From assembly GCA_941918925.1 (NCBI GenBank), contig OW799235.1:19166701-19230700 (forward strand): DNA of 64,000 nt. The letters run 5' to 3'. The DNA comes from Phyto melanocephala. Its lineage: Eukaryota; Arthropoda; Insecta; Diptera; Rhinophoridae. The notes under the pieces are model-generated. The model did no database searches, was not told the origin of the DNA, and worked only from the letters and a program-made list of their open reading frames with translations. Numbering within the stretch: the stretch's first letter is position 1; each line of letters begins with the position of its first letter. The position numbers and the translations under genes are program-made. This document shows positions 1-64,000 of the stretch, one piece after another.

Positions 1-2760
1 ACGGTGTTCATGACTAAAATAGTCGTTATATTGAGATCATTTGAAAAAGTTTTCAAAAGTACACAATGCCACTGAAGGCTTAGCTTTAAACTTACCAAAA
101 AGTCATATCTCTGTATCTTATAAAATACCAAGTTGAAATAATGTACTGGGGTTAGATATTCCAAATACAAATCTGTCTCTAATAAAAGAGTATCCTTATT
201 CCATTACTGTTTGAATTCGATTTCAAGTATATGAGCACTGTATATATTATGCAAGTAGTGACTTCTAGACATACAATTATTTTCTTTCTATATTGTCTAC
301 CAATTCGATGATACTCGATATAGTCAAAGATGTTAAATCGTGTCATACTGGTGGCAAAATGACTCGTATATTTTGAGAAATAAAAGCTCAATTTTTTAAG
401 CGCTCTATTGGAAAAAGTGATTTGAAAAAACATTTCATCCAACTTGGACACCAAGTAGTTGCAAATTGTACCTCTGGAACGTTTAATGTACCTCATGTCA
501 ATGTTCTCCTTGATCTCATTAAAAAAAACAATATTTTTGGCCACAAAGTTGAATTTTTTTTATGAAACAAAATCTATTGCGGATTTTTCTTATTCCAAAT
601 GACAACCAGGTGCCTTGGTGGAGTGTCAAAATCTTGGTGTAATTGCTACTCTGGGTTAAGAGGTATTTCCAGCTCCTTTGTATGGAGCATAGAGGAATAA
701 TAGATCCTGTATATAGAGAGGTTACGGAAACTCAGATTGAGCGCAATACTCGAGTGAAACTGTTTGAGATGCTGCATTACATTTTTAAAGTGAATGGATC
801 AGCATACAAAGAACAAAACTAAACCACGTGTCTATAGACATAAGAAAGTATCAGATTGCTTTAGACTAGGAATCACAAGTAGGCACAGAGTATGTGTAAA
901 TACTATGGGGCCCTCTGTCTAACGAAGATGCTGGTGAAGGACTGTGTGGTTAGTCTAGTACGTAATATAAAATTGTTTTTTTATCTAGGGAAAATGCCTG
1001 TAGTGGTACTTAGTGAAAGGGCGAGATATTGATTAGAAACCACGAAATCACTGGTGATCGATGGAGATCAAAAGGGACTTGAAGTACTTGAAGGGACTTT
1101 TTGAAATGCCTTTTAAAGTAGCGCTTTGCCCAATAGATTATCTTTATCCCATTACGCGAAGGTAATGTAAACGATTGTTATTAATTTTTATTGCATCACA
1201 GAAACTGCTTAGATAACAAAATTTTTAGGCAAAATGTTCCATGATTAGAGATATTAGATACACAGATTAGTGTTCAGAGTTCTGAGTTATCATTTGGGTT
1301 CATCTCAATGCAGTTGATAATTAAAACTACTTTATTTAAATTTTCTTTAAAATACTTTTTAGGTAACTTCCAGCCCTAAAAGAAGTCGGACAAACAGCTT
1401 GAGGCTATTTTCTATTGATGTGTCTTGTGATTTTTGTCACAAGTGCAAGATGGCTTAATGAATGCACGTGTATTGGTATATGTAGGTCTATATGTCAAAT
1501 GCGCCTTGGATGTGGCAGCGTGATTTCTTAATAGAGGGTTTTAAAGCTCTAGTACGTATAGTTGTTGAGGAGTCCAATTTGAAAATATTTTGGTCAAGGG
1601 CAAGAATAAATTTTTTTGTTTATTTTTAACTTTAATGGAAAGGTTTTAAAACCATAGAGCCAGGGTATCGCACGCAGGTTCAGTGTCCGTAAATCGAACT
1701 ATACCTTCATATAGGAAGTCGGAGCTGAACGCGAATAATATTCTTTTAAAAAGTTTTGCAAAGGTTATTTGAGACTCCGGGTAACTGTACCTCAGTACCG
1801 CTTACCTACGCCATGCAACTAACGAAATCAGAGTAAGACGCATAAATCTCGAAGTCAGATGAAAAGGTATAGTGATTGTCTTTATTTGACAACGATAACG
1901 ACAATGACGCGCGTGAGCTCTTGACCTGACCAGAGCTGAATTACGTATCTATGCTTTCTTTATCTCATGAGTGTTTGACAGATGGACATTAAGTCAGACA
2001 AACAATAGTTTGTTCTTATTATTCGCTCTATATTTTCTGTTTTTGTAAAGTTCATCCTAAGAGGAGCATAGGCGTTCAAACTAATTCGGTCAACACAATA
2101 ACCATACTACTTTATTTTACGTAATAAAACGTTATTAGGAAATCGAAGAACTTTTAATATACTCTTGTTGCCTCACTTGACACCAGCAGATTCTAGTACG
2201 TATGTTCTGAACCACAGCATTACTTCATCATTATTCGTGATGACTACCATTTGGTATTTGCTAAAACTTCAACAAAGACTCTTCAACAAAGACTTTTATT
2301 ACAATCAAATTCATATATGAAAAATCTCCCCCATTTTCCTTTAAAGCATTTCAAATACATCTCTGTTGATATTTAAACATTTTACTGCGCTATTAACGTC
2401 ACACATTTTGTGTAAGAACACTTGCCCTATTGCCTCTCTATTATTATTTCTTTTAAGTACCCCCACTGTCCCATTTAACCCCTTTTTTATTGTTTTTCAA
2501 AATGAAAATTATTTCTAAACAATTTAATAAACAATATAAATAATGTACATACTTTGTTGATGCTTTTAATGCTACAAAGACTAATTCTTTGCTGTTCTTT
2601 TTATTTGATTTTTTTTTTTTTAGTTTTTAACAAACGCCACCCCACAGTTGACGCATTTTCATGGTTCGTTTGTAGCAACATTATATAAATTGTTAATTAA
2701 TCGATTTATTGAAATTTGATTGCGAATAAGCGATAAAATTTTATTTTTATTAGTCGCATA
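1..2760. other. AT-rich DNA with no recognisable gene
   Basis: No open frame here reads like a protein. The longest (minus, 179-544) is Ile/Phe/Tyr/Lys-rich and has no family features. The stretch about 600-1600 is less AT-rich than its surroundings and may be a decayed transposon, but I recognise no domain in it. Confidence 0.4.
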
Positions 2761-2776
2761 CATACACATACATATT

Positions 2777-2803
<27 letters not shown>
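2777..2803. repeat. (GT)n microsatellite
   Basis: Uninterrupted GT dinucleotide run within AT-rich unique sequence, followed by a TATGTG variant tail. Confidence 0.9.
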
Positions 2804-2808
<5 letters not shown>

Positions 2809-3305
2809 AATATGTGAATTCATATGTTAACGATTGTAGAGTTTGAAGCAAAATGCTGTTCTCGATTGTAAATTGTTTTGTTCAATTTAGATAAAAAACT
2901 GCTTAATAACAAAATAGTTTAAATTTTTTTTTTCTTTATAAATATTTATTTAATGGTCTTAAATAATAAATTTTGTTTTTAATTAAAATAATTGCACATT
3001 AAGTAGATAAACTTGTTAATTGCAAGAGTTAATTAAAATAGTTTTTTTTCTATGTTTTCATTTTAATTTGCATAGAATTACGATAAATAATTAAAGTTTA
3101 ATGGCATTTGGTGATTGTTTAAATAATTCGTTACAGGTATTTAAAATGAAATAAAATTACAAGTGGAAGAAGAAGAAGAAGAACATTACAAGCATCTAAC
3201 AAAAAATGATAATAAAATGCTCTTGTAAGACATATTGACTTGTAACGTCTTTTGATTTACTTTTCATTAATATTTTATGCATAAAAGACGACTCAGTACG
3301 TCGCT

Positions 3306-4273
3306 ACACAGAAAAAAAAATCCCTTAAATTTGTTTAATTAATTGACTTTTTGATTTGTTTTAAAATTCTAATTATATTTTTCATTAACTGAATTAATTT
3401 TTTTAATTGATATTAAATATTTTCAAAAAACAAAGAGATTTCTGTCAGTTGAATAAAATAAATAAAAAATAAAAAATGGTATTTTAAATTAAATTTTTTT
3501 GAAAATTGAATTTCTTAGAATTAATTTAATATAATTATTATTCAATGAGTAGAATAATAAAAAATAGTAGACAATATGCAAGAAAAAGTTCTGGTAAGTG
3601 AAAGTATATAAAAATATGTTCAGTTTTTAATATAATAAATGGTTTCAGTTTCATTATAGATGTGCCCAAATCCAATAATTATTGTATCCACTTATATTCC
3701 TTAGAATTCTCATTTTAGTAGGTAAGTTTGTTGAATTTCTTCACTCTGTCTGATCAAGCCTTTTTACCGGTTAATATTCTTTATATCTAGGTTGTTGATG
3801 CTACCAGTTATTTTTGGATCTCCGGCTTTCGATATGGTATAGTATGTCTACTTATGGAACCCTACTTCTTTTGCTAAATTATTTTCATATAAATAACGAA
3901 ATGTAATTAAAAACATAGATTCATATGTACCATATATGAATATTAAGAATATATAAATATCAAAAAAAAAAAATATTTATTTTTTTTAATTGTTTTTCTA
4001 AACAGGTTAAATAATTTTTGTTATTGATATAATTACCAAATTTCAATTATAGACATGATTAAATTAATTAAAATCATTTTGGAAAAAAATGGAAATTTTA
4101 ATTAATTTTTTAATACTGTTTTAATTGATATTTTTCGTAGTATATTTTCAATTAAAAATATTAATTTTCATTTAATTAATAGTATCATTTTGATAATTGG
4201 AGCAAAATTAAACAATTTTGTAATTATTAATATTAATTTCGTAATTGAAGTTCATATTTATTTTTTTCTGTGT
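3306..4273. mobile_element. AT-rich element with ACACAG...CTGTGT ends
   Basis: The left end starts ACACAGAAAAAAA and the right end finishes TTTTTTTCTGTGT, so the two ends form a short terminal inverted repeat. The interior is very AT-rich and full of variants of TTAATTAATTTTTAATTGA, many in opposite orientation. There is no coding capacity. It resembles non-autonomous terminal-repeat elements common in fly introns; the element at 43871-44081 has similar ends. No target duplication was identified. Confidence 0.4.
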
Positions 4274-4919
4274 ATATAATTGTCTTTCTAATTTTGTATT
4301 TTCCATTCCATGTATTTATTTAAAACTAAAGGCAAGTCGACTTAAAATTTAGGTTTAAAGCCTTTTGTTTTATAGTACAGTGCTTCTTAATTTCAAACAT
4401 ACTGTTCTTGAATTTCGTGATCTACTGTAGCTGAAATGGATTAGGTACTAAATGGTCCTACGTAATGCACTCATTGACCATATAATTTTCAAACAAGATA
4501 TTATGTGTAAAGGACAAGTGTACGTGTTTAAACAATTACATATAGTGTTGTCGAGGGGTATAATTTCTTAATAGAAGTAGTGTGGCAGCGAAATATTGGA
4601 ACAAAATAAAATTATTTTTATAAAAATCTGATCTTAACTGATCTGATCTGAGCTTAACAATTGAAACAACTTTTGATAAAAAGAAAAAAAGGAGTGAAGA
4701 TATTTGCATAATATTTGTTGTCATTTCTCCATCAATCACTGAGAAAGAAGAGTTTTGAGAACACTCTGCTGGATTCTATGGTCTAGTTTTAGGACATTAT
4801 AATGTTAAATCGACAATATTTTTTGTGTACATTTGGGTGACCTTTGGACTAGTCCTAGTCCCTTATGAAGTAAATATAATTTTTATACGAAAATAGACTA
4901 GTTACGATATCTGCAGGCA

Positions 4920-5970
4920 TAAAAGTGTCCCAAAAACTACAAATCTTTTAGAACTTACAACTACTAAACAACAACACACTGATGTTATCTATACTGATTT
5001 TAGTAAAGCTTTCGATAAAGTCAACCACGTTCTATTTAAAACGAAGTCATGTTTAATGGGGTTTTTAGATATTAGTATTAAATGGATTTATTTTTATTTA
5101 ACGAAGAGGAAGCAAACCGTTCGTTTTAAAACACTCGTTCTAAAAGTATTGAAGTATCTAGTGTACCGCAGGGTGGTCACCTTGAACCGCTTCTTTTTTC
5201 ATTGTTCATTAATGACTTACCTTATGCGTTTCATAATTCAAATATTTTGATATATGCAGATAATGTAAAAATTTTCCTAGGTTATCATCATGTAACTGAA
5301 CAACAACGTCTTCCAGAGGACATTAGTTCGTTATACACATTGTGCGAGTTAAATTTGATGGAGCTTAATTTAAAAAAAAAATTTAAATAAATGCAATTTG
5401 TAAGAATGAACAAGATTCGTGCACACTATGTTATTAATAATTATCAGCTGAAATTGATTGATAACTTCAATGATCGAAGAATTTTACTTCATCCAAAACT
5501 CAATTTCATTCCACACATAAGTATTACTACTAATAAAGCCAAATGCGTAATTGATTTTGTAAAACGCTGGGTTTAGGAGTTTAATGACTCTTATGTACTG
5601 TGCGCTCGTAAGCGCTCTGGAGTATGGATCTATAATATGGGACCCCATATATACAAAATATTTCGACGCTATTGAATCCGTTTTTAAAAATAGTTTCTTT
5701 TCGTGGATAAAACTTTAACGCGATGAATTGTCCTTCGCATACAGCTAGACTCTCTTTTATTTAGCTGCCAGTTCTGAGAAGGCGAAGAACTACGCTCAGC
5801 ATATCGTCTTTTTTTAACATAATAGCTGGCAAGATAGGACTTAGTTTCTTAATCAACAACATTTTGTTTAATGTCCCTTAACGCCAATCACGTAGTTTGG
5901 CCCTTCTAGTGGTTCCATTTTCTAGAGTTAATTACTCTAATATGGACCCCTTAGTAAGAATGTGTAATAA
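4920..5970 (+). pseudogene. Jockey-like non-LTR retrotransposon, reverse transcriptase remnant
   Basis: This is a degenerate reverse transcriptase read across several frames. In order it shows an RT motif around IYTDFSKAFDKVNH (about 4990-5030), a WIYFYLTKRKQTV block (about 5083-5120), a decayed VPQG-type block (about 5160), FINDLPYAF (about 5205-5232), and the catalytic box as YADN where YADD is expected (about 5255). After two frame breaks the thumb and C-terminal part continues (CALVSALEYGSIIWDP near 5600-5645). Family knowledge: these blocks are typical of jockey-type LINEs. Stops, frame changes and the mutated catalytic box mean it is dead. The 5' half (ORF1, endonuclease) is missing, as usual for 5'-truncated copies. 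Confidence 0.8.
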
Positions 5971-7885
5971 CTTTAACAAATTTTCTTAAATTTATAGATT
6001 TTTTTTTAACTTTAAATGCAATTAAGAACAAAATAATTGTAATAATTGTTTTATTTCATATTGTATTTAACATTTAATTATAACTTTATGTTACTACTCA
6101 TGAACGTATATAGTTTTAATTTTCTGTAATAAATAAAATTACACTGAAATTGCATAACATATCTAACATAAAAAAGAATACCAAGTAAAGCTTCTTGAAC
6201 AACTTACTAAGGGCTTAACTCCTTCTTGAAGCGCTTCTAAAGGGCACGATGTTAATATGCGACGTCTCAATTTAAAACATTTTTTCTGCAATTAATTGCA
6301 TCCCTTTCCGGAACAGTTTAATCATCCTACCATTATGAACTGCTGAAAAAAAGATAGCGGCCCGTACGGGAGAACTATTGAGAAAATATTACTAATGACA
6401 TAAATTTGTCTCCTTTTCTCCTCTGCTGAAATAGTTAGCGCTACAGAAAACAGATTTTGTTGAGCTTTCGTATGAAAACAATTCTAAGAATTTCCAGATA
6501 TGAAATACGCTAAGGGAATAAAGTCTTCACTGCTTAAAAAATTAGATAATTGTTTTGGGGTGATACAAGCTCACAAATCATGCGCTTTAAGAGCGATTCT
6601 TAAGAGTATGGGAATGATGTACACCTCTACTTAACAAAAACGAAGTGTGTGAAAAAAGCGATAGAAAATTATTAATGCATCTTTCATAAACCAGAGTTCT
6701 AAATAAATCACAGATGTTCCAATTAATCCTGTAAAGTTTATCCTGCGCAGTGTAGCTCAATTATGCGACAAGCTATTGTTACACTGTTTCCTATTAACCA
6801 GTTATAGGGTACAGCTTTTTTATGTCATTAACCTTTATGTTGATATGCAATTGTCTTCTCATGTAATTTTAGAGTCTTGAGTACAATGTCTTATTGTCTA
6901 GCAATTTATCATAAATATGTTTTCACATAAAAAGATAATGTTATTAAAACCGTAAAAACTTAAGCAAAAAACACAAGTAATAAAATGACGACTACATAAA
7001 CCTGACACTATTCAAAAAAAAAATTATAATAAAAAATATGGAGTAGAAACAATAAAACCACAAAAACCTCAGTTAAACATAAAGACAAACTAGTTGAAAT
7101 TAAATAAATCGCAATATACATACAACTTTTCTTTGTTGTTGTTGTTTGCAAAACAAGCATAAAAGAAAACCGGCAAAAGCGTCCCAAACTTAGCAACAAC
7201 ACAGTTATACAAATTTGTGACAGCTGACAAAGTTTTAAAATGCCAAAATGTTCCAAGCAAAACAGAACTGACTGTAAAATTCCCGTAAAAACTCTGATTA
7301 AGATCTTTGAACAAAAGTAAACGAGAAAGTTAACCGCAAATGTAAAAAAAACAAACTGACAGACAGACAATGGCAGGCACATCAATGATAGATAATTAAA
7401 ATACAGAAAAAAATATCGATATGTGACAGAAGAGATATTAAAGTGGAAAATATAAATCAATTGGCTGGCAGACTAAATTGAGTTATCTGTCAAGTATTTA
7501 GGGATTGCCAAATGCATTTTGAAAGTTTACATTGCTTGATTCGATAGCAGGCACAAATCGTGTATTTGGGATTTTTATGACAATTTATATTTCTTAAAAG
7601 TGTCAATTAACAAAAAGGTTATATACATTTAATCAAAATTGGGATTATGGAAAGTATTAATTGAATTGATCTAAGTTAATATTGAAAAAAAGTGGTCGGC
7701 CAAAAAGGTACGCTTCTAATTTTAATGCTACTCTTGGTATTCTCTAAAATTAGGAATTAATTTATTATTTTAAGCTAGAATTTTAAAGTTAGAAACTATT
7801 GATCTCAGGTGAGATTGACTAGATGAGTTCTTTTCTTCGTGTGACACGTTATTATACTAGTTAGTCTCCTATATTTATATATTAT
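5971..7885. other. No recognisable gene
   Basis: AT-rich sequence. The minus-strand frame at 7008-7460 (150 codons) is Phe/Leu/Tyr-rich low-complexity translation without family features and is taken as chance. The stretch 6180-6800 is of more balanced composition but matches nothing I recognise. Confidence 0.4.
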
Positions 7886-7889
7886 TTCC

Positions 7890-8985
7890 CGTGGCTCCTA
7901 TAAGGAGCATAAGGCCATAACAAACTGGTTCCATTGTGTTTTGTCTGATGCTAAGGTTTTTATTTTATTCCAGCTTTTGTTCTGTGTGATAGCTTCGATT
8001 TTGATTTGACGACGGCAAGTGTGGGATGGTCTAACTCTTCTTCGGCTACCTTGGGGATTCTATTCTATGGCGTTTCTAGTGATGTCGTCATTTGATTTAC
8101 GCAAAGTATGACCTATCCGTTTCCATTTTCTTCTTAATATTACCGTATTTTTATGTTTTTGTCTAGTTTTGTTCTATAATCTTACATTGGATATAGTAAC
8201 TGGCCAACATATTTTTTAGGATTCTTGGAGGCCGCATTCCATAATTCGCAGCCATAAAGAAGAGTGGATTTTATGCAGGAGTTGAATATGTTTACCTTGG
8301 TTCTCTTTGAGATATACGCCGATCGCCATATTGGGTTAAGCTGACCGAATGCTTGTTTGCCATATTTAATTCGGTTTCGAACGTCATCACTAGAGCCCCC
8401 TTTTGTAGTCAGTAAGCTCCGTAATACCAAAATGTTGTAACATCTTCGAGTTCTTGATGGTTAATTGTAAATGATCTATTGTTGGAGGCATGTATTCTCA
8501 TTTACCTTGATTTTGGTAATGTTTATTTTCAAACCAGATCTATCTGCTTCGGCATGAACGGCGTAAAGCTTATCCTGCATGTCGTTGTAATTGTGCGATA
8601 AAAGACAGATATCGTCTGCATAGTCAAGGTCTTTCAGTCTACTTTTAAGTCCCCATGTTATACCCCCCTGCGTGCGTGAGGCCTTACATATTATACTCAC
8701 CAGGACAATATTTAAGAGGAGGGACGACAGCACGCACCCTCGTCTTACTCCGGTTTTAATCTCAAATTTGTCGCTGACAACGCCCTCATGCAGAATACGG
8801 CAGCACGCATTGTGGTATAGAGCCTTTATGAGTTCGACAATCTTGTCTGGGGTACCTTTACATCTTAGTGCGTTCCAAAAAGCCGAATGGGATAGGGTAT
8901 CAAAGGCTTTTTTAAAGACAATGAAGACCAAGTAAAGCGGAGATCTCCATTCAACAGACTGTTCAATGATCTCCTTAGTGTTGGT
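7890..8985 (-). pseudogene. Non-LTR retrotransposon, RT and C-terminal remnant (second family)
   Basis: Read on the minus strand from about 8985: IIEQSVEWRSPLYLVF leads into the RT motif FKKAFDTLSH, then VRRGCVLSSLL (usual VRQGCVLSPLL), then an intact catalytic YADD box near 8620. A C-terminal part follows with TKGGSSDDVRNRI, the LLYGCELW block (near 8235) and, after a frame break, a WKRIGHTLRK...PSHTCRRQI tail near 8120-8010. This layout is typical of non-LTR elements with an endonuclease-RT polyprotein; I do not assign the clade. A stop lies just upstream (about 8995) and frameshifts occur near 8470 and 8180, so it is a 5'-truncated dead copy. It differs from the jockey-like copy at 4.9 kb. 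Confidence 0.82.
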
Positions 8986-9621
8986 CTATTCAGTCTCAGA
9001 ATCTTTTTCGGTTTTCCAAGTATGTTCCTCATTTTACCGATTTTGTATATTGCCATTTCCGGACGTGTCCCGCCATCACCCAAACCTTCAGTTCATTTTT
9101 GAACCGCCGAAAGGGTTTGGCATTTTCCAAGGTTATGTCATTCAAAAACTATCCCATTTTGAATAATTTATCTGCTTTCTCTTTTTCGATTATGCCGTGA
9201 TGACGTGGTGTCCATATTATCTCTAGACGTACTTGGTATTAATATTATCTGCAGACGTTCACGATTTGTATGCGAGTTCACTCTTTCATAACATTTTGAT
9301 ATTAAACCTTTTTATTCATTAGAGTGTTTATAACTGACTGGATACTATACGTAAAACACGATTCGAAGCCAAGTTATCTATTTAATACCTTCCTTATTTG
9401 CTCAAATTGCAGAATTGGGATTTGGTAGTCGAAAGTATTTACTTGTGTTTCGACTCCTGTCATATAAACTCATTCCAGTTAGGCAAACAATCTTTGATCC
9501 GTCTGTATAAAAATCGATGCCTTGGCTATTTGTTCTCTAATTACTTCACCCCACTCTTCCTCTTCCAGTATTATAGTAATGCAGTAAGTACTCTCATATC
9601 CTATTCGGTTTTATCACATGT
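8986..9621. other. No recognisable gene
   Basis: Mixed-composition sequence between the LINE and the SINE. The short open frames in it show no family features. Confidence 0.35.
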
Positions 9622-9633
9622 TACCTCTGTGAT

Positions 9634-9833
9634 GGGTGCCACGGTGGACTAGTCAGTAGTGTGCTGGTCTGCTAGTTTAGGGGTTTCGGGTTTGATTCCC
9701 GCCAGAGACTCTGGACTGTTCGGCTTCACGTTCTATTCCAACTATTCTTATTCTCTTCTTCTCTCTATTAAGGCGTCACAATGGCCCGAAATGGTCTTCG
9801 AGTGAGAGTAGCTTTGCACCAGCATTACCTGCC
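9634..9833 (+). mobile_element. tRNA-derived SINE with 12-bp target duplication
   Basis: The head carries a pol III A-box-like TGGACTAGTCAGTAGTG (about 9645-9661) and a B-box-like GGGTTTGATTCCC (9688-9700), with a GCGGG-type T-arm context. The tail has a pyrimidine-rich TTATTCTCTTCTTCTCTC stretch and ends ATTACCTGCC. The insert is flanked by the direct repeat TACCTCTGTGAT at 9622-9633 and 9834-9845, which gives exact boundaries and a length of 200 bp. It is not a functional tRNA gene because the acceptor stem does not close and a body of about 120 bp follows the tRNA-like head. A second copy lies at 60572-60748 on the minus strand. Confidence 0.85.
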
Positions 9834-9845
9834 TACCTCTGTGAT

Positions 9846-11630
9846 ATATATCATCTCTAAAATATCAGTTATTTTTGGGTTTCTGGTATTATGTTCTCCA
9901 ACCAGCCATTCACCCATTGTCTTTAAACAAGGCCGCTTTATATTTCACCTGTATACCTCTTGACCGAATTGATAATATATTCCATTGTTGATGTGGTTCT
10001 CATTAAATACTAATGCGCTATACTTATGAAGCACTGTCTCTGAATCTGCCGAAAAGGTTTTATATTCGCTTTTTTTCTAAGGATGTCCACCATGCCTTCG
10101 AGGCATACATTGTTTTTATGTGTACAAAAAATTAGAAATTGTTAATAGTTTTGCTTTATTTCCTTTGAATTTTATTTTGCTTTTTGTTTAAATTACGAAT
10201 TAAAATTATATTTTACACACAAAATTCTTTTTTAAGACACTTGATTACTGCACGAATTAAATTCTTTCGCGAACGATTTGAAAAGCGTAAATAAACGGGG
10301 TAAATAAAGACTTTCCTTCTTAACTGTATGCATTTAATATTTGATGACAGCTTAGTACTTTGTTAATGAATTGCCTTTTTTATTTTACTGTAATTACGTC
10401 TACCTTTAAATATTTCACCCTCTGTAAGTAATTTTCTTATAAAATATTTGTATTAATATTAATCATACGCTCTGATGATTTTTAGCAATATTGCAAATAT
10501 TTGCCTTTACTTACCTTAAATATTAATTAAAATTTATAATTTCAATTAACTATGTATGTCAGCTATTTAGCAACCAATCAATACATATGCATATGTTTTA
10601 AATGTGTGTGTGTGAATGGTAATTTTTATGCTTGATTTGCCAATTATTTTGAGGAATTTGGCAAGAAAATAAATTGTGTAAATTATTTAACAGCATAACA
10701 ACAATTTAGCAAATAAATTTGTTGGTTTTTTTTTGTAAATTTGTTGGCTTGTTTTAGCATAAAATTATGTGTGGTATGTGAAGGTTGTATGAGGTTTTGC
10801 GCTCAAAAAAAAAGAAACATAAATTAATTTATTACAACAAAAAAAAAAAAATGGAAAAAAAGATGTAGATAATTTGTTTGTGTAATCACTTAAAACTAAA
10901 AACAGAGAAAGAGATAAAGTGTTACAGAACTCACATCTCTTATAAGAATTGTTATAATATCATGGGAAAACGGTTAAATAATTTAATATGAAATAAAATT
11001 GGCTTAACCCATTTAAATTTTTTTTTCACTTCATTTAATTGATTAAAAAATAGTTTTATAAAAACCCTTGATTGCTTAAACTGATAATCGAGACATTTAA
11101 TTGGAAATTCCCGTTTGTTTTCAAAACATTTTATTTTCTAAAATTATTAAATAAACTCTTATGCCTGTAATTATCTTCTTAGAAACACAAATTAACTATA
11201 GAAATCTTAAAAGATATTTTTAAGTAAATATTTACCTTTTAGTTCTTTGAAATTTTAAAAAAATATTTGTTTTCTTAAGTATGCGTGCTTAACTTATGTA
11301 GTCATTTCTAAAACTAATTTTAAAGTAAAGACTTTTTATGTCTACATGTGCAAACAATAATAATTAAAACTACTTTATTCGGCTGTGCAGAATCAGTAGT
11401 ACCCTTTACAGATTTCAGTATTTTTTACATTCGTATTTTATTAGCGTAGTTAAACATAGCCGAAATTATGACTTTTCGATGTTTTTTCGTATCATTGAAC
11501 CGTAGATCATATTACCGAAGCTTAAAAGCTAATTTTGTAATTTACTATTGAAACTAGTCATAGCCTCATCATTTCATCGGCTTACCAGTGCACCTAGTGC
11601 TTACTGATTATTAGTTTTATCGTGCATTGT
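9846..11630. other. Unique AT-rich DNA, no gene seen
   Basis: Low-copy-looking AT-rich sequence with short A and T runs and a short GT run near 10605. No coding frame, RNA gene or terminal repeats were recognised. Confidence 0.4.
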
Positions 11631-11639
11631 TGAGTTTCT

Positions 11640-12965
11640 GGGTGTCTCAGTAAGAATGCACATTTTTTGTTTTTAATTAACTGACACTTTAATTTTGAGA
11701 AAGTTGTAATTTTTTTCATTGGATTAATGAAAAACATGTTGCCACCAGGACATACCACAAAAGAGTAATGACAGATCATTACTCTTTTCGTAAAATTGTC
11801 CGTAACTTGTTTGCCGAGATGTGGTTGCTTCCACTGATGATGAAATCAATCTCGGTTTTGTGCTCAGGAATTGTTTCTGGCTTGATCTTTTGAACTCGGA
11901 AAAAAATCACACATCCATCGTTAAATCGCATGTTCTTGTGGCCAGCTGGCATCGGAATTGAGATAATTTATTATGGAAATCGTTGCTTTCATAAATGGGC
12001 TGTTTTATGTTCAGTGTGGCTGATGGCACTGTAGTGCCATCCCTGCACTATAAATAAATGTCGTTAGGAACCCTATCTATATTTGAATTCTTGTTATTAG
12101 TATTTTAAAATATGATATCAATTGACTGTCAATAAAGTATTGTATGTTTACCAATAGAACGGAAAAGAAGTTCTTTTATTAAAAACGATAACAGCAGCAT
12201 CTTGCTGAATTCACATGTACATGTAGTCCACATCCATGAGGCCATAATAATTTCATTATAATGTTACTGCTATTTTGACCTAATCTTAAAATAACGAACA
12301 ATCTACATCACATGACCAAAATCGCTAACAGATAGTTGCTTGTTGTGATTGCATTTGTTTGCCATGGATTGTATAAAGAACTTTAGAGCCCCGAATTTGA
12401 GAATTTTTTGTCTTCACGAAGTTATTCAGATGGAAATAAGCTTCATCGGAGAATAAGACCCTCTTCAAAAAACTAGCACTGAATTCACACTGCTCCATTA
12501 CCTATTGAACGAATTTTCGATGATTCCATGGTCTGCTAACTTAAGGTACTTTGTAAGTTGAATCTTATACGCATGACGATGGAGGACTTTCGTCAGAAGT
12601 CGCTGCGTAGTGCTTCTTGAAGTTTTAAGTGATTGAAAACGATGTAGAATTTATATTTTCGGGATTTCGGTGACACTCTCTTTGACCTGCAGGAGCTTAA
12701 CTGCCAATATCTTCAAAACCTTTTGATTATTCTTCGAATAATTAACACATTAATGCACTTTTTTGACTAAACATATTTCGAAATTTACAGGGGCATGATT
12801 GACACATTAGGTGCACTTTCGCGACTAAAAGTTTATCGAAGTTTACGAGCGGTCTCAGCATAATTTTCCAAGTTTTTTGTAACAATTTTTCGCAATGATA
12901 ATGTGCTATTCTTCTATATAAGAATCCATTTTTAGTAATCGGGATAAACATATGAGTTGCCTAAT
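11640..12965 (-). pseudogene. Decayed Tc1/mariner-superfamily transposase
   Basis: The minus strand carries scattered transposase blocks. From N- to C-terminus: a helix-turn-helix-like segment near 12951-12742; an SDEAYFHLN-type first catalytic Asp block read from about 12450-12410; and the C-terminal SHDLGGQL-like block near 11920-11950. The last two align by eye with the more intact relatives at 34.4 kb and 63 kb. The left end GGGTGTCTCAGTAAGAATGC (11640-11659) recurs at the edge of the related copy at 20.1 kb and looks like the terminal inverted repeat. Stops and frame changes are numerous, so it is inactive. The short hairpin near 12021-12055 is probably a later change. Confidence 0.6.
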
Positions 12966-15130
12966 TTCAGAGATGTAACTTACACCAAAAAAAAAAATTA
13001 CACTAAATTTACAAATTACATTCTTAGGGAGACATCTCTAATTTTGTAATTCTTATTAGTTACTCAGTAATCTGAGGTCTTGTATTAAAATAACAGCTTT
13101 GTCATGTATAATTTTCTTGAATTAAATCAGATAAATGCATGTGTTTTAGTAGACCTTCAAGTCGAACCTGGACAGCCTGAAAAGTAAAATAATGACAAGC
13201 TTCGTCCTCGGACTTACTTAACTACGGTGTAAAATATTTGTTTAATTATCTTTCAAGTTGCTACTCAACTTAAAAAAACATACCATTACCAGATGGACGA
13301 ACTTCTGTTAAACTGTGAATTTTTTAGTGGGCGCTTGAAAATATTTTTACGGCATTGCAAACATCAGCTCAAACTTATAATGCTTTTTCTTTTAATGCAA
13401 GGTATTTATAAGAGTAAAACTAAATACTTTGCAGGTATTACAAAATTACCATCTGTTGAATGTTAAAATTTATAAAAAAATCAACAACAACAATATATAG
13501 GAAAAGCAAACCAGAACTTTAGATAACCGTATTTCACAATATCCCTTGTTTGTTGACTATTTACTTCACACGACTATAAATTATAGATCATTTTCAGTAT
13601 CAAATGATACAACAAAAAATCTATTTAATAAAACACATGCTGTTTTTGGCAAAAAATTCATGCCTTCGTATTTACATTCTGACTATTTTAAAGCCAATGA
13701 CTTTCATAGAACAGAAACAGCACCAGCAGCACCAGCAGTAGCAGCAGTAGCAGTAGCACTTCTAGCAACAGCAGCTGTATATACAAGTGTGTGTGTGTAG
13801 TAAGAAAAATGAAACAAATTTATTTCACAAAAATAATAAATAAATTGAAATTAAAAACTTTAACGAACTCAACTGACCTGAGACAATAAATTCAGAAGAA
13901 CGTAAATATTTTAGAAAATATTTGCTATAAGAAAATTCTTTAAAAAAAATTTAAAAAAAACTACTTAAAATTAAATTCATGCTGTTTTACGGATAAAAAT
14001 AATTTAGATGGATTTTTTAGTAGACATAAAAGTTCAATGAAAACTTTTGTAGAAAATAATTTGGGTTTTAAACCTAATGGTAGTGGTAGCGCTACAGCGA
14101 TGGCAGTCTTCGGAATTCTATAGCACAAGCTCTCGTTTTAGGATATCAAATGGTTAGGGCGTTAAAAGGGTACTTATTCTCTGGCAAATAAAGAATATTT
14201 TTATTAACAAAGTAATAAATAAATTTGAAATATAATTTGGATTGAATGAAATATTGAAGCGCCATCCTAAACAAAAAAAATTCCAAGAAAGCTTACCTAC
14301 CGGCAATTTATGTCTGCAAAAAGATCGAAAAACTGAACACAGTCTCATACGAAAACAACTTTAAAATTTTTGCCAATAAATTAAAACATAATATATAATT
14401 TTAAATTCTTAAATAAATTGTCTTAAACCATTTTGTTTATTTAACCAAATGTATCATGGCCTAAAATTTTGCTCGCATAGTTGTGGTGGTTAATTCTCTT
14501 GCTGTTGCTACTTAATTTTAATCCTTTTAGCTAGTTTCCTTTTACAAACAATTTATACCAACATAAATTGCATGTTTGTTATTTGAATTAAATTAATGCC
14601 GTGGGTATAATTAGTGTAAACACAACGTACTAAACATACAAACATAAGTGTTCGCCTAAAAGTAATTTGTAATATGAAATGGAAAAACCTTAAAAAAAGA
14701 AAACCATTCATTCATACATTAGTGTGTAAATAATTTCCCAACCGTGGCTTAACAAAAAACTAAGCACACATTGGGAAATTGTAAGTTTTTTAGCCTACCG
14801 AAAGCTATTTTAGATTAACGTCATTAAGGGCACATTTTAGTTGTACATTTCTGTTGGTAGGAGAAAGATAAGTTTTCACAAATTAGTCGGCCGACAAAAC
14901 TTTTGCTTTTTTTTTTTTTTTTTTGAGGTATTTAATATTATTTGTGCCACACAAATTGAAAATAGTTTTTACTTCCACGAAATATATTTTGGGGCGACAA
15001 AATTATTACCACCTCTGCGGCAATTAAAAAATATGTTTTTGTTCCATCTATCGCATAAAAAATTGTGTACCATTAATTAAAATAATTTTTTTATTTTAAG
15101 CGTTTATTTTAGAGTAAACAAATATTCGAT
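12966..15130. other. AT-rich DNA, no gene supported
   Basis: Includes a GCA/GTA-type microsatellite (about 13722-13770) that produces an Ala-rich open frame (13546-13800). That frame has no other protein-like property. Poly-T runs lie near 14910. No RNA gene was recognised. Confidence 0.35.
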
Positions 15131-15136
15131 ATATAA

Positions 15137-15205
15137 TAAAAACCGGTTTTCGAATAATTAAAAAAAAATCCGAAATTAAAAAAACCCGGTTTTCCATTTT
15201 TTGTA
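15137..15205 (-). repeat. Fragment of the ACCGG-rich terminal-repeat element
   Basis: Contains AAACCGGTTTTCGAATAAT and AAAACCCGGTTTTCC, the same subterminal motifs as the two larger copies at 25192-25925 and 27587-28721. Confidence 0.5.
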
Positions 15206-15889
15206 TGTAAAAGCGGTGTAAACATAATTAAAACGAATTTTTAGAAATCATTTAAAGACTGAAATCTATTCTTAAAAGAAAATTTTAATACATTACTTGC
15301 TTATTACACCTTAACGTATAAAATTTTTAGGAACACATTTCTTTCATAAAAATTTAACGAATAAATTTCGGGTTTGTAAGAATTTTTAATGGATTTGCGA
15401 ATAAATACGAAGATAAAGTTAAAACACACTCTATGTTTGGACCTTTTTGTGCCGTTCAAATTTAATATTGAGTTTTAGAGTGTTCAGAGACCTAAAAGAG
15501 CAAATTATGGCTAACAGTTTCTTTTTGTCACGAAAGAATAGAAGTGGTTAGGTTGAAAAGAGGCACATTGAAATGCCCAAGACCAATACAGGTATACACG
15601 TATACCCAGTTGTCATTTAGTGCGCTTTAAAGCATTAAAATTCGCCCAATAAAACGATTCTCATTTCAGATAATATTTGGACTTACTCAAGGAGCCAGCC
15701 CTTTAAATGTTACTCTTTTGGGATTTCCAATTCAAATTTCATGCGATGCAAGCAGAACATTGACAATAAAACATTGTGCTTAAAAATATACTAGTTCTTT
15801 TTAACTCGGTTTTAATATAAGGTTATCGTGGGAGCCCAACTGGTTCAGTCGTATATAGTTATATACTAGTTTACGAAAATTTATTTCTA

Positions 15890-16302
15890 TACCTCAAAGG
15901 ATGTAATGTGGGTACCGAATAAAAGGGCTTATCTAGCAAAATACAGATTACTATGAAAAAGTAAAAATTAAAATTCCTAAATACAGCAGTAACGGCTTTG
16001 TTCACTTCAATCTCCACAATATTGGTATAAAATAAAAAGGCTAAAGTAAACTATTAAAAAAAAGTATAAAATCCAAGATGGCGTCTGAAATATAAAAGCG
16101 GAATGGGTATAAAACAAAAGGACTTTACTGATAGAATACAGCTAACTATGTAAGAATTTGAAATCAAATATGGCGTATAACATGAAATCTGAAATCTGGG
16201 ATAATCAAGGATGTGTTCATTACATCTTTGTACATGGTGGTGAAGGGCTTTATCAGATTTAGCACAGCCGAATATAACTCTCTTACTTGTTTTATTTATA
16301 GC
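15890..16302 (+). repeat. Fragment of an interspersed repeat ending CCGAATATAACTCTCTTACTTG
   Basis: The sequence contains ATGGCGTCTGAAAT-type blocks and ends with a variant of the GGCACGGCCGAATATAGC...TTACTTGTTT terminus. The same 3' part is seen at 33155-33600 (minus), 37730-38092 and 61300-61712. It contains no coding sequence. Confidence 0.65.
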
Positions 16303-16342
16303 TTTATACTAGTATCTTTTTTTAATATACAAAATGGCATTT

Positions 16343-16878
16343 TTATACCCTTCACACAGTGATAAAGGGTATATTTAGGTTTGTCATTCCGTGTGAAATT
16401 TCTACAATTTTATTTCCGCCCCCAAAAAGTATATATTTTCTGAAAGTTTATGAATAGGAGAGTCGATTAAGCTCTGTCAGTCTGTCCGTGTGTATGTTGA
16501 AATCAACTTTTTAAAGCCCCCCGACATAGGTTGGACCCGGGTGAGGTACTAAAATATCAGAAATATTTGGGAGTAGATCGGTATTGAAAATCAGAAACAT
16601 CGGTATGTAAACAACTGAGATATGAGCAAAAACCCACGACCACCTCGATTATTTTTTCACAAAAACAACATTACAACAACAGCATACATACATACAAACG
16701 TGTATACTGGTTAGAGAAAACGTGGCATCGAATCACACTTGAGCCAAAAAAAATTTTTTTTATTTTTTTTTTTAATTTTTTTTTTTATTTTTTATTTAAT
16801 ATATTATTTATATTATTATAATTTTCTTTTATTTTTTTATTATTCTGCACGGCCAAATATAGCGCTCTTACTTGTTTA
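16343..16878 (+). repeat. ATACCC...TTACTTGTTT interspersed repeat, copy 1
   Basis: Starts ATACCCTTCACACAGTG and then GGTTTGTCATTCCG. The body has CTTATGAATAGG, a GTCTGTCC-rich stretch, a CATACATACA run, an A/T-only low-complexity block, and ends CACGGCCAAATATAGCGCTC-TTACTTGTTT. Copies with the same order are at 35933-36577, 40788-41617 (minus) and 50583-51272. There is no open frame. It is a high-copy unclassified family. Confidence 0.8.
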
Positions 16879-17752
16879 CCTAATATTTTGATTCTCAAGG
16901 ACTGATAATCAAATACAGTTTTGAAAGGTTATAAAGCAGCGTAATCCATACTATCTTTTTCTATTATGATTATATTTTGAAGCCAAAGTAATTTCTAAAG
17001 AGAGTAAGAAAAATTATAATACAAATATTGTTTATACAAGCAAAGACATATGTATACAACCGAACCAAACTATTTATATTACCGAATAGCTCGAGGAAAA
17101 TGTACAATAAATTTAAATATGTACCTGTTTAAAAAATGGAAAACTATAAGTAAATAAATTTTTAAAATTATTCGGCTACCGTTTTTGATAACTCTATTAC
17201 ACATAGTTAAGTGTGAATATGCAGTTTTAACATTTTGTTTTTCATTAAAATCTAGAACTTGTAACTGCCCAGCAAAAAAATTTCTCTCGAATTCAATGTG
17301 AGTAACATTTTTCATGACTTCTAATTCATAAGTGACAAAGAAGGCGTGAAGAAAGCGTTCTCCAAATATAAAATAGTTAGCCGTTATTGATGTGCTTTTA
17401 AATGCATGCAAATGCATACAAAAAATCTTGAAGAATTCATGTAAACAGACATTATTAACTTAAGCAACATGGGTTTCTTTTCATCTGCTATGCGATAACA
17501 TATACCATTTTGGCATTCATTTTATAAAATATGAATATATTTCTTAAGATCGCGTTGGATAATATTCTGGTTTGTGTAACTATATTGTAATTATGATATA
17601 TTGATTATGCTATGGCTTTGAACATTTGGTATCATATTATGATTATATTGTATCAAACTATGCTTAAATTATATTATGTTGCTCTTATTTAATGTGGAGT
17701 CATAATATTATAATTAAATTACACTTTAAGTTAATTTAAATTTCTTACCCGC

Positions 17753-18098
17753 AACCATTATATGTTTATGGAACAATCCTACCATCCAATTATGATCACA
17801 AACATCAAACCCTGCTTAATCTTAGCAAACAATATATTGTCGTATTGTATAAACAGCACCATATTGTATCTACTCTCGCAATACAGGATAAAAACTCACT
17901 AATTTTGTGGTAAATGCAATTGAAAAAACTAACCATTATATGTTGATGGAACAATCCAATTATTATCACCTCAAATATGCTTTCTCTTTGCAAGCAGTAT
18001 AATATCGGCACAGTGTAAACAGGACCATATTGTTTGTATTGTTGCAATACAGAATAAAGCCTCAAGAATTTTGGGGTAACTGAAAGCAATAAACTAAG
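17753..18098. repeat. Two-unit tandem duplication, period about 179 bp
   Basis: ACCATTATATGTTTATGGAA at 17753 recurs as ACCATTATATGTTGATGGAA at 17932. Both are followed in the same order by ACAATCC, AAACAG(C/G)ACCATATTGT, GCAATACAG and TTTGTGGTAA/TTTGGGGTAA blocks. The period is 179 bases. Both units are non-coding. Confidence 0.75.
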
Positions 18099-18191
18099 TT
18101 TATTTATTATTAGTGTTTTGTTTTAATAAAGTATAAGAAAGGTATAGATCCAACATTGACAATATCAACAAGAATCTACTAAAAATAGTAG

Positions 18192-18528
18192 ACAGGGTTA
18201 TTGCCAAGGCGAATTCATACAGGTAAAATCATCAAAGCAACTGATGGCGAAACATAATATCAAAATTTGTTTAATTCGCCATGATTTCATTTATGAATGC
18301 AGGGATGGAAAATGAGTCTTTGATTTCGATATTAAACAATTAACTTAACTTTTTATATAATTAATGTACCAGATTCAGGTATATTTGTTGCTTGCATTTC
18401 ATAAATATAAATCCTTTTTTTAAATCAAATTATATTATATTAAACACAATACGATATACGAATTGGCCTTGACAGAAAAGATCGCATAAAAATTTGCTTT
18501 GTTGTACCGATTCGCCGTTTCATAAACC
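18192..18528. mobile_element. Short terminal-inverted-repeat element (GGCGAATTC family), copy 1
   Basis: The left end ACAGGGTTATTGCCAAGGCG and the reverse complement of the right end, ACAGGTTTATGAAACGGCG, are imperfect inverted repeats and both continue into GAAT. The interior lacks coding potential. The internal blocks GCAGGGATGGAAAATGAG, TTTTGTTGCTT-type and GAATTGGCCTTGA recur in the same order in the interrupted copy at 34191-35475. Confidence 0.6.
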
Positions 18529-20110
18529 TGTATAAATATGCTTTATTTATTGCATACAAACGCATATTAAGAAATCTTGTAACTAGCTAAAAGTTGATAT
18601 TGATTTTTTTTTAATTATTGAGTTTGTTATTGAATGATTGCAGGACTCAGTTTATTTCGAGTCGATATTTTACAAAATTATGCACGAATGCACAGTATTT
18701 TCTTTTTTAATCGACAGCTTTAAGCCCTCTGGGCCTATATCATCAACTTTTTAGTTACTGAGAATAAAACTACAACAACGATGGACGTAATAAGCATCTC
18801 GTCAAAAGATATTGAAGATATATTATTTGGTTTCTTCTGTTAACAGTTTAAACTTAACATTTTGAACATAAAACAGCCCAGGCAACATAAATGACACAAA
18901 TAAGAATTTTAAAGCTTAAATAGTTTATGAAAAAAAAAAAACTTGATTTGTTCCTTTTTTTATTCTTTAGTTTCGTTTCATACATACTTTTACACACGCT
19001 ATTGTATATGTAAGTCTGTGTAAATATATTTGTTCATATAGATTTCGTTGTGTAACTGAGAATCACAATCAATATTTTTAATTGAGAAGAAATATGCACA
19101 AAAATACAATTTTTAACAAGAACTCATTTGTTTGTTTTGTAGATTTTATAGCTGTTACAATTTATGGTTTTTTAAATGACCACTTCATTTCCTTATTTTT
19201 ATTTATTCTTTTTTTTCATGCTGTTGTTATTGCTGTCGTTGTCGTTGTCATTGTAATTTCTCTGACACACTAACACACATATTTAATTAGACTTTAGCTG
19301 CGTGGAGCTGGTTGAGGTCTACAAATGCAGTCTGGATTGAATAAAATTACAGAAATAATTTAATTTTTATTGCAGTTTTGTTGCACTTTATTTGGAGGAT
19401 GATTGTATCAGTGGTTTGAAAATATTTATAAATAAAAGTGTGCAGATGTTTGTAAAAATAAAAACATCAAAGATTTTAGTGTAAGAGAATTTTACCAAAA
19501 ATTTAAGAACCAAAAATCTTTAAAAAAGATTAATTAATTTAAACATTTATACAAAATTCGGGCACAAATCAAGAATTTTCATATACATATGTACAATTTT
19601 ATAATTGTCAATCTGTCTGTGGAAAACATTCCTATCACCAAATGAAATGACATGAATTTAATGAAATGTATGTAGATAGTTTACAATTCTCATACCTAGA
19701 TTGGTATTGAGAATGGACCAACTCAGCCAAGTAATTTTAAAGTTTTTGGCGGCAATGTAAAAAATTGGAGAAAAAGTTTTGTTTTCATAATTTATTTGAA
19801 TTATTATTCAAAGCGATGTTAAAGTTTTTCACTTAGTATATGATTGCCTATAATTAAAAGTTATAGAATAAGATTTAAATCAAAAATTTTAAGTTATTAA
19901 TTTTCTAAATAAAATTTAAGCTACTGAACTTTATCTAATAAGATTAGCATAGCACTTATCAGAGCAATTATAAGCAAAATCGGTTCAGTTGAATCAAAAT
20001 AATGAATAAATATCTGAGCTCATCTTCCAAATATCATACCAGGAAAATTTACTCCATACACATTACCACAACCAAATTCTGTAATGCAGATAATACATAC
20101 CAACAGTTAA
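18529..20110. other. AT-rich DNA, no gene seen
   Basis: Unique-looking sequence with poly-T runs. The open frame at 19082-19273 is Val/Phe-rich from GTTGTCGTTGTC repeats and is not supported as a gene. Confidence 0.35.
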
Positions 20111-22182
20111 AGATGTCTCAGTAAGAATGCATTATATCATTTTAAAATAGAATTATGTTTATTTGGAGATACTTGTTCGGATTAAGTATGAAATAAAATA
20201 TCGGTCATATGACGTACATGACTCCGATGACAGGCCGTTACCCTTTTCTGGAAATTTTCCATGAATTTTTTTTTACAGAGATATGGTTAAATATCACCAA
20301 TGATTTCGTATTTGAGCTCAGTAATTATTTCTGGTCTATTCGCGTAATATTAAGCTTCTTTCAAATGTCTCTTGGTGTCACTGGTGCCATGAGAAGAACA
20401 CCTCAGGAGGCACTAGGCACTATAATTAGCACTGTACCTATAAAGTCTTGGATGAGAGAAATGATGGCATGGAACTTAACTAGGCTAGGTGAGTCAGGGC
20501 TGGGAAGAATACCTAATATCGACTACACTAGGACGTTATGAGAAACTATATTCAGTGTTACGAAAAGCGCACAACATGCCAATTGGGCAGAAGTGCATAC
20601 CTCTCATGGGTTTGGGCTTTTAATGCCCCTCCTTTCCCACCTAACCTACGAAAATATGATGGACTGGATAGTCACGGAGATCAGTTTTGCTAGCAGAGCC
20701 TCACTTAAAATCTCTAAAAGGGATTGTCAGTTGGGATCCGACGGAATGTATGAGGAGTGAGCTGCTGTCACAAAGGGATTAAAGATGGATAGATGGGATA
20801 TGTGTCTTTAATGTGGGCAGAACATCAGAAGATCTTACAGACTTCCTGATAAAAAACTGTATTCCAATCAGAAATAAAAGCAATCTATAGGGTTCGGATT
20901 TCATAATGAAACATGCCCCAAAGGATAGGATGGTTACTCCTTACGTGGAAAGTCAGGCAGCTCTCAGGATTTTGAAAGACCATTATGTCAAATCTAGGTT
21001 GGTTAGGGAATGTAGGAGATTCTTCATTTGCATAAAATGTTGGACACCAGGGCATTTTTGAATTGTGGTTGATCTGCACTAGAATCTACACATGTAGAGG
21101 GCAAGGTAAGGTCAAAGATGGGCTACTAGTTTGGACTAATGAAGACGTAGTTATCGGGCCACTATTTGGCTGATATATCAGGGAGTAACAGAAAAGAATG
21201 TCTCTCAATAGTTATCCTGGACCTGAATAGGGTAAATATGAGGTTATTATGGTTATTTCCTGCTACTTACCTACATTACTGACAAAAAACCGTGGTTTTA
21301 CCAAAACTCGAAAGAAAAGATCTCACTGCGTTAAATCGCATGATTTTGGTCACAAGTTGACATCAGAATTACATTAAATAATTTACTTTGGAGGCTGTTG
21401 TTGTAATAAACAAATTGTTTCATACGCGGTATAGCAGGTGTTACCATCTTGCTGAAAACACACGCCGTCCAGATCCATGCTAGTCAGGTGAGGCCACAAG
21501 GACTTTTATTTCATGTTCCTGTAACGAATGTCATTCTCATTTTGAACAAAAAGTAAGTGCCGCGCACAACAAATGACCCAAACACAAGACAGATGCTCGT
21601 TGTAGTGCATTTTTTTCATGGATTACGTGAGGCTTTTCTGAGCCCAAAATTTGATAATTTTGTGTATTCGCGAAGTTGATGAAATGAAAATGAGCTTTAT
21701 CGGAAATCATTTTTCAAGGCGCTCTTCAAGGTATACAGGATTGAACTCCTGAGTGAGCTAAATTTTGTTCATTTGAAGGTGGAGGTCTTTTGTTAAAATT
21801 TGCTGTGTAGTGCTTCATGAAATTTGAAGTTGTTGAGAACTATGACGAATTGATGTTATTTGTTTTTCAGTAACACTTTGGTTTACAACAACAATGTTTT
21901 TTGAAAACCGAACGATACCCTGACACATATTTATCTTACTGTTCATAACTAATCCAGTTGCCTCAAATTTTAATGCGAATGGTTGACGCATTAGTTGTAC
22001 TATCTCAGCATAACTTTCGAAAATTTTCGAGCAAATTTTTACAATTATAACGCGTTGTTTTTCATAAAGCCCTCTAGTTCTCCAGATATGAATAAACATG
22101 TATGACAGCTGCCAAATTTCACAGTTGGCAGTTGAACAAAACATTTTTTTTTAATTATAAGTTTATTCCTATTGAGACACCC
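20111..22182 (-). mobile_element. Decayed Tc1/mariner-type element split by a LINE fragment
   Basis: On the minus strand the right end carries GGGTGTCTCAATAGG (reverse complement of about 22168-22182). The transposase N-terminal EKQRVIIVKIC block lies near 22065-22033, and VCFQQDGNTC, the second catalytic Asp block, near 21466-21437. The C-terminal SHDFGH-like block is near 21335-21350. The left end TGTCTCAGTAAGAATGCA lies at about 20114-20131. Between the C-terminus and the left end the distance is about 950 bases longer than in the sister copy at 11.6 kb, and that interval holds an oppositely oriented LINE RNase H fragment. Multiple stops show that it is inactive. Confidence 0.6.
20340..21230 (+). 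pseudogene. Non-LTR retrotransposon thumb and RNase H remnant
   Basis: LGVTGAMRRTPQEALGTI (about 20372-20425) matches the block after the RT domain found in LINEs that carry an RNase H. Downstream, across frame breaks, come TVFQSEIKAI (about 20853-20882, usual TVFQAEI), ESQAALRIL (about 20950-20976, usual DSQAAL) and KSRLVRECRRFF, then WTPGHF (about 21045-21060, where the family has W-GHSG). The order and spacing fit an RNase H domain. Several stops are present. The fragment sits inside the mariner-type remnant and in opposite orientation. Confidence 0.65.
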
Positions 22183-23590
22183 TTTATATGCGATTAAACG
22201 AACCACATGTGTATATGCGATGGATTGCACATCACCACTGGATTAAGAGTATTTCATGTCGATTATTCATACTTTTTATAAATTAAATATCGCGGAGAAT
22301 CCGAAAGCAAAGTACAAAATTAGAACAGTTTTTTAATTGGATTTTTAAATTAATTCTATATTAATTCCCATATTTCAAACCGATTATCTTCCTAAAAGTT
22401 ATTTGCCTGTGTTCTGCATTCCGAGTTAAAATAAATAACTCGGAATTTCCATGACATTGTTGTTTTAAACAAAAACACTACAACGGCAATTCCGAGTGAT
22501 TTACTTTGACTCGGAATGCCAAACAAAGGCGATTTATTTTGCATCGACAATTTTGCTTAATTGTTAGATTTTACCCAATTAAACATTTTTAAAATTTATT
22601 TCTATATTAACGGTTCCAGCTGGATCTGTTACAAATAATGTAACTGGCATTGTTGAAAACCAATTGAAGATTGTAGATTTTCCTGTTCCAAAAATATAAA
22701 ATTTTCATTTCTCTTTTAACAAATTTAATGTTTGTAATTTGAATGTTTTTTAATTGTTTTTAATACATTTTTAAACATATTAATTTTAATTGTTATGATT
22801 ATATTCTTTAAGAAAAAATATATATTTTTTTACAACTTACTCAGTCTAAGTTCTATGGCTTGTTAGACATTGCATGTTTAGAAAACATTGCGAAATTTTT
22901 ATTTTTTTTTCGTTAACAAAATTATTTGGCGTCCAATGTGTAAATATGACCAAAAAATAAATAACGCATATATTACAATTATGGCAAGAAGTATTAAAAA
23001 TTATTACAATAATAAAATTGTATTTATTTTATGCCTAAATATAATTATGATTAATCAGATTTTATTGTATGAAAGTTAAACGCAATGCAAAGGCAACACT
23101 TTGCAAAAATGGCAAAGAATTAAATTTTTGGTGACACTAAGGAAAATATGGTTAAAAAATGGAACGAACAATGACACGAAACAATACCTAAAAATGTTTT
23201 TTAGAGTGAACTTTTACTATAAGCTAAATAAATAAGGTTCAATTTGAGCAAATTACATGAAGATTATGTTTTTGACAAATAAATAAAGTTGTGACTGGTA
23301 TTATGGCTTATGCATAATGTTTATGTATACGACCTTATTTGTAAAAGTTATAAAGAGCTTGTCATGAGCGAATAAATCAGCTTTCAATAGAAAATCAATT
23401 TTATAAACAACAGTCATTGCCGTGTAGTCAGCTTCTTAAATGTTAAAAAAAACATATTAAGACAACAATTTAAACGGACTGTGTTTGCTCCTCTCTTAAG
23501 CATATTTTTGTTTGTTGCTATTATTATGTTTTAAAATAATAAAATTTATTTAGCAATAAGAAGAACAGTTGAAACAAATTATTATAAACA
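22183..23590. other. AT-rich DNA apart from the double hairpin
   Basis: Apart from the inverted repeats at 22418-22517 nothing is recognised. The open frame at 22888-23079 is Asn/Ile-rich and taken as chance. Confidence 0.35.
22418..22517. repeat. Double hairpin built from ATTCCGAGT inverted repeats
   Basis: Hairpin 1 (22418-22446) has arms ATTCCGAGTT and AACTCGGAAT around a 9-base loop. Hairpin 2 (22489-22517) has arms ATTCCGAGT and ACTCGGAAT around an 11-base loop. The 42 bases between contain a third small inverted repeat, TTGTTTT/AAACAA. The block is therefore symmetric at two levels, as in a short palindromic mobile element. Confidence 0.7.
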
Positions 23591-23591
23591 C

Positions 23592-24700
23592 GTAAGAGCA
23601 GAATTTTTGATACCCACCACCTTTTTTGTGTACTTTTATAGCACAAAATTTATTTTTTTGTTATTACCTGTAATCGCTATGGAATAGTCTCTTTATATTA
23701 AAATATCTATCACTTTCTTTTTATAACTTTGATATGCTTGTTAAATCTTTTCGTAAATTTAGTCTTTCGATGAAAGTGGGCGTTAACGGAGGCTTGACAA
23801 TATAGTGTCTGCTACTAAATAAAACTGAGACATTTCAATATAGTCCTTCTTTCTTCCAAAATATTATATGAATATTATATTATATGAATTTGAATTAAGG
23901 GTTTATATTGGAGGTAGACGTTAAAGTGGGCGTGTCACCTAAATTTTCTGGCATAACAATGACATTGACTAGAAAGCTATATGTACGAAATTTCATCATC
24001 ATACCTCTAATTTTGTCGGTTTAATGAGCTTTTAAATTTCATTAACAGTAGATAACGTGAAAAGTGGACGTTATAGTGGGCGTGTCGAAATTGCTTCTGC
24101 TAATAAATTGAACTAAGATGTTTCAATATGGTCCATTATTATTCCAAAACCTTTATTTATAGAGAAATTATATGAATTTGAATTTTGTCAGTTTTGTTAG
24201 GTTTTAAATTTTATATATACCGAAAAATACATTGTGCGGTATAAATTTTCGTACATTTTGATCTATAACTCCCTTCCTAATTCATAGATTTAAGTAGTTT
24301 TCTAAAAAAAAAATTTTTTTACTCAGAAAATATACATTTAAAATTTAATGGCTCTACGTTAATGCGTTTGGACACAATTGCATTTTATTCGATGTTGGAA
24401 GGACATGGTTTTTTTGAACTACTCTTGCATTACGAGCTATAACTCTTCCTAATATTCCGATTCAGCCCATTTTCAATACAAAATAAATCTTGTGTATAAG
24501 AAATATTCTGGCAAAATTTGAGCCGCCTCGCTTTTTCGGTCCGACATCTATCGTGCTTTTAACAGACGGACAGACGGATGGACAAATATAGATCGTCATA
24601 AAATTAAACCCCGATTTAGAATATATATACTTTATGGGGTCTAAAATTTATATTTCGATGTTTACCAACGGAATATATCCCACCATTTTTTTGCGAGCTG
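23592..24700 (+). repeat. Interspersed repeat with repeated GTGGGCG blocks, copy 1
   Basis: Non-coding repeat with internal partial duplications: GTGGGCGTTAACGG near 23777, GTGGGCGTGTC near 23925 and again near 24077, each followed by a variant of TTTCAATATAGTCC. Downstream come GATGTTGGAAGGACAT (about 24394) and an ACAGACGGACAGACGG stretch (about 24561). A reverse copy of the same block order lies at 31340-31590. Confidence 0.6.
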
Positions 24701-25191
24701 GTAAGAAAATATCAGCTTAATTTCTTTGGACTATAATGTTTTTTTACGAACGCATCATACAATTTTTGTCGTCATAATTTTAAAAAACATACTATACTTA
24801 GAGAACAACCATATCGATGTTTTTTGAAAAATAAATATTAAACAATTAAATTCAAAAAAAAAAAAAACACAAAATTTTAGAGACAAAATTTTAAACAATA
24901 TAAAAAAACTATAACCTGTTTTCGATATCCAAATATTATTATATATATGACCGCCGTGATCATGTCCTAACCATGGTTTTTCTTTGCGTTTATGAACAAT
25001 ATTAGAACTAACCTTAAAATTAATACAATAAAATATTAATAATTGGTAAGGATAGCAAAGGTGACCGGGTTCTGCTAGTTTGTTAACAAAATTCCTAACA
25101 GTCAGTTAAATTTTGTATTGAATAGTTGTACTAACTTTGTCGACCCTGCTTCTTATAAAACTCCAAAAAAAAACTTTTTTTCGCTGCATAG

Positions 25192-25925
25192 CAGGGTGAT
25201 TGACTCGGTTATAAAACCGGTGGAAGAAACCGGTTTTTTACTCTTTCAGCTGGCGGTTTTTTCTAATTATTGATTTTTCAAATACATCGGTTTTTTTATG
25301 TTTATGTTCATCTTTGTAATAAATCGTACCATAGTATATTTATTATTAAAAAAATTTCTATGAATCAGAAAACTTATTAAATACTTTTTCAAATATTGTA
25401 AGAAATTTATTTGTGGTTTGAAACACAAATGTAAAATAAGAAAAATGGTATAAGGAAAAAAATTTTAAATGAAATTGTATAAAAACTGAAAAGATTTTCT
25501 CCCTAGCCTTTAAATTGTATATTAAATTAAAGAAATCATTTTAAACAAAATAAGTGAAGGCATATAACTATAAAAAAATACATATCTATCACTTAAAAAA
25601 TGCGCATGAGGACATACAAAAATGTATAACAGTACAATAAAAAGCCTCAACTCTTTTCATGTCAGTAATTGAGTTTTGATATTTGGCAGCCGAACAAATA
25701 TCAACTGTAAAAAGTCCATATTCGATATCCTTTATATAATTTTTTTTTACAATATTTTTAGTTTTTTTATTAAAAATTTATATTTTATTGTTCGACTGGT
25801 TAACCGGTTTTTTTTTACTTTTCAAAAAAGCAACCGGATTTTTTTTCTAATTCTGAATTTCGAACTATTTGGAAACCGGTATCTTAAAAAAACAAATAAT
25901 CAAATAGTCAAAATCGATTAAAAAA
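25192..25925 (+). mobile_element. ACCGG-rich terminal-repeat element, copy 1
   Basis: Starts CAGGGTGATTGACTCGG and contains repeated subterminal motifs of the form AACCGGTTTTTT (25217, 25237, 25798, 25833, 25875). The far end is degenerate, about AAAATCGATTA. The CAGGGTG start and repeated subterminal motifs suggest a non-autonomous DNA transposon, perhaps hAT-like; no 8-bp target duplication was confirmed. It lies inverted relative to copy 2 at 27587-28721. Confidence 0.6.
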
Positions 25926-26589
25926 TTTAGACGATTAAGTAAATTTTTAAATTGCGAATATCTGTTATTCTGGTATTAACTATAGGCACGCAAGTTGTTC
26001 CAAAGTTATTATTTTTTATTTTATTCAATTTGACGACTTATTAAACCTACAATTTGTAGACATATTTTGCAATTAATATGACTCAAAAATACTAGGTAGA
26101 ATATCGATTGCTATATTTGTGTACTTACAACTTATTTATATAAATGATTTCATTTCTCTGCTGATTCATTAAACTTACATCAATAGCTCACCTCTTGAGA
26201 TTCTACAAACAAACTGGATATTAAGTTTTTGAATCACTTGAAATAATTTATGCAAATTTAAGAATAAAAATATTTATGTTCGATTTGTTTTTTATACAAA
26301 AAATTATAAACATATTTTTTCATAATTTATATGCATAAAATATATGACGTTCACTTTGACTAACATTTGCTTTAAAAAAGAAAGAAAAAAATGTTAATTT
26401 AAATAACAGCAGGAGCTTTAACCTACAAACCAAGAACAATTTTGTTGTGCCGTTAAAAAAACAAAACCAAGTACATATATAGAATATTCTAAATATATAT
26501 TTTCATGTCATTAAGTGTGATATTTATTACCCCGAAAAAAAATTAGCATTCAAATAATTTATAAAAAAGCTTAGTAATCTAAATATATA

Positions 26590-29287
26590 TTTATGTATAT
26601 AAAAATAAATTGGCGTATGTTAGTCACGCCATTACTAGAGAATGCATACACCGATTTGGCTAATTGTTTCTTACTATATTCGTTCATGTTCAAATAAGGT
26701 TCTTACAGAGGGTTTTTCTTAAAATTTAAAGTAGGCGTGGCACATCCCATACAAAACTAACAGTTTTTGGCGGATATCCATATAACGGCCAGACCGATTT
26801 GGGTAATTTTTTCTACACTAGTCCTTCAAGCTTAAGTAAGGTTCTTACGGTTTTTCTTAAAATTTAAAGTGGGCATATAGTTTTTGCCGCACAGATAACG
26901 GCCAGACTGATTTTACTATTTTTTCTTAAAATAATTAAAACCAAGTACGATTTTTAAGGACAGCCCGTCTTAAAATTTGAAGTGGGCGTGGGATTCCCCA
27001 TACTAAGCCAACAGTTTTTGCCGTATATTCAGATAACTGCCAGACTGATTTGGCTAATTTTCTTAATAATCCCTGAAGCGCAAAAAATAAATTGATACTG
27101 TAACAAATCACATATAATTTGTATGCTTTACCAATTTCACAAGGGAACAATGTTTTTGTTGATTAAGAACTTAATGTTGCTGTGAAGGATATTTAAGACG
27201 CTGAATTCAAATCTGCATTTGATTTTTTTCTAACAGCTCGACTTTTTGCGATATACCGTTATGTCCAAAATTAAGGCACTTCCACTACACATATTGGAAT
27301 AACTTGAAAATGTTTTATCCTATTCAGTTGAACATTAACAATTTTATATTTAAGTCGTGCTCACATTGCTTTTAAATTTGCCCAATACTTTCAAAGATAT
27401 TGGGAATGTCGTGGCAAAAAAATGTGTTCTGTAAACAAAATTTTAACAGTTTTGATTTCTTAAAACTTCTTAAACAAATAAAACCATAAAAATCCCGTTT
27501 TTTTGCGAGCGTATAGGCAATAATGTTCCGAACAAAACGATCCATATTTCGGTTTTTTTAAGATACTACTGTGCGAGGGCTCCGATTAAGGTGATCGATT
27601 ATTTGAAATTTTTAGGAAACCGGTTTTCAAATAGTTTGAAACTTAGAATTTAAAAAAAACCGGTTGCTTTTTTAAAAATTTGGAAAAACCCGGTTAACCG
27701 TTCGAATACATAAAATGTAATTCTTTTTTATACCCATGACACAGATACATACATAATTAGGTATAAACTAGTTTGTTCTATGGTTTAATTGCATTTTAAA
27801 TTGACACACATTCAATGGCATTATTATAAAATGCCGTTATTTAAAATAAGCATGTTAAAGGAGACACTTTTTACCAAAAAGTAACCAAAAAGTTCAGTTT
27901 ATGCTTCCATTACCTTTAAATTTTAAGGTTAGGTTTATAAACTTAAAAATGCCATTGTTTCTCTACATGAAACAAAATATGACATCTAAATTGTGATTTA
28001 TATATTTTTCTGCTTCGATCTTTTTAATTTTTTTTAAGTTTGAATTTTCAAATATTAGTGACACAAAACAGTAAATAAATCACCAAAAATTTTATTTCGT
28101 TTTGTAAAATTTTTTAAGAACTAAATTAATTAAAAGTTATCGCTTTTACTCTGGTACTGCTGTATTAAAAAAATATAAACTTTGTTACAAGGAGGTTGCA
28201 ATAGCACTTTATGCTCACGGTAGTCAAATTTACCTTTTACTAACATTAACTTTATAGGCAAGTTGTAAAAATGTCCCTTTGTGTGCGAAGCTATTTTAGT
28301 ATAAAAGTCATATGTTATCAGAGATAATAGATAAGCTATGGGTAGGTAGTCTTTAGTACAAGTTTATAGATTTCGTATATGCAAAATATTATGAAATTCG
28401 AAAAAAGGATCAAAAAGTATTGCATAGTACAAAAACTTGATCAAAAAACTTTTACATTTGAAACAACAAATAAATTTCTTACAATATTATGGAAGAGTAT
28501 TTAATAAATTTTCTGGTTTTTGGAAATTTTTTGAGTAACAAATTGATATGTTTGGCTACAAAGATAAATGAACATAAAACTAAAAATGAAAAAACCCGGT
28601 TTCTGTGAGTAAAAAAACCGGTGTATTCGACATTGGAAAAATTAACATTAAAAAAAACCGCCAGCTGAAGGAGTAAATAACCGGGTTTTCCACCGGTTGT
28701 AAAATCGAGTCGATCACCCTAGCTCTGATGTATGTATGTATATTTAGCGATTTGTATTAGAATTATAAAAAAGTCATAAACGTTCTTTCCTTAATTTTAA
28801 AATGAGATACCTTCACTTAATAAACGCGAAACGCGTTAATCGATTCTTATGACTAATGTGGCATTTTGTTCATATGTTATGTGGCTTTACGTGAAAGTAA
28901 TAAAACTTTACACTTTTTTTCCATTTTTGAAGCTTTCATTATTTTGTTTTATTAAAAAAAATTCGATTTTTAAATCAACAACCATTACTCAGTAATTTTT
29001 TTTTATTTTGATTTGTTTAATTGATTGTTTTTTAAAGGTAAGAATAATTCGAAAATCGCTTAATGTGGAGTATAGTTATGATTTCTTGAACTTTTAATTT
29101 TTGAAAAATGTCAAAAATGCGATTAGAACCTGTAACGTATGGGAGGTGTAATCCTCACATAATCTTTAAACAAAATATCCATAAGAACCTTACTATTTTT
29201 TTATATTTATAATAGTAGATATATAGATAGATTACCCGATAGATAAATGCTTGCATATGTCCAGAAAACCGTACCGGGATTGCTAGT
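26590..29287 (+). mobile_element. Possible old Helitron-like element with internal tandem repeats and a nested insert
   Basis: Diverged tandem units of roughly 130-150 bases (about 26640-27070) each contain an AAAATTTAAAGTGGGCGTG-like block and a GGCCAGACCGATTTGG-like block. A candidate Helitron-type 3' end, CCGTACCGGGATTGCTAG|T, lies at 29269-29287. The ACCGG-rich element copy 2 interrupts the middle. The 5' boundary is a guess based on a TATGTATATAAAAATAAATT start-like sequence. The tandem units are clear; the Helitron assignment is inference. Confidence 0.35.
27587..28721 (-). mobile_element. ACCGG-rich terminal-repeat element, copy 2
   Basis: On the minus strand it starts TAGGGTGATCGACTCG and ends with the reverse complement of TAAGGTGATCGATTA, so the termini are inverted repeats around GGTGATCGA. 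Both subterminal zones carry AACCGGTTTTTT-type motifs. It is collinear with copy 1 but about 400 bases longer, with less deletion in the middle. No transposase frame is visible. Confidence 0.65.
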
Positions 29288-30600
29288 TAACAGCATATAC
29301 TGCTAAAAAAAATAATATCTAAAGTCTTATGTTATCGTAATTGACTTTTTAAAAAATAATAGGAATTTTTATTAAAATAAAAATATTTTAATATTTTTTT
29401 TTTTTTGCTTAAAAAAATATTTTATGTACACCTAAGCAAAATCTAGTATAAAGAGTATTTTCAGTTAAATGTAGTTAGTTTCCTTAGCAAACAAAATCTA
29501 CTTCGTCACTTGATTTTGCCAAAATCTACTCAAAGTTTTACAAGACTTCGTGATGCCTAAAGAAAAATTCGACAAAATAAGGTGGCTGCAGTTGGGCAAG
29601 TAATTTATTGTTTAAAATTTTTATTTATGGAGCTTGAGTTTTAGTGGCACAGAGTATAAAGAACTTCTGACACCTTCTTGTAAATTAATAAACTGTTGTT
29701 GAAACAATATCTTGTAAAACGACAAAAACAAAAGTGTGATACATTTTAATTCAAATCAACTACTTAGATTACGGTCAGGTGAAACTCTGCTATAGGGTGT
29801 GATACAAATTTGTATGGATTAATTTAAATTATTGTTAATTGCTTTCTGTTATTTCTGTTTACGAAATTAGAAAACGTAGACAAATATACAAACATATTGT
29901 ACCAATATCTTATTTAGTACAATTAAGTAATCTGCCCAGGTTTAGTAATTTTATATGGCAACTTATCATTAATGCTGACATTGAAATACTAAAAAAAAAA
30001 TAGAGAAATAGACTACAAGCTGCAATATTTTGCGGCTTAATACAAACAAAGAATTAACTGAATTCACAAAATTTCATTGCTATAGCATAAATATATTAAG
30101 TACGTTATTATAGAAATTGTAATTGTGATATCATAATCGATTTAAAAACTAGCACGTAGTACCTTAATTTTCTTTATGTGTGAATCGTTTATACATATTC
30201 AATACTGAATTGTTTTTATGTAAGTGTACAAATTCAATTTTATGTATCTTTTTTATATTCTTGATAAGTTTAATGAAAAATAATATAAATTTAAAAAAAT
30301 TGTCTTAGTACCATTAACCTAAAAAAAGTAATATTTTTCTGCTATTTGGTTTAAATTTTAAATTTCATGATGCCAGCCCTGGCACATATGTTGCTAGGAA
30401 GATTAAAAGCTGTTATCTTAAAACCGCAAGTACTTACATTCCACCTCCGTGCTTTTTTTAGCGGTCATACATTTTAGTTTAAGTATATCTGTGTTGTTGT
30501 TGTTTTTTTCCCAAATACTAAACAAACATTTAATATTGCTTTTTTTAAGATAAAGTTTATTCAATGACAAATTCTTTTTAAATTAATGTGGCATTTGTTT
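29288..30600. other. AT-rich DNA, no gene seen
   Basis: Unique-looking sequence with poly-T and poly-A runs; no coding frame, RNA gene or terminal repeats recognised. Confidence 0.35.
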
Positions 30601-30779
30601 TTCTATCCTTAACACGACAGTGTAAAAGGCTATAAATAAGTTTGTCAGTCCGTTTTTTATATCTACGATATTCATTTTAGAACCTATATAGTATATGCTT
30701 ATATACTGAAGCCTTGCAGAGGAATTGATTTAACTGAGTGCGTCTGTCCGTGTGTATGGTGCAATCACATTTTTTATAG

Positions 30780-31600
30780 CCACCACCAAAAAATAGTGTG
30801 GGAGTATATTAATTTTATCATTCCGTTTGTAACACAATAAAATATCCATTTTAAATTCCATAAACTATATATTTTCTGAGTCCTAGTTTTATTTTAGGAC
30901 GATCAAGTTATGTCCCTCTGTCTTTCCGCATTTTTGCCTGTCCGTCTGTTTAAAGCACAACAGGGGCCGAATTACGGCATTCGATCACGATCGGAATTTT
31001 ACTCGAACGATCGAGTTCGCTGTGCTTTAGGTATAGAGATTCTAATAAGAATTTTACAATTTCGATCAATTTCGAATGCCGTAATTCTGCCCCAGAGCTC
31101 GAACCAAAAAAGTTAGGGGGCTTAAATTTTACCAGAATATTTCTTATACGCAAAGTTTGTTTGTTGGGCTAATTCTGAAACTATATATTTTCTGAGTCCT
31201 GGTTTAATTTTAGCACGATCTAGTTATGTCCGTCTGTCTTTCCATCTGTTTGTCTATCCGACTGTTGAAAGCACGTCCGAGTAAGAATACTTCTTAGACG
31301 CAAGGTTTGTGTGGTGGTCTAATTCTGAATATTAGCAAGAGAGTTATAGGTTGTAAAGCAAGAGTAGTTAAAAAAAACAATGTCCTTCCAACATCAAATA
31401 AAATCTGATTGTGTCTAAGAGCATTGACGTAGAGCGATGAAACTTTAGACAAAGTTTATGGAAAAATCAAGGACTATATTGAAATATCTAAGTTGAATTT
31501 ATTAGAAAAAATAATACTGACACGCCTCTTTTAACGCCCTCATTCAGTTCTTCAGTAACTAGTATGTGGTTAGAAATATACTAAATCCTTTAACTTCTTA
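30780..31600. repeat. Composite old repeat with duplicated TCTGAGTCCT block
   Basis: The block ACTATATATTTTCTGAGTCC occurs at about 30863 and again at about 31180. Each is followed by TTTTAGNACGATC(A/T)AGTTATGTCC and a (G/T)TCTGTCTTTCC run. The first copy is interrupted by the palindromic element at 30963-31093. The part 31340-31590 is the reverse complement of the repeat at 23.8-24.4 kb (ATGTCCTTCCAACATC). Confidence 0.55.
30963..31093. mobile_element. 131-bp palindromic miniature element
   Basis: The left arm GGGGCCGAATTACGGCATTC and right arm GAATGCCGTAATTCTGCCCC are inverted repeats with one mismatch, and both continue inward to GATCG/CGATC. It breaks the old repeat after AAAGCAC; the unbroken sister sequence is at about 31268. 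It encodes nothing and looks like a miniature inverted-repeat transposable element. Confidence 0.75.
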
Positions 31601-31997
31601 CTAGTTATTTAGCTAAGGCACCTAGAGTATGTTGTCCCAATAAAAGTTCTCAACACAGTTATTGCCTGAAATTCAAACATTATAAAAACAATATTTCAAA
31701 AAAAGCAACTCATTCCTGTTAATTTGATTAAAATTAAGCATTAAGCAATATTTGCTTTAAATAAATAAAAATGTTTTAAAAATTTTTAATTTAAAGAAAC
31801 AGATTTCAAAAATATTTTAATTTTAACCCCCTCCACTGTTACCACAACAATTTGTGCTCAATTGATTTTGCACATATTGCATTAATTAATTAATTACTTA
31901 ATTTGCATATAAATTATGTACATACATACATTCATATATCTTGAATACAATAAAACAAACAATTAATCAAAATATTATTTTTTTATTTTATTTGCAG

Positions 31998-32436
31998 GCA
32001 TCTCATTCACTCAACACATAAATCAGTTTCTCTAGTGTTAAAGCGTGATTGATAATTTTTTTTTATTCATTCAATTATAAATTAATATTCAAATTTACAA
32101 ATTACCATACAGAAAAGCATCAAATATAAATGTTATTGTTTGTCCTCTATCGAGAATTTTTATCAGCCGCTTGATTGCCTTAAATTATATAAGTACATAT
32201 AAAACAAAAAAAAAATACAAAAAAACAAATCTGTTAAATTTTTAACGAAAATACAAGAAGCAAGGTCATTTTAATAAATTCTTCTGAAAGCAAATTTTAT
32301 AAATAAAGAAGTTTAAAATATTTAAAAAAAAAATTATTTAAAGAAAGAAATTAAAAAAGTTTGTTTATTGATTAAAATCTTATAAAAAAAAATAATAATA
32401 ATTTTTTTATTGAGTAAAATAAAACAATAACAAAAA
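31998..32436 (+). promoter_or_regulatory. Putative 5' leader of the exon at 32437
   Basis: A T-rich tract ends in TTTATTTTATTTGCAG (AG at 31996-31997), a good 3' splice site, which would begin an exon at 31998. Alternatively transcription starts here: TCATTC (32003) and TCAGTT (32023) both fit the fly initiator TCAKTY. The leader up to the ATG is AT-rich and non-coding. The choice between a spliced and a transcription-initiated 5' end cannot be made from sequence. Confidence 0.45.
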
Positions 32437-32554
32437 ATGTTGTCAACAACAAATATGCCGCCACTAAAACAGTATCAACGGAATTGGTGTGTCAACTTTA
32501 TATGGCTGGTGCTGATCTTAATTGCAATAAGTGGTGAATATTTAGTTAAAGCAG
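32437..32554 (+). CDS. First coding exon of a secreted or membrane protein (partial gene)
   Basis: The ATG at 32437 has the context CAAAAA-ATG, close to the fly consensus, and no other ATG lies in the frame just upstream. The exon encodes 39 residues plus one base. The sequence begins MLSTTNMPPLKQYQRNW, then a hydrophobic core CVNFIWLVLILIAIS (about residues 18-32), then GEYLVKA. A basic n-region followed by an 11-15 residue hydrophobic core is what a signal peptide or signal anchor looks like. The exon ends GCAG|GTGAGT at 32554/32555, a near-perfect 5' splice site, leaving phase 1. Codon use is less A/T-biased than the chance frames around it. No further exon was recognised downstream, so the next exon probably lies beyond the window or is too short to see. 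I do not recognise the gene. Alternative: a chance frame, but start, signal peptide and donor together make that unlikely. Confidence 0.72.
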
Positions 32555-32699
32555 GTGAGTTCAAGCTGAAATATTTTTAATAATTATTACAACAAACTAT
32601 GTTTATTTATTGTTTTTGTTTAGAAAAATTAATATTACAAAAATTTATTATTAACGTTTTGATAATTAAAAATTATTTTTGAAACTATATCTTGTCAGA

Positions 32700-33154
32700 T
32701 GTTCATAGTCTCAGCAAATGGCTTCTAACTCTTTTGACTTTTATACAAAAAAAAATTTTTAATTTCGGTTGAAAAGCAAATGAAATCTTTAAACAAGTTT
32801 TCTGTTGATTATTCCAAAACTTTTGTTTTTTTGTTAAATAAAATTCAATGCGAAATATTAAATACTTGGAAATTAGTACTTCTGATGCATCCGACAATTT
32901 TAAAATGCAAGTTTGAAATGTCACTTCTATCTTCTAAAATATATAATGGTTTAGTATAAAAGCGCATCAAATTTTTACAACAAAGTTCAACTATACAAAA
33001 AAAAACCATTTTTGTCGTCCGACAAATTTTAGGAAAATTTTTAAAAAATAATACTTTCGTGGCATCCGAAAATTTAAAAATGCAATTTTTGAAGGTCACC
33101 TTATTTTCTAAAATACCTCATAGTTTGCTGTACAAATCAATTAAATTTGTATAT
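32700..33154. repeat. Decayed satellite-like units, period about 177 bp
   Basis: GATGCATCCGACAATTTTAA at about 32885 recurs as GTGGCATCCGAAAATTTAAA at about 33061. Both are followed by ATGCAA, GGTCAC-type, CTTCTAAAATA-type and AAATCAATTAAATTT-type blocks and by a GTCGTCCGACAAATTTT motif (33014). Related units recur at 34096-34185, 36780-37210 and 40060-40350, separated by inserted mobile elements. Confidence 0.6.
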
Positions 33155-34097
33155 CAACAAGTAAGAGTGCTATATTCTGATAATACCCTTCACCATCATG
33201 TGCATAAGAAGGTATAATCCCACATCGTAGCTTAACCCATATTTCATGTTATACACCATATTTCCTTATTATTTCCGACGCCATCCTTGATTTTGAATTT
33301 TTACGAAGTTATCTGTATTCTAATGGTCAAGCCCTTTAATTTTATACCCTTATTGATGGGGTTAAAGAAAATTTATCCGCCATTTTGTTTTTAACGCCAT
33401 CTTGGATTTTACCTTTTTTAATAATTTACTGTATTCTATTTGTCAAGCCATTTCATTTGATACCAATATTGAGGGGGTTCAAGAATTTACATTTTAAAAT
33501 ACCAGATTCGACCCATATATAAATTTATTGTCCGCCATTTTGCAGTGGCGGCCTACATGAATTTTAATTTTTTACAGTGCTTGTATTGCGCTAGTCAGGT
33601 CCTTTCGGATAATACCATAATTGACTCTCTCGGTTGTCTAGAAGCTGAAAAAATTGGTTTTTGTTTGTATATTTTTGGAATATGTATATATATTTAAAAA
33701 AAAATTGTTTGCCTATAACTTTACCGCTTAGAGCCCACTTTATCCAAAATTTTCACGAATATCTCTAGAGGCATATTATATCTACAAATAGTAGCATATA
33801 AATTATTCTATGACTGAAAAATTTTAATTTTGGTGGTAAAAATATGGGAAAAAACAAAGGAAGTCGTGTTTATTTGCTCATATCTCAGAAAGTTATTGGG
33901 CGATTGTGCTAAATTACAATACCTATTCATCTCCGGATATTTCCAAAAGACAGACAGACGGTCAGGGCTTAATCGACTCCTCTATTCATATGCTTTCAGA
34001 AAATATTTATTTTATTGGGTTGGAAATGAAAATTTTAGAAATTACAAACGGAATGACAAAGTTATATATACCCTTGTGCACCACAGGTGAAGACTAT
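33155..34097 (-). repeat. Interspersed repeat of the ATACCC...TTACTTGTTT group, minus copy
   Basis: In plus orientation it begins ACAAGTAAGAGTGCTATATT and ends TATATACCCTTGTGCACCAC. It contains GGCGTC-type ATGGCG blocks, ATATCTCAGAAAGTTATTGG and ACAGACAGACGGTCAGGGC. It splits a satellite-like unit: the first part of the unit ends at about 33154 and the rest resumes at about 34098. No coding sequence. Confidence 0.65.
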
Positions 34098-34190
34098 AAA
34101 AATAAACTACATTTATATTTTTACAAAAAATTATATTTATCGTCCGACAAAATTTTATCAAAGAATTTGTAAAATTTTTAATACTTAACG

Positions 34191-35475
34191 AGGCGAATTC
34201 ATACAGGTGAAATTATCAGCCCAGCTGATGGGGAAGCATTTTGTCAAAATATCTTTAATTCACCTTGAATTCATTTATTAATGCAGAGATGGAAAATGAG
34301 ATTTTGATTTTGGTATTAAACATTCAACTTGAATGTACTTTTTTATAATAAATGTACCAAAATTTATGAAAATTTGTTGCTTTTGCACCATTTATATACC
34401 GGTTGTTTTTTTCAGTGGTATAGAACTTCGAATTGAAATAAAACACAAGAAAATCGTTTTAATTACCATCAATTTGGCTTTATTGGAAGGATAATTTTAT
34501 GCCATTAATGTTTAAATATGATTTCAGGCATGTGGCCACCGCGGCTGGCTCGAATAAAGCCAATTCTACAGGTCCAATTTTTAACCACTTTTTCGAGCAT
34601 ATGGGGCCGTATGTCGGCAATAACGCCACAAATGTTGGCTTTCAATTCCCCTAACGTTTCTGGTTTGTTGGCGTAGACGAGCGACTTCATATATCCCCAA
34701 AGAAAATAATCCAATGGTGTCAAATCACACGATCTTGGTGGCCAATTGACAGGTCCATTCAGCGAAATTATGTGCTCATCGAATGTTTCGTTCAATAAAT
34801 TGATTGTGGCGTGCGCTGTGTGGCATGTAGCGCCGTCTTGTTGGAACCACAACTCATCCACATTCATGCCATCCAATTCTGGAACAAAATAGTCGGTTAT
34901 CATGGCTCTATACCAGTCTCAATTAACGGTAACTGCCTCTCCAGCATTATATCGGAAGAAGTATGGCCCAGTGACTCCACCAGCCCATAGAGCACACCAA
35001 ACAGTCAGTTTTTGTGGATGTAATGGCGTGTCAAGGGTCTCATGTGGATTCTCTTCACTCCAAATGCGGCAATTTTGCTTGTTGACGTAGCCATTCAACC
35101 AAAAATGAGCCTCATCACTGAACAAAATTTTGCGATGAAAATCAGCATCGAGATCAATCTCATTTCGAAATAAATTTGCACGATTTGCAAGCGTTGTTCT
35201 TTTGTCAACCTGTTCATGATGAAATGGCAAACCAAACTGAACATAAATGACATTAGAGTTGCTAGATTTGGCCACAAAATGCCAGTTTTATCACTTTTCG
35301 AAAAACAAACCTGTAAAAAAAACACCCGGTATATTCTTTTGAAAAACCCAACTTTATTAAATTAATCAAATCACAATAACTTTTCCAACCAAGAATATAC
35401 GAATTGACCTTGAAAGAAAACATACCCTAAAAAGTTGCTTTGTTGTATGAATTCGCCGTTGCATATACCTGGATG
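34191..35475. mobile_element. GGCGAATTC-family terminal-repeat element, copy 2, interrupted
   Basis: Left part GAGGCGAATTCATACAGGTG to about 34396, right part from about 35332 ending AATTCGCCGTTGCATATACC. Its blocks are collinear with 18192-18528 (GCAGAGATGGAAAATGAG, AATTTGTTGCTT, CGAATTGACCTTGA). The mariner-type element at 34399-35329 sits between the halves at a TA dinucleotide. Confidence 0.65.
34399..35329 (-). mobile_element. Tc1/mariner-superfamily element with internal deletion
   Basis: The ends CCGGTTGTTTTTTTCAG and, reversed, CCGGGTGTTTTTTTTACAG are terminal inverted repeats. TA flanks both sides (34397-34398, 35330-35331), the hallmark target duplication of the superfamily. On the minus strand the start reads RLTKEQRLQIVQIYF. 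A deletion and frame change then lead directly to the catalytic core: FSDEAHFWLNG (first Asp), PQKLTVWCALWAGG, WFQQDGATCHTA (second Asp) and WPPRSCDLTPLDYFLWG, with the third Asp about 37 residues after the second. The C-terminus ends RGGHMPEIIF. The helix-turn-helix DNA-binding part is mostly missing and a frame break falls near 34910, so it is non-autonomous. Confidence 0.85.
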
Positions 35476-35559
35476 AATATAAATTAATACTTAAGAAAAA
35501 AAAAAAAATTATTTTTAATTTAATTTAAATTCAAATAAATAACAGAATATCAAGGAAAA

Positions 35560-35720
35560 GTTAGTTATCCGATACTAGCTGAGTGGAATGCATTTTCGAA
35601 ACCATTTACGGTTTTACCATCAGCTCTCTTTTGATCAGAACTACAAGTGTTGTGTGTAAATATCAACGATTTAACTCAGTGTTATATTGAAAGTTGAAAC
35701 ATGTCCTATATAATTTAATG
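35560..35720 (-). repeat. Decayed relative of the hammerhead repeat at 55985
   Basis: GAGTGGAATGCATTTTCGAA is shared with 55985-56002, and TGTAAATATCAACGATTTAA with 56056. On the minus strand the core reads CTGATGG (A9 changed to G), a stem II with TAAATG loop, then GAAA. Stem I has an A-A mismatch next to the core. It is probably an inactive copy. Confidence 0.6.
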
Positions 35721-35932
35721 ACTTTTATATATCACTCAGTTAGTAGGAAATTTACAAACATCTGTTTTTCTGTATTAATTTTGTTTAAGGTGTCGTCTAA
35801 GCAATTCGGAAGTATTAAGTTTGATTATGTCATATGTTTTTACCGAGATGAAATTAGTTGAACAACCAAGCCCTATTTTTTTGTTGCATTTCTTAATATT
35901 GCTACTGAACCTCCTTTTTATATTATTTTTAT

Positions 35933-36577
35933 TATACCCTTCACACAGTGAAAAAGGGTATATATAGGTTTGTCATTCCGTGTGAATTTTCTAAAATTTT
36001 CATTTCCGACCCCATAAAGTATAAATTTTCTGAAAGCTTATGAATAGGGGAGTCGAGCTCTGGAAGTCTGTCCGTCTGACCGTCTGACCGTCTGTCCGTG
36101 TGTATGTTGAAATCAACTTTTTGAAGCCCCTCGACATCGCTTGTGTGAGGTATTAAAATATCAGAAATATTAGGGAGTAGATCGGTATTGAAAATCAGAA
36201 ACATCGGTACATAAACAACTGAGATATGAGCAAAAACCCACGACCACCTCGATTTTTTTTTCACAAAAACAACATTACAACAACAACATACATACATACA
36301 TACCAACGTGTATACTGGTTAGAGTAAACATGCCATCGAGTCCCAGCTGAACCAAAAAAAAAATTATTTTTTTTTTTTAATTTTTTTTTTATTTTAATTT
36401 TTATTTAATATATTATTTATATATTTATTATTATTTTTTTTTTAATATTTTTTTTTAAATTTTTTTTGTTTTATATTTTTTATATATTTTTTTTTATTTT
36501 TTTTTATTGCATGACTACACGTTGTGAAGGGTATATAAGATTCGGCACGGCCGAATATAGCTCTCTTACTTGTTTTA
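35933..36577 (+). repeat. ATACCC...TTACTTGTTT interspersed repeat, copy 2
   Basis: Best preserved with 40788-41617. The order is ATACCCTTCACACAGTG, GGTTTGTCATTCCGTG, CTTATGAATAGGGGAG, a GTCTGACCGTCTG run, CATACATACATACATACC, a long A/T-only block, CACGTTGTGAAGGGTAT and the GGCACGGCCGAATATAGC end. ATACCCTTCAC at the start and GTGAAGGGTAT near the end are inverted copies, giving the element a terminal-repeat-like symmetry. Confidence 0.8.
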
Positions 36578-36719
36578 TTTAAGTTTCGGCTGTAAGTTGA
36601 ATGAGAACTCCGAACTCCAATACTATTTGAGTAAAATGCAATATGAATAGGAGGCTCAAATAAAATATTACAAAATACAGAAACATTATCATTCAATTAA
36701 AAAATATAATAAAAATTGA

Positions 36720-37400
36720 TAAAAAATTATTTAGAAAATTATTTTTCGAAAAATTATTTAAAAATAAAAAACAAATTTTTGTGTTTTGAACAGAATTTAT
36801 TACCTTCTTATTTAAAATCGTAGTCAAGTCGAAATCGTCATATAATGGCCAACGAGAAAATTTTGGTTACTTAATCAAATAAAGATTCAAAAGAATATAA
36901 ACAATTTTTGTCGACCGAAAATTTTTAATGATTTTTTCTGGTTGTAAACACAATCTCTCCCAATATTTTAAATTAAAATTTAAAAAAAGAACTTAAAAAT
37001 TTTTTTTAAGTAAGCAAAATTGTCAACTTTTAAAGATCACCCAGTTTTGTATGACATTTTAGGATTAAGTGTTAAAATTCATTAAATTGTTATAAAATAA
37101 ACAAAACAAAATTATTTAGTTAAAGAAATTTTTTGTTGCCCGACAACATTTTTTTACAGAATTTGAGAAATTTTTAAAACTAAAGAAAATCTAGATCTCT
37201 TTTCTCACTAAAAGAAATTATAAAAATTTAGATAATAATACAAAAAAAAAATTATATAAGCCCTAATAGCGAAAATAATGTAACAGGCATATTTTTAAAA
37301 ATTTACTTTTTAAAGCAAAATTGTTCTGCCTATTAAAATGTTGAATTTAAAGTTATAATAATTACAGAACTACAAGACATGTATTTTAAAAATTTCCAAT
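36720..37400. repeat. More units of the decayed GTCG-CCGACAAATTTT array
   Basis: Motifs TTTTTGTCGACCGAAAATTT (about 36906) and TTTTGTTGCCCGACAACATT (about 37133) occur with the same neighbouring blocks as at 32.7-33.1 kb (AAGATCACCCAGTTTTGTAT near 37039). The units are too diverged for exact borders. Confidence 0.45.
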
Positions 37401-38092
37401 GTCAATCTGCTGCCGCATAGTTCTGATATTTTGATACATTACTCGGGTCATAGCGAAGTCGGGGGGCTTCAAAAAGTTAATAACAGCACAGGGACAGATG
37501 GACAGACAGACGGATAATGCTTAGTCGACTCCCCTATCCATAAGCTTTCAAATTATATATACTTTATAATGTCGAAAATAAATATTGTACAAATTTCACA
37601 CGAAATTTACAATGTCGTGTGAAGTGTATAAAAATGTGCGCCAACTCTTAGCAACTTTAACAAAAATATCATGGAAAAGAGAAAATTTATTTTTTTTTTG
37701 CTAGATTTGGCATCCTCACAGTACGCGAAGACTACATTACAGTTTTAAAGAACAAAAATATTGATTTTGTGTCAAGGAAACTCTAAGATGGCGTTTGAAA
37801 TAGAATGGCGTATGTATGGATTAAACATACTAAGTACTGCTCTGTCCCCCTTAACCCCCGCAATATAAGTATCAAAACAAAGGGCTTTACCAGTAGATTA
37901 TAGTAAATTTAAGATCCAATATTGGGTCCAAAACAAAATGGCAGATAATTTTTTTGTTCTCAACCTCATTAATATGTGTATCAAAGAAAACTTGCCTATT
38001 AGATTTATAGCTAACAATGGAAAAATTAAAAATCAAGGTTAAGGGTATTTTCTAATTCGGAATGGCTGAATATAGCATTCTGACTTGTTTTA
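37400..38092. repeat. Two fragments of the ATACCC...TTACTTGTTT group, opposite orientations
   Basis: 37400-37635 is a minus-strand 5' part (CTCCCCTATCCATAAGC, ending GTGTGAAGTGTATAAA). About 37730-38092 is a plus-strand 3' part ending GGCTGAATATAGC...GACTTGTTTT. Confidence 0.55.
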
Positions 38093-38829
38093 TTTCGAGA
38101 GCGTTTATTCTTACGTTATCATTTTTAAAACTTATTTCAAACATTTTCCTAACAAAAATCATAAGTTTTTGCTATTTTGTTACAATCAAAAATAATTTAA
38201 ACGACTCCCACGTTTTTGTGTGACTGCAAAAATAACGTAACTGACTGAAAAATGTAAGATTCTCAGAATAATTAACAAAATAAACAAATAATTTTACTAT
38301 AAAGAGCAACCAATATTAGCAGATCGATGACTAAATACAAAGAGGAAGTATTTCGCTTTTTTTTCAAAAACATGTTATTAACGTTTTCTGATGATCCACT
38401 AATAAACACATCACTCCTGAAAATTTTCGTAAGCCTGGTTTAAAAATGATGGACTCATAGCCACATAAAAAATGTTTACGCATCTTATTCTTTAAAGTTT
38501 TGTTCGGTTTTTTCCGTCACCTATTAAGAAGTAATAAATTGAGATACGCCCTTTTTATATTAAGCCATCAATATGTAAGTAATAAAAAAAGAAAGAAAGA
38601 AATCAAAAACAAAAATTTGATCCGGCATTTATTCTTTTTTTATTATAAAAAAATTTAAAAACTCAAAAAGAACAATCTGATCTGGCATTAACTAAAGCTT
38701 ATGACATTCAAAAAATATGGTCTGAGGACTGCCAAAAAAAAAACTAATTAAATTGGCTAACTTACCTACTAAAGTTATTAAAAAGTTAAAAAATATTAAT
38801 TATTGGTTTCTTTGACCTTTTATAATAAT
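38093..38829. other. AT-rich DNA, no gene seen
   Basis: Contains A-rich runs, including a GAAAGAAAGAAA stretch near 38590; nothing else recognised. Confidence 0.35.
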
Positions 38830-38900
38830 ATATGTTTAATAGTTTTTTAAGCTTAAGGTCCTTTTAATAATAAAAAATCTTTTTGTTTTGTTTTATATTA

Positions 38901-38947
38901 TTTGATCAATATTTCGCTACTTCTTTGTGTAGCATCATCAGGATAAA
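38901..38947 (-). ncRNA. Hammerhead-ribozyme-like motif, left palindrome arm
   Basis: Mirror image of the motif at 39916-39962. The minus strand reads CTGATGA (38941-38935), a five-pair stem II GCTAC/GTAGC, then GAAA (38915-38912). It is identical in sequence to the right-arm copy. Confidence 0.55.
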
Positions 38948-38963
38948 CGTTTTTTATTATATA

Positions 38964-39785
38964 CTAGCCAAACCCGGCGCGCGTTGCTACGCCCCTTAAT
39001 GAATCGAAATGCATTCTGAATTTTAATTGAATATCAAGTGAAAAAACCTAAAAATTATAATTTTTTTATGGGCGTGGCATTGCCCACTTTTCTAGTCACG
39101 AAATTGTAAAGTCATAACAGCTCAATATGTGTGCAAAGTTTCAGAAGAATCGGACCAGTGCAAGTACCTCAAAATTAAAATTGTTTTTATGGGCGTGGCC
39201 CTGCCCACTTTTCTTATCACGAAATTGTAAAGTCATAACAGCTCAATATGCGTGCAAAGTTTCAGAATAATCGGTCCAGTGCAAGTACTTCAAAATTATA
39301 CCTTTTTTTTATGGGCGTGGCACTGCCCACTTTTCTAATCACGAAATTATTTAGTCATGACAGCTCAATATGTGTGCAAAGTTTCAGAAAAATCAGTCTG
39401 GTGCAAGTACCTCAAAATAATAGCCTTTTTTTATGGGCGTGGCTCCGCCCACTTTTTTAATCACAAAATTATAAAGTCACGACAGCTTAATATGTGTGCA
39501 AAGTTTCAGAAAAATCGGTCCAGTGCAAGTACCTCAAAATTAAAACTTTTTTAGGGGCGTGGCCCCGCCCACTTTTCTTATCACGAAATTATTTAGTCAT
39601 GACAGCTCGATATGTGTGCAAAGTTTCAGAAAAATCGGTCAAGTGCAAGTAGCTAAAACTGATAACTAATTTTTTATGGGCGTGGCCCCGCCCACTTTTT
39701 TTCATCCATAAACACTCCCCGGTATGTGTACAACAACTTGCCAAAGTTTGAGCCCGATCGGTTTTACAGTTTCAGAGTCTATAGC

Positions 39786-39840
<55 letters not shown>

Positions 39841-39870
39841 TTCACTTTTATATATATAGAAGATAGAAGA
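38964..39870 (-). mobile_element. Non-autonomous Helitron with (GT)n head and 120-bp minisatellite, copy 1
   Basis: On the minus strand the 5' end is TCTTCTATCTTCTATATA preceded by A. A (GT)n run follows (39788-39836 on plus), then diverged about 120-bp units carrying GTGGGCGGGGCC(A/C)CGCCC, and the 3' end GCGCGCCGGGTTTGGCTAG followed by T. Helitrons start TC, end CTRR after a GC-rich hairpin-prone segment and insert between A and T without target duplication; all of these are seen. There is no Rep/helicase frame, so it depends on another element. Confidence 0.78.
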
Positions 39871-39915
39871 TTAGTTTTTTGTTGGATTAATTTGGCTAGT
39901 ATATAATAAAAAACG

Positions 39916-39962
39916 TTTATCCTGATGATGCTACACAAAGAAGTAGCGAAATATTGATCAAA
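39916..39962 (+). ncRNA. Hammerhead-ribozyme-like motif, right palindrome arm
   Basis: CTGATGA at 39922-39928; stem II GCTAC (39930-39934) with GTAGC (39943-39947) around an 8-base loop; GAAA at 39948-39951. Type I folding gives stem I ATC/GAT (39919-39921 with 39956-39958) plus two more A-U pairs after a mismatch. Stem III is only A-U, U-A with no loop (39951-39954), so cleavage would follow T39955 and need a dimer. The core is complete but stems I and III are weak. Confidence 0.55.
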
Positions 39963-40033
39963 TAATATAAAACAAAACAAAAAGATTTTTTATTATTAAA
40001 AGGACCTTAAGCTTAAAAAACTATTAAACATAT

Positions 40034-40787
40034 GTTAAAAAATATTTTTAAAAATAAAAAATTATTTTAAAATAATTTTTCGTTCGACAATATTTAATAG
40101 AACAAAATTTCAAAAATTAATTTCTTAAATAGAATTTGCATTTTTGATGCAGTACAAAGCATGTAAGACTCACCCGTCTACAGATAATTTCTGACGACAT
40201 TACTCTGTCGGCCGACAAATTTTATTACATTAAAAAATTACCAGCAAATATTAAAAAAAAAAATATTTGCCGACATAATCAAATTATTTTTTTGTATCCA
40301 ACGTTTTTACTTTTCTTTAAACAAAATCTTGTGCGACATTCTTGATTATCGTAAGATTTTCAAAACACACACTTTATGTCTCGTCCCGTGACACAAGGTA
40401 TTATGGCTGCTTTTCAACTGCAATAAATTTATGACACACGCACACGTTTCCAATAAATATAATACCCTCCCCCTTAAATCTATGAAAAACTGTTTAACAA
40501 CAACAAAATATTTTAAAAATTTACAATAACAAATGACATTTGTAATATAAAGAACAAAATTATTTCAAATATTTTGTTTTTCAAATGCTAATATACAAAT
40601 TTTAAACATTTTTGGATAGAGCTAAAGAGAGGTCGCACGTAAGAACAACAAAATTTATAGACTTTTATATACAACCTGACATTTATGTGTATCTAAGTGT
40701 GTAGGAAAAGTAATTAAGAAAAATTAAGCTAAAATCGTCATAATTTATTATTAAAATATTAAATGTTTTGCGTCTAGAAGCAAAAAA
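40034..40787. other. AT-rich DNA with two decayed satellite-like motifs
   Basis: TTTTTCGTTCGACAATATTT (about 40076) and GTCGGCCGACAAATTTTATT (about 40207) match the array at 32.7-37.2 kb. No gene seen. Confidence 0.4.
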
Positions 40788-41617
40788 AAACAAGTAGGAG
40801 CGCCGTGCCGAATCTTATATACCCTTCACAACGTGTAGTCATGCAATAACAGTAGTTTGTATCACCATTAATCCCATATGAAATACGTACATACATATAA
40901 AAACATACACATATAAAAACATCCCATTGTAAAATTATAAATTTACGTATGTATGTTAAAAAAACAAAAATAAAAAAAAAATAAAAAAAAAAATTAAAAA
41001 AAAAAATAAAAAAAAATTAAAAAAAAAAATTTTTTTAAAAAAATTATTAAAATATAAATAATAAATATTAAACAAAAAAAAAAAATAAAAAAAAATTAAA
41101 AAAAAAATAAAAAAAATTAAAAAAAAAATAATAAAAATATAAATAATATATTAAATAAAAAATAAAAACAAAAAAAAAAATTTTAAAAAATTTAAAAATT
41201 TTTTTTTTTGCTTAGCTGGGATTCGATGCCACGTTCTCTCTAACCAGTATACACGTTTGTATGTATGTATGTTGTTGTTGTAATGTTGTTTTTGTGAAAA
41301 AAATCGAGGTGGTCGTGGGTTTTTCCTCATATCTCAGTTGTTTATGTACCGATGTTTCTGATTTTCAATACCGATCTAATCCCGAATATTTCTGATATTT
41401 TAATACCTAACCCAGGTCCAAGCGATGTCGAAAGGCTTCAAAAAGTTGATTTCAACATACACACGGTCAGACGGACAGACTGACAGAGCTAAATCGACTC
41501 CCCTATTCATAAGCTTTCAGAAAATATATACTTTATGGGGTCGGAAATGAAAATTGTAGAAATTTCACACGGAATGACAAACCTATATATACCCTTTTGC
41601 GCTGTGTGAAGGGTATA
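40788..41617 (-). repeat. ATACCC...TTACTTGTTT interspersed repeat, copy 3
   Basis: Plus-strand view starts ACAAGTAGGAGCGCCGTGCC and ends AGGGTATAAA. It contains the reversed CATACATACA run, TTCATAAGCTTTCAG, a CAGACGGACAGACTG stretch and a very long A/T-only block (40970-41200), which accounts for its greater length. Confidence 0.8.
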
Positions 41618-41885
41618 AAAACGTTGTTCCACCCACTAAAAGTTTTGTGGTCATTATTGAATGTGTTTTTATGAGTCTATTAATATTTTCAAGATTGTTT
41701 AGATGTTTGTTATTATACACAGCAGTTTAGGTCATACAAATTGCATTAGAGAAAATATTTATTATATGAAGTAGATGCAACTGACTAAAAACGAAAAACA
41801 TGTTTGAAAAATTTTTTTTAGATTTTAGTGCGACCTTGACTTAAACTTCTTGTGACAGTTAAAATCAGCTTTTAATTTTTACAAT

Positions 41886-43226
41886 CAGCCCAATTCTAAG
41901 TAACAATTCTCTGGGAATTTTTCCCCTATTCCCTGTTCTACTATTCTAAATAATTTCTCCCCGGCAATTTTTTCCTTTTCCCTTATTCTCAATGAACTTT
42001 GAAATTGGGAAACTCTTCCCCGGAAAAAAAGTATGGAGAATGTGATAATAAATTTTGGGAATAATTCCGCCAACAAATTGCAAGGAAGTTGTGCAAAAAA
42101 ATGCAAGTTATTAAACTTTTTATGAAAACTAATAAATATCGTTATTTAAGAGATCAAAAAAAAAAACAAACAAGAAACTTTTAAAGGTTCTTTTGAACAC
42201 AATGCAATGACCCATCCCCTGGACATCTATAAGGAGTCAGAAGCCAAGGCTCAAGAAGGTAAGAAGGTAAAAAAGTCATTGGGTCATTTAGAACCTCACC
42301 AAGGAGCCAATAACTGCTGCCGCTTTCGAGATATTCTTTCTCAAAGTAAGATCGCAATTTACTGGAGTTCCAAATAAAAGAGTACTGGCATACACCATGA
42401 TGGGAGGCATCGACGTACTGAATTTTTAGCTCATGATCACAGATCTGTTAAAATTTTATAAAACATTAAAAAAAAAATAAATTTAGCAAAAATTCTTACC
42501 AGCATTACATTTGAACTGTAGTACCTCTTTCTGTTGTAGTACAAGTGCTCATTGTTAGAGGGAGCTATTATGCGAACATGCGTCCCGTCCACGCAACCTG
42601 TAACGCTGGGTATGCCATGTTTTACATTCATCGATAACGCAATTTTTAGTTTTGCCTCTTCCGTTTTGCAGTATGTAATCCACCTTGGACCTAGATGCTC
42701 TTCAAATATGTTTAAGACTTCAGTCAAAATTTTGCTCAGACTGCTTTGGGTCAAAGACACTTCGCAATATTTCCTTATACCCGTTTAGTACCCACCTTCT
42801 GCAAAAAAGCATAGACTTATACTTAATTTGATGACTAGAGATACTGCAAAAGACGTGCTGGCTGAGTGTGAGACATTAACAAGTCTAACAAATATTTGAA
42901 GGCCGTTGTGCCCACTCTGTAATAGTTTTCAAGCCTGTGATATGTAAAATTCTTAATAAAATTAGCCAGTTTTTATAATAGTTCTGTAAAGATTTTTTGA
43001 AAGGCTACACTAAACATTTTTATTTCGCTTAGATTTAATAATCTAAATTACATGTTTAATTTTCACACAAATTTTAAGCAAATGTTCATTAAAAAAAACA
43101 GCTAAAACATAATAGCTAACTTCGAATATTCTCTCTCCCTTTTAATTCTTCTCCCCTTCTGCTTAGAATATGAGGATTTTATTCAAGGGAAAATTTATTT
43201 TCCTGGGAATATTAAGAATTGGGCTG
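41886..43226 (-). mobile_element. PIF/Harbinger transposon, complete ends
   Basis: The left end CAGCCCAATTCTAAG and reversed right end CAGCCCAATTCTTAA are terminal inverted repeats, and both run into (C)TGGGAATTTTT / CCCAGGAAAAT-type subterminal sequence. The direct repeat AAT flanks it (41883-41885 and 43227-43229); a 3-bp target duplication is characteristic of this superfamily. The length is 1341 bp, about half that of a full two-gene Harbinger, and no second (Myb-like) gene is visible. It carries the broken transposase described separately. Confidence 0.85.
42190..42900 (-). pseudogene. PIF/Harbinger DDE transposase with a 55-bp intron, inactivated
   Basis: Minus strand. An upstream block LCFFAEGGY (near 42810) matches the LRFFAEGSYQ motif of HARBI1-like nucleases but is followed at once by an in-frame stop. 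Exon 1 continues with EVSLTQSSLSKILTEV, an SVTGCVDGTHVRI block (first catalytic Asp) and YYNRKRYYSSNVML. A GTAAGA donor (42499-42494) and TTAACAG acceptor (42445-42446 side) bound an intron at 42445-42499. Splicing there joins NVML exactly in frame to ICDHELKIQYVDASHHG (second Asp) and SFIWNSS. The third acidic block is represented by SSYWLLGE near 42270, followed by PWLLTPY after a changed segment. The early stop and the missing N-terminus make it non-functional. Confidence 0.85.
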
Positions 43227-43870
43227 AATATTCATTTCCGGTCCTATCAGTTATATAGCGAATGAAACTTATGTCTAGGTAAGTCGAACGAGCAATGTCC
43301 ATCTGTCCATTGTTGTATTGGTTTTTGTTTTGATTTCCGTTTGTTTTATGAGCGAATGCCTGGCCAGTGAGAGGGTTGAAACCTGCCTAAGCTATCACCA
43401 CGAACAAGTTAGCCAGAAACCTCACTGTAGTACAGATCGTTTTTGCAGAAAATCGGGAATAAATCACTATTTAAATCTAGCGCAATCGCCCGATAACTTT
43501 TTGAAATATAAGCAAGTTAGCACAACTGCCTTTTCTAAGGTTTTTACCATGAAAATCAATATTCTTTAATCATAGCTGAATATGTATGTAAAATTTAACT
43601 GTACTATCTTTTAATAAAAATTTCATTTTGGGTAACTCTGGATTACTTTGTATTCAGCTTAAAGTTAGTTCATAAAAAGCTAACTTAAGGTGTTTTATTT
43701 TTATAATCGACTACTCTCTTGCTTATAGGGAATAGATTTCTTTAAAAAGAAATTCGAAATTATGTTTTAGCCAAATTAATATTATTTTAATTGTCATAAG
43801 AAGAAACAACAAATATTTTAATTGTGTGCAAATATAAATAAAGCCAGATGGGGCAGGTGTACGTTGTGCT
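43227..43870. other. No gene supported
   Basis: The frame at 43318-43569 is Cys- and His-containing with more balanced composition, but it lies in a degenerate block related to the GTCCATCTGTCC / AATCGCCCGATAACTTT parts of the interspersed repeat at 50583-51272. It is read as repeat sequence. Confidence 0.4.
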
Positions 43871-44081
43871 ACACAGAAATTTAGCTCAAGTGAATTGAAA
43901 TTTTGCTGAAATTTTTTTTATGTACAAGTACATTTTTTTTTAATATTAAGTATGTTCTTGTGAAATTTTTATTAATAACATTTAATTAGGTCACTTTTGA
44001 AGTGAAACAAGAATGAAAGAAACTATTTTTTTTTTCAATAATAATTTACGTTTGAACTCATTTCACTCAAGTGTCTGTGTG
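43871..44081. mobile_element. Short ACACAG-ended inverted-repeat element
   Basis: The left end ACACAGAAATTTAGCTCAAG and reversed right end ACACAGACACTTGAGTGAAAT are imperfect inverted repeats sharing ACACAGA and a CTCAAGTGAA / CTTGAGTGAA palindromic block. AT-rich interior, no coding sequence. Confidence 0.45.
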
Positions 44082-44712
44082 TTACTCATGTTTTCGGGCA
44101 TTAAAACAATTTATGTAGTTTTTTTTCGTTTTAAAAACGAATAAAATTATTTATTTTAGTAAATTGTTTTTCTTTGAAAATTGTGGTAAGCAAAATGTGT
44201 GTGTATGTGTATGTGTCTGTAATTTAGAAAAAGTGCATTGGCCGGTCAATTTCAAGTAGATTTTCTGTTACATTTAGCAAAGTTTTGGTACTATTGTTTT
44301 AATGCTTTAATATACTTGAAATGTGGAAATGCTGAAGGCACTTTAACACACAAAATTATTACAAATTGTTTAACTTGCTTATCAAATATTTAAATAAAAA
44401 TATTTTTAAAATCAGTTTTTTAAAAATGCATTTGTTAGGCCCTATGCATTTCTGTGGCAAAGAGCAATAATTACTTAAGTCGACATAAGCTATAGTTGAG
44501 ATAATAAAACTATTTCAATTCTGTCATTTAAAACTAATCTCATGAAAATTTTCAGCTATTTAAGAGAACTTTGCAGGATATCATAGCTTTAAAATTATTG
44601 CCTATTTAACTTTACATACATATAAGTTAGCAAACAAAAATATGCACTTTAATTAATACAGGATGGAATTCCTATAGCAGTGCTTATTCTTTTGTTTTAA
44701 GTATTTATTTTA

Positions 44713-45501
44713 ACTTTGGCAAGTTGTTGTACACATTCCAGGGAGTGTTTATGGGTGGCAAAAAGTGGGCGGGGCCACGCCCATACAAAATTAGTTATCA
44801 GTTTTAGCTACTTGCACTTGACCGATTTTTCTGAAACTTTGCACACATATCGAGCTGACATGATTAAATAACTTTGTGATAAGAAAAGTGGGCGGGGCCA
44901 CGCCCCTAAGAAAGTTTTAGTTTTGAGGTACTTGCACTGTACCAATTTTTCTAAAACTTTACACACATATTGAGCTGACATGACTTTATAATTTCGTGAT
45001 TTAAAAAATGGGCAGGGCCGCGCCCATAAAAAAAAGTTATAATTTGAGGTTGTTGCACTGGACTGATTTTTCTGAAACTTTGCACACATATCGAGCTGTC
45101 ATGACAAAATAATTTTGTGATAGGAAAAGTGGGCAGGGCTACGCCCATAAAAAAAAGTTATCATTTTCAGATACTTGAACTTCACTGATTTTTCAAAAAT
45201 TTTGCACACACATATTGAGCTCTCATGATTATACAATTTCGTGATTAGAAAAGTGGGCAGTGCCACGCCCATTAGAAATAAGTTATCATTTTTAGCCACT
45301 TGCTCTTGACCGATTTTTGTGAAACTTTGCACACATTTTGAGTTATCATGACTTCATATTTTCTTGATTAGAAAAGTGAGCAGTGCCACGTCCATTAACA
45401 AAAAGTTATAATTTTTAGCTTTTTGCACTTGATATTCAATTTCATTTAGAATGGATTTTTATTCATTAAGGGTCGTAGCAACGCGCGTCGGGCTTTTCTA
45501 G
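44713..45501 (+). mobile_element. 5'-truncated minisatellite Helitron, copy 2
   Basis: Begins abruptly within the segment that in complete copies follows the (GT)n run (AACTTTGGCAAGTTGTTGTA). About six diverged units of roughly 120 bp follow, each with a GTGGGC(G/A)GGGCCACGCCC core. It ends CGCGCGTCGGGCTTTTCTAG before T. No TC start or (GT)n run remains. Confidence 0.75.
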
Positions 45502-46180
45502 TAAACTTATAAAAATGAACACAACAATTTAAAAGCATAGGATAAAGACAGACATAAGGAGTTGTTCCTACTGAGACAGATACGTATATTGTTTTAACTC
45601 TATTTAAAAATTTCTTAAACTGGCAAAAAACACAAAAAGAAATGGAAAAGTACGGAAAATCTTTAAAAATAGAAATAATAATTCCTTGTTAAACAAAAAA
45701 ACACTAAATTAAAAAATTTCGTTTGATAACATAAAATCAGAGATTTTCTACAAAATCGCTAAATCAAAAATTATTACACAAAAAATTTTTTTTTGCATTT
45801 TAGCAATCAATTTTAAAAATTTTCTATGCCAAATCATTTTGTTTTAATTTTAATATTTTTTTTTTACATTTTCTAAGAGTTTAAAATTATTATTATTTTT
45901 TTCTTAATTTTCTGTATTTCAGCGAAATTTCTTAGATTTGGTTCTTATTTCGTATTTTAGAGATTTGTTTCTTATAACGTGGTTTTGTCAAAGGCTGAGA
46001 TAATTCAGTCGTGTCCATGGTCTACTTAGGGATCCTCGAACCTTAAGTGCAAGGAAAACACCAGTTGTTTATCCTTACCAGAGTTTGATAATACAAGTTA
46101 ACTTTATTGAAACGCTCTTGTGATTTTATAGAATAAATACAATATTTATATTTATGGCTATGGTGATACGTCAGGAGCTA
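45502..46180. other. AT-rich DNA, no gene seen
   Basis: No coding frame recognised. The stretch about 46000-46140 is less AT-rich (CCATGGTCTACTTAGGGATCC) and leads into the tandem repeat; it could be part of a decayed LTR but no matching partner is seen. Confidence 0.3.
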
Positions 46181-46460
46181 ATAGATGAGCGGGATCGACG
46201 GCGACATTCACTTGGCGAGCGGGATCGGTAGCGATGATATGTCATTAGTTGTTCGGCAAATAAAGTAGGCGATCGTAAAGTAATGAACTCACTCGATGAA
46301 CGGCAGAATCGTAAGTCGCCCTGTAAACACGATTGGTAGTCGTGAATTGACGTACTCAATCGGTGAACGGTAGAATCGTGAGTCGCCCCGTTAATAGGAT
46401 CGGTAATCTTGAAATAACGACCTCAATATGTGAACGGAGAGATCTTCGGTCGCTCGATTG
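46180..46460. repeat. GC-richer minisatellite, units about 48-67 bp
   Basis: GATCGGTAGCG (46223), GATCGTAAAGT (46271), GATTGGTAGTC (46331) and GATCGGTAATC (46398) start successive units. Each continues to variants of CTCA-TCGGTGAACGGTAGAATC and GTGAGTCGCCCTG. It stands out from the AT-rich surroundings. The minus-strand frame (46171-46359) is Ser/Arg-rich only because of the repeat. Confidence 0.7.
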
Positions 46461-48040
46461 CATTTCAACAATTTTTTCTTTTGGTTTTTTTTTATTTTGG
46501 AAATTTTTTGGAATTTTATGAATGAGTTTTTATATATTTTTTTTTTATTTAGCGATTTTTTAAGCGATATTTTTTTATAAGATATTTTTTAATGGCGATA
46601 ATTTAAAATTTAAAAGAATTTTTTTTTTTTGAATTTCGTTCGCCATTAAGTTTTATTTTGAAGTGAATTGTGTAATTTTTATTTCAAATTTTTTTTTTCT
46701 GTTTTAGCGATTTTTGGTATTTTTTAGTTAATACTTTTGTATATAATATTTTAATATTTTTTTATTTGATTTTATTTTTATATTTAATTTATATTCATGC
46801 TACGATTTGTTTTTCACTTCAAAGAGAATACATGCACTATTTACACTTTAACAAAAACTTTTTAAAAAATGTAAAGCTTGTTTTGATGCGTAATTAAGCA
46901 TATTAGTCTTCTTCTTGGAAGAAAATGCTTTACAGTGTGAATTTTAGAAGGATTTGTACAGCTCTACAATTTAACAAAAAAAAAACTAAAAAAATATAAA
47001 AAATGTTTGAAAAAGAAAACACAATATTAAATATAGATTTTTTAATTTTTTGTAAGCAAAGAGCATTAAAGCATTGCTGACACAAAGTCTGATCGCATAA
47101 AAAACAATTCTGTTTTTTTAAATTGCTATAACTAGCACCCTGTAGGAAAAAAAAAACAAAAAATTACGTCAAAGCTAGAACAATTATACGGTTACAAAAG
47201 CGGTTGCAGTTTTTTGAGAAAAATATTGGTGCACCAGTAAACCAAAAAAAATATTAAAATAAATTTAAACTTCTACGAAATTAATTTAACTGATCAAAGT
47301 TTTATTTGATTTTGATCCAATCAACAGTATGATACTACTAAGTAATTGAAAATTAATAATTTTAAGTAAAAAAAGTTGCAAAAAATATTATATAAACAAA
47401 TTTATTAAAATTTTTACAAATAGTTAGGTATTCGGGATACAGCGGCCTTAATAAGGGAACATCTGCAATAACGTTTAAAGCTTTAATTATAACATAAAAC
47501 AGGCTTTTAAAAGTTTAGATGGAACGGTGTTAACAGACTATATATGTACATGCATACATATATATTTTCTAAAATGTCAATATAACAGCACCGTCATGTC
47601 AGAACCACAGTGAAAATATAATTGTTATTACCAGTAACTTCAAAATGGTTTTTTTAAGATCTACACACATTAACATTATGGTGATGCATTGTTACCTGGT
47701 GAACTTAGTTTCTTTCAGACATTGTTGCAACTTGTTGTCGCCCTGCTCTTTTTGAAAAGCCTCTAACATTTCTATATAAATACATATGCAGGTACGTAGC
47801 AAATCCTTCTTTTTCAGACTGTTCATAGGTTTTCCAATATTTTGTACTTTTCTGGTAGTCCAATTCCAGTTTTTACAATTTTCTTCACAAATTTTGTTTT
47901 TGAATAAAATTATACTATTTCATAGACTAAATATATTTTAAAACTGACTCAAGTTCATTTCTTTTAAATTTCTTATTTTTATATGAAGAAATAAAATTTT
48001 CATATTAGTGATAATGAAAGAATAAACTTGGAGAATTAAG
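46461..48040. other. AT-rich DNA, no gene seen
   Basis: Long T-rich and A-rich runs; nothing coding or structured was recognised. Confidence 0.35.
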
Positions 48041-48165
48041 TTTTTATCCCGACACCAGCCGAATGGAATGCATTTTTGAAACCAGCTACGGTTTCATCAT
48101 CAACACTCTTTGATCGAAATGTCCAAGTAATGGATGTAAATATCATATATTTAACTCACAAGTAT
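48040..48165 (-). repeat. Decayed relative of the hammerhead repeat at 55985
   Basis: ATGGAATGCATTTTTGAAAC and TTTCATCATCAACACTCTTTG correspond to the 55985 copy. On the minus strand the core is TTGATGA (C3 changed) and the GAAA has become CAAA-like (G12 lost), while stem II GAAACC/GGTTTC is kept. It is predicted inactive. Confidence 0.6.
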
Positions 48166-48241
48166 ATATGAAATTGATTCTGTAAATCAAACATATCATA
48201 CTTATTCATATAAACTATAGTGAGTGAGAACGAAATTTACA

Positions 48242-48491
48242 ACAACTTAAGCATGTCTCCACATTTTGTTATTCTTTTTACTTATCACAATTTTGTTGTT
48301 GCCGGTCCATATGATCGTTCGTGTATGGTCAGTACCAACATTCTGTTAAATAACTGACTAGGCAAAAACAATTATGATTGATATCACAATTGTGCCATTT
48401 TTGGCACTATAAGTCGTTTAATGGCACCATGGCACGCCTAAATTGTGATAAGTAAAAAATATAACAAAATGTGGAGAAAAGCTTAAGTTGT
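48242..48491. mobile_element. 250-bp miniature inverted-repeat element
   Basis: The first 53 bases (ACAACTTAAGC...TATCACAATTTT) and the last 53 (AAATTGTGATAAG...GCTTAAGTTGT) are inverted repeats with a few differences. The interior of about 145 bp is non-coding and includes a second palindrome, GGCACTATAAG/GGCACCATGGC region. No clear target duplication. Confidence 0.75.
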
Positions 48492-49500
48492 GGTTCGACA
48501 AAACTTAATAAATTTTACTATTTTTTATATTCAAAATTTCTTTTTTTTTCTTTTTCAAATTGACTTAATTCTCCTAGTTTGTTACAAAAATTTAAAACCA
48601 GTAAATAGAATTTACTAAATAAATTAAAGATATTATTTTAATTTTGTAAAAGCTTGAATTACTAAATTTATAAAACGTTTTTAAACAGTAATTTCTTTCT
48701 GTGTACTTGAAGTTGTTCAAGAGCACCACTTGCAGATTGATAGAAAATTTCTGTAACGAAACAATGATTCATGTAATTGTGTTGTAATACGGCTTATGTA
48801 ATTAAGATTGTAGAATTAAAAGCTTTAGCGCCCAAACGGGTCCCAATGTAATAGTAGCGGTACTTGTATACTCCTACAATCAAAGGTACTAGTGCTTTTT
48901 CAAGCACAGTCAATACTTACAGGATCACTAAGATAGGACAGTTGAGTGATTTTTTTACTAGTATTTATAATACTAGTTAGATACTAGTCACATTTCCTGC
49001 AGGGCATATTGTCAAATTTTTGGTTTCTACTTATAATTCATACAAAGCTACTTAACGCATGATTTATATTATTGTTTTTAATTGCCATTCTTTTTTCAAC
49101 AATGTATGTAATCAACCCACATCAATATTTATTTGAGAGACAAAACATTTAAAGCTAAACAATAGCATTATGTAAATCATTTAAAACTACAAACTGAAAA
49201 TACCAACAACAAAAAATAATGTTTGTTTGAGTCATTTTATGGACAAACAAATCATAATTTAAAAATCTTAAGAAAATTATTTTTTTTGTATAAATGAAAA
49301 CAACCTTAAAAAGTGTACGACAAGTTCAACGACAATCAATCATAGTTTGGCACAGACAACTTTTTAAAAGAGTTCGATAGAACCAGGGCTGTAATAGAAT
49401 GAAAAAAAAGGGATAACAGCATTTATAAGCAATCGATAAAAATATTTTATTAAAAATAGAAATTTCACAATATTAAAAAACCTGAGAGTGCGTTAAAATT
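48492..49500. other. AT-rich DNA, no gene seen
   Basis: No coding frame. TTTCTTTCTGTGTAC at 48690-48704 resembles the end of an ACACAG-type element but its partner was not located. Confidence 0.3.
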
Positions 49501-49504
49501 TTTT

Positions 49505-50170
49505 TTATATAATACCCGGCAAACATTGTTTTGTCATATAAATTATTTCTAGGTAATACTTTTTACATTAAAAAAAAACGTAAACCTTATGTGTTGTACG
49601 GCATGCAGATGTATCTTAGTTTAAAATTTCATCGAAATTGTTACGTTATTTAGATGAGGCATAAATTGTCCCTTGGTGTGAGTCACCCTAAATATTAAGG
49701 AGTATGAAAAATAGATGTTAAGTTTTAAATGTTTATTTCTATATTGGCTGGATTAAAAATTGTGTACAATTTGAAGAAAAATACTAAAAACTCTATCGAT
49801 GCAAGTACCTATTAAAAAAAGTGGGCGTTAAAGTAGGCGTGGTAAAAAAATTAACCTATTAATAATATTATGTGAAAATTTCAAGATGATCGGTCTAGCA
49901 GTCTAGCCTACCTGAGGGGGCGTAAAAAAGGCGTGGCCTTGAGGGGTATGAAAGATAGATGTTGACCGATTTTCGGACCTGCCCGATATGCACATAAAAT
50001 TTCTTGAAAATCGATCGAGCCATTTTGGATGACATTAATCACAAACACCACGACACGAGTTTTTTTGTCGAACGTCGAAAAATTCGAAATATTTTCATGA
50101 CAAATTCTTTAAACCAATTAATTAGCTTTTATCAAAACCTTTTATATGAAAAAAATAAAATTCTGTTAAT
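49505..50170 (-). repeat. Old repeat with GTGGGCG/GGCGTGG blocks, possible Helitron relic
   Basis: AATACCCGGCAAACATTG at 49512 resembles the reversed 3' end of dipteran Helitron-like repeats, but no CTAG is preserved. Inside, AAAAGTGGGCGTTAAAGTAGGCGTGG (about 49818-49843) is followed by GGGGGCGTAAAAAAGGCGTGG, with near-repeated GGTATGAAAGATAGATGTT and GAGTATGAAAAATAGATGTT. Non-coding. Confidence 0.35.
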
Positions 50171-50582
50171 AATATATTTGTTTTAAAAATGTTTGTTTTA
50201 ATTTCAATTCTTGTTTTAGGAATTAAATAAGATTTTTATAATAAATTTTTTTAATTAATTAATTTTAATTAATCAGCAATTCTTAAACGAATTTTGATTT
50301 ACAAATATAAAAAACCAAAAACAAATTAAAAATCCTCAAAATTACTACAAACTTTATTTGAACTATATAGAACAAAATAATAATTATTTTTAATAAGTAT
50401 TTTTGCTCTGTTTTTCATGGCTTTTTTGCATATTGAATACAATAGGTAACGAGGCTTGCCACTAAAGTGTTGTGTAGCACAAATTTAATGTCATATATGT
50501 CTAAAACAAAAAACAATAAGAGCAAACGATTATACAGGTCGACAGATCTCGAGCTGTTTCCCTAAAAGTCAGTCTCATCTTA

Positions 50583-51272
50583 TTATACCCTTCACCTGTG
50601 GTGCACAAGGGTATATATAGCTTTGTCATTCCGTTTGTAATTTCTACAATTTTCATTTCCAACCCCATAAAGTATATATTTTCTGAAAGCTTATGAATAG
50701 AGGAGTCGATTAAGCCCTGACAGTCTGTCCGTCTGTCCGTCTATCCGTCTGTCCGTCTGTCCGTCTGCCCGTCTGTCCGTGTGTTGGTTGAAATCAACTT
50801 TTAGAAGCAACTATATGCTCCTCAGATCTGTATATGGTATCAATCTCTTGGAAATATCCAGGAATGAATCGCTATTGAAATTCAGCACAATCGCCCCATA
50901 ACTTTCTGAGATATGAGCAAAAAACCACGACCACCTCGTTTTTTTCACAATTACAACAACAACATACATACATACATACATGTAAAAAACATACCAAACA
51001 AAAAAAATTTTTAAAAAAATTAAAAAAAAAATTTTAAAAAAATTTAAAAAAAATATAAAAAAAAATTATAAAATATAAATAATATATTAAATAAAATAAA
51101 ATAAAATTTTTTGGGCTCAGCTGGGATTCGATGCCACATTTATTCTAACGTGTACGTATGCACGTATTTTATATGGGATGAATGGTGATACAAACAATTG
51201 TTATTGCATGACTACACGTTGTGAAGGGTATATAAGATTCGGCACGGCCGAATATAGCACTGTTACTTGTTT
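50583..51272 (+). repeat. ATACCC...TTACTTGTTT interspersed repeat, copy 4
   Basis: ATACCCTTCACCTGTGGTGC start, GCTTTGTCATTCCG, CTTATGAATAGAGGAG, an extended (GTCTGTCC)n-like run (50722-50782), ATCGCCCCATAACTTTCTGA, CATACATACATACATG, an A/T-only block and the GGCACGGCCGAATATAGC end. Closest in its 5' part to the fragment at 33.8-34.1 kb. Confidence 0.8.
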
Positions 51273-51365
51273 TTTCTATATTGTGATTTAAAACAATTGA
51301 AAAGAATTTGCGAACGACAATATTTCTCTTAAGATGAAAAATAATAAATATAAAATTTATTCAAA

Positions 51366-52870
51366 TCTATATATATAAAAGTGAAAAACTGTGTGTGTGT
51401 GTGTGTGTGTGTGCGTGTGTGTGTGTGTGTGTGTGTTAGCTATAGACTCCGAAACTGTAAAACTGATCGGACTCAAACTTTGGTAAGTTGTTGTACACAT
51501 ACCAGGGAGTGTTTATGGGTGAAAAAAAGTGGGCGGAGCCACGCCCATAAAAAATTACTTATCAGTTTTAGCTACTTGCACTTGACCGATTTTTCTGAAA
51601 CTTTGCACACATATCGAGCTCTGATGACTAAATAATTTCGTGATAAAAAAGGTGGGCGGGGCCACGCCCATAAAAAATTTTTAATTTTGAGGTACTTGCA
51701 ATGGACGGATTTTACTGAAACTTTGCACACATATTGGCCTGTCATGACTTTATAATTTCGTGATTAGAAAAGTGGGCAGGGCCACGCCCATAAAAAAAAA
51801 GTTATAAGTTTGAGGTACTTGCACTGGACCGATTTTTCCAAAACTTTGCACACATACTAAGCTGTCATGACTTTATAATTTCGTGATTAGAAAAGTGGGC
51901 AGTGCCACGCCCATAAAAAAAAGTTATCATTTTGAGGTATTTGCACTCGACCGATTTTTCTGAAACTTTGCACACATATTGAGCTGTCATGACTTTATAA
52001 TTTCGTGATTGAAAAAGTGGGCGGGGCCACGCCCATAAAAAATTAGTTATCAGATTTAGCTACTTGCACTGGACCGAATTTTCTGAAACTTTGCAAACAT
52101 ACTGAGCTGTCATGACTTTACACTTCCGTCATTAGAAAAGTGGGCAGTGTCACGCCCATTAAAAAAAAGGTATCATTTTGAGGTACTTTCACTGGACCGA
52201 TTTTTTTGAAACTTTGCACACATATTGAGTTGTCATGACTATACAGTTTCGTATTTAGAAAAGTGGGCAGCGCCACGCCCATTAAAAAAGGTATCAGTTT
52301 TAGCTACTTGCACTTGACCGATTTTTCTGAAACTTTGCACACATATCGAGCTGTCATGACTAAAAAATTTCGTGATAAGAAAAGTGGGCGGGGCCACGCC
52401 CCTAAAAAAGTTTAAATTTTGAGGTACTTGCACTGGACCGATTTTTCTGAAACTTTGCACACATATCGAGCTATCATGACTAAATAATTTCGTGATTAGA
52501 AAAGTGGGCAGTGCCACGCCCATAAAAAAAGGTATCATTTTGAGGTACTTGCACTGGACCGATTATTCTGAAACTTTGCACACGTATTGGACTGTTATGA
52601 CTTTACAATTTCATGATTAGAAAAGTGGGCAGGGCCACGCCCATTAAAACAATTATAATTTTGAGGTACTTGCACTGGACCGATTCTTCTGAAACTTTGC
52701 ACACATATTGAGCTGTTATGACTTTACAATTTCGTTCTTAGAAAAGTGGGCAGGGCCACGCCCATAAAAAAAATTATAATTTTTAGGTTTCTGCACTTGA
52801 TATTCAATAAAAATTCAGAATGCATTTTAATTCATTAAGGGGCGTAGCAACGCGCGCCGGGTTTGGCTAG
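51366..52870 (+). mobile_element. Complete non-autonomous Helitron with minisatellite, copy 3
   Basis: 5' end TCTATATATATAAAAGTG after A; interrupted (GT)n run (51391-51434); constant head TTAGCTATAGACTCCGAAAC; about ten units of roughly 120 bp from about 51528 to 52760; 3' end GGCGTAGCAACGCGCGCCGG-GTTTGGCTAG. Each unit holds a palindromic GC core (TGGGCGGGGCCACGCCCA), a TACTTGCACTGGACCGATTT block and TTTGCACACATATCGAGC. No Rep/helicase is encoded. Confidence 0.85.
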
Positions 52871-52890
52871 TCTATATCTATAAAAGTGAA

Positions 52891-52975
<85 letters not shown>

Positions 52976-53921
52976 GCTATAGACTCCGAAACTGTAAAAC
53001 CGATCGGGCTCAAACTTTGGTAAGTTGTTGTACACATACCAGGGAGTGTTTATGGGTGAAAAAAGTGGGCGGGGCCACGCCCATAAAAAATTAGTTATCA
53101 GTTTTAGCTACTTGCACTTGACCGATTTTTCTGAAACTTTGCACACATATCGAGCTGTCATGACTAAAAAATTTTGTGATAAGAAAAGTGGGCGGGGCCA
53201 CGCCCATAAAAAATTTTTAATTTTGAGGTACTTGCAATGGACGGATTTTACTGAAACTTTGCACACATATTGGGCTGTCATGACTTTATAATTTCGTGAT
53301 TAGAAAAGTGGGCAGGGCCACGCCCATAAAAAAAAAGTTATAAGTTTGAGGTACTTGCACTGGACCGATTTTTCTAAAACTTTGCACACATATTAAGCTG
53401 TTATGACTTTACAATTTCATGATTAGAAAAGTGGGCAGTGCCACGCCCATTCAAAAAAAGGTATCATTTTGAGGTACTTGCACTGGACCGATTTTTCTGA
53501 AACTTTGCACACATATTGAGTTATCATGACTATATAGTTTTGTATTTAGAAAAGTGGGCAGTGCCATGCCCATAAAAAAAGGTATCATTTCGAGGTACTT
53601 ACACTGGACCGATTTTTCTGAAACTGTGCACACATATTGAGCTGTCATGACTATATAATTTCGTGATTAGAAAAGTGGGCAGTGCTAGGCCCATTATAAA
53701 AGTTATAATTTTAAGATACTTTCACTGGACAAACTTTTCTGAAACTTTGCACACTTATTGAGCTGTCATTACTATACAGTTTCGTAATTAGAAAAGTGGG
53801 CAGTGCCACGCTCATAAAGAAAAAGTTATAGTTTTTAGCTTTGCACTTGATATTTGATTAAAATTTAGAATGCGATTAAAATTCATGAAGGGGCGTAGCA
53901 ACGCGCGCCGGGATTTTCTAG
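52871..53921 (+). mobile_element. Complete non-autonomous Helitron with minisatellite, copy 4
   Basis: Starts TCTATATCTATAAAAGTG directly after the terminal CTAG of copy 3, with no bases between. A pure (GT)n run (52895-52972), the same head, about six to seven 120-bp units and the 3' end CGCGCGCCGGGATTTTCTAG before T. Its first two or three units are closer to those of copy 3 than to its own later units. Confidence 0.85.
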
Positions 53922-54850
53922 TATAAAATAAAAAATAAAAATTAAAAAACAAAATACTTTACAATATATTTTAATTAAAAAAATTAATAAAATAAATTAA
54001 ATTAAAAAAATTAATATATTTTTTTAATTTAAAAAAATATATTATATTAATTTTAATGAAAAAAAACCAAAAAAATGAAATAATAGTATTATAAAATTGT
54101 CTTAATAAAAAAAATATATATTATTAATTTTAATAAAAACAAAACAAATAAAATAATATTAATTTTAATAAAAAAAAAAACAAAGCAAATGAAAAAAAAA
54201 ATTGAAATTTTTTTAATAAAAAAATAAAACAAATATAAACAATATATTTTATTAACATTTTTTAATAAAAAAAAAAACAAATGAAAAAAATTTATTTTAT
54301 TAATTTTTTTTAATTAAAAAAATATATATTATTAATTTTAACAAAAAAACAAAGCAAATGAAAAAAATATTTTAAAATTCTTTTAATAAAAAAATATATT
54401 TTATTAATTTTAATAAAAAAAATAAAACAAATGAAATAATATTTTGAAATTTTCGTTATAATAAAAATATATATTATTAATTTTAATAAAAACAAAGCAA
54501 ATGAAAAAAAAAATTTTGAAATTTTTCAAAAAAAAAAAAATATATATTTTTTTTTAATTAAAAAAATAAAACAAATAAAAACGATATTTTTTATTAGCAT
54601 TTTTTAATAAAAAAAATATTTTATTAATATTAATAAAAAACAAATGAAAAAAATATATTTTATTAATTTTTTTTAATTAAAAAAATATATTTTATTAATT
54701 TTAACAAAAAAAAAAAAACAAAGCAAATGAAAAAAAAATATTTTAAAATTCTTTTAATAATATAAACATATTTTATTAATTTTAATTAAAAATAATAAAA
54801 CAAATAAAAAAAATATATTCTATTATTTTTTTTTAATTATACAAAATATA
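53922..54850. repeat. AT-only satellite-like array, first part
   Basis: Repeating blocks of the form TTTTTAATAAAAAAATATAT, TTATTAATTTTAATAAAAA and ACAAAGCAAATGAAAAAAA, with a loose period of about 80-100 bases. All minus-strand Phe/Ile-rich open frames here come from the repeat. The array continues after 55170. Confidence 0.8.
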
Positions 54851-54903
54851 TTTTAATTTACTAAATTATTCGGCATATGCTCCCATAATTTTTTAATAAT
54901 ATT

Positions 54904-55168
54904 TATTTGGTTGTTGGGTTTAAGCTGGTTTATATGGGATTAGAAAAATAAAATAAATTAAAATTGAAAAATTGTTGGTTGGGTTTATGAAAAAGTTTTT
55001 TATAGTTTTTTGTTTTATTTTTGAATTCTCCTTTTGTTAATGAGAGTTTAAAAATATAACTTATAAAAATTTTAAACTTTTTCAAGAATTTGGGTAAAGG
55101 TTTACTGATGATCTGGCATAAGCACCAGTGAAATGCATATAAACCAGCTTAAACCCAACAACCAAATA
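54904..55168. mobile_element. Small inverted-repeat element carrying a hammerhead ribozyme
   Basis: 54904-54936 and 55136-55168 are perfect 33-bp inverted repeats (TATTTGGTTGTTGGG...TTTATATG). The intervening about 200 bases are unlike the AT satellite that it interrupts. The right repeat forms the 3' strand of the hammerhead stem I at 55090-55158. No protein is encoded. A sequence like a diverged hammerhead core (CGGCATATGCTCCCATAA) also lies just outside the left repeat, at about 54871. Confidence 0.7.
55090..55158 (+). ncRNA. Type I hammerhead ribozyme, best candidate
   Basis: All core positions fit. CTGATGA is at 55105-55111, stem II CTGG/CCAG (55113-55116 with 55125-55128) has an 8-base loop, and GAAA is at 55130-55133. 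Stem III is AT/AT around GC (55133-55138), then A55139 as the residue before cleavage. Stem I is six perfect pairs, GGTTTA (55099-55104) with TAAACC (55140-55145). Beyond an asymmetric internal loop (AAA against AGCTTAA) it continues with six more pairs, TTGGGT (55090-55095) with ACCCAA (55153-55158). A stem I internal loop facing loop II is where natural hammerheads make their tertiary contact, and the very short stem III is typical of retroelement hammerheads that act as dimers. Cleavage predicted after 55139. Confidence 0.8.
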
Positions 55169-55169
55169 G

Positions 55170-55700
55170 ATATTATTCAAAATATATTTTATTAATTTTT
55201 ATAAAAAGAAACAAAGCAAATGAAAAAGAATATTTTAAAATTGTTTTAATAAAAAAAAATATATATTATTAATTTTAATAAAAAAAAATAAAGTAATAAT
55301 ATTTTGAAATTTTTTTAATAATAAAAATATATATTATAAATTTTAATAAAAAAACAAAACAAATGAAAAAAAATATTTTAATTTTTTTTTTAATAAAAAA
55401 AATATATAATATTAATTTTAATAAAAATAAACAAAACAAATAATACAAAATATTTTCCATTTTTTTAATAAAAAATATATTTTATTAATTTTAATACAAA
55501 AAAAAACCAAAAAAATAAAAAAAATATATTCCATTTTTTTTTATAAAAAATATATTAATAATATATTAATTAATTTTAATAAAAAAACAAAACAAAAAGA
55601 AAAAATATAATTTACAGCTTTTTTAATAAAAAATATATTTTATAAATTTTTCTTATTAAATTAAAAAAATATATTTTATTTATATTTATTTAATTTATTT
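55170..55700. repeat. AT-only satellite-like array, second part
   Basis: Continuation of the array at 53922-54850, with the same ATTAATTTTAATAAAAAAAC and AACAAATGAAAAAAA blocks. Confidence 0.75.
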
Positions 55701-55959
55701 TATTAGCCATTTTGAATGGTGATGGAATATTAATTAATTAATAAATAATAATTAATAAATAAATTGATAATATTAATTAATAAAACGTTTTTCTTTTATT
55801 AAAAAAGTTGGCGATTAAAGCTTAAATATAGAGCAAAAAATTCAATAAATTTAATATTTTTAAGATTTTTTCTCTTTGTATAAGATTTTTCAAAAATTTT
55901 TTAAATAGAACAATTTTTTTGCAAAATATTATTTATAAATTTTTAATTTTTCCTTGAAT

Positions 55960-56110
55960 AAGTAGGTTTTACCAACTTTATCCGAGTGGAATGCATTTTC
56001 GAAACCAGCTACGATTTCATCATCAGCACTGTTTGATCGCTGATTACGTGTTACTTGTAAATATCATCTATTTAAATCCCAGGTTTTTAAGTTAATTAAA
56101 TTCGGTAACT
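55960..56110 (-). repeat. Interspersed repeat carrying a hammerhead motif (best of three copies)
   Basis: Common segments with 35.6 kb and 48.1 kb are AGTGGAATGCATTTTCGAAA, ACGATTTCATCATCAGCACT and TGTAAATATCATCTATTTAA. The similarity extends about 150 bases. Non-coding; exact ends not found. Confidence 0.7.
55985..56030 (-). ncRNA. Type I hammerhead ribozyme motif (family 2)
   Basis: Minus strand: stem I AGTG (56030-56027) with CACT (55988-55985); CTGATGA (56026-56020); stem II GAAATC/GGTTTC (56018-56013 with 56006-56001) around GTAGCT; GAAA (56000-55997). Stem III AAT/ATT encloses only GC (55997-55990), then C55989 as the residue before cleavage. All conserved core bases are present; stem I is short (4 pairs, then ATC/GAT after an internal loop). 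Confidence 0.72.
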
Positions 56111-57800
56111 AATATGTTTCCTTTTTTTTCATATAATCTTACCGCAACGAGTTAGAATAAAAAAATCAATATTATTATAAATATTTCCTTTAAAAAAATT
56201 TCACTACAATTTTGTATAAAATTTTGTTTAAAAAAAAAGTCTAACTAATTTATATTTTAATTGAAAAGAATATTAAACTAATAATATTAATTTTAAAATA
56301 ACCATTTTTTAAATTTTTTTTATACATTTTTTTATCTTTTCACTCCTTTACATTGCGTGTTTTCAACGTTTCCATTCCATAAATTACTTCTCGTACAAAT
56401 CTGCAAATTCGAAACAAATCATGGTCAAGTGTGGGTTATAAAACAATGGCTACAACCAACCAACATAGACAGCAAATCCTACAACTATACAAAAAACAAA
56501 CAGCTAAGGCGGTATTTGGTCATAAATTTAAAAAATTTCTATAAAGGCGTCAACACAAAAGTCAATGTAAAGTGTGACTGGATTAAGGGGCTCCGGCGTA
56601 GTCTGTCTAGCTTTTACTTAAAGCATTTCAACTCAGACTTGCAGTCACCCGCATTTATTTGAATTATTGTTTTAAGATATAACGAATGGATTTTTTTGCA
56701 CATGTTTTTATTGTTTTTTTTTTATTTTACGCTTTCTTGACTCCAAATAGCTGTTTGTGGTTGGACATTATTAGCAGCCGATCAATATTCAAGTTTTGAA
56801 AGTCACTGCGTAAGTGTAAAGTAAAACGTTTTAAAAATGTGTTTGTGTTTTTTTGTAAAAGTTTTCTATACCTGTTTCGTTTACTTAGTCTACATTTAAA
56901 CACTACAATCCTTTTTAAATTTTGTTTTTTACTTGCCACAGACGTACGTACACCTTGTAGAGTATGATATGTCTGCTTTTAGTTGTGTTTGTTTGTGTCG
57001 TTGTTTGTTCATATCAGTGTTGAACTTTTGACCATGGCCTATTAAATGTTATTGGTATATTTGTTGTTTTAATTTACATACATTTTATTTGTTGTTGTTG
57101 TTATTACTGCTTTATACTGCAAAGAATTTTTTATTATTTTTTTTTTTTTTGGGAATTTTGGCTCAGTGCTGTTGTATGTCATTGCCGAACGTTTTATCCT
57201 CATTTTTTCTTTAATTTAAAATTGGATTAAATTGTTTATGCCATAGAAAAGATATTTTTTTAGTTATTGGCTGATAAAATTGTGTTTCTATATATGAATT
57301 TTTTATAAACATAAATATAATTAGGTTAAAAGCTTTTTGAACATTTAAATTATTATTGCAGGCATTTAAGTTTAAGTAAAATTTTAACTCAGTTTTATGC
57401 AACGAAATAAATGTGTTATAAAAATAATTTGAAAATATGCAGGGTATATTTTAGCCTTATCACCTCACAAAACCAAACATGCCTTTTTGCTTGTGTTATT
57501 ATAATTCGACGATGCGATATTTATTTGATGTCAATGTTTTTAACATTTTAACAAAAAAAAAACTAATACTTCTTTTTGGCTTTAAAAAAAATAATAATAA
57601 AAATTTTATAGTTGTGAGCTGGAAAACGATCGTTTTCAAAAGGTTTTTTGTTTTGATTTCCGATAGATTTTGAGAATCATTTGTAACTAAAGCATGATCC
57701 ATTTTGAGGTTCCCTACTTTTTTAAAGAAAAAAAAAACACAGAAAATTCAAATTTAATGTGGAATGTTCATTATCATTTAAAAGAACATTATTTTGCATA
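56111..57800. other. Unique-looking sequence, no gene supported
   Basis: 56357-56662 is open for about 100 codons and of more balanced composition, but it lacks an ATG start (it begins at GTG) and shows no domain. The minus frame at 56727-56939 also lacks an ATG. Either could belong to an untranslated exon or an unseen element. The rest is AT-rich with GTT repeats near 57090. Confidence 0.35.
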
Positions 57801-58440
57801 TATTTTTTGAAGACTATGTCTATCAAATGTTGGCCCTTGCTACGTCGCGGATGGTCCATCCGTTTAGTCTAATTTTCGATGACTCGTTTGAGCATTTCGA
57901 GTGGTAACTAGCGAATGACACGCGTGATGTTTTCCTCCAAGGCCTGAATCGAAGCGGGTTTGTCCGCATAAGCTTTAGACTTTACATATCACCACAGGAA
58001 TAAGTCTAATCGAATGATATCACACGATCTTGGTGGCCCAGTTCTTCTTGGAAAACTTTAAGAGCCCATAGAGCAAAGCGATGTCGCTTGAGAAGGTCGA
58101 CCGGCGAGTTGTTGCACAAGCTATATTTTGTACGCTTTCAATTTAAGATCTTGACGTCAGTCTGAGTTGCTGCGAATGGCACCGAATTGACTCTCAACGG
58201 TCTTCGTGTACACTCTCAGCTATGGCCGCTATATTTTCTTCACAGCATGCTGGAGGTGGTCTATTCGGTCGAATATTATCCAATAATGAATGCTGGGTTT
58301 CAAAATGGGTGATGGTGTTGCGAATAGTACGCTCAGTAGTCGGATTATGTTGACCAAAAGTTGAGCGAGGTGCACGAAACACATTCCTCACAGAACGTGA
58401 ATTTTCGTAATTTAGTTGAACGATTTGTAAACGTTGTTCA
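57790..58440 (-). pseudogene. Tc1/mariner-superfamily transposase remnant, catalytic centre deleted
   Basis: Minus strand. The N-terminal part (58440-58150) reads NVFRAPRSTFGQHNPT, RTIRNTITHF, CCEENIAAIAESV and RCHSQQLRLTSRS, which is the helix-turn-helix region of the family seen at 34.4 and 63 kb. The C-terminal part (about 58050-57880) reads CDIIRLDLFLW, YVKSKAYADKPASIQALE and HITRVI. The segment with the first two catalytic Asp residues is missing, so this copy keeps what the other two have lost (DNA-binding part) and lacks what they keep. Confidence 0.75.
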
Positions 58441-58515
58441 GGCTATAAAATATAACAAAAATTACAAATGTAATGACAAGGATATGTATACCCTTGGCAT
58501 CACAGGTAAGGGGTA
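58441..58515 (-). repeat. Terminal scrap of the ATACCC repeat
   Basis: AATGACAAGGATATGTATAC-CCTTGGCATCACAGG matches the reversed start of the interspersed repeat (compare 34049-34090). Confidence 0.5.
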
Positions 58516-59985
58516 AAACAACTTTAAATCCGACTCAAAAGCAATTTGTTAAAGTTTTGGAATTATGCATTTCATTTATTATTATTTGAATTTATTTAGG
58601 TATGTTTTTAGCAATGCTGCCACTTAATTGTAACAGTTGTTGAGAATAGTTTAAATGTATTTAGTGAATTGGATTAGCGTAAGTGCAAACAACAATAAAC
58701 GATGAAAAAATTGTAATGATTGTTAGATCAATAAATGTTCCGAATAGCACCACTTAACTTTATACATGTTAGATTAGCTCAGTAGAGTTCGAATCTTAAC
58801 TCTTTAATATCCATCAAGTTATTGCTGTACTTTAGGCAGTACATTACAGGTTTTGATAAGCAAAGAATTTGGCTGTATCAAATTTTTTGAATTCACCAAC
58901 AATTTTTGCTCCAGTTCGGTCCAAATAAAACTAAACCAAGATAAACTAAGTCTTGAAATTTTAGATAATTCCTTTCAGTATTTCGAAGACTATTTAATTG
59001 TAAATGAATTTTCAGAGTAACCATTTCTTTAATTGTATTTTCTTTTTAATTTGAACAAACATTACGAATATTTTAATTTTATCTTTTAAAAATATCACCC
59101 TGCTAGACTATTAAGCTGGAGCTTTTTTGTGATTTCAACAGACATATAGAAAACTAATTATAGATAGATAATTTTGAAGTTAAAAATGGGTGAAAAAAAT
59201 TATTTTTTTATAGAGCTTTTCATAAATTATTCGATATGTTACAAACATTGTTACAAATAAATCGTCTTCACTATTCTTTTGTTAAGGTGACAAAACAACA
59301 AGATATTTTAAGGGCTTTTACATTCTTAATTCACTCTCTCCTTTAGCAACATATTGTCGTATTAAAAACAAGCAAGAAATTAAATGAAAATGAGTCATTT
59401 AATATATTTTTTTTAAGTTTATGACAACACTTTCATTTTTAATTCAATCAAAGCATTTAAATTTTATAATTTTTTGTGCATAAAAAAGTCGCTAATTTAT
59501 ATACATATACTTTTTTGCAATTTTGCTAAAATGATTTTTTTTTTGTTGTCTGAAGAAGAAATAATAAAAAAAAACATTAAACTCATTTTTATATTTAAAA
59601 ATATAAAATAGTCGTAAAAACTTTAAAAAATTTGTGAATTGGCGTAAACTGCTTAACAATAAAGAAACTGGTTAATATTATTCAAAGCAAAAAAAAGGAA
59701 AGAGGAATATAACTTTGATTTTTTTTAACAAAATATTTTAAAGCTTAAAGCACACTTTTGAAGGAGCCTTAAAAATTAACAGCCATATAACATGCTTGGA
59801 AGTATTTGAATATATAATGAGATACCCCGGTAAAATCGTCAGAGATTCTGGTCTGCTACACTACAGCAAACAAATGGGCTTCAATATTCCGCTCTTGTAA
59901 TAATATGAGAATTTGATTTAAAATTGAATTGAATAAAATAAACAAATTTTATTAATAGTCGCCTAGTGAATATGTGTACGCTTCA
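58516..59985. other. AT-rich DNA, no gene seen
   Basis: No coding frame, RNA gene or terminal repeats recognised. Confidence 0.35.
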
Positions 59986-60571
59986 TTTGTAGTGCCAAAA
60001 GGGATATTTAGAGTTGTCATTCCATTTTTAGTGTATAAAATATCAATTTCCGACCCTGTAAAGTAAATTATATGATTTGAAATAATGATTTCGAAAGGCA
60101 TAAATTATATTATTTTTTATAAAGTTCTGTGCTTCCAATAAGCACTTTAAGAATTTTATTGATTAGAACGTTATTTTAATATGTAAGAGTGCAAAATTTT
60201 GCTAAAACATGTATTTTGATACGGTGCATCACAATCAATTAAGAAGAATATATACATAAGTATATAACTTAGGGCTTTTTTGAAATCAGATGACGACATA
60301 AGTATTTTGATTGTTTGTCCGTCTGTCCGCATCAACTTTTAGGAGCCCACACATATACCGAAGTCCTGCATGTGGCGTCAATTTATTACCGGAAATAAAT
60401 CGTTATTAAAATTTAGTACAATTGCCCCATAACTTTATGAGATATAAGCAAATAAACACAACTGCTTCTGTTTTTGACCATATTTTTATCACAAAGATCA
60501 ACAGCTTCCAGCGCTAGAGAAATTTAGCTAATTGTAGATATAACGTAAAAAATTTTGGACAAATCAGTGAA

Positions 60572-60748
60572 CAGGCAGCTGGTGTGCGGCTTGCTTGGGT
60601 TCATTATATTTACTAATTTATGATATGTGAAGAGAATAGAAAGAATAAAATAAAAGGCGAGACCAGTCTCTGGTATCTGGCGGGATTCGAACCCGCAACC
60701 CCCAGACTAACAAACCAGCACACTACTGACTAGTCCACCAGAGCAACC
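60572..60748 (-). mobile_element. tRNA-derived SINE, copy 2
   Basis: Minus strand: head GTTGCTCTGGTGGACTAGTC with A-box-like TGGACTAGTCAGTAGTG, a perfect B box GGGTTCGAATCCC (60694-60682) in a GCGGG/CCCGC T-arm, then a pyrimidine-rich ATTTTATTCTTTCTATTCTC tail and a GCACACCAGCTGCCTG end. Collinear with 9634-9833. A target duplication was not identified. Confidence 0.82.
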
Positions 60749-61058
60749 TCGCTAAAGTTATAGGAGAAAATTATTTTCCTATAACAGTATATATAAGTAT
60801 AAGTTTTTTTCTAATATATTACTAAAGCTCCTAATTTATTTTTGCACACGCTAAATATACGACATACAAGCCGCCATCTTGAAAACTATTGCCGAGAAAA
60901 ATTGACAAATCGGTTAAAAACTAACTGAGATATAAGCATAAAAAGACAAATGCTTCGTTGACTTACCTATAACTTAAAATCGATTTTTCAGCTTCTGGTC
61001 AGCATAAGCAATCGATTTGGTTACCTGAAAGGAGGAACTTGGCCAGAAAAACTTACTG

Positions 61059-61191
61059 CCTGTTCAACGATGTCGAAAGAAAACCCAAGCTAAATTTCAT
61101 TCGTACAAATACGTTGAAAACAAAAACAAATTTTTAGTTCTTGTTGTTGTTTTCAATACACTTGGGTTTTCTTTCGACATCGTTGAACAGG
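61059..61191. mobile_element. 133-bp palindromic miniature element
   Basis: Arms 61059-61089 and 61161-61191 are perfect 31-bp inverted repeats (CCTGTTCAACGATGTCGAAA...). The 71-base spacer has a further imperfect pair, GTTGAAAACAA/TTGTTTTCAA. Non-coding. Confidence 0.8.
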
Positions 61192-61712
61192 ATGTTAACA
61201 CATAATTATAAAATTAAAAATTCTGGATGGCCGCCATTACAAAAATTTATTTATAGTTCGAACCTAGTAATTTAAAATGACCTCACTTCAACAACCATAA
61301 TCTGTGTACCAAACGAACTAGAGCTTGATCACTAAAATACAGTTAACTATGAAAAATTTAAAATCTAAGATGGCGTCTGAAGTAAAATGGCGGATATAAA
61401 GATCAAATATAGCAATTATATCTTTGCCCTTTTTAACCTCCAACGTATTTACAACAAACGAAAGAGCTTGTTTAGTAGACTACTGTCGACAAAGATAAAG
61501 TTACAGACAAAAATGGTTCCCTAAGCAAAATGGCGTTTAATTCTTTTTCTCAGCCTGACTACTACAATACAGCTAACAACGTAAAAAATTAAAATAGCAT
61601 TAAATCAAAAATATTGTCTATACGATGAGGTGACAATACATATGTATGATGATATATGATGTTTAAAGGTATTATCAGATAAGGCACGGCCGAATAAAGC
61701 ATTCTTACTAGT

Positions 61713-63005
61713 TTTTATCATTATTTTAGTTTGAGCGAAATTCTATAAATGTATTAAATTTGTAATCTTTGCTTTATATAAAACTCTCGACCATGCCCTA
61801 TCTACCACTCTCTGTCTTGTTGGCAAAAGCAAACACACGTTTTTTTTTTTTTTGTTTCACATAAATGGTTTTTCGGTTTGTATTAGCGATAGATTTTAAT
61901 TATTATAACACTAAGCAAAATACATGTCGTATATACATATGTATCTGCAAACAATTACCTTTTTAATGGTATTTTTGTAATTTTTTTTTAAGCAAGCACA
62001 GGAGGTTAATGCACTAATTTGTTTTGTCTGCCTCTACATTTTTAGTCGCAGATGTAATTCAGACTTATTTTTTATTGCTTAAAAGTTAACACACAACAAA
62101 CAATTTTTTGCTATCTTTAATGTGCTAATGATTATTACAACAGCAATCATGGCAGATTAGTCTTAAACACTATATTTGCATTTCTTTTTGTATTAATATT
62201 AAAACAAAAAAATAAAAATAAAAAACATTTAAACGGTAGCCAAAATTTGTTTATTGTTTTTTTAACGCATGCCATGTCATTTGGCTGGCAGCATTTTATA
62301 TTCGCTCAACTGGTCAAGAGACATTAACGACAACCACGAGTCTTCAAAAATTTTTTTTGTTGTCTTTGTTGCTGATGTTACTGTGGGTCTATTTTTTGTT
62401 GGCTGCTGATCATTTTGTTATTGCCTAGGCGACTTGATGCGTTTGTTATGGAAATTATAAACAAAATTAAATCATACGCTATTAACTGGAAAATATATAT
62501 ATGAAAATAGAAAATTAGAAAAATTTTTAACAATTCTTACTATTCGCACTTAGGTAGTACTACAACATAAAATTTAAATAAAATATATACTTTTAAAGTT
62601 CGAAGGCATCTTTCATTGATGTAGATATAAAATATACCAAAATGCTGTATAAGAACTAAAATCTTGGCTTGAGAGAATTAGTCTGGGAGGGAGCTCAGAC
62701 GCCTAAGACATGCCTATTTTCAATGGGTATTTTAGAATTAAAATTTTATATTTTATTAAGAAATATTATTAAAGTATAGGGTGAAGTATGTAAACAGGAT
62801 TAGGCACATTTTCAATTAACCCTTTCGGCATGGGAGACGATTAATTAGCTTCGAACTATTATAATGATCTAGTTTAACAAAAATATGCATATTAAACTTA
62901 TATATAGAATTTTTTGGTGCCTCCACCTTTGGAAGAGATTTGGAGGGTGGGGAAAATATGTCCTATGCCAAACCCCTGCCCTTAACATATAAAAAGAGAG
63001 TATAT
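61713..63005. other. AT-rich DNA, no gene seen
   Basis: Unique-looking, with poly-T tracts and a mildly GC-richer block at about 62270-62450. No exon features were recognised. Confidence 0.35.
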
Positions 63006-63009
63006 GAAG

Positions 63010-63885
63010 CGTGATTTTTTAACAGCTATAGGAAAGTTAAAAAAAACACATAGAATTCAAAAAAATTCATGAAATATTTATTTGAATCGATAGTACAGTC
63101 CATATAAAATTAAGTGTTTGAATTTTGGCATATTCTTTCCAACATTTCGGCCGGTGTCTCATGAATAAATGCTTCAATGTTGTCTTCCAATGCGTCAATT
63201 GAAGTGGACATGTGTGTATAGACATAAGCTTTAACATAGTCCCACAAAAAATAGTCTAAAGGCGTTAAATCGCACAATCTAGGCGGCCAATTGACCGGTC
63301 CCGAACGTGAAATTAAATGCTCACCGAACTTGCCTCTCAATAAGTCCATTGTTAAGCGTGCTGTGTGGCATATGGCACCGTCTTGTTGAAACATGTCATG
63401 CAAGTCAAGCTCTTGCATTTTGGGCAAAAAAAAAATTGGATATCATCTCACGGTAGCGCTCACCATTCACAGTTACGTTACGATGCGCATCATCTTTGAA
63501 GAAGTACGGTCCAATGATGCCACCAGCCCATAAACCGCACTAAACTGTGACTTTTTCTGAATGCATTGGTAGCTCTTGCAATGCTTCCGGCTGATCTTCA
63601 CTCTAAAATCGACAATTCTGCTTATTAACGTACCCATTGAGCCAAAAAAGAGCTTCGTCGCTGAACACAATTTTTCGATAAGAAGCGCGCAATTAACTTT
63701 CTTAACAGAGCACGCATTTTGATAATAAAATTCAATAATTTGCAAGCGTTGTTCGTTTGTAAGACGATTAATGGTTAAATTATAGACCAAACTGAAGATG
63801 TTTGACGGTGAAAGAAAACACGAAACGTGCGTCAGCTGTTTAAACCAGTGTTGCCAAAAAGATAATAGCTAAAAAATCACCCAAT
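63010..63885 (-). pseudogene. Tc1/mariner-superfamily element with decayed transposase
   Basis: The ends GTGATTTTTTAACAGCTATA (63012) and reversed GTGATTTTTTAGCTATTATC are terminal inverted repeats; TA flanks are not clear. On the minus strand the protein starts INRLTNEQRLQIIEFYYQNA (helix-turn-helix start) and SVKKV, then jumps by deletion to EALFWLNGYVNKQN (first Asp block). It goes on to LWAGGIIGPYFF, then after a stop and frame change MFQQDGAICHTA (second Asp), WPPRLCDLTPLDYFLW (third Asp) and AEMLERICQN. The same relative of the family as 34399-35329, with a different deletion break. Confidence 0.78.
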
Positions 63886-64000
63886 GTAATTAAAAAAATA
63901 TTTATTTTATTCAAGATATTATTATTTATTATTTTTACTTTAAAAATTAGTTTTGTGCATTTAAAAAAAAGAATCGATATAAAATGCAAACATTCAAAAA

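Follow-up and report, generated by a model that had tools for sequence, protein, structure and literature searches.

Small hammerhead ribozymes linked to Penelope-like elements (PLEs) are reportedly active as dimers. Metazoan non-LTR retrozymes, which the available text of Cervera and de la Pena 2020 (PMC7229834) states to exist in insects among others, combine type I hammerheads with tandem units of 150–450 bp, a GC content below 50% and duplications of more than 4 bp. The same text leaves the enzyme open between LINEs and Penelope-like elements, and favours the latter on the basis of shared hammerheads, tandem copies and co-occurrence. The purified Penelope-like protein PAc of Anolis (Frangieh 2024, PMC11167929) cuts and extends both DNA strands, prefers AT-rich DNA and has unprocessed RNA as its dominant substrate. 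It uses two internal RNA start sites, the stretch between which is the optional 30–40-bp ‘tail’ of genomic copies, and one start lies about 85–92 nt past the hammerhead cut (our arithmetic from 111–118 and 26). A hammerhead is also carried by the Dolichopoda satellite pDo500, in which, according to the available part of the source (PMC2837043), G10.1–C11.1 is conserved and compensatory changes occur. Here, we describe a stretch of 64,000 nucleotides from the fly Phyto melanocephala (the window) that probably holds a non-coding retrozyme insertion, with a hammerhead predicted to cut multimeric RNA into units that are likely circularised and then likely copied by a Penelope-like reverse transcriptase. 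The element is a retrozyme of the metazoan non-LTR type. Its insertion ends point to the enzyme of a Penelope-like retroelement as the likely copying agent; cleavage, circles and enzyme are what we infer from genomic copies.

The initial annotation had reported a complete type I hammerhead within a small inverted-repeat element, and a type I hammerhead is indeed present at that site, at 55099–55145, with cleavage predicted after 55139. The features are listed below, with counts from 58 instances that were picked up through their similarity to the core (up to 9 substitutions), so that conservation among them is flattered.

55099–55145, plus strand: type I hammerhead motif, from a covariance-model match and conservation among copies
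55099–55104, plus strand: stem I, 5′ strand, 6 pairs with 55140–55145
55140–55145, plus strand: stem I, 3′ strand, partner of 55099–55104
55105–55111, plus strand: core CUGAUGA (C3 to A9; CTGATGA in DNA), CUGANGA in 55 of 58 instances
55112–55129, plus strand: stem II hairpin with loop CAUAAGCA, U10.1 (55112) and U11.1 (55129) mismatched
55113–55116 with 55125–55128, plus strand: stem II pairs CUGG/CCAG, 4 pairs
55119–55123, plus strand: loop II UAAGC, predicted pseudoknot partner of 55147–55151
55147–55151, plus strand: GCUUA just beyond stem I, predicted pseudoknot partner of loop II
55130–55132, plus strand: core GAA (G12 to A14), 57 of 58 instances
55133–55138, plus strand: stem III AUGCAU, 2 pairs around GC, self-complementary, ATGCAT in 55 of 58
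55133 and 55138, plus strand: A15.1–U16.1, read from the sequence
55139, plus strand: A17, cleavage predicted 3′ of this base, A in 56 of 58 instances
55090–55095 with 55153–55158, plus strand: outer pairs beyond stem I, 6 pairs

The type I core is complete (C3 U4 G5 A6 N7 G8 A9, G12 A13 A14, A15.1–U16.1 and H17, with stems I–III and an open stem I), and stem III is as it had been described, two pairs around a 2-base loop, here GC within the palindromic ATGCAT; read from the sequence, this palindrome would pair in a dimer. The statement that every conserved position is present fails at 10.1–11.1 (55112/55129), where a pair is expected (usually G-C) and a U-U mismatch is found, as it is in 57 of the 58 copies. 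This is the most conserved pair of stem II, and its mispairing is a point against the hammerhead reading. The six plus six pairs said to flank the core are all found in the window copy, but the outer six are lost in the L598–L608 subfamily and are therefore not needed. Loop II is wholly complementary to GCUUA at 55147–55151 (5 bp), a five-pair complementarity that is reached by 2.1% of random loops of the same size and composition; both strings are retained in 42 of the 58 instances, without any two-sided change. The region just past stem I is a usual place of the contact between stems I and II. With these corrections the hammerhead observation is confirmed as real, self-cleavage being a prediction. 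Pseudoknots between stems I and II are predicted in about 40% of hammerheads according to the available text of Perreault et al. 2011 (PMC3088659), which also treats U10.1–U11.1 as a natural variant, shown earlier to support more cleavage than does any other mispair, and drops matches mispaired at 10.1–11.1 from its final alignments.

The same mispair occurs in viral loci, where we found 17 distinct U10.1–U11.1 motifs, some of them near-identical (stem I of at least 5 pairs, stem II of at least 3 and stem III of at least 3). Loci with such U-U motifs include L305, L242, L257, L267, L486, L497, L544, L557 and L498. A17 followed by U1.1 is seen in 14 of the 17, as in the window copy. The remaining U-U motifs have U17, whereas motifs with G-C at 10.1–11.1 have C17 in 99 of 110 cases and A17 in 10 of 110 (one search pattern fixed A2.1, none fixed base 17). 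A coupling of 10.1–11.1 with base 17 in viral hammerheads is thus possible, and the fly copies add a hammerhead family that retains U10.1–U11.1 with A17 almost throughout the 58 instances. A further type-I-like form, in which an extra U separates A9 from a G-C-closed stem II, was observed at L169 (1469, 2083, 3155 and 4371) and in 18 other viral loci; it accounts for 22 of 118 pattern matches (stem I of at least 5 pairs, stem III of at least 2), some identical. Locus L169 additionally holds a pistol ribozyme.

The covariance-model check that had been proposed gave no match for the window motif in Rfam, where the RF00163 cut-off is not reached; formally this is the refuting outcome named in the initial annotation, yet Rfam also misses comparable motifs. 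Among pattern-selected hammerhead-like loci of IMG/VR viral contigs only one of eight reaches that cut-off, and in a second set of eight viral loci, one in common with the first, the hammerheads score 20–30 bits, below the cut-off. Ten extra-U motifs in 7 viral loci give no hammerhead match at E ≤ 0.1 and six U-U motifs from viral loci give none at E ≤ 5; the extra-U motif at L196 3943–3998 scores 39.4 bits with RF00008, under the cut-off of that family. The controls show the models to be insensitive, and the negative result is therefore not decisive. A separate covariance model, R1, was built without the window from 36 hammerhead-like motifs of viral contigs, including 7 U-U rows that were picked after the candidate had been seen. 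It finds the site as its sole match in the 64-kb window up to E 10 (55098–55147, 26.1 bits, E 7.4e-5, a rough value as are all E-values of this model). The exact terminal pattern of the element has no match in the viral contigs.

The flanked core had also been called very unlikely by chance. Under an order-2 Markov null, a core with stem I of at least 6 pairs and stem II of at least 4 is expected 0.011 times per 64 kb, and 0.0002 times once a short stem III and an outer stem are required as well. A chance motif is thus unlikely in one window, but across the whole genome matches of this kind are expected, and the claim holds for the former only. Motif matching alone is insufficient, because a looser match also turns up at 56026 on the minus strand; as a second ribozyme this candidate was rejected, being missed by R1 and lying in a frame that reads SADDEIVAGFENAFHSDKVGKTYLFKEKLKI and gives us the impression of an exon (Pfam returned no match for the frame). 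The motif at 55099–55145 is taken as real because of its genome-wide copies, their conservation and one compensated pair.

We searched the genome (740 Mb, 9 contigs) with the whole element, scoring 40 of 521 candidates at first, and with the 35-nt core, which has 3,809 matches at up to 3 mismatches (1,989 + 1,820); the reversed core pattern, used as a control on the whole genome, has none. The copies form head-to-tail arrays of units of about 355–375 nt, one array comprising at least 11 units, and among the first 100 exact cores on contig C1 there are 26 same-strand neighbours at distances of up to 700 bp, 24 of them with a spacing of 358–362 bp. Thirty distinct complete units, from 10 loci plus L589, fall into two subfamilies, with lengths of 354–367 nt (one of 343) in subfamily 1 and 375 nt (one of 374) in subfamily 2. 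Between the subfamily majority strings, 52 of 54 hammerhead columns are identical compared with 241 of 326 elsewhere (Fisher p 8e-5), and the two hammerhead differences constitute a single compensated stem I pair, U-A to C-G, a change also present in the L598–L608 copies, which came from the whole-element search rather than the core search. Chance was rejected as the origin of the motif on this conservation between subfamilies together with the 3,809 core matches. In two units the longest stop-free run of the circular unit is 54 amino acids, with no open reading frame for a reverse transcriptase and GIY-YIG endonuclease, and the GC content is 0.22 and 0.24. Neither an LTR nor a primer-binding site or polypurine tract was noticed in the units.

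Covariation is confined to that one pair. Across 22 distinct rows, 92.5% of cells are paired, compared with 25–45% for slid partners, and two-sided changed cells number 4 against a shuffled mean of 1.4 (8 of 500 shuffles as high); the covariation score is matched by 39 of 500 shuffles. Neither the number of pairs with such a change, reached in 406 of 500 shuffles, nor that of pair types, reached in 484, is in excess. All six stem I pairs are intact in 40 of the 58 instances and every core position and stem pair in 35. These incomplete copies, the array L610 with a broken stem I pair and the U-U mispair would suit a retrozyme relic, with an inactive hammerhead inherited and the copies spread as a satellite by DNA recombination. 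We regard such a relic as improbable, given that the insertions are scattered with differing flanks, that 16 of 40 have flanking repeats and that the hammerhead is more conserved than the remainder of the unit, with a compensated change.

The window copy itself is a single insertion, with the following parts.

54856–55177: whole retrozyme insertion, 322 bp, head to head, bordered by 14-nt direct repeats and matched to unit L624/L609
54842–54855: left target-site duplication CAAAATATATTTTA, with only two occurrences in the window, both at this insertion, and none on the other strand
55178–55191: right target-site duplication CAAAATATATTTTA, 14 nt
54856–54936, minus strand: inverted arm, covering the unit from near position 77 down to 1, together with the final bases of the ribozyme
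54937–55177, plus strand: direct arm, starting near unit position 155, crossing the ribozyme and reaching position 38 of the unit that follows

Measured from the cleavage site, the right outer end is thus 38 nt further on; the left one is 77 nt beyond the mirrored cleavage site. The surrounding DNA (window 53900–55700) is an AT-rich repetitive stretch. An inverted repeat does exist where one had been described, but it belongs to a head-to-head insertion whose arm varies from copy to copy. The window copy ends in 33 perfect inverted pairs, which speaks for a MITE, a short DNA transposon with terminal inverted repeats and a hammerhead-like motif by chance; the reading is rejected because genome copies show a variable or absent inverted arm. 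Arm length and junction differ between copies, so that no terminal inverted repeat is fixed, and the inverted arm is missing altogether in 15 of 40 insertions. With head-to-tail arrays, asymmetric ends (38 versus 77) and a motif conserved above the rest of the unit as further points against it, a MITE is very hard to credit. The annotated alternative, a short non-coding and non-autonomous ribozyme-bearing retroelement, is borne out by the genome-wide copies, the tandem 355–375-nt units, the conservation, the compensated pair and the target-site duplications.

Insertion structure was determined for 40 clusters of exact cores, taken one after another along contig C1 out of its first 100 such cores and without regard to resemblance to the window copy. 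Omitted were four clusters (starts 147221, 11567097, 31791736 and 33106690) and those after 36786964, and insertions without an exact core are unsampled, because the core was the basis of selection. Twenty-five of the 40 are head to head with their 3′ ends outward, none is arranged the opposite way and 15 have a single orientation. The outer ends of the head-to-head insertions fall largely into two groups (44 of 50, all of these at unit positions 20–115), about 31–48 and 78–102 nt past the cleavage site, with the remaining six at 14, 199, 204, 220, 233 and 244. One end lies in each group in 19 of the 25 and both ends share a group in none, with L657 (ends at 14 and 33, arguably one group) coming closest to an exception. 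The 3′ ends of single-orientation insertions all belong to the same two groups (11 at 32–48 and 4 at 78–90). Flanking direct repeats of at least 12 nt (12–20 nt) border 16 of the 40 insertions compared with 1.7% of mismatched pairs; four of the 16 are near-homopolymers (L641, L645, L653 and L662). Because arm calling relied on BLAST in AT-rich DNA, individual rows may be wrong; orientation counted from exact cores alone (contig C1, neighbours within 700 bp) is independent of arm calling and gives 14 diverging pairs and 1 converging.

A first sample of 39 copies (L570–L608) consisted of the best matches to the window copy, and its structure is therefore biased towards that copy. Its 34 distinct insertions with both ends comprise 22 head to head, 11 single and 1 converging, the last (L612) resting on low-complexity pieces. 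In this biased sample 35 of the 44 outer ends of the head-to-head insertions fall at unit positions 20–115, with one end in each of 20–60 and 70–110 in 14 of 22 and both in the same group in none.

With ends at two internal positions 3′ of their hammerhead, the copies show the ‘tail’ pattern of Penelope-like insertion. The initial annotation had drawn the link to Penelope-like elements from stem III alone, and the insertion ends now support it independently. The same retrozyme could instead depend on a target-primed enzyme of the LINE type and on ordinary twin priming: target duplications of such length and 5′ inversions are also established LINE traits, the window contains a fragment of a reverse transcriptase (RVT_1; 8476–8985, minus strand), and the search of the genome with PF01541 returned no Penelope-like endonuclease. 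We think this unlikely, albeit the strongest of the competing readings, as two discrete internal starts, the same RNA stretch in both arms and one site per arm fit Penelope-like biochemistry better (PMC11167929). The PF01541 search of the whole genome gave a single GIY-YIG match at E ≤ 0.001, which is SLX1-like, and the negative for a Penelope-like endonuclease is weak because the profile may not reach the Penelope-like branch. We take the match to be the host SLX1; it lies beside what is presumably a MED31-like gene.

None of the 40 insertions ends at the cleavage site itself. An insertion copied from a self-cut linear unit would do so while retaining a full core, which makes a circle or an uncut multimer the likely template, and readthrough of the cleavage site fits the multimer as well as the circle. 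A strong hairpin lies at unit position about 108–157 (L624:2199–2248), and 22 of 43 distinct sites of the unit-155 motif, at the base of this hairpin, have no unit sequence just upstream; the hairpin is a likely stop for reverse transcription.

For the Penelope-like route that we favour, these observations suggest the following scheme. Multimeric RNA would be cleaved after A17 into unit lengths, possibly most efficiently in dimers that pair by way of the palindromic AUGCAU, and the unit RNAs would be ligated into circles. At an AT-rich target both strands would be cut, and each 3′ end would prime copying at one of the two internal RNA sites. The two cDNAs would extend back across the ribozyme, itself uncut or re-ligated, would in many cases stop at the hairpin base and would then be joined head to head; extra rounds on the circle would produce tandem arrays. 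That the retrozyme parasitises a Penelope-like enzyme in this manner, with one circular RNA primed at two tail sites at once by both cut strands to give head-to-head and often multi-unit insertions, is a proposal for which we hold confidence and doubt in equal measure.

Folding predictions concern both the unit and the window copy. The 69-nt window stretch gains no stability over shuffled versions of itself, 59 of 200 of which match it, and in a linear 133-nt stretch of the L624 unit the hammerhead does not form. Two full units folded as circles retain stems I and II in their minimum-energy structures and are more stable than shuffles (z of −8.2 and −4.4). In the window copy the inverted arm would pair with stem I, and the energy cost of imposing stems I and II is 13.5 kcal/mol; for a transcript that begins at 54940, stem I has a probability of 0.81. 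Because its inverted arm sequesters stem I, the window copy would probably be silent unless transcribed from within.

Window positions 38798–40033 hold another head-to-head insertion, which is interrupted by what we take to be Helitron-like sequence. Its motif is hammerhead-like (CTGATGA-U-GCTAC...GTAGC-GAAA, on the plus strand at 39922 and on the minus strand at 38941), with a hammerhead-like element at 39891–40037. Its 13-nt direct repeat GTTAAAAAATATT, at 38785 and 40034, occurs only these two times in the window, and its ends lie roughly 78–82 and 108–111 nt past the putative cut. This insertion is possibly a Penelope-like tail or another retrozyme. Elsewhere in the window, two frames at 34505–35287 (minus strand), which have no match in Pfam, presumably represent a mariner-type transposase.

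Among the literature matches listed, no paper ties Penelope-like start sites to retrozymes, and among those listed for hammerheads or retrozymes with Diptera none has a ribozyme term. If the proposal is true, the one-site-per-arm footprint would be a first genomic trace of the enzyme that moves animal retrozymes, and of a circular template. The end signature, about 31–48 and 78–102 nt past the cut on both target strands with one site per arm, is countable, resembles the Penelope-like start sites seen in vitro (PMC11167929) and lends itself to tests on any genome or on the purified enzyme.

Compared with the small PLE-linked hammerheads reportedly described by Lunse 2017, the fly motif has an equally very short stem III, but here it sits in a non-coding tandem unit. 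With the Dolichopoda pDo500 satellite, in the available part of its description (PMC2837043), it shares the hammerhead-bearing tandem repeat of an insect and differs by U-U in place of G10.1–C11.1. The metazoan retrozymes of PMC7229834, as far as the available text goes, have in common with it the type I hammerhead, tandem 150–450-bp units, low GC content, duplications and a paired circle with a free ribozyme, the last being predicted here; they differ from it by the U10.1–U11.1 mispair of 57 of the 58 instances and by the head-to-head insertions with two end sites, which that text does not describe (‘inverted repeat’ has 0 occurrences in it). Unlike PAc (PMC11167929), the fly element has no open reading frame, and its end groups are about 40–60 nt apart rather than 30–40 bp. 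What it shares with this Penelope-like element is the hammerhead, the tandem copies, two internal sites, AT-rich targets and, presumably, the extension of both strands.
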